Below, one piece after another: positions 1 to 27,447 of a stretch of 27,447 nt of DNA. A model generated the notes under the pieces. The model saw only the letters and a list, made by a program, of their open reading frames with translations. It had not been told where the DNA came from and did not search any database. How positions within the stretch are numbered: position 1 is the stretch's first letter; each line of letters opens with the position of its first letter. Source of the stretch: a virus; IMG/VR virus record IMGVR_UViG_3300025138_000268, positions 1-27,447 of that record. One strand, 5' to 3'. A program made the position numbers and the translations under genes.

Positions 1-185
1 GAACCATCTACACCTGAAGTACCGCTTGAACCTGCTGTACCGCTTGAGCCACTTGTACCTGATGAGCCACTTGTACCTGATGAACCACTTGTACCTGATG
101 TACCGCTTGAGCCACTTGTACCTGATGAGCCACTTGTACCTGATGAACCACTTGTACCTGATGAACCACTTGTACCTGATGTTCC
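1..185 (-). repeat. collagen-coding repeat block 5 (cut by window edge)
   Basis: Gly-X-Y triplets resume after about 350 residues of non-collagen sequence and continue to base 1, so the protein extends beyond the window. Confidence 0.85.
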
Positions 186-3100
186 GTTTTCTGCAAAGCT
201 TATAAATACAGGCTCTAAATCGCTAAAAATATTTCCTGAATTACTAGATGATATAACTGAACCAACACAAGTTATTAAATTTGATGTAGGTCCAGATACA
301 CTAGTAAATGCAAAAGTAATAAATTGCGTAGTATCTAATTTCTTTCTTATTGTTAAAACTCCTGGGGATGGTGGTGTAGGAACAGTATTACCATCATCGT
401 CTTGATTAAAAAATACAATATTAGTATTACTATTTTGAGTTGTGTTATTTCCTTGTACCCTACCTGTTGGTGGGTTAGTTAAAATGTTTGTTTTAAAATT
501 ATAAAGATAAGTATTTGGGGCAACTATCCCATTTAAACCATTTCGAGAAAACGATATAGATAATCTATCACCTGTAGTATCATTATATGTAAATTGATTT
601 ACAGTTAATTGAGTAACAGTTAAACCAAATACACCTGCTTGACCTGAATAATCTTTTTGGATTGAATCTAATCTTAAAACAAGTATATTATTTGAATCAT
701 TTAGTGATGGTTGTACTACTATAGTTCCCCATCCCTGAGGTGTAGTAGATGGTGGTGAGGAACTTGCTGCCCAACTATATATGTAATTCTGTTGGTCATT
801 ATCAAATAAATCATCACTATTTATTGTATATATTGAATCACTTACTCTAGTAAATGCACCCTCTGCTGTTTGAGTAGTTTTTGCTTTATAACTTAAGCCT
901 CCTCTATCACCTGCTCCAACATAACCACAAAGTGTAAAATCATCTCCTACTGAAATTGTTCCAAATGAACCATTAACATATATTACTGAAATTTCATTTG
1001 TTGTTGATTGTTGTTGTTTTTTAAAAAGAGCTGTATTTCCACTAGGATCCTTTAATGTAATAGTATCATCTATATTTAAACCATTTAATAATAAGTAACC
1101 TGGTGCTGTCTGGCTTTGAAAATCAAGAGATTTAATAGCACTAGCTGTTGTAGTAGTTGCGGAATTACTATCTAAAAAATTAACTTTAGAAGATGTATTA
1201 ATTGTAGTAGTATATTCAATAAGTTGACAACTACCAATTAAACCATCTTCACCTGATGTACCTGATGAACCACTTGTACCTGATGAACCACTTGTACCTG
1301 ATGAACCTGCTGTACCGCTTGAGCCACTTGTACCTGATGAACCATCTTCACCTGAAGTACCGCTTGAACCTGCTGTACCACTTGAGCCACTTGTACCTGA
1401 TGAACCATCTACACCTGAAGTTCCTGATGAACCTGAAGTTCCTGATGAACCACTTGTACCTGAAGAACCATCTACACCTGAAGTTCCTGATGAACCTGAA
1501 GTACCTGATGAACCATCTTCACCTGAAGTTCCTGATGAACCTGCTGTACCGCTTGAGCCACTTGTACCTGATGAACCATCTTCACCTGAAGTACCGCTTG
1601 AACCTGCTGTACCACTTGAGCCACTTGTACCTGATGAACCATCTACACCTGAAGTTCCTGATGAACCTGAAGTACCTGATGAACCATCTTCACCTGAAGT
1701 ACCACTTGAACCTGCTGTACCTGATGAGCCTGAAGTTCCTGAAGAACCATCTTCACCTGAAGTTCCTGATGAACCTGCTGTACCTGATGAACCTGAAGTT
1801 CCTGAAGAACCATCTGCACCTGAAGTTCCTGATGAACCTGAAGTACCTGATGAACCTGAAGTACCTGATGAACCATCTTCACCTGAAGTACCGCTTGAAC
1901 CACTTGTACCTGATGAACCTGAAGAAGTATAACCACAAAGTGTAAAATTATCTCCTGTTGAAACTGTTCCAAATGCACCATTAGTATAATTTACTGCTAT
2001 AGTATTACTACTAGTACTTGCATAAGTATAAAGAGCTATATTTCCATTAACATCAGTTATTGTAATTATATCACCTAAATTTAAAGGATTTAGTAATAAA
2101 AAAGCTGGTGCTTGTGTTGATTGGAATTTTAAAAATGCAACATTACTAGCTGTTGTAGTACTATTTTGACTACTATTCAATAAATCAAATTGATCAGATT
2201 GTGTTGGTGTTGGTTGTAATTTAACAATATCACAACTACCAACAGTACCACTTGTACCTGATGAACCACTTGTACCTGATGAACCTGAAGTTCCTGAAGA
2301 ACCATCTGCACCTGAAGTACCGCTTGAACCTGCTGTACCGCTTGAGCCACTTGTACCTGATGAACCATCTTCACCTGAAGTACCACTTGAACCTGAAGTA
2401 CCACTTGAACCTGCTGTACCACTTGAACCACTTGTACCTGAAGAACCATCTGCACCTGAAGTTCCTGAAGAACCATCTGCACCTGAAGTACCTGATGAAC
2501 CTGCTGTACCGCTTGAGCCACTTGTACCTGAAGAACCATCTGCACCTGAAGTACCGCTTGAACCTGCTGAACCAAATGTACTACCAAATATACAAATTTC
2601 TCCGTTTCCTGTTGCTATTGTTCCTCCTGATGTTACAAATTCTAAATTTGTAAATCTATAAACATCTCCTGTTTTTGAAACTGTAGTAAAATTATATTGT
2701 CCTTCAGCTCCACCATTAGCTATTCCTTTAATAGATCCAATTTGTGTAGATATAAACTGGTTTAAGAAAAGAGAGTTATCATCCCCATTAATATCCTCTT
2801 CATGTATGTAAATATCAGTTACTGCCCCCCATATTATTCCACTAAAGAAAGAAGCTTTACCTGATAAAGGTGTTGAGGTACTGCTTACATAATCATATTC
2901 ATAACATCTTGTAGATGATAATCCTGAAGTTCCTGATGAACCACTTGTACCTGAAGAACCATCTGCACCTGAAGTTCCTGATGAACCTGAAGTACCTGAT
3001 GAACCATCTTCACCTGAAGTTCCTGATGAACCTGCTGTACCTGATGAGCCTGAAGTTCCTGAAGAACCATCTACACCTGAAGTTCCTGATGAACCTGAAG

Positions 3101-6100
3101 TACCTGATGAACCATCTTCACCTGAAGTACCGCTTGAACCTGCTGTACCACTTGAACCACTTGTACCTGATGAACCATCATTACCTGAAGTACCGCTTGA
3201 ACCACTTGTACCTGAAGAACCATCTACACCTGATGTACCTGAAGAACCATCTGCACCTGAAGTTCCTGATGAACCTGCTGTACCTGATGAACCTGAAGTT
3301 CCTGAAGAACCATCTGCACCTGAAGTACCACTTGAACCTGCTGTACCTGATGAGCCTGAAGTTCCTGATGAACCATCTTCACCTGAAGTACCGCTTGAAC
3401 CTGCTGTACCACTTGAACCACTTGTACCTGAAGAACCATCTACACCTGAAGTTCCTGATGAACCTGAAGTACCTGATGAACCATCGTCACCTGAAGTACC
3501 TGATGAACCTGAAGTACCTGATGAGCCTGAAGTTCCTGATGAACCATCTTCACCTGAAGTACCTGAAGAACCATCTGCACCTGAAGTACCACTTGAACCT
3601 GCTGTACCTGATGAGCCTGAAGTTCCTGAAGAACCATCTGCACCTGAAGTACCTGATGAACCTGCTGTACCGCTTGAACCACTTGTACCTGAAGAACCAT
3701 CGTCACCTGAAGTACCGCTTGAACCACTTGTACCTGATGATATATAACCACAAATTACTAAACTAGCTCCTTGTGCTAAATTTGTAAATGAACCACTTAC
3801 ATAAGTTACTCCTATTTGAGTTCCAGATGTTGCTAAATAAGTATAATTAGCTATATTCCCATTAGGATCTTGTATTGTAATTACATCACCTACTGATAAA
3901 CCATTTAATATTAAAAATAAAGGAGCTGATGTGCTTGCAAATTGTAATCTAGCAACAGCACTAGCTGTTAATGTTGAATTATTACTACTATCTAAAAGAT
4001 TTACTTGATCTGTTCCTGAAACAACGGTTGTAAGTTTAACTGTTGAACAACCTCCTCCTTCATTACAACATTGACTAAAAACACAAGTAGTAACAGTATT
4101 TCCTTGTTGAGCTCCCGTAAAAGAACCTGATATATAACTTACATTTATAGCTGTGGAAGAAGGCTGTCCTAATATTGTAAAAGTAGCAGTACCCCCATTA
4201 ATTGTTATTTCTATTATAGAGCCAGTACTTACACCAGCAAGTAATTGTAAAGTTGGATCGCTTGTACTATTAAAAGTTAATTGAGTAGTAAGATTAGCTG
4301 TAAGTGTTGCTGATCCATTACTTTGTTTCATTATAATTTTTCCTGCTGACATCGCAGATACGGCAGCTATATTTGTGCTGCACGAGCCACTTAAACCATC
4401 TGTACCTGAAGTACCACTTGAACCTGCTGTACCTGATGAGCCTGAAGTTCCTGATGAACCTGAAGTACCTGATGAACCATCTTCACCTGAAGTACCACTT
4501 GAACCTGCTGTACCTGATGAGCCTGAAGTTCCTGATGAACCACTTGTACCTGATGAACCATCATTACCTGAAGTACCGCTTGAACCACTTGTACCTGAAG
4601 AACCATCTACACCTGATGTACCTGAAGAACCATCTGCACCTGAAGTTCCTGATGAACCTGCTGTACCTGATGAACCTGAAGTTCCTGAAGAACCATCTGC
4701 ACCTGATGTGCCTGATGAACCTGAAGTACCTGATGAACCATCGTTACCTGAAGTACCGCTTGAACCACTTGTACCTGATGAACCATCATTACCTGAAGTA
4801 CCGCTTGAACCACTTGTACCTGAAGAACCATCTACACCTGATGTACCTGAAGAACCATCTGCACCTGAAGTTCCTGATGAACCTGCTGTACCTGATGAAC
4901 CTGAAGTTCCTGAAGAACCATCTACACCTGAAGTTCCTGATGAACCTGAAGTACCTGATGAACCATCGTCACCTGAAGTACCGCTTGAACCACTTGTACC
5001 TGAAGAACCATCTACACCTGAAGTACCTGAAGAACCATCTACACCTGATGTACCCGAAGAACCATCTGCACCTGAAGTACCACTTGAACCTGCTGTACCT
5101 GATGAGCCTGAAGTTCCTGATGAACCATCTTCACCTGATGTACCTGATGAACCATCTGCACCTGAAGTTCCTGATGAACCATCTTCACCTGAAGTTCCTG
5201 ATGAACCTGCTGTACCTGATGAACCTGAAGTTCCTGAAGAACCATCTGCACCTGAAGTTCCTGATGAACCTGAAGTACCTGATGAACCATCGTCACCTGA
5301 AGTACCGCTTGAACCACTTGTACCTGAAGAACCATCTACACCTGATGTACCTGATGAGCCATCTACACCTGAAGTACCTGATGAACCATCTACACCTGAT
5401 GTACCTGAAGAACCATCTGCACCTGATGTACCTGATGAACCTGAAGTACCTGATGAACCATCGTCACCTGAAGTACCGCTTGAACCACTTGTACCTGAAG
5501 AACCATCTACACCTGATGTACCTGATGAGCCATCTACACCTGAAGTACCTGATGAACCATCTACACCTGAAGTACCTGATGAACCATCTTCACCTGAAGT
5601 TCCTGATGAACCTGCTGTACCGCTTGAGCCACTTGTACCTGATGAACCATCGTCACCTGAAGTACCGCTTGAACCACTTGTACCTGAAGAACCATCTGAA
5701 CCTGATGTACCTGATGAGCCATCTACACCTGAAGTACCTGATGAACCATCTACACCTGATGTACCTGAAGAACCTGAAGTACCTGATGAACCATCGTCAC
5801 CTGAAGTACCGCTTGAACCACTTGTACCTGAAGAACCATCTACACCTGATGTACCTGAAGAACCATCCACACCTGAAGTACCTGATGAACCATCTGCACC
5901 TGAAGTACCTGATGAACCTGCTGTACCTGATGAACCTGAAGTTCCTGAAGAACCATCTGCACCTGAAGTTCCTGATGAACCTGAAGTACCTGATGAACCA
6001 TCTGCACCTGAAGTACCTGATGAACCATCTTCACCTGAAGTACCGCTTGAACCACTTGTACCTGAAGAACCATCTACACCTGATGTACCTGAAGAACCAT

Positions 6101-6797
6101 CTACACCTGAAGTACCTGATGAACCATCTGCACCTGAAGTACCTGATGAACCTGCTGTACCGCTTGAGCCACTTGTACCTGATGAACCATCATCACCTGA
6201 AGTACCGCTTGAACCACTTGTACCTGAAGAACCATCTGCACCTGAAGTACCTGATGAACCTGCTGTACCGCTTGAGCCACTTGTACCTGATGAACCATCG
6301 TCACCTGAAGTACCGCTTGAACCACTTGTACCTGAAGAACCATCTACACCTGAAGTACCTGAAGAACCATCTACACCTGATGTACCTGAAGAACCATCTA
6401 CACCTGAAGTACCTGATGAACCTGCTATACCTGACGTTCCACTTGAGCCACTTGTACCTGAAGAACCATCAGAACCTGAAGTACCTGAAGAACCATCGGA
6501 ACCTGAAGTACCTGATGAACCTGCTGAGCTACTTCCTACAAATAACCAATTACTAAGTGATGTATAATCAGCATCTAATAAAACATAAACACCATTATTA
6601 GCAGCAGTAGAATCTTCAGCTACAGTAACTGTCATACCTACATAAGCATAAATAACATTATCGTTTGCAGTCCATGAAGCAGCTAATAATAAATCTGCTT
6701 GAGTTGGGCATATAGCTCTCCCATCAAATGGAGCCGCAATTTGAGGTTCGAAATTTGCCGATATCGCTAATAATCCGTTTAATCTATTCCCTGCCAT
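1..6797 (-). CDS. giant collagen-like tail-fibre protein (3' end outside window)
   Basis: Starts at the ATG at 6797-6795, 3 bp after the stop of the upstream fibre gene, and stays open to the window edge (at least 2265 codons, C-terminus missing). I followed the frame through every non-repeat stretch and found no stop; the repeat blocks on either side are in the same phase. Residues 1-92 form a globular N-terminus (MAGNRLNGLLAISANFEPQ...), probably the virion attachment domain. Gly-X-Y blocks lie at about 93-804, 1019-1292, 1409-1520, 1623-1854 and from 2204 on. Triplets are mostly GTS, GSS, GTA, GVD, GED, GAD, GDD and GND, with no proline. Non-collagen domains interrupt the blocks, each beginning and ending with Cys. 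Collagen-like triplets are known in phage fibres, where they form trimeric rods; this role is inferred. The length is exceptional. Confidence 0.88.
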   Translation of the reverse strand, partial: MAGNRLNGLLAISANFEPQIAAPFDGRAICPTQADLLLAASWTANDNVIYAYVGMTVTVAEDSTAANNGVYVLLDADYTSLSNWLFVGSSSAGSSGTSGSDGSSGTSGSDGSSGTSGSSGTSGIAGSSGTSGVDGSSGTSGVDGSSGTSGVDGSSGTSGSSGTSGDDGSSGTSGSSGTAGSSGTSGADGSSGTSGSSGTSGDDGSSGTSGSSGTAGSSGTSGADGSSGTSGVDGSSGTSGVDGSSGTSGSSGTSGEDGSSGTSGADGSSGTSGSSGTSGADGSSGTSGSSGTAGSSGTSGADGSSGTSGVDGSSGTSGVDGSSGTSGSSGTSGDDGSSGTSGSSGTSGVDGSSGTSGVDGSSGTSGSDGSSGTSGSSGTSGDDGSSGTSGSSGTAGSSGTSGEDGSSGTSGVDGSSGTSGVDGSSGTSGVDGSSGTSGSSGTSGDDGSSGTSGSSGTSGADGSSGTSGVDGSSGTSGVDGSSGTSGVDGSSGTSGSSGTSGDDGSSGTSGSSGTSGADGSSGTSGSSGTAGSSGTSGEDGSSGTSGADGSSGTSGEDGSSGTSGSSGTAGSSGTSGADGSSGTSGVDGSSGTSGVDGSSGTSGSSGTSGDDGSSGTSGSSGTSGVDGSSGTSGSSGTAGSSGTSGADGSSGTSGVDGSSGTSGSSGTSGNDGSSGTSGSSGTSGNDGSSGTSGSSGTSGADGSSGTSGSSGTAGSSGTSGADGSSGTSGVDGSSGTSGSSGTSGNDGSSGTSGSSGTSGSSGTAGSSGTSGEDGSSGTSGSSGTSGSSGTAGSSGTSGTDGLSGSCSTNIAAVSAMSAGKIIMKQSNGSATLTANLTTQLTFNSTSDPTLQLLAGVSTGSIIEITINGGTATFTILGQPSSTAINVSYISGSFTGAQQGNTVTTCVFSQCCNEGGGCSTVKLTTVVSGTDQVNLLDSSNNSTLTASAVARLQFASTSAPLFLILNGLSVGDVITIQDPNGNIANYTYLATSGTQIGVTYVSGSFTNLAQGASLVICGYISSGTSGSSGTSGDDGSSGTSGSSGTAGSSGTSGADGSSGTSGSSGTAGSSGTSGADGSSGTSGEDGSSGTSGSSGTSGSSGTSGDDGSSGTSGSSGTSGVDGSSGTSGSSGTAGSSGTSGEDGSSGTSGSSGTAGSSGTSGADGSSGTSGSSGTAGSSGTSGADGSSGTSGVDGSSGTSGSSGTSGNDGSSGTSGSSGTAGSSGTSGEDGSSGTSGSSGTSGVDGSSGTSGSSGTAGSSGTSGEDGSSGTSGSSGTSGADGSSGTSGSSGTSGLSSTRCYEYDYVSSTSTPLSGKASFFSGIIWGAVTDIYIHEEDINGDDNSLFLNQFISTQIGSIKGIANGGAEGQYNFTTVSKTGDVYRFTNLEFVTSGGTIATGNGEICIFGSTFGSAGSSGTSGADGSSGTSGSSGTAGSSGTSGADGSSGTSGADGSSGTSGSSGTAGSSGTSGSSGTSGEDGSSGTSGSSGTAGSSGTSGADGSSGTSGSSGTSGSSGTSGTVGSCDIVKLQPTPTQSDQFDLLNSSQNSTTTASNVAFLKFQSTQAPAFLLLNPLNLGDIITITDVNGNIALYTYASTSSNTIAVNYTNGAFGTVSTGDNFTLCGYTSSGSSGTSGSSGTSGEDGSSGTSGSSGTSGSSGTSGADGSSGTSGSSGTAGSSGTSGEDGSSGTSGSSGTAGSSGTSGEDGSSGTSGSSGTSGVDGSSGTSGSSGTAGSSGTSGEDGSSGTSGSSGTAGSSGTSGEDGSSGTSGSSGTSGVDGSSGTSGSSGTSGSSGTSGVDGSSGTSGSSGTAGSSGTSGEDGSSGTSGSSGTAGSSGTSGSSGTSGSSGTSGEDGLIGSCQLIEYTTTINTSSKVNFLDSNSATTTTASAIKSLDFQSQTAPGYLLLNGLNIDDTITLKDPSGNTALFKKQQQSTTNEISVIYVNGSFGTISVGDDFTLCGYVGAGDRGGLSYKAKTTQTAEGAFTRVSDSIYTINSDDLFDNDQQNYIYSWAASSSPPSTTPQGWGTIVVQPSLNDSNNILVLRLDSIQKDYSGQAGVFGLTVTQLTVNQFTYNDTTGDRLSISFSRNGLNGIVAPNTYLYNFKTNILTNPPTGRVQGNNTTQNSNTNIVFFNQDDDGNTVPTPPSPGVLTIRKKLDTTQFITFAFTSVSGPTSNLITCVGSVISSSNSGNIFSDLEPVFISFAENGTSGTSGSSGTSGSSGTSGSSGTSGSSGTSGTSGSSGTSGSSGTSGSSGTAGSSGTSGVDG
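1236..1925 (-). repeat. collagen-coding repeat block 4
   Basis: About 77 Gly-X-Y triplets (residues about 1625-1854), the same phase. It separates the last two Cys-bounded domains of the giant protein. Confidence 0.87.
2238..2573 (-). repeat. collagen-coding repeat block 3
   Basis: About 37 Gly-X-Y triplets (residues about 1409-1520), the same phase and triplet vocabulary as blocks 1 and 2. It is flanked by the Cys-bounded domains at 2594-2906 and 1935-2234. Confidence 0.86.
2925..3742 (-). repeat. collagen-coding repeat block 2
   Basis: Uninterrupted Gly-X-Y triplets in the same reading phase as block 1, covering roughly residues 1019-1291 of the giant protein. It lies between the second and third Cys-bounded domains. 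Acidic triplets of the type G-(V/E/A/D/N)-D recur among GTS, GSS and GTA. Confidence 0.88.
4386..6521 (-). repeat. collagen-coding repeat block 1 (about 237 Gly-X-Y triplets)
   Basis: In-frame 9-nt units, each a Gly-X-Y triplet, assembled into 18-54 nt higher-order units such as GSSGTSGVDGSSGTSG. Codon choice is very uniform (GGT, TCA, ACT/ACA, GAT), so the DNA itself is repetitive. This is the longest of five such blocks in the gene. Confidence 0.9.
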
Positions 6798-6800
6798 ATC

Positions 6801-8171
6801 TTAATTTATAAATTTTAATTTTCTAGCTCCAATTTGCCCCCCATTATGAGTATATAAATTATACGTAATAGGATTACCTTCTACTGTTCTAGTTTCTGTT
6901 GTTAATGTAAAAGTTGTTAAACCCCCTGTTATAGGTACAAAACTTCCTGGAGATAATGGATCTTCCTGTTGAACATCTGTAAATGCTGTAAATCCGGATT
7001 GCCCCCCTGCTGTATTAGGAATTGAGATTGCTTGTTTATTTCCTGCAGTTCCATCTTCAAGGATCATATCCACTATAACATCATTATTACCCATATTTTG
7101 TAAAGATAATTGATCTGTTACATTATAATTTGTTGTTGTTGCAAATACTGGAAAAACTCCTGTCATGCTTCTTGAAGTAGATCCTGGTGGGTTAAATCCA
7201 GGAGCTAACGGTGTTGAGAAATCCCCACCTACACTGTCTTTAGGTTGTGGACCTATATCATAATTAACTGATACTGAAAATGAATTTGTACCTGCTGTTA
7301 CTGTGTATGTAGAAGTATTAGCTACTGTGTTACTTAATGCTGTAGTACTTACAGATGTAACAAATGCAGATGCCGGAGATGTATAATTATAAGTATTTGG
7401 TAAACCACTTCTTTTATTAGTAGCTGTTGTATATTGAGGATTAATTGATCCCTGATTAAAAGTACAAGATAATGTTAAATTACCTGCTGTTAGTAGTTTT
7501 CCTATTATTTGAAAACCATTAGGTGTTAAATTAACAGATTGAAGTGATGGGTTAGATAATGAAGGAAATAAAGTTGGATATAACATTAAATCCATCATTT
7601 CTTGAAATGATTTTCCAGGTGATGGAAATGTTGTTCCTGTTGATATATTATCAAAAGGTGAATTTCCTGGGAAGTTCTGGGGTAAAGCAGTTGCATTAAT
7701 GAAATTACCACCTCCTGCAGAATCAATTGTTATTTCAGTAGCACTAGTTTGAGTTAAAGTAATACCTGTTCCTTCTGTTAAATTAACTGTTGAATCTGCC
7801 CCAGCTGCAGCATCTAATTTTAAAGGAACACTTGTTCCTGATTTTGTCCCTGCTGTTAAAGTATATGTGTCTCCTCCTCCAGTAAAGGTAACATCAGCTG
7901 TATTACCATTTTGTGTTACTACTACTCCACTACCTATAAAATTTAAACCTGTTGCTGCATTAATTATAGTAGTTCCATCATCTTGTACTGTAACTCCACC
8001 AAAACCTGGTATAGCTGTTAGATCAAAACTTTGGGATAAAACATTATTATAAGTATAAAAATTTAAGTCAGTACCCACTAATGAAGCAGAGTAAAAGAGA
8101 CTTTGAAAGTTACCATCTACTTCAGCAAATGTTAACTCAGAACCTTTATCTAACCTTAAAATTATTGACAT
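6801..8171 (-). CDS. tail-fibre / virion adhesin-like protein
   Basis: 456 residues. Near the N-terminus (residues 13-25) is LTFAEVDGNFQSL, the kind of short 'LTFxExDxNF' segment that opens many T4-like marine phage tail-fibre proteins. The rest is Thr/Ser/Gly/Asn-rich and looks like beta structure (for example GVTVQDDGTTIINAATG), with no membrane segment or catalytic motif. The C-terminus ends YNLYTHNGGQIGARKLKFIN. It sits between the tail-completion gene and the giant collagen-like gene. Its stop is 3 bp before the giant gene's ATG and in the same frame, suggesting the two are co-expressed and perhaps assembled into one fibre. An ATATTTATA motif lies 13 nt before the start. The fibre role rests on the N-terminal motif, composition and context. 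Confidence 0.65.
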   Translation of the reverse strand: MSIILRLDKGSELTFAEVDGNFQSLFYSASLVGTDLNFYTYNNVLSQSFDLTAIPGFGGVTVQDDGTTIINAATGLNFIGSGVVVTQNGNTADVTFTGGGDTYTLTAGTKSGTSVPLKLDAAAGADSTVNLTEGTGITLTQTSATEITIDSAGGGNFINATALPQNFPGNSPFDNISTGTTFPSPGKSFQEMMDLMLYPTLFPSLSNPSLQSVNLTPNGFQIIGKLLTAGNLTLSCTFNQGSINPQYTTATNKRSGLPNTYNYTSPASAFVTSVSTTALSNTVANTSTYTVTAGTNSFSVSVNYDIGPQPKDSVGGDFSTPLAPGFNPPGSTSRSMTGVFPVFATTTNYNVTDQLSLQNMGNNDVIVDMILEDGTAGNKQAISIPNTAGGQSGFTAFTDVQQEDPLSPGSFVPITGGLTTFTLTTETRTVEGNPITYNLYTHNGGQIGARKLKFIN

Positions 8172-8184
8172 ATCAGGATTTGTT

Positions 8185-8193
8185 TATAAATAT
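8185..8193 (-). promoter_or_regulatory. ATATTTATA motif upstream of the fibre gene
   Basis: Copy of the recurring motif, 13 nt before the ATG at 8171, in the 39-bp gap after the gp15-like gene. Confidence 0.42.
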
Positions 8194-8210
8194 TATAAAA
8201 CATTTATTTA

Positions 8211-9161
8211 TTATATTTTATCATTAAAACTTGTAGGATTATTTTTTGAAGGTATAGAAAGTCGGGGATTTGATGAATAATTATCTTCTGGTAAGATTTT
8301 AACTGTTTCTAAATTAAATATTAGTTGAGTAGCATTACTTAATTTTTTAACTGACGCTAATTCTTTTTGTATAGTATCAGGAACTAAATATCCATGAAGT
8401 TTTAATGAAAATTCTGTTTTAACAATTCTATTCCCTGCTGATTCTATTTCAACAGATGTAGCATAATTATTTATACGTGCTCTAAATTTAAATCTTTCAG
8501 GATTACCCCAATATGAATCTGAAGCATAATTCATAGCTTCTACAATTTTATTCATTTGTTCTACATAATAAGTAGATATAATAAAATCATAAGTTAAAGC
8601 TACATAATCTGGTACTACAACAGCATATGACTCTTTTTTTGGTATTCTATTATTTAAAATATTAAAATTATCATATTCGTTTTTTTGACTATACTGTTTT
8701 TGAAATAATTGAACATTGTTTGGATAATTAGCATCTAATTTATTTGCTATGCTTCTAATTTTTTCAACATTGTTACGTTTAAAAGTAATAACAGGCATCA
8801 TTATTTTACCTTTTAAATCTCTATAGTATCCTTGTTTTTGCACTTGTGCCCATCGTTCAGGTGAACCATAATAAATTGGTACCTTAGTAACTACACCATT
8901 TTGCAAAACTGTAGGTTTTATTACATTTTCTAAATAATAAAATATAGCTTCATCATTTTCTTTTAAACCTAATACAAAAGGTTTTGTATTATCATCTCTA
9001 AAAGATACTTGATTACCTCTATTATTTTTATCGGGAAATGCTCTATTAGGATTTCCTGTTGTTTCACCATTTTCAGGATTTTTATAAGTATCCTGTACAG
9101 GATTACTTAAAAGTATTTCCTTTTGTGTTTTAGGTCTAGGTATTTTTCCGTGTTCTGCCAT
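8211..9161 (-). CDS. gp15-like tail completion / sheath stabiliser
   Basis: 316 residues. The segment from about residue 91 (VTKVPIYYGSPERWAQV) to about 265 (FSLKLHGYLVPD) follows the pattern I know from T4 gp15: a 'VPIxYxSxExW' strand, a 'YDFIISTYYVEQMNKIVEAM' stretch, and an 'xEFSLxxxGYLVPD' ending. In T4, gp15 caps the tail and attaches it to the head neck. The N-terminal ~80 residues are charged and Asn/Pro-rich, probably flexible. The start is 1 bp downstream of the preceding stop (gp14-like gene), consistent with the T4 order 13-14-15. The paralogous tail terminator gp3 is an alternative identity. Confidence 0.7.
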   Translation of the reverse strand: MAEHGKIPRPKTQKEILLSNPVQDTYKNPENGETTGNPNRAFPDKNNRGNQVSFRDDNTKPFVLGLKENDEAIFYYLENVIKPTVLQNGVVTKVPIYYGSPERWAQVQKQGYYRDLKGKIMMPVITFKRNNVEKIRSIANKLDANYPNNVQLFQKQYSQKNEYDNFNILNNRIPKKESYAVVVPDYVALTYDFIISTYYVEQMNKIVEAMNYASDSYWGNPERFKFRARINNYATSVEIESAGNRIVKTEFSLKLHGYLVPDTIQKELASVKKLSNATQLIFNLETVKILPEDNYSSNPRLSIPSKNNPTSFNDKI

Positions 9162-9162
9162 A

Positions 9163-9747
9163 TTAAATAAATCTTGCTTGAGTTAAACCTAATTTATCTG
9201 CTTGTACATAATGAGATTTGCAAATAATTGAAATATTAGAACCATAATTACTTAAGTCACCATTTAAAGGTGCATTTATTGGATTTGGATCATTTGGATA
9301 ATCTGGATTTTTACCTACAAAATATTGGTTAGCTATTACTTCATGTACTTCATAATATCCTTCATTATACATAATAATATCACCTACTTGTGGAACTAAA
9401 TCTGCACCATATTGAGCTGTAGTATCTGTATATGACATACCTTCTCCATTAAAATCTTCATTTTTACCTAATAAATCATCTCTTAAAAAACTAAATTGTA
9501 TTTCTTTATTAAAATCAGTTCCTAAATCACTTTCAGGATAAATTTCATCAGTTCTTTCTACTAAAGTATTAAGTAAAACTGGTCCCATATAATATTTTTC
9601 TTCAGCTGCTTCACCATATAAGTTAATTTTTGTTTCTTCTAATTTATATTTGTAGAAAGCACACTGCTCTGTTATAATATCACCCATTAACTCTCTACTC
9701 ATATGTCTGAATAGACTTACATCCCTTTGTGTACCAAATAGTGCCAT
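9163..9747 (-). CDS. gp14-like neck protein
   Basis: 194 residues, starting MALFGTQRDVSLFRHMSREL. The N-terminus (RELMGDIITEQCAFYKYKLEETK), the middle 'YMGPVLLNTLVE' and the segment VPQVGDIIMYNEGYYEVHEV followed by a short FVGKNPDYP stretch recall the 'GDxI...YEVxxV...' core of T4-type gp14 neck proteins. In T4 these join gp13 to complete the head and dock the tail. The gene lies between a larger connector-like gene and the gp15-like gene with gaps of 1 bp on each side. The assignment combines a weak motif match with strong position. Confidence 0.6.
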   Translation of the reverse strand: MALFGTQRDVSLFRHMSRELMGDIITEQCAFYKYKLEETKINLYGEAAEEKYYMGPVLLNTLVERTDEIYPESDLGTDFNKEIQFSFLRDDLLGKNEDFNGEGMSYTDTTAQYGADLVPQVGDIIMYNEGYYEVHEVIANQYFVGKNPDYPNDPNPINAPLNGDLSNYGSNISIICKSHYVQADKLGLTQARFI

Positions 9748-9748
9748 A

Positions 9749-10969
9749 TTATCCTATATAAATTACTCTTGGAACTCTATCTAACTCTTGCATTACAAAA
9801 TTAGATTCAGCAGTTCTTCTTTCTAATAATTTTTCTCTTGAAGTTTCATCAAAATATGCTCTTAATTGTTCTAATAATGCTGCTTTTTCATCTCTTGCTG
9901 CTTGTAGTAAACTAGCTTGGTTAAGTGTTATTTCAGCGTTAGGTATTGGAACCGTTTCATATTTTCCTCTTACATACCCTAACATTTCTTTACATATAGC
10001 TAAAGTCATTTCAAATATCCAACTTCTACCTATAGAATTTATTCTGGCATATGTAGGATTTTCATAAGGAACTTCAGCTACGGTTTTAATTTTTTCATCA
10101 AATTCATCTAATACTAAAGATGCTGATGATCTTTCTGATTTTAGCATTATTTCTACCCACATAGAGCCTGCTCCTTTTAAGGATCCAGATGCATCTAATT
10201 CATTACCAAATCCTCCATTTGCTTCTCCTGGTATTGGAAATACTCTTAAAACATTATTATGCATTTCAAAAGAAAAATTAGATAATCTAACTTCTTGATT
10301 TAATTCTAATTGTTGTATAACGGCCATATCATAATTTAAAGGCATCATTAAATATCCACCTCCACCTAATCCTCCTAAACCTGCACCTAAACCATCAATA
10401 CCAGCTGCTACTGTTCCTCCTAATCCAAATCCAAATCCGTCATATTGATCAGCCCAATAAGCAGATGCTGGTGGTGCTTCATAAAACACTCTCATAATTT
10501 GAATGTCATTTTTCTTTTTAAACCCTGCATCAGCTGCTATTTTATCTAAATCATAATCTTGAACACCAGATGTTAAATTTACTTTTAATTTATGCCAAGG
10601 AACATTTCCACCTGTACCGGCTTCAGACCCATATTGTTCTGAGTAATCAATTACTCTTCCTAAATTAGGGGTTACAATAGTTTCATTAATGTTTACTGTA
10701 TTTTCTGCACCTTCTAATGTTAAATAATTTTCTCTAATTTTATAAGCATATAATTCATTTCCATATATAGTTACTGCTTCCTCAAATGCAGCATAAAAAT
10801 TTTTATCTTGTAATTCAATTTCAACTAAAGGATATCCTAATCTTAGAGCACAAAAATTTGCTACTTTATCTGCATCTTTTTCAAATTCTATATCACGATC
10901 ATAAAAACCAAAAGGAGTATCTCCTGGATGGAATGAACTAGAACCGGGCCAAATTGGTATGTTTGCCAT
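9749..10969 (-). CDS. gp13-like neck / head-tail connector protein
   Basis: 406 residues, starting MANIPIWPGSSSFHPGDTPF. Residues about 30-75 (KVANFCALRLGYPLVEIEL, then FYAAFEEAVTIYGNEL) resemble the helical N-terminal part of head-tail adaptor proteins. An unusual Gly-rich loop (GFGFGLGGTVAAGIDGLGAG and following) lies at about residues 180-205, followed by MMPLNYDMAVIQ. The C-terminal part is helical and charged (EKAALLEQLRAYFDETSREK). It is the first of three neck/tail-completion genes in the order expected for 13-14-15. It is longer than T4 gp13. Some other portal-associated adaptor is possible. Confidence 0.55.
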   Translation of the reverse strand: MANIPIWPGSSSFHPGDTPFGFYDRDIEFEKDADKVANFCALRLGYPLVEIELQDKNFYAAFEEAVTIYGNELYAYKIRENYLTLEGAENTVNINETIVTPNLGRVIDYSEQYGSEAGTGGNVPWHKLKVNLTSGVQDYDLDKIAADAGFKKKNDIQIMRVFYEAPPASAYWADQYDGFGFGLGGTVAAGIDGLGAGLGGLGGGGYLMMPLNYDMAVIQQLELNQEVRLSNFSFEMHNNVLRVFPIPGEANGGFGNELDASGSLKGAGSMWVEIMLKSERSSASLVLDEFDEKIKTVAEVPYENPTYARINSIGRSWIFEMTLAICKEMLGYVRGKYETVPIPNAEITLNQASLLQAARDEKAALLEQLRAYFDETSREKLLERRTAESNFVMQELDRVPRVIYIG

Positions 10970-10979
10970 AATTTATTTT

Positions 10980-12311
10980 TTAATTAGTTGCTATTGGAGC
11001 GTTAACTATTACATATTCTACATCTACACTTTCTGATACTGCATACACAGATATAAATTCTATATCTTGTTCAAATAAGCCATTAAATTGACTTCCGGAA
11101 CAATTTGGACTTGAAAACATTATAGATGAAGTTGGTAAACATTCCATAGTCCAGTAACTTTTAGTTCCTGTTAATGAAAAATCTTCTGTTTTTAAAATAT
11201 ATCCTAAATCATTAGTTGAATTTCCAATATTTGATTTTGCTACTGTTATAGTATCCCCAACATTATAGTTACTCCCCCCTGTTTGAATGGTTACATTAGT
11301 AGGTTTTACTGTAATATTTGCTGCTTGTAAAGCTGGTAATGTATTTGCTGCTGATGTAGCCATATTTGCTGCAGATAAATTTCCTAAATAATCTCCACTA
11401 ACCGCTCCAAATCCTAAATTTTCTAATGTAGATTCTTCTATTGTAATATCTTGATTAACAGCATATCCTAAACCAACAGCATTAATAACTACTGTTGTGA
11501 TTACTGAACCTGCTGATGTAATTGTAGCTGTTGCTCCTTGCCCTGTAGATGTTGTAAGAGGAACATTATTTACTACTTGATTTATTGATACTGTAGGTAC
11601 TATTATATTAGCTATTGTACTTGATTTTGTTAAATTTCCATTTGATAAAGCACCTGATGGAATTACTAATTGGTCGCCAATAGAATAACCTGATCCTGAT
11701 GTAGTAAATGTTATAGAAGTATAAGTTGGTATTGAAGCATCATTTCCTGTTCCTGCTGTTACTACAACAGAACCACTTACTCCTATTCCTGTACCTCCAG
11801 TTAAACCTATGTTATAAGTTCCTATAGCTGCATTTGTAGTTGCTAAAGGGGTTAATGTAAGTGATGGAGTTAAATTTATAGTTTCATCTGTTACTACTCT
11901 TAATTGCATTCCACTTCCACTAATACTAGTAGTTGGAACATTAGAATAAATTCCTGCTGTGCCACCTATTCCTCCACTTGCATAAGATCCACTTAAATCT
12001 GAGCCTACCTTTCCTGATTCTGATTCACCATTTGATGATGTAAAAGTAACTGCTAAACGATTAGCATCATCCATATTTGTTATTCTCCCATAAGCTATAC
12101 TATATGAAGGGAATAAAGCTGGTCCAGGAATTAAACCATTGGTATTAATTAAGTCTACATTAGTTTTAGCAGGAACTGTTACAATTCTTCTATCATAATT
12201 AGTTACATTAGGAATTCTATAAAAATTTTCATGTACAGTTCTTTGACCGCCAACGATATGCTCTTCTTTTATGTTTACACGAAAAGTATTGGATTTAACA
12301 GTTGATGCCAT
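10980..12311 (-). CDS. putative virion surface protein with repeated GxGYxxGD domains
   Basis: 443 residues of Thr/Ser/Ala/Gly-rich, probably beta-rich sequence. A repeated motif appears at about residues 205 (GSGYSIGDQLVIP), 282 (GLGYAVNQDITIE) and 349 (GSNYNVGDTITVA), suggesting three tandem small beta domains. The same type of motif occurs in the insert of the major capsid protein here (PGRGYAAGDILTF). The ends are different: VPAKTNVDLINTNGLIPGP near the N-terminus and SVDVEYVIVNAPIATN at the C-terminus. There are no catalytic motifs or membrane segments. Located just before the neck genes, it could be a head decoration, whisker or collar protein; the function is not established. An ATATTTATA motif lies 11 nt before the start. 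Confidence 0.55.
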   Translation of the reverse strand: MASTVKSNTFRVNIKEEHIVGGQRTVHENFYRIPNVTNYDRRIVTVPAKTNVDLINTNGLIPGPALFPSYSIAYGRITNMDDANRLAVTFTSSNGESESGKVGSDLSGSYASGGIGGTAGIYSNVPTTSISGSGMQLRVVTDETINLTPSLTLTPLATTNAAIGTYNIGLTGGTGIGVSGSVVVTAGTGNDASIPTYTSITFTTSGSGYSIGDQLVIPSGALSNGNLTKSSTIANIIVPTVSINQVVNNVPLTTSTGQGATATITSAGSVITTVVINAVGLGYAVNQDITIEESTLENLGFGAVSGDYLGNLSAANMATSAANTLPALQAANITVKPTNVTIQTGGSNYNVGDTITVAKSNIGNSTNDLGYILKTEDFSLTGTKSYWTMECLPTSSIMFSSPNCSGSQFNGLFEQDIEFISVYAVSESVDVEYVIVNAPIATN

Positions 12312-12322
12312 AGTATTTTTGT

Positions 12323-12331
12323 TATAAATAT
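12323..12331 (-). promoter_or_regulatory. ATATTTATA motif upstream of the GxGY-repeat protein gene
   Basis: Copy of the recurring motif (TGATATTTATAACAAAA), 11 nt before the ATG, in the 50-bp gap after phoH. Confidence 0.42.
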
Positions 12332-12361
12332 CACAAAAATAAAGTAAATAAATGTAATTAT

Positions 12362-13096
12362 TTATTTTTTTCTACTCTTTCCACTACTTCCAGAAGTATT
12401 TAAAATTCCTTTTTCAGAAGCTGATTCATAAATTTCAATTAAATCATCAACAATAGGATCTCTGTGGTTTTGGAGTAAAGTAACCCCAGTCATTTTTTTA
12501 ATTCTTCGTGAAGCAGCATATAAAAATCTAAAACCTGAGTCTGCTTTTCCTCTTAAATCAATTTGATGATCATCACCACAAACTACCATTTTTGATCTTA
12601 AACCAATTCTAGTTGCTATCATCTCCATTTGTTCGTGAGTAACATTTTGAGCTTCATCTACAATAATACAACTATCTAAAAAAGTTCTTCCTCTCATAAA
12701 AGCTAAAGGTACTATTTCTATTTTACCATCTTCAATTAATTTTTCAACTTTTACTTTATCATAAAGAGTATACATATTTTGATAAATAGGTTGAATCCAA
12801 GGATCCATTTTTTCTCTTAAATCCCCAGGTAAAAATCCAATTTCTTCTTTTGAAACTGTAGGTCTGGTTATTATTATTTTTGAATAGTGTCTTCTTAGAA
12901 GTCCGTCTAAAGCTATATTACATGCTAATAATGTTTTTCCAGAACCTGCTCTACCAGCTAATATTGTTAAAGTATTTTCTAATATTTTTGCTTTAGCTTC
13001 TTTTTGTTCTTCGTTTAATTGTATTTTAAATTTAATTGGATTCTTCACTATTCTTTTGGGTCTAAATACTTCGTCTGTATGATGGTTTGAGGTCAT
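12362..13096 (-). CDS. phoH: PhoH-family P-loop ATPase
   Basis: 244 residues. The Walker A motif is at about residues 47-55 (AGRAGSGKT) and Walker B at 143-150 (CIIVDEAQ), followed by NVTHEQMEMIATRIG and VVCGDDHQIDLRG, all hallmark PhoH-family segments. ITRPTVSKEEIGFLPGD is the other conserved block. PhoH genes are common in marine phages; the family has ATPase and, for some members, RNA-related activity, but the phage function is unresolved. The ATG overlaps the end of the phosphatidylserine decarboxylase gene by 35 bp, so translation is probably coupled. The PhoH domain begins near residue 22, so this start leaves a short basic extension (FRPKRIVKNP). Confidence 0.93.
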   Translation of the reverse strand: MTSNHHTDEVFRPKRIVKNPIKFKIQLNEEQKEAKAKILENTLTILAGRAGSGKTLLACNIALDGLLRRHYSKIIITRPTVSKEEIGFLPGDLREKMDPWIQPIYQNMYTLYDKVKVEKLIEDGKIEIVPLAFMRGRTFLDSCIIVDEAQNVTHEQMEMIATRIGLRSKMVVCGDDHQIDLRGKADSGFRFLYAASRRIKKMTGVTLLQNHRDPIVDDLIEIYESASEKGILNTSGSSGKSRKK

Positions 13097-13805
13097 TATG
13101 GGTTATTTTAATTAGTTTATCAAGGCCTGCATTAATATGATTTGTTTTATTTAATAAAAGATCAAATTTAAATCTTTTATCTAAAGGTAAAACTAAATCT
13201 ACTTGGGAACCCCACCTAATTAAACTAAATCTTTCATTTTGAGTACAAAGATCTTGTTGTTTTTTAAATGGAGCTATTACATTTACATCTTCATCGGCTA
13301 TTTGAATTATATGATATGTGTAATCTAAAGAAGGTACATATATCTGGTTAGACATTCTTTCGTTAAATTTTAAATAATCCATATTATTAGGATTAATAAC
13401 TCTATTTAATATATCCTTTTCGACAGCTAACATGGGTTTGTTAGTTGATTCAATAGGTTCTAAATTTTTATATTTTATAACACCTCCATAAGGTATTCTA
13501 TTAATATGTACATCATAAAAAGACATAAATATTCCTATTACTAATGAAGGTTGTTTATAGGTTTTATCTCCCATAACATCTTGAAGTGTATAATCTATAC
13601 CTTTTATTTCAAGTACTTGCTCCCCAGGTTGGGCTACTTTTTGATATAAAATAGTTCCATCAGCTGGGCTATAAAAATGTTCATGGTCTATATGTGTAGG
13701 TCTTATTGGGTCTCTAAAAAAGAAATTATTACTTAATTCACCTACCGACATTTTAGATAATTCTGCAACTTCTCCATTTAGCCAATCTTCTAAAGTCTCA
13801 GCCAT
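13062..13805 (-). CDS. psd: phosphatidylserine decarboxylase (phage-encoded)
   Basis: 247 residues. Matches the pyruvoyl-dependent phosphatidylserine decarboxylase pattern: YSPADGTI (Asp49), SFYDVHINRIPYGGVI (His100), and ERFSLIRWGSQVDLVLP with Gly199-Ser200. Family members self-cleave before this Ser to form the pyruvoyl group that converts phosphatidylserine to phosphatidylethanolamine at the membrane. The usual LGST motif reads WGSQ here, but the Ser is kept. No N-terminal membrane anchor is visible, so this is a short form. The ATG shares its A with the TAA of the upstream pentein gene (TAATG), indicating translational coupling, and the end overlaps phoH. Whether it cleaves and is active cannot be told from the sequence. 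Confidence 0.88.
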   Translation of the reverse strand: MAETLEDWLNGEVAELSKMSVGELSNNFFFRDPIRPTHIDHEHFYSPADGTILYQKVAQPGEQVLEIKGIDYTLQDVMGDKTYKQPSLVIGIFMSFYDVHINRIPYGGVIKYKNLEPIESTNKPMLAVEKDILNRVINPNNMDYLKFNERMSNQIYVPSLDYTYHIIQIADEDVNVIAPFKKQQDLCTQNERFSLIRWGSQVDLVLPLDKRFKFDLLLNKTNHINAGLDKLIKITHNDLKPSYRRSI

Positions 13806-14719
13806 TAAAGAAGTGATTTAAAATGATCAACTCTATTTAAATGCATTACCATGCAACTTAACATAGCTCCAGATTTCATGTATTCTGATAAATTAAATAT
13901 TATTGGTTCCATTCCTTCATCAGAACATATTTTTTCTAATGAAGTTATTTTGTGTTTTTCACCTTCATAAAATTCATCTCCTTGTTTCATTTCAGATATA
14001 TTAGAGGCACATAAAACCATATTACCTAATCTAACAGAATTGGCCATCCCATACATTGAATCATCAGCATCTATGTCTATTATGTTAGTATATTTGCTTA
14101 TTTGCGCTAACTCCGTCTTATCATATAGTTCCGTACAAACCATAGTTGACCGCGTATTTAACGGAAATATACTACAATCTAAATGATACATATACTCATC
14201 AACCATTTTAACTTTAATAATATTCATATCAAAATTTTCTTCCATCCAATGATAAGTTTGAATATCCGAACGAATATCATACCCACCTATATAAACATTA
14301 TCTTTTAAATATTTTATGTCTGCTTCACCTTCCCACTTATAAGGAGATATATGTGTTTTATAACCCATTTGATTAAAGAATTTTTCACCTACATATTCTT
14401 CACCTTGTCTAGGAGGAGAAGTATAATTAGATAATAAAATATGATTTTTATCTTTAATGTGGGGTAATTGTAGACCTAAATTTGCCACATATATTAAATC
14501 TTGAAAATTACCTTCTGAGGGTAGTAAATGTACCAATGATTGACCCGCCATAAAATTATACAAATCCATAAATTGCTTATATGCTTTAGGTCTATTAATA
14601 GATAATTCTTTTTCTGACATTTCTTTCATCCAAACATTATTTGGATTATTAGTAGAAAAGGTATGTGGGAAATTCATTACGTAACTTTGAATAGGTAACT
14701 GTGAGGGAGTCTCTTTCAT
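13805..14719 (-). CDS. pentein-superfamily enzyme (amidinotransferase / DDAH-like)
   Basis: 304 residues. Segments match the guanidino-group modifying pentein fold: NPNNVWMKEMS (about 25-35, like the substrate-side 'NPWM' region), an E-x-D site at KWEGEADIKYL (Glu132, Asp134), a histidine at MYHLDCSIFPL (His179) and a late cysteine at SGAMLSCMVMHLN (Cys289). This is the usual Glu/Asp-His-Cys catalytic arrangement. Family members transfer or hydrolyse the amidino group of arginine derivatives; the substrate here is unknown. First gene of a three-gene non-structural island after the capsid terminator, with an ATATTTATA motif 34 nt upstream of the ATG. Coupled by TAATG to the phosphatidylserine decarboxylase. 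Confidence 0.78.
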   Translation of the reverse strand: MKETPSQLPIQSYVMNFPHTFSTNNPNNVWMKEMSEKELSINRPKAYKQFMDLYNFMAGQSLVHLLPSEGNFQDLIYVANLGLQLPHIKDKNHILLSNYTSPPRQGEEYVGEKFFNQMGYKTHISPYKWEGEADIKYLKDNVYIGGYDIRSDIQTYHWMEENFDMNIIKVKMVDEYMYHLDCSIFPLNTRSTMVCTELYDKTELAQISKYTNIIDIDADDSMYGMANSVRLGNMVLCASNISEMKQGDEFYEGEKHKITSLEKICSDEGMEPIIFNLSEYMKSGAMLSCMVMHLNRVDHFKSLL

Positions 14720-14753
14720 TTTAAAAACTATTTTATTATTATTTGTGTTCCAC

Positions 14754-14762
14754 TATAAATAT
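14754..14762 (-). promoter_or_regulatory. ATATTTATA motif upstream of the pentein gene
   Basis: Copy of the recurring motif, 34 nt before the ATG and about 32 nt downstream of the capsid-gene terminator. Its place between a terminator and the next gene is what a promoter would show. The activity is inferred. Confidence 0.45.
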
Positions 14763-14795
14763 ACTAACTACTTACTAGGTAAACAAATAATTAAG

Positions 14796-14826
14796 AAAAA
14801 AAAAGCCCCGCTTTCGCGAGGCTTTT
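14796..14826 (-). terminator. rho-independent terminator after the major capsid gene
   Basis: Read on the minus strand: an 11-bp stem (AAAAGCCTCGC pairing with GCGGGGCTTTT, one G-U pair), a GAAA tetraloop, then a run of nine T including those of the stem. It lies 24 bp after the capsid stop codon. It should end the scaffold-capsid transcript before the metabolic island. Confidence 0.9.
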
Positions 14827-14849
14827 AATTATTATGTTAAAATATACTA

Positions 14850-17069
14850 TTAAAGTGTATTTAGATTTGATACGAAAATTCTTCCGTAAAATTCTGGTCT
14901 TAACATTTTCTTAGCATAACGAGTTAATAAACCTTTTCTTGGAGTGAAGGTTGTTGGATCGTATACTAATGGAGTCATGATTAATGGAATATATGGAGCA
15001 AATACTGCACCTGCTTCCAAGAATTGTCCACCTCTATATCCTAATAATATAGTATTATCAGTCATATATGGGTTTTTGTAAACTTGGTATCTTCCATTCA
15101 TTGATCCAGCTTTCTGTACACCAAATGCATAGCTCATTTTAGCAGCATCACCATCTGAGTTACTAGCAAATCCTGGAATAGATTCGATAATAGTAGCTAC
15201 TGATGGGGAACATACCATAAAATTAGCTCCACCTCTAAGTGTTCTTTGGTGAATGATGTTACTTAACTTCTGAACTTTAGTTCCTAATGTTTGGAACCAT
15301 TGTCCTTGAGAGTTAAAGAAATTCAAGTTACCATTTACAACACCTCCAGCACCAATTGCTAGGTTGTTTGTAGCACTCCAATATTCATCTCCAGCACCTG
15401 CTGATTCGATTAACATTGAAAGGATTTCTTGATCAATTTCTAATGAAATATACTCACTCATGATTGAAGTTAATTCAGCTTCTGCATCTAGAGAATGGTA
15501 AGCGTTAAGATCTTGAGCAAACTCAGGAGTCCAAACAGCTTTTAATTTTCTAGTTTTAGCAACGATAGCTTCACTTGACATTGCAACGTTGATTTCTGGA
15601 ATAGCAATTGGAGTATTGAAACCAGAACCACCAGCAGCAGGATCACCTAAAGCAGCATTTTGATCTTCAAAATCACCTCTGTTATTGTCAGAAGGTTGTA
15701 ATGTTTGTTGAGCGTTAAATCCAGTTACTGTTGAATTAACACCAGCACCTAAATCTACTACCCATCCTGCAGTTGCACCTGCAGCTGAAATAGTACCTAA
15801 TCCGAAGAAAGATATTACACCAGCAGCTGGAATATCAGCAGCGATTAATGTTAATACAATGTTTGTACCGGCAACAACAGCACCTGATAAAGGAAGCGCA
15901 GCAGCAGAGAATGTTAAAATATCTCCAGCAGCATAACCTCTACCTGGGTTGTTTACAATTACTACTGCAGCAGCAGCTGAACCTAGTAAATCAATTGTCA
16001 TACCAACACCACTAACCGAAGTTGAAGTTGTAGGTTTAATGTTGAAATCACCAACAGTTGCACCAATAGCAGCACCACCAGTACCACCATTATCTGTAAT
16101 TACACACTGAGCAGTAATATCAGATACTGTAGCAGTAGCTTTTAATGAACCTGCAGCTGCAGCTCCAAGAGCTGGTAAAATAGCACCTTGATCTACTTTT
16201 GTAAATGCTGGTAATTGAGTAGCTAATAAAGCATTACCTGCAGCATTTGAAGTTAAATAGAAACCTTCAATAGCTTCCATATCTGCAAATGTTTGTAGTA
16301 ATGTAGTAGCAGGAACAGCAGCTGATCCAGCAATAGCTCTTGTAGCTGGAGCTGAAACTTTAGTTACTGTAGTAGCAACTGAAGTTTGTAAACCATCAAA
16401 TGATGTACCAACAACACCTGTTAAAGCAAATGGGAAAGTTGAATCTGCATCTAAATCTAGATAGAAATCAGCATTACCAACAACTGCACAGTTAGCCAAT
16501 TGACCACCTACAACAGTGTTGAAATTTTGAGTTGAGTATCCAAATCTACCAGCACCATAAAGACCACCTGCAGCAGCGTTACCAAAACCACTAGTGTTAG
16601 TAGCTGGGTTAACTGGTGAAGGAGTACCATATAATGAAGTACCGTTAGCGAATGGTAGTTTAGCAGCATTTGCTCCAGCAGCTGGAGATCCAATTTGCGT
16701 CCCACCATATTGGAAATCTAGATAAAATACTAGACCAGAAGGAAGATTCATTGGTTGAACCGAAACGAATTCTTTCGCTGCGATTTGTCCAAATACCTTT
16801 CTTACTAATGGTAAAGCAACTCCAGCCCATTGGCCTGCAGCTCCCGTACCAGGATTAAAAGTAGCAGTACCTCCACCCGTTTGAGTGTTCTCTGTTACTA
16901 ATTGTTTAGCTTGATTCTCTAAGATCATAGACATATTATTTTTGTCTGTCTCAGAGTCCATGCCTTCAAGTAGTCCTGTTTTGGACCACTTGTTAGCTAA
17001 TCTTGCAGCATCACTTTGCAGTGATTTGTAAGAATTAGCGGATTCTAAAAGTGAATTTAATTGTGACAT
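14850..17069 (-). CDS. major capsid protein, gp23-like, with large insert
   Basis: 739 residues. Residues about 80-121 (GQWAGVALPLVRKVFGQIAA, then KEFVSVQPMNLPSGLVF) match the T4 gp23 core, and from about 490 the match resumes (AKTRKLKAVWTPEFAQDLNA, then YHSLDAEAELTSIMSEYISL). T4 gp23 has 521 residues; the excess is an Ala/Gly/Thr-rich insert around 125-480 that includes PGRGYAAGDILTF at 375-383. This is probably a surface-exposed domain. The N-terminal ~60 residues contain (I/L)-x-E sites such as MILE at 48-51, where a gp21-type protease could trim. The gene follows the scaffold by 37 bp and is closed by a strong terminator. Its sequence is visibly richer in G/C than its neighbours. Confidence 0.93.
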   Translation of the reverse strand: MSQLNSLLESANSYKSLQSDAARLANKWSKTGLLEGMDSETDKNNMSMILENQAKQLVTENTQTGGGTATFNPGTGAAGQWAGVALPLVRKVFGQIAAKEFVSVQPMNLPSGLVFYLDFQYGGTQIGSPAAGANAAKLPFANGTSLYGTPSPVNPATNTSGFGNAAAGGLYGAGRFGYSTQNFNTVVGGQLANCAVVGNADFYLDLDADSTFPFALTGVVGTSFDGLQTSVATTVTKVSAPATRAIAGSAAVPATTLLQTFADMEAIEGFYLTSNAAGNALLATQLPAFTKVDQGAILPALGAAAAGSLKATATVSDITAQCVITDNGGTGGAAIGATVGDFNIKPTTSTSVSGVGMTIDLLGSAAAAVVIVNNPGRGYAAGDILTFSAAALPLSGAVVAGTNIVLTLIAADIPAAGVISFFGLGTISAAGATAGWVVDLGAGVNSTVTGFNAQQTLQPSDNNRGDFEDQNAALGDPAAGGSGFNTPIAIPEINVAMSSEAIVAKTRKLKAVWTPEFAQDLNAYHSLDAEAELTSIMSEYISLEIDQEILSMLIESAGAGDEYWSATNNLAIGAGGVVNGNLNFFNSQGQWFQTLGTKVQKLSNIIHQRTLRGGANFMVCSPSVATIIESIPGFASNSDGDAAKMSYAFGVQKAGSMNGRYQVYKNPYMTDNTILLGYRGGQFLEAGAVFAPYIPLIMTPLVYDPTTFTPRKGLLTRYAKKMLRPEFYGRIFVSNLNTL

Positions 17070-17106
17070 AATTTTTTTAAATTTTTTAGTCGTTAATAAT
17101 TGATTT

Positions 17107-18324
17107 TTATGAATTGATAATGCCAGCTAATTTCTGGAACCTCATTACCATTTCATCTGATTCTACAATCGGCTTTTTATTTTCTACTTTTGGTGCAGAC
17201 ATTGATCTAGAAGCTCTACCTAAATTTTCATTTACGTGTTTTTTAGTAGTTGATTTAAACCCTGTATTAACAGTTTCAAATACTAATTTAGTTTCTTTTA
17301 CAGTGCTTGCTTTATCAAAAGCTTCTAATACTTTAACCTTTTGTGTTTCAGTTAAGTTTTTAGATTTAAAGATTTTGTTAGTGTAAAGTAACTTAGCGTT
17401 TAATAAATTGATTTCATTTAACTCAGATCTTAAAGTTTCAACAGTAGCATAAGCTTCTCTTAATTCTTCTTTCATCTTAGAATCACCAGCAAATTTTCTT
17501 CCACCTAAGGCTTTTTCCATGTTTTCAGAATCAGCTCTACGTTGTTTCATATCTTGCTTTTTCTTACCATGTTTAGCGCCTTCAGCATCGTCTAATCGTG
17601 CATCGTACCCTTGTTTTTTCTTTTCATCAATTTCTTCTTTTGCTTCGTCTAACTCAACGTCAACCGCAGTTACCGCATCGTCTTCTACTTCTAACTCACC
17701 ATCTTCATCTACATCTACGTCAACGTCATCTTCAAATGATTCACCAGCTTCTAATTCGCCAGCTCCAACCATATCTTCAATTACGTCTTCGATGAATTTT
17801 TTAAGATCCTCTTCTGACATATCTTCAAGGTCGATATCTTCGTCCTCGTCCATGTCTTCATCAGCATCTTTTTCCCCATCTTTGTAGCCTTCTTCTTCAG
17901 CGTCAGTCTTTTCATCTTCTTTGATGTCTTTCTTGTCGTCTTTAGAATCATCCTCTTCAGATAGTTCTGTTTCTAATTCTGCTAAAATTTCGTTTAAATC
18001 CGAGTCATCTTCCTCTTTGATTTTACGCATTTTTTCAGTTTCGGCCTCAGCTTTATTGTCTGATTTACGGTCGTCACCTTCGCGCTTTTCCTTTTTGGTC
18101 ATGTACTCTTTTTTTTCCTCAACTTTAACATCGTCTTTTTTCGCTTCGTCTACTTTATCGTCCATCTCTTCATCCATCTCCTCCATCTCTTCTAACTTTG
18201 CAGCTAGCATAGATTTGATTTGTGGTTGAAAAGCTTCTTCTAAAGCGATTTTAGCATTTGCAATGGCTGATTCTTTGACAGTCTTTGCATCGGCAATAGC
18301 CTCTTTTAAAAAGTTTCTGTTCAT
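17107..18324 (-). CDS. prohead core / scaffold protein, gp22-like
   Basis: 405 residues, extremely acidic in the middle (long Glu/Asp runs at about 50-230 such as DEDMDEDEDIDLEDMSEEDL) with basic patches. The N-terminus is helical (FLKEAIADAKTVKESAIANA). The C-terminal half holds AYATVETLRSELNEINLLNA and LTETQKVKVLEAFDKA, the helical pattern of T4-type prohead core proteins. Located between the prohead protease and the capsid gene, exactly where gp22 sits in T4. It forms the internal core on which the capsid assembles and is expected to be degraded by the protease. The gene begins a new transcript: a terminator and a 100-nt structured leader precede it. AAGGA lies just before the ATG, one of few Shine-Dalgarno-like sites here. 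Confidence 0.85.
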   Translation of the reverse strand: MNRNFLKEAIADAKTVKESAIANAKIALEEAFQPQIKSMLAAKLEEMEEMDEEMDDKVDEAKKDDVKVEEKKEYMTKKEKREGDDRKSDNKAEAETEKMRKIKEEDDSDLNEILAELETELSEEDDSKDDKKDIKEDEKTDAEEEGYKDGEKDADEDMDEDEDIDLEDMSEEDLKKFIEDVIEDMVGAGELEAGESFEDDVDVDVDEDGELEVEDDAVTAVDVELDEAKEEIDEKKKQGYDARLDDAEGAKHGKKKQDMKQRRADSENMEKALGGRKFAGDSKMKEELREAYATVETLRSELNEINLLNAKLLYTNKIFKSKNLTETQKVKVLEAFDKASTVKETKLVFETVNTGFKSTTKKHVNENLGRASRSMSAPKVENKKPIVESDEMVMRFQKLAGIINS

Positions 18325-18346
18325 TTTCCTTAATTTTTTTTGGAAG

Positions 18347-18366
18347 TACGATTATTTGGAATCGTA
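18347..18366 (-). promoter_or_regulatory. hairpin in the scaffold-gene leader (proximal)
   Basis: Perfect 7-bp inverted repeat on the minus strand, TACGATT - 6 nt - AATCGTA, 22 nt before the scaffold ATG. Not followed by a T run, so not a terminator. May stabilise or regulate the scaffold-capsid mRNA. Confidence 0.45.
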
Positions 18367-18387
18367 ATAAGAATTATTATTAATCGA

Positions 18388-18408
18388 ATGTCATATAAGA
18401 GATGACAT
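18388..18408 (-). promoter_or_regulatory. hairpin in the scaffold-gene leader (distal)
   Basis: Perfect 7-bp inverted repeat ATGTCAT - 7 nt - ATGACAT in the same leader as the proximal hairpin. It could be an mRNA stem or a dyad operator for a DNA-binding protein. Confidence 0.45.
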
Positions 18409-18426
18409 ATTATGCTTATACGTATA

Positions 18427-18435
18427 TGTAAATAT
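18427..18435 (-). promoter_or_regulatory. ATATTTACA, one-mismatch copy of the gap motif
   Basis: Differs at one base from ATATTTATA. It lies 9 nt downstream of the terminator after the prohead protease and about 100 nt before the scaffold ATG, a promoter-like position. TACGTATA follows closely. Confidence 0.35.
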
Positions 18436-18447
18436 TTAAAAATAATA

Positions 18448-18479
18448 AAGAAAAAGCGCCTCTTCTAAAAGAAAGCGCT
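18448..18479 (-). terminator. terminator after the prohead protease gene
   Basis: Minus strand: AGCGC and GCGCT arms with an inner TTCT/AGAA stem separated by a small asymmetric bulge, a short loop, then TTTTTCTTT. It lies 26 bp after the protease stop. Weaker than the capsid terminator because of the bulge. Confidence 0.7.
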
Positions 18480-18504
18480 AATTCCGGTTCACAGGATAAA
18501 ATTG

Positions 18505-19113
18505 TTATGTTATAGGGCAAGAACCATTTGCACAAAGTATTTCTGTTATAATAGAATTTAATTTTTTATATTTATTTGATTTAGGTATTTCTATACCTTC
18601 TTTTACTAAATGCATAAATGAATCTGGGTTTGAGGGTGTTGAAACAAAATCCCAACATAATAATTCAAAATCATCTTGTACTTCTTGTACTTCCCCCATT
18701 GGTTTTAAACTACCCATTCCTCGAGAAGAAACACCAACTGTAATTCCACTTTCTACTAATGCCTTTAGTATATTTCCTGCTGGAGTAGGTAAAATTTCTA
18801 TTTTACCCATTACATTATCTCCATCCCACCAAACATCTTTTATATTATGTGATACATTTTTTAGATTAATTATAGTATCATCTGGGTGATCTAATTCACC
18901 CATTGCTCTATTTTCTTCTACTAGGACTTTATACTTATCAATTTCTCTATCCCATAGTTCTTTAGAATAATATCTACCATTACCGTTTTTAACTTCAGCA
19001 GTAGCTAATATTCCTTCAACTAAAGGATTACCCGCCTCAGAAATTTTTTTTTCTGATAAAGATTTAGGCATGGCTGTAAATAGCCTTGTTTCAACAAGTA
19101 CTTGCTTATCCAT
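18505..19113 (-). CDS. prohead maturation protease, gp21-like
   Basis: 202 residues. Conserved features of the T4 gp21-type serine protease are present: NGNGRYYSKELWDREI (43-58), MGELDHP with the catalytic His76, ITVGVSSRGMGS with Ser129/130 as nucleophile region, and WDFVSTPSNPDSF with a conserved Asp near 154. The enzyme cleaves scaffold and capsid proteins inside the prohead before DNA packaging. It sits directly upstream of the scaffold and capsid genes, its substrates. The start is 4 bp after the preceding stop. The C-terminal 45 residues (after HLVKEG) are Lys/Asn/Ile-rich and end in CANGSCPIT. Confidence 0.9.
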   Translation of the reverse strand: MDKQVLVETRLFTAMPKSLSEKKISEAGNPLVEGILATAEVKNGNGRYYSKELWDREIDKYKVLVEENRAMGELDHPDDTIINLKNVSHNIKDVWWDGDNVMGKIEILPTPAGNILKALVESGITVGVSSRGMGSLKPMGEVQEVQDDFELLCWDFVSTPSNPDSFMHLVKEGIEIPKSNKYKKLNSIITEILCANGSCPIT

Positions 19114-19117
19114 ATTT

Positions 19118-20329
19118 TTAGTTTTCTCTAAATTTCTTTAAACCAGAATAAGATTCAGGATTATCATTTGAACCTTCATTAGAGTTATCATTAGAATTTT
19201 CATCAGATCCCGCATTGCTTTCTTCTGCAATTTCTTCTCCGGCATTATTTCTAAATGCTCTTTCTGATGTGTCAGAATTTGATGCTCCTGCATAGTTTGA
19301 GGAACCCATATCTTCATCTACAATTTCTTTTTTGTAAGCTTTACCACACATTTTTTCATAAAGTTTTTCCATCTTCATTTTTCTTCTTTCAAGATCTTTA
19401 ACTTCACGTTGCATTCCCTTTATTTTAGTTTTATCAACTAATTCAGATAAACTTTCATCTTCAGTAACCATAGAAAGTCTTGTGTTTTTCTTTTCTATAA
19501 TTTCATCAATATGTGCAATCTTAGCTTCTAAAGCAACAACTTGAGATTGTTTATCAATTTCAGCTAATTTACTATCTAATGTTTCTTTTTTTACTTTCTT
19601 TTTAGCAACTGGCTTTTCACCTAATGGGCCGCTTTCCATTAAATCTATTAATGATATCATTTTATTTTCTTTTAATTTTACTTTTTCCATTTGATCAGAT
19701 TTGCTTGCTGTTAAACCTGGTGCTTCATCTGTGTATCCTAACTTATCAATACCAAATGCGGCATTTTTAATATAATATAAAGGATCACTTGCTAAATTTT
19801 TAGCTACTAATTTTTGTGCTTTTTCTATTGCATCCCCTAAATCAGCATCTGATACTGTTTCTCTAATTTTATCCATTTCAAATTTAACACCTAATCTAAA
19901 TTCTTCTCCATTTAAAGTATCATAATTATCTTTATTAGGTGTATTATCAAAATTGTGAGAATCTATATCTTCAACTTGTTTAGCTACTTTACTAGAATCA
20001 ACTTTAACGGCTTCATCTGCTTTAGACTCTTTTGTTTGAGCTATGTGTGATGGAGGAAATCTATTTGGGTTTTTAGGATTAGCTTCTTTAATAACTTTCA
20101 TATTATCATTAAATATTGTAAACCAATCTTTTGATTTTGTTGGATTAACTATCCCAGCTAAATTTTCTGTTATTACAGATCTATTTAATAGTATTTCTTC
20201 TGCTTGTTTAAATGTAGCAGAATTAACTATCATATGAGAGTAATTTCTTTTAACCTCTTTAAGGAAAATTTCTTTACTACCTTTTCCATTTTTTATTTGG
20301 TTATACTGTTCTTGTATTGTTTTTGCCAT
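19118..20329 (-). CDS. unrecognised coiled-coil protein of the prohead cluster
   Basis: 403 residues, no family recognised. The N-terminal part is helical (KEIFLKEVKRNYSHMIVNSA). A mid segment with GVKFEMDKIRETVSDADLGD and AFGIDKLGYTDEAPGL looks folded. Residues about 250-330 form a strongly charged coiled coil (KGMQREVKDLERRKMKMEKL). The last ~55 residues are a low-complexity Asn/Ser/Glu/Gly tail. Between portal and protease genes, with 1 bp and 4 bp gaps, it is probably made with the prohead proteins and could be an internal or core component. No signal peptide or membrane segment. The function is unknown. Confidence 0.7.
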   Translation of the reverse strand: MAKTIQEQYNQIKNGKGSKEIFLKEVKRNYSHMIVNSATFKQAEEILLNRSVITENLAGIVNPTKSKDWFTIFNDNMKVIKEANPKNPNRFPPSHIAQTKESKADEAVKVDSSKVAKQVEDIDSHNFDNTPNKDNYDTLNGEEFRLGVKFEMDKIRETVSDADLGDAIEKAQKLVAKNLASDPLYYIKNAAFGIDKLGYTDEAPGLTASKSDQMEKVKLKENKMISLIDLMESGPLGEKPVAKKKVKKETLDSKLAEIDKQSQVVALEAKIAHIDEIIEKKNTRLSMVTEDESLSELVDKTKIKGMQREVKDLERRKMKMEKLYEKMCGKAYKKEIVDEDMGSSNYAGASNSDTSERAFRNNAGEEIAEESNAGSDENSNDNSNEGSNDNPESYSGLKKFREN

Positions 20330-20330
20330 T

Positions 20331-21149
20331 TTATTCGCCTTTTAATAAGTCTTTAATATCTTTAATATAGTCTAAAACTAAATCTGTTGGTTTAACAACA
20401 GAATATGATGAGGGATTATCATTATAATATTCACTCGTTTCATTTTTAGCATTGCTCAACATTTTATAAATATCATTAAGTTCCTGTTCAATTGCATCAA
20501 ATGCTTTGATTCTTTTATTTTGATATTCTTTTTGATCCTCAAATAATTGTTTTACATCTAACTTTGAACCCTTTTGTACGTAATTTCCTGCTTTATCTTT
20601 AGGAACTAATTTATACCCATATGCATCTAAATTAATATTTTCATTTAAATTTTCAGGTATAGGTTCCTGTTTCTTTTTAGGTTTTCTAAATGCATAAGGT
20701 GTTAAAAAAGCACCTGCTGCTCCAGATGTTGACATTTCATCTATTTCTTCTTCAGTAAGTTGTCCTTTTAACTGAGCATAAAATGCTGGGTATTCTTTTC
20801 TTAAATGTGTTCTAAATTTATTATATGTATCTTTTTGTTGATCATATATAGCTCTTAAAACCTCATCATCTCTTACAGATTCACCTCTAATTAAATCATT
20901 AGCTGCATCTCTAGAATCTTTTAATTGTTTAATTAATTCTCCAAAAGAGGGTAAAGTTATTATAGTATGTGAAATTCCCCCACCTTCAGATGTTTTTTCA
21001 TATTTAAAATAAGTATCACCATCATCAGATATAAAATCTCTATTATCCCAAGGACCATATCTTTTTTCAATCCATGCTATTAATTTTGGATCTGTTGGCT
21101 TTTTAGCCTCTTTAATTATAGTAATTATTTTATTTATAATATTACTCAT
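20331..21149 (-). CDS. unrecognised protein of the prohead cluster
   Basis: 272 residues, no family recognised. It begins with an amphipathic helix (MSNIINKIITIIKEAKKP), then WIEKRYGPWDNRDFISDDGD. At about 138-152 is IDEMSTSGAAGAFLTPYAF, followed by a basic patch KPKKKQEP; I have an impression of similar 'E(M/I)xTxGxxGxxxTPxAF' segments in marine phage structural-module proteins. The second half is helical and charged. The start overlaps the upstream gene by 8 bp, suggesting translational coupling, and the end is 1 bp from the next start. A prohead-core or portal-associated role is a guess from position only. Confidence 0.7.
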   Translation of the reverse strand: MSNIINKIITIIKEAKKPTDPKLIAWIEKRYGPWDNRDFISDDGDTYFKYEKTSEGGGISHTIITLPSFGELIKQLKDSRDAANDLIRGESVRDDEVLRAIYDQQKDTYNKFRTHLRKEYPAFYAQLKGQLTEEEIDEMSTSGAAGAFLTPYAFRKPKKKQEPIPENLNENINLDAYGYKLVPKDKAGNYVQKGSKLDVKQLFEDQKEYQNKRIKAFDAIEQELNDIYKMLSNAKNETSEYYNDNPSSYSVVKPTDLVLDYIKDIKDLLKGE

Positions 21150-21999
21150 TAGTTATAATTAATTCTTCTAATAATGAATGGTATTGGAGTAAATCTACTA
21201 AGTGATTATTTTTAACTACTGTTCTTTTATTAATTTCTACTATTAATTTATCAATTTCTTGTAGTTTAATTTTTGTAGTTTGATCTTTAAGTTTATTAGT
21301 TTCAATTTTTAATAAAGATTTAATATTTAATATTTCTTTATTATAAAATTCTTTTAATAGAGGACCATTATCAGCTGAGTTGATGAATTCCTTTAATACT
21401 AATTTTTGTTTAACATTTAAATTATCATACTTAGTATTAAAATTTTCTAGTAAAACATGATAGGTTAATGTACGTAAATCCTTATCATAAGATTTAAATT
21501 CTTCTAAAACTACATCTTTAATTTTAACTTTATCTATTTTTTGGTTAGTTACACTTTCTAATACAATAACCTTATTATCTATAATTTGTTGAGAATTAAT
21601 AGATTTTGTCGTATTGTATATTTCTAATAAAGTATAAAAGGATGCTTGAGATTTGTAATCTGAAAGTTTTGTTTTAAATAAATCTTCAACATCATAATGA
21701 TTTTTTAACTCTTTTATTAAGTTATATTTTTCATTTTTTAATTTAGATCTGTTAAGTTTTTTAGATTGTTCTAAAATAGTACTTAATGTTACATTTGCTT
21801 TAGACTCTGTTAATCTTTTATTGGAAAACATAGTTTCATACAATTTATATTCCTTTCCTAACTCTGTATTTACAAAGTATTCTTTGATTATTTTAATTGC
21901 TGGTGATGTTATCCCAGATAAAGTGTCCCCTGTTATTTTTTTAACTAATATCTCAAAGAGAATACCAGTATTTTTAAATTTTGAGTGTTTTATATACAT
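21142..21999 (-). CDS. unrecognised Lys/Leu-rich helical protein after the portal
   Basis: 285 residues from the ATG at 21999; a TTG one codon upstream could extend it by one residue, but the ATG is the natural choice (MYIKHSKFKNTGILFEILVK). It is almost entirely helical in appearance and rich in Lys, Leu, Ile and Asn, with GILFEILVKKITGDTLSG at the start and LVDLLQYHSLLEELIITNE at the end. No catalytic motif, membrane span or signal peptide. An ATATTTATA motif lies 15 nt before the ATG. It follows the portal gene by 31 bp and overlaps the next gene by 8 bp. The function is unknown; virion assembly is likely from position. Confidence 0.72.
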   Translation of the reverse strand: MYIKHSKFKNTGILFEILVKKITGDTLSGITSPAIKIIKEYFVNTELGKEYKLYETMFSNKRLTESKANVTLSTILEQSKKLNRSKLKNEKYNLIKELKNHYDVEDLFKTKLSDYKSQASFYTLLEIYNTTKSINSQQIIDNKVIVLESVTNQKIDKVKIKDVVLEEFKSYDKDLRTLTYHVLLENFNTKYDNLNVKQKLVLKEFINSADNGPLLKEFYNKEILNIKSLLKIETNKLKDQTTKIKLQEIDKLIVEINKRTVVKNNHLVDLLQYHSLLEELIITNE

Positions 22000-22014
22000 C
22001 AATATTTATTTTAG

Positions 22015-22023
22015 TATAAATAT
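22015..22023 (-). promoter_or_regulatory. ATATTTATA motif downstream of the portal gene
   Basis: Copy of the recurring motif, 15 nt before the ATG at 21999, inside the short gap after the portal stop. Promoter or processing role inferred from recurrence. Confidence 0.4.
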
Positions 22024-22030
22024 ATTAAGA

Positions 22031-23941
22031 TTATTGTTCCTTAATATTTGATTCATCAAGAAGCGAACTTTTCGCATTATTATGTTCAAATACTAACTTT
22101 TTTTCTGTCGGTATTGATTTTAAAATATCCTGGTGTTGTAAAAATGCTTTTTGAGATTCTAAAGCTAATGGAGATTTATTAGTATCTGTAGCATCTTTTT
22201 TCATACCAGCAGCTCCTAATCTATCTTTTCCAAAATTATCATCTTGCGTATTTCGTTTAGTTACTTTTTTAGCTGGTCTCCCTAATGGTGTTTTATCTTT
22301 AGTTCCATCTTTATAACCATCAGGTACATTACCTGGATCTGAGTACATTCTACCACTACCATATAGTGAAGCTAAATCATGAGGAGTACCATATGATTTT
22401 CCAGTTTCAATAGGATCATTACCTTCTGCTTTTATTTGATCTATTCTAAATCCTCTTTTAGCATCTTCTCTAATTAAATCTCTATATTCTTCAAATTGAT
22501 CTTCACTTAAATGGAAGATATGTTCGTAAATCCAATCCGTTGGTAGTAAATTAGTTTCCTGCATTTGTGCTGCTAAATCTACCTTATCTTTCATTAATGC
22601 TATTCTTTCTTGATCATATATAATTGAAGGATTGGTTAATGATAATTCAAAATTACCTAATTGTTCATCCCTATAACCTTGAGTATATAAATGAACTAAT
22701 GCTATTTTATATAATTCAGATACTATAATTCTTTGTATACGTTCTATTGTACGAGCAAATCTAATATCTTGTGCAGCTAATGTAGCTTTACCTTCTACAT
22801 TTTCATCATAACCCATAAATGCTTTAGGAACTTTTAAAGCAGCAAATAATTTATCTCTTAAATATTCAACATCTTCAATTCCATTCCATTGTAGTCCATT
22901 TAGATTTTCTATTTTTGTTGCTTGATCATTTCCTCTAACTGGTATATAATAATCTTCTAATATATTTTGCATATTATATTTTAAATTATATTCACCTGTC
23001 TTTTCATCTATAAAAGGAGTACGTTTTAATTTACTTAATGTTTTTTCCATAAATGCATCTACCTCATTTGGAGGGATTGCTCCAACATTCATATAAAAAA
23101 TACGTTTTTCAGGTGCACGTACAATTCTATGAATTAACATTGCATCTTCCATTAACACATACTGTTTAAATATTTTTCTTGCGGGTTCAATATATGATCT
23201 ACCATAAGGTAAAAAATTCATGTCAGATAATAATCTAAAATGAGCCATTTCATAATTATCAAATATTATTCCTCCAGCTTGTTCACCAGAATTAGGAACA
23301 TTATAATAACCATATGAAGAAGTTGATATTCCATCTGGTTCAAATCTATATTTTACTTCTGCAGGATTAATTTTTTTACCATCTTCCCCATATCCAACTC
23401 CTCCTTCAAGTCTTTCAATATGAAATGCAGTATAAGGTATTACATTATATACACCAAATTTTTCTGCTATTTCTAACTTTAAGAAAAAATCTCCGTATTT
23501 ACACATATTCCTAATCCAGGGCCAAAGATTAAATTCTACATTAAGAACATCATAAAATAAATTATATAGAATTTTTTGTATATCTTCATCTGCAGATTTG
23601 ATTTGTAATACTTCTCCCATATCATTTTTAAGAGTAGCTTCATCAGCTATAATATCTAAAGCAGATGCAACAATAGCATCCATATCCATTGCATCATAAT
23701 CAGAATACAACAAAGGACGCATTGCCTGGTAGTTAAATGATAATTGTTGACCATATATTGATGTTCCAGCATTAGAATATATTCTATTAAATCTATCAAC
23801 TAATGAGTTTGTTTCTAATTCACCAGTTTGTTGTGCTTTGTTAACATCAAATACTTTAAGTTGATCACCACCAACATTACGAATTATTACGTCTGTTGAA
23901 AATAATCTTTGAAGTCTTGAAAATAAACCTTTATCTGCCAT
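22031..23941 (-). CDS. portal vertex protein, gp20-like
   Basis: 636 residues. Matches T4-type gp20 in several blocks: MRPLLYSDYDAMDMDAIVAS followed by ALDIIADEATLKN (about 73-105), IVRAPEKRIFYMNVG, NILEDYYIPVRGND followed by TKIENL, LRDKLFAALKVPKAFMGYDE and RFARTIERIQRIIVSELYKI. The portal forms the dodecameric ring at one capsid vertex, starts prohead assembly and is the DNA channel. The C-terminal ~100 residues are hydrophilic and Lys/Asp/Gly-rich. It is next after the terminase with a 21-bp gap; in T4 the sheath and tube genes (18, 19) lie between these two. The start ATG fits MADKGLFSRLQRLFSTD and is preceded by AAAAAACAAATAAA rather than a Shine-Dalgarno sequence. Confidence 0.94.
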   Translation of the reverse strand: MADKGLFSRLQRLFSTDVIIRNVGGDQLKVFDVNKAQQTGELETNSLVDRFNRIYSNAGTSIYGQQLSFNYQAMRPLLYSDYDAMDMDAIVASALDIIADEATLKNDMGEVLQIKSADEDIQKILYNLFYDVLNVEFNLWPWIRNMCKYGDFFLKLEIAEKFGVYNVIPYTAFHIERLEGGVGYGEDGKKINPAEVKYRFEPDGISTSSYGYYNVPNSGEQAGGIIFDNYEMAHFRLLSDMNFLPYGRSYIEPARKIFKQYVLMEDAMLIHRIVRAPEKRIFYMNVGAIPPNEVDAFMEKTLSKLKRTPFIDEKTGEYNLKYNMQNILEDYYIPVRGNDQATKIENLNGLQWNGIEDVEYLRDKLFAALKVPKAFMGYDENVEGKATLAAQDIRFARTIERIQRIIVSELYKIALVHLYTQGYRDEQLGNFELSLTNPSIIYDQERIALMKDKVDLAAQMQETNLLPTDWIYEHIFHLSEDQFEEYRDLIREDAKRGFRIDQIKAEGNDPIETGKSYGTPHDLASLYGSGRMYSDPGNVPDGYKDGTKDKTPLGRPAKKVTKRNTQDDNFGKDRLGAAGMKKDATDTNKSPLALESQKAFLQHQDILKSIPTEKKLVFEHNNAKSSLLDESNIKEQ

Positions 23942-23954
23942 TTTATTTGTTTTT

Positions 23955-23963
23955 TATAAATAT
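23955..23963 (-). promoter_or_regulatory. ATATTTATA motif upstream of the portal gene
   Basis: Copy of the recurring motif, 13 nt before the portal ATG; the TGA stop of the terminase gene touches it (TGATATTTATA). Confidence 0.42.
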
Positions 23964-25531
23964 CATATTAACCAACTTATATCATGGTCTTTACCATCTA
24001 TGTTAGCACTATATGGATTTTTTGCACTATTAGATGCATACCCCCCACTATATGATATTTTATTACTTTTTACACTACTTAATGATGCTCGTGCCATGTC
24101 TAAACTTTGTTGTTGGAATTTTAATGATGTGTCTCGTAGAAACATACCAATTCCAAATGACATAACCAAATCATCATTGTAGCCTGTTTGTGCTTCTGGT
24201 CTCCCATTTTTCCAGATAAATACTTTCATTTCTTCAAGTAAACGTTTTGAACGAATAATTACGGATCTATCACCAACAAATTCTCTAAATTTATTAATAC
24301 AAAGTGGTCTTGTTCTCATTGACATAGTAAACCCAGGTACCATTTCGGAATTACCTTCATACACTCTTAAATATGACTCTGCTGTTAATTGATCTGATTT
24401 AGGGGATTGATATAAATTTCTATATCCTCTCTCTTGAATAGCATCTAAAGTTGCCCAACCTATATTAGCATTTTCTACTGCTAACATAGCATTATTATAT
24501 TCAGTAGCTAATCCTGTGAGGAAAAAACCAAATTCTTTAGGAGGCATTTGTCCTCTATATTCAGCTACTTGAGTATTAGTTTTAATATCCATAACATGAC
24601 ATGCAGAATAATCTTTACCATCTCCTCGAGCTACATCAGCTACAACCATATATTCTCTTGAATAATCTGCTGCTTCCCAAACCCATAAATTTTGATCTAC
24701 ACCTCTTCTTTCCATAGGATCTTTAATAGTAGAGGTATTTAAAAAATCAATCCATTCAGAATGGAATACTATATCACCAGATGTACTAAAGTCACAATCA
24801 CATTCTTGTGAAGCCATTCTAGGATCACCTAATAATTCATCTTGTCTATCTCTCCATGATTGATCTCTTTCAGGGTGGACATGCCATGGTAATTTAATTG
24901 GTAAAAAATCATTTTCTTTATTTTCAGCTGATACCCATGTTTTATGAAACCAATTTCCAGTTCCATAAGGTGTACTTAATACTATAGCACCACCACCCGT
25001 TGCTAATGTTTGTTGAGCTGATGCCCAAATTTCACCAATTTGTTCAATAAATGCTGCTTCATCAATTAATAATAAAGATACTGCTTCTGATCTACCAGCA
25101 TCACTTGATGCTGATGTTGCCTTAATAATTGAACCATTACTAAGTCTAAGTGATAATTTATTATTTTCAGGAGCATCTATTTTTAACCATGAAGGTAAAT
25201 TATCATACATAAATTTTACCTTAGTAACCATATTACGAGCTGTTTCTTGCTTAGTTGCAATACATAATACGTTTTTATCTTTATGAAATAACATTAACCA
25301 TAAAGAATAACCTGCTGATAATGTTGAAATTCCTAATTGTCTTGATTTTAAAATTATAGAATAAGGATTTTCTTGCATTAAATGTAATACTTTTTCTTGA
25401 AAAGGGTACAAATTAAATAATATTCTTCCTCTTTGTGGGTGTTGAATATTGCAATATTTTTTCATAAAATGTACAGGATCTTTAGCACATTTTATATATT
25501 CTTGTCTTATTATTTTTTTTAAATCTGACAT
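23963..25531 (-). CDS. terminase large subunit, gp17-like
   Basis: 522 residues. The ATPase domain has Walker A-like SRQLGIST (63-70), Walker B LLLIDEAAF (Asp157, Glu158) and coupling motif STPYGTGNW. The nuclease domain shows acidic sites in VVADVARGDGKDYSA, AVENANIGW and GYNDDLVMSFGIG. This is the motor that drives DNA into the prohead and cuts the concatemer, docking on the portal encoded next to it. It is slightly shorter than T4 gp17 (610) but complete in motifs. The ATG is 3 bp after the preceding stop. No small terminase subunit (gp16) was recognised upstream. Confidence 0.96.
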   Translation of the reverse strand: MSDLKKIIRQEYIKCAKDPVHFMKKYCNIQHPQRGRILFNLYPFQEKVLHLMQENPYSIILKSRQLGISTLSAGYSLWLMLFHKDKNVLCIATKQETARNMVTKVKFMYDNLPSWLKIDAPENNKLSLRLSNGSIIKATSASSDAGRSEAVSLLLIDEAAFIEQIGEIWASAQQTLATGGGAIVLSTPYGTGNWFHKTWVSAENKENDFLPIKLPWHVHPERDQSWRDRQDELLGDPRMASQECDCDFSTSGDIVFHSEWIDFLNTSTIKDPMERRGVDQNLWVWEAADYSREYMVVADVARGDGKDYSACHVMDIKTNTQVAEYRGQMPPKEFGFFLTGLATEYNNAMLAVENANIGWATLDAIQERGYRNLYQSPKSDQLTAESYLRVYEGNSEMVPGFTMSMRTRPLCINKFREFVGDRSVIIRSKRLLEEMKVFIWKNGRPEAQTGYNDDLVMSFGIGMFLRDTSLKFQQQSLDMARASLSSVKSNKISYSGGYASNSAKNPYSANIDGKDHDISWLI

Positions 25532-25534
25532 TAA

Positions 25535-25915
25535 TTATTTTGGTAATGAATAATCTATTATATGAATTGTAACTAGAGTTCCTAATACTCCCCCTACAAC
25601 CCCTACCCATGGTTTTTTATACCATTTATCTACTTGATTTAATCTATCGTTATATAATTGAATTTGATCTTTAAGTATTTTAACTTCTTTATTTTTGTAA
25701 TTAAGAATTAAACTATCTTGTTGTGATAATAATATATAATTTTTTATTTGATATTCCAAATCATTTATTAAAATAGATTTAATTGAATCTTGTTGTTTTA
25801 AAGTATCAACGGATAGAAAAAATTCTTCTAATTCATTTTGAGGAATCTTAATTGTATCTTGACTATAACTTTTAAATGTTATTAGTAGTATTAAAATTAA
25901 AAATAAATTTTTCAT
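25535..25915 (-). CDS. small secreted coiled-coil protein with C-terminal membrane segment
   Basis: 126 residues. Residues 1-19 (MKNLFLILILLITFKSYSQ) look like a signal peptide of the type common in Flavobacteria, with cleavage likely after SYSQ. A helical coiled-coil region follows (about 25-95), then a hydrophobic segment KPWVGVVGGVLGTLVTIHII at about 101-120 near the C-terminus. The implied topology is a periplasmic rod anchored to a membrane by its end. The start overlaps the upstream gene by 4 nt (ATGA), so the pair is coupled. Spanin-like lysis protein is a candidate; there is no lipobox Cys, so an outer-membrane lipoprotein is not indicated. The function is unproven. Confidence 0.65.
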   Translation of the reverse strand: MKNLFLILILLITFKSYSQDTIKIPQNELEEFFLSVDTLKQQDSIKSILINDLEYQIKNYILLSQQDSLILNYKNKEVKILKDQIQLYNDRLNQVDKWYKKPWVGVVGGVLGTLVTIHIIDYSLPK

Positions 25916-26208
25916 TTTTTTCTATACTTTTTTTCAAAATTATTAATTGTAGATTTTGCATTTTTAGTACTTTTTAATTTTGATTTAGTAGATTTTACTT
26001 TTCTTGATGTTTTTTCTATTTTAGCTTTTGTTGATTTTTTATTATTTTGAACTTTAGAAACTTCTTTTGTGATAAAATCTAATTTAACATCATTTGCTTT
26101 AGTTCGTTTATTAAATTCTTTTTTTGATTTATCTTTAATAGATAATAAAGTAAAAATACCAGCAATTGCTCCTCCAATTGCTAATAATATTTTAAATATT
26201 TTTTTCAT
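25912..26208 (-). CDS. small basic membrane-anchored protein
   Basis: 98 residues. One hydrophobic N-terminal segment at about 4-24 (IFKILLAIGGAIAGIFTLLS), then a very basic Lys/Ser/Thr-rich helical tail (KSTKAKIEKTSRKVKSTKSK). No Cys and no catalytic motif. Overlaps the next gene by 4 nt and follows the upstream gene by 3 bp. The N-anchor plus coiled-coil layout recalls an inner-membrane spanin subunit or a holin accessory, but the extreme positive charge is unusual. The function is unknown. Confidence 0.6.
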   Translation of the reverse strand: MKKIFKILLAIGGAIAGIFTLLSIKDKSKKEFNKRTKANDVKLDFITKEVSKVQNNKKSTKAKIEKTSRKVKSTKSKLKSTKNAKSTINNFEKKYRKK

Positions 26209-26211
26209 AAC

Positions 26212-26832
26212 TTATTTCTTTGATTCTAATAAAGATTCTAATTCTTTTTTAATCTTTGTTAATTCTCTTAAACGATCAGTTAATTTAGCCTTTTCATCTC
26301 CCTCAGCATCTTTCCATTTTTTAACTACTTTTTTCATTTCTTTTTGTGTATCAGCTAATTTATAACCAATTTTAGATAGTGGTTCTTTTTTTAACTGTGA
26401 TGCTGTAGGTTCTTTTTCCTCATCATCTTCTATCTGTTCAAAAGCCATTTCTTCACCCCCACTATGGACGTATAAATCTGTAGTATCATCTACATCTTTT
26501 TTATCAACATACCCATCATCTTGAAATTTATCTGAGTCGTTGGCTTCATTAACTCCATCATAGTTTTGACTTTTTAAAACCTGTATTATAGCATAAACGG
26601 CATCTTGGAGAGAGTAACTATACTTATCAGCCATTTTTCTAATAAATCCATTTATTAATCTGTGTACTTCAGGGTTAACATTTTCAGTTAATCCTAAATC
26701 TGAAGACAATTCTTTTGTTTTTTCTAGTTCAGCGTTATAAGCTTGTTGATTTTTAGTATCTGCTGGAGATGCTGCCTCTAAAATATCAAGTATTTCTTCT
26801 TTTATAGATTTTTTTAGTTCTGATTTTTTCAT
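26212..26832 (-). CDS. unrecognised acidic coiled-coil protein
   Basis: 206 residues. A helical Lys/Glu-rich start (MKKSELKKSIKEEILDILEA), a folded-looking part with VNPEVHRLINGFIRKMADKY then SLQDAVYAIIQVLKS (about 52-90), an acidic linker (DDGYVDKKDVDDTTD; EQIEDDEEKEPTA), and a C-terminal coiled coil (about 157-206). No known family. It is in the position where T4 has the small terminase gene only in a loose sense, as two other genes intervene before the terminase; I see no DNA-binding motif to support that. An ATATTTATA motif lies 14 nt before the start. Confidence 0.65.
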   Translation of the reverse strand: MKKSELKKSIKEEILDILEAASPADTKNQQAYNAELEKTKELSSDLGLTENVNPEVHRLINGFIRKMADKYSYSLQDAVYAIIQVLKSQNYDGVNEANDSDKFQDDGYVDKKDVDDTTDLYVHSGGEEMAFEQIEDDEEKEPTASQLKKEPLSKIGYKLADTQKEMKKVVKKWKDAEGDEKAKLTDRLRELTKIKKELESLLESKK

Positions 26833-26846
26833 TGGGAATATTTTAT

Positions 26847-26855
26847 TATAAATAT
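26847..26855 (-). promoter_or_regulatory. ATATTTATA motif upstream of the acidic coiled-coil gene
   Basis: Copy of the recurring motif, 14 nt before the ATG. As at the portal gene, the upstream TGA stop is part of TGATATTTATA. Confidence 0.42.
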
Positions 26856-27385
26856 CAAAGAGAAACTGCCTGTTTAACTAATTTTATACGCTCCTTTGTG
26901 GATCCTTTAATTTCAATTAGATTTACAATTTTATGTCTATATTTAATAATTAATAATTGAATAGCTTCATCGATAGTTTTTCTATAATTAGCATCAGTTT
27001 CTCTAACTCCATTATTTTCTATTTCTACACCTTCAGGTGTAATGTAAAAGATATAATCGTATTCATTTAGCATATTACTTGCAAAACTACAAAAATCATC
27101 TGCTTCTATATAATTCATTGATTGAGAAGATTTAGCAAATGCCATTACATCAATAATTGTTCTGTCTGTTATGATATTATCTTGCATTAATTCACTAGCT
27201 CTTTCAGCTAAAAATACAGCTTGACCTTTAACAGTAGAATCTGTATTTAAAGGTATACCCATTTCCATAAGATATTTAGAACGTTCTGTTCTAGTTGTAT
27301 AATCTTTAAATTCAGGTAATTCAGCTAAAGCATTAACTAAAGTTGTTTTACCTACTGACATTGTACCGCAAAATCCTATTTTCAT
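26855..27385 (-). CDS. P-loop nucleotide kinase-like ATPase (NadR/AAA_28 type)
   Basis: 176 residues. The N-terminal Walker A motif is GTMSVGKT (7-14), followed by ITDRTIIDVMAFAK around 71-84, a D-R-(S/T) type site seen in deoxynucleoside and NadR-like kinases, and YDYIFYITPEGVEIENNGVR with an arginine-containing lid region (RETDANYRKT). This points to a small phosphotransferase acting on a nucleotide or nucleoside, or an AAA_28-type ATPase; the substrate is not visible. The gene begins 1 bp after the upstream stop. Cytoplasmic, with no membrane segment. Confidence 0.75.
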   Translation of the reverse strand: MKIGFCGTMSVGKTTLVNALAELPEFKDYTTRTERSKYLMEMGIPLNTDSTVKGQAVFLAERASELMQDNIITDRTIIDVMAFAKSSQSMNYIEADDFCSFASNMLNEYDYIFYITPEGVEIENNGVRETDANYRKTIDEAIQLLIIKYRHKIVNLIEIKGSTKERIKLVKQAVSL

Positions 27386-27386
27386 A

Positions 27387-27447
27387 TTAAAATGGTAAAT
27401 TTAATGGATCAAGTTGTGATGATCCCATTCCTACTCTATAACTATCA
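27387..27447 (-). CDS. C-terminal end of an unknown upstream gene (partial)
   Basis: The minus strand reads DSYRVGMGSSQLDPLNLPF and then TAA at 27389-27387, 1 bp before the kinase-like gene's ATG. The tight spacing and open frame to the window edge suggest the end of a real gene. Too short to identify. Confidence 0.5.
   Translation of the reverse strand, partial: DSYRVGMGSSQLDPLNLPF

Follow-up and report, generated by a model that had tools for sequence, protein, structure and literature searches.

The window that we analysed, a whole virus record of 27,447 bases, carries a gene whose product, judging from its sequence, is probably the chain that forms the stalk of a long, trimeric virion fibre in a T4-like phage (a myovirus) of Bacteroidota. 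An initial annotation had called it a single giant collagen-like fibre gene. Profile matches, the gene's neighbourhood, a complete relative of 3579 codons, and selection on glycine all agree with that description.

The open frame and its domains

On the minus strand, a frame is open from an ATG at 6797 to the end of the contig (6797..3), with 2265 codons and zero stops. This confirms the earlier claim of a frame of at least 2265 codons. The contig end cuts the fifth repeat block, so the C-terminus of the protein lies beyond the window. As shown in Table 1, blocks of Gly-X-Y triplets alternate with other domains.

Table 1. Layout of the fibre gene and its upstream border in the window
Feature	Position	Strand	Evidence
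N-terminal domain, residues 1-92, candidate virion anchor	6522..6797	-	conserved; also heads non-collagen fibres; alignment A4
Collagen-like block 1, residues 93-806, 238 unbroken triplets	4380..6521	-	triplet count, shuffles
Two tandem type-A domains, residues 807-1021	3735..4379	-	self-similarity, pairwise matches
Collagen-like block 2, 91 triplets	2916..3734	-	triplet count
Type-B-like domain, residues 1295-1408	2574..2915	-	resembles L003 domain (E 1.5e-4) and L018 domain
Collagen-like block 3, 38 triplets	2232..2573	-	triplet count
Type-A domain, residues 1523-1626	1920..2231	-	54% identical to second type-A domain
Collagen-like block 4, 77 triplets	1227..1919	-	triplet count
One type-A and two type-B domains, residues 1858-2204	186..1226	-	last type-B 42% identical to L003 domain; AlphaFold2 fold
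Collagen-like block 5, at least 20 triplets, cut by contig end	3..185	-	triplet count
456-aa partner gene, directly upstream of fibre gene	6801..8171	-	homologue before anchored gene in 10/10 relatives compared
Three neck genes (316, 194, 406 aa), conserved border of fibre locus	8211..10969	-	phrog_211 E 8e-11, synteny

The five blocks add up to 464 triplets (238, 91, 38, 77, and 20 or more), close to the earlier estimate of about 450. Glycine stands at 464 of 464 positions, where it also defines the blocks. Block 1 far exceeds chance: it has 238 perfect triplets, whereas none of 2000 shuffles of its residues gave a run above 13. The blocks had been described as all in phase. This is correct for the reading frame, which is common to all five, but not for the triplet registers (2, 1, 1, 0, 2), which differ because globular domains intervene. 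Similarly, the statement that there is no proline holds for every triplet (0 of 464) but not for the whole protein, which has 27 prolines, all outside the triplets. (Proline-rich X and Y positions, seen in collagens of animals and of most bacteria, are a usual trait but not a defining one.) The X residues are mostly Ser (191) and Thr (190), and to the Ser, Thr, Ala, and Asp that were listed earlier we add Val (27) and Glu (17), with Ala at 22; the Y residues are Ser (347), Asp (83), and Ala (29).

The Pfam Collagen profile (PF01391) matches the open frame with E = 2e-187 and 607 bits, against a gathering cut-off of 27.2, and PHROG tail-fibre profiles match it with E values down to 7e-211, driven by the repeat. 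Since these profiles find the frame immediately, the warning that methods requiring a stop codon would miss the gene was overstated. The repeat also contains antisense open frames of about 730 codons, which are by-products of its composition. A caveat is that the longest exact DNA repeat is 171 bp, so the lengths of the blocks could be mis-assembled.

The seven domains between the blocks are each about 100 residues long; four are of type A and three of type B. We found no match to the type-A domain in GenBank phages. The type-B domains are shared with relatives, as seen in pairwise matches, and from an alignment of 27 of them AlphaFold2 predicted a confident beta fold (pLDDT 89.6). Searching the PDB with this fold gave nothing below E = 0.001. 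In BFVD, the fold (window 183-533) matched 43 viral proteins at E ≤ 0.001, and most of these are annotated as collagen-repeat proteins. It occurs together with collagen repeats both in phages and in giant viruses that infect eukaryotes (Klosneuvirus, Indivirus, and Marseillevirus). As modelled, type B is a viral fold common to phages and giant viruses, with no confident relative among solved structures.

Complete relatives and selection on glycine

One IMG/VR contig, L003, contains the whole gene (3579 codons, of which 662 triplets form 14 blocks, plus a domain at the C-terminus), and L018 contains a second complete copy (3688 codons, 698 triplets). L003 is the best guide to the sequence past the left end of the window; extending the contig through close relatives of residues 1970-2205 gave no confirmed match. 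This C-terminal domain has 39% identity to gp47 of Flavobacterium phage immuto, which is annotated as a "tail fiber protein." The domain also weakly matches an annotated lambda gpD-like head decoration protein. By similarity, the C-terminus missing from the window would most likely carry a tail-fibre tip domain like that of L003. As to homology, the tail-fibre assignment draws on the PHROG matches, which are repeat-driven, and on the match between L003 and immuto. As to location, the L003 gene has the neck genes on one side and the sheath and tube genes on the other. (The genes downstream of it encode, in order, a methyltransferase-like protein, a 235-aa protein, the tail sheath, and the tail tube.)

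For the window and four other contigs (L017, L019, L020, and L002), the contig end falls within the fibre gene or at its start. This suggests that repeats of this kind break assemblies, and short-read viromes probably contain more long phage fibres than are reported from them.

We aligned the orthologues L003 and L018 as proteins and classed the codons by the register of L003. Among 609 glycine codons, 404 were identical, 205 differed synonymously, and none differed non-synonymously, as compared to 125 non-synonymous differences at X codons and 44 at Y codons; the aligner prefers to pair glycine with glycine, which makes the zero look slightly better than it is, but X codons still contrast strongly with this. 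Most of the alignment gaps (22 of 28) are multiples of three residues. In the window, where glycine defines the blocks, 67 of the 464 glycine codons are not GGT, all of them synonymous. Because glycine codons differ only synonymously, the repeat is translated and glycine is needed at every third residue, as in a triple helix. With this pattern the repeat cannot be non-coding or decaying, and a linker that is merely flexible becomes less likely.

The glycine rule can relax, however. In L002 (7378-11481), the register is unbroken for 456 triplets, with Ala, Ser, Asn, or Thr at 82 of the 456 glycine positions. These replacements are semi-regularly spaced, which is hard to square with a plain triple helix.

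The phage and the candidate anchor of the fibre

In the order of transcription, the fibre gene is preceded by terminase, portal, protease, and MCP genes, followed by PhoH, the neck genes, and the 456-aa partner gene. In profile searches, the MCP, portal, terminase, and protease are T4-like; of the features that mark a T4-like phage (myovirus), the sheath and tube were seen only in L003 and the others in the window. The 406-aa neck protein resembles the head-tail adaptor Ad2, and position suggests T4 names for the neck genes. The neck genes, partner gene, and anchored gene are in the same order in seven IMG/VR contigs (L002, L003, L016, L017, L018, L019, and L020), whose neck genes are 47-84% identical to those of the window, and the synteny from MCP through the neck genes and partner to the fibre is kept in relatives. 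The nearest isolate is immuto, with a capsid protein that is 64% identical over the 58% that aligns. Megablast of the remaining window gave nothing beyond 715 bp matching immuto in the MCP gene and a trace in Microcystis phage Mel-JY01. The host probably belongs to the Bacteroidota and is likely to be a flavobacterium.

Two other features of the window stand out. Between the capsid gene and PhoH (13062-14719, minus strand) are a phosphatidylserine decarboxylase (PF02666, E = 1.9e-25) and a 304-aa protein that, judged by eye, is possibly amidinotransferase-like; neither had any match in the relatives' loci. Also, there are inserted stretches in the capsid protein (14850-17069; 739 aa versus about 536 in immuto), in a 443-aa neck protein (10980-12311), and in the L003 sheath (L009:12416-15058). 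Both of the window's inserts resemble the sheath insert (E = 5e-7 and 6e-8), which gives the impression that a single domain spread from one structural gene to others.

Residues 1-92 of the fibre protein have homologues at 15 distinct IMG/VR loci (50-88% identity) and, at 30-38% identity, in gut phage proteins (five of the six records are crAss-like). The same head is found on giant proline-free stalks (the window, L003, and L018), on an 877-aa fibre with 46 triplets (L012-L015), on short proteins (L016 and L022), and on a 1109-aa protein that is not collagen-like (L004). In a crAss-like "tail protein" from cr11_1, the anchor homologue follows a region that is weakly similar to the 456-aa partner (BLAST E = 1e-4, from a single comparison). 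This fused arrangement suggests that the partner and the anchor act together. The AlphaFold2 model of the anchor is weak (pLDDT 55). The anchor domain had no matches in the PDB or in prokaryote genomes, and we found no PDB homologue of the fused crAss-like protein from which to place the docking site.

The proposed fibre and known systems

From the observations above, we infer a trimer, a triple helix, a site of attachment, and a role in adhesion. The 92-residue N-terminus, probably together with the 456-aa partner, would dock the fibre on the neck, tail, or baseplate, and three chains would coil round each other in collagen-like triple-helical segments. The domains that separate the blocks would probably keep the three chains together and restart the helix after each interruption (for type B, holding or renucleating the chains is suggested by its co-occurrence with collagen repeats), and they may bind surface glycans. 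Recombination could swap the stalk and the tip and leave the anchor in place, which is what one expects of a fibre for host recognition. If every triplet is triple-helical (0.286 nm per residue), then the blocks span about 400 nm.

Collagen stability is usually attributed to proline and hydroxyproline, and Ser/Thr triplets with no proline would be expected to form a triple helix only weakly. It is plausible that the chains trimerise without hydroxyproline, and candidates for keeping such triplets wound are low ambient temperature, periodic trimeric domains, and glycosylation. Gene linkage does not support glycosylation by linked glycosyltransferases as a general stabiliser: GT2 was found in only 14 of the 50 records with repeats, and none of the four anchor-family records tested had it. 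Genes of the GT-4/GT-9 families and an APS kinase gene do follow the L016 fibre genes, and sugar-transfer genes flank the fibre of Synechococcus phage S-CAM7. On L016's contig, the interval from the fibre genes to the sheath (L032:9042-15603) encodes an APS kinase, a GT-4/GT-9 fusion, and a PIG-L deacetylase-like protein, which is possibly a glycan-modifying cassette.

Instead of forming triple helices, the Gly-Ser/Thr blocks might be long tethers, either flexible or polyproline-II-like, made of single chains or of polyglycine-II bundles, with binding left to the domains between them. The lack of proline and the expected weakness of Ser/Thr-rich triplets would fit tethers, as would the 18% of register positions in L002 that are not glycine, which a continuous triple helix would tolerate badly. 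But a flexible linker would accept changes from glycine to serine or alanine, and a folded polyglycine-II bundle needs turns; block 1 has no turns and no break in its glycines, and none of the 609 glycine codons compared has a non-synonymous difference. We consider tethers to be unlikely. It is far less credible that the giant protein is not made at all and that the repeat reflects misassembly, slippage, or decay. The window's contig does end within the repeat, and the longest exact repeat is 171 bp. Nevertheless, the two complete relatives are open to a stop codon over their full lengths, the longest exact repeat in the L003 gene is only 77 bp, and the glycine differences (many synonymous, none non-synonymous) and the gaps in multiples of three residues are those of a translated repeat. 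For the family as a whole, an artefact is largely refuted.

Where the fibre sits on the virion is another issue. It could be a neck whisker, a head fibre, or a sheath decoration rather than a host-recognition tail fibre: the L003 gene is between the neck genes and the sheath gene, the T4 whisker gene wac adjoins the T4 neck genes, and the L003 C-terminus has its weak match to a head decoration protein. However, genes annotated as tail fibres occupy the same interval in immuto, and one of them is what the L003 C-terminus matches. The exchange of stalks on a conserved anchor is also typical of receptor-binding fibres. A whisker, head fibre, or decoration seems somewhat doubtful to us.

Giant proline-free collagen-like fibres are common in environmental phages, and the window's gene is one of many, some of them longer. 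A degenerate DNA pattern for GSSGTSG-x-y-GSSGTSG identified at least 120 stretches in viral contigs. Two pattern scans gave 83 loci that we read, and 71 of these have under 1% proline in their triplets (a few of the best frames may be antisense, such as L038 and L057, with 20-29% proline). Among the 83 loci listed, 37 have at least 200 triplets and 13 have at least 400. One record related to the window's family has a longer gene than the window's: it is complete, with 3328 codons and 1027 uninterrupted proline-free triplets, and lies beside an anchored 877-aa fibre (L031:2747-12733).

Returning to the triple-helical fibre, we tentatively suggest that environmental Bacteroidota phages use a proline-free Ser/Thr collagen triple helix that is stabilised by periodic trimeric domains instead of imino acids, in fibres of about 0.4 to 0.9 micrometres. 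If so, these fibres exceed typical virions in length, and they add to the collagens a large natural class that the known rules of stability do not cover. With as many as 1027 proline-free triplets and strict selection on glycine, this widespread class of viral proteins is a natural test of the Ser/Thr triple helix.

Giant proline-free phage fibres are a known but under-described kind of protein. The phage collagen-like fibres represented by PF01391 and by PHROG 6320, 5073, 8745, and 1806, as well as EPclA-D from EHEC prophages, share with the window's gene a Gly-X-Y stalk between globular domains, a location in a phage structural gene region, and no need for a hydroxylase. The longest collagen domain among the EPcl proteins has 322 residues, and that of EPclA is proline-rich (PMC3368898). 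In contrast, the window's gene has at least 464 triplets, is proline-free and Ser/Thr-rich in these, and has several domains between blocks. So the initial description of the fibre as far longer than typical is right relative to described cases, but not among environmental phages (662, 698, 1027, and 853 triplets). The last of these counts is from LR756501.1 (L025), a published but unannotated 735-kb genome of an uncultured phage, with fibre genes starting at 1865 (547 triplets) and 10867 (853 triplets). Like the window's protein, the larger of the two is a giant (at least 3487 aa) with almost no proline (0.2%) and a type-B domain, but it is from a different phage, and the anchor domain has no match in that record. 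The type-B domain is also present in collagen-repeat proteins of S-CAM7 and in a tail protein of Pelagibacter phage HTVC010P. The S-CAM7 proteins have Gly-X-Y blocks as in the window, but they are shorter (517-1375 aa), with 7-20% proline in their triplets. Two other relatives lack the collagen repeat: the Crassvirales cr11_1 tail protein (QOR58789.1), a single fused chain of 787 residues with the anchor domain after its partner-like region; and immuto gp47 (NC_055915; 578 aa), which shares the C-terminal domain of L003 and has T4-like neighbours.
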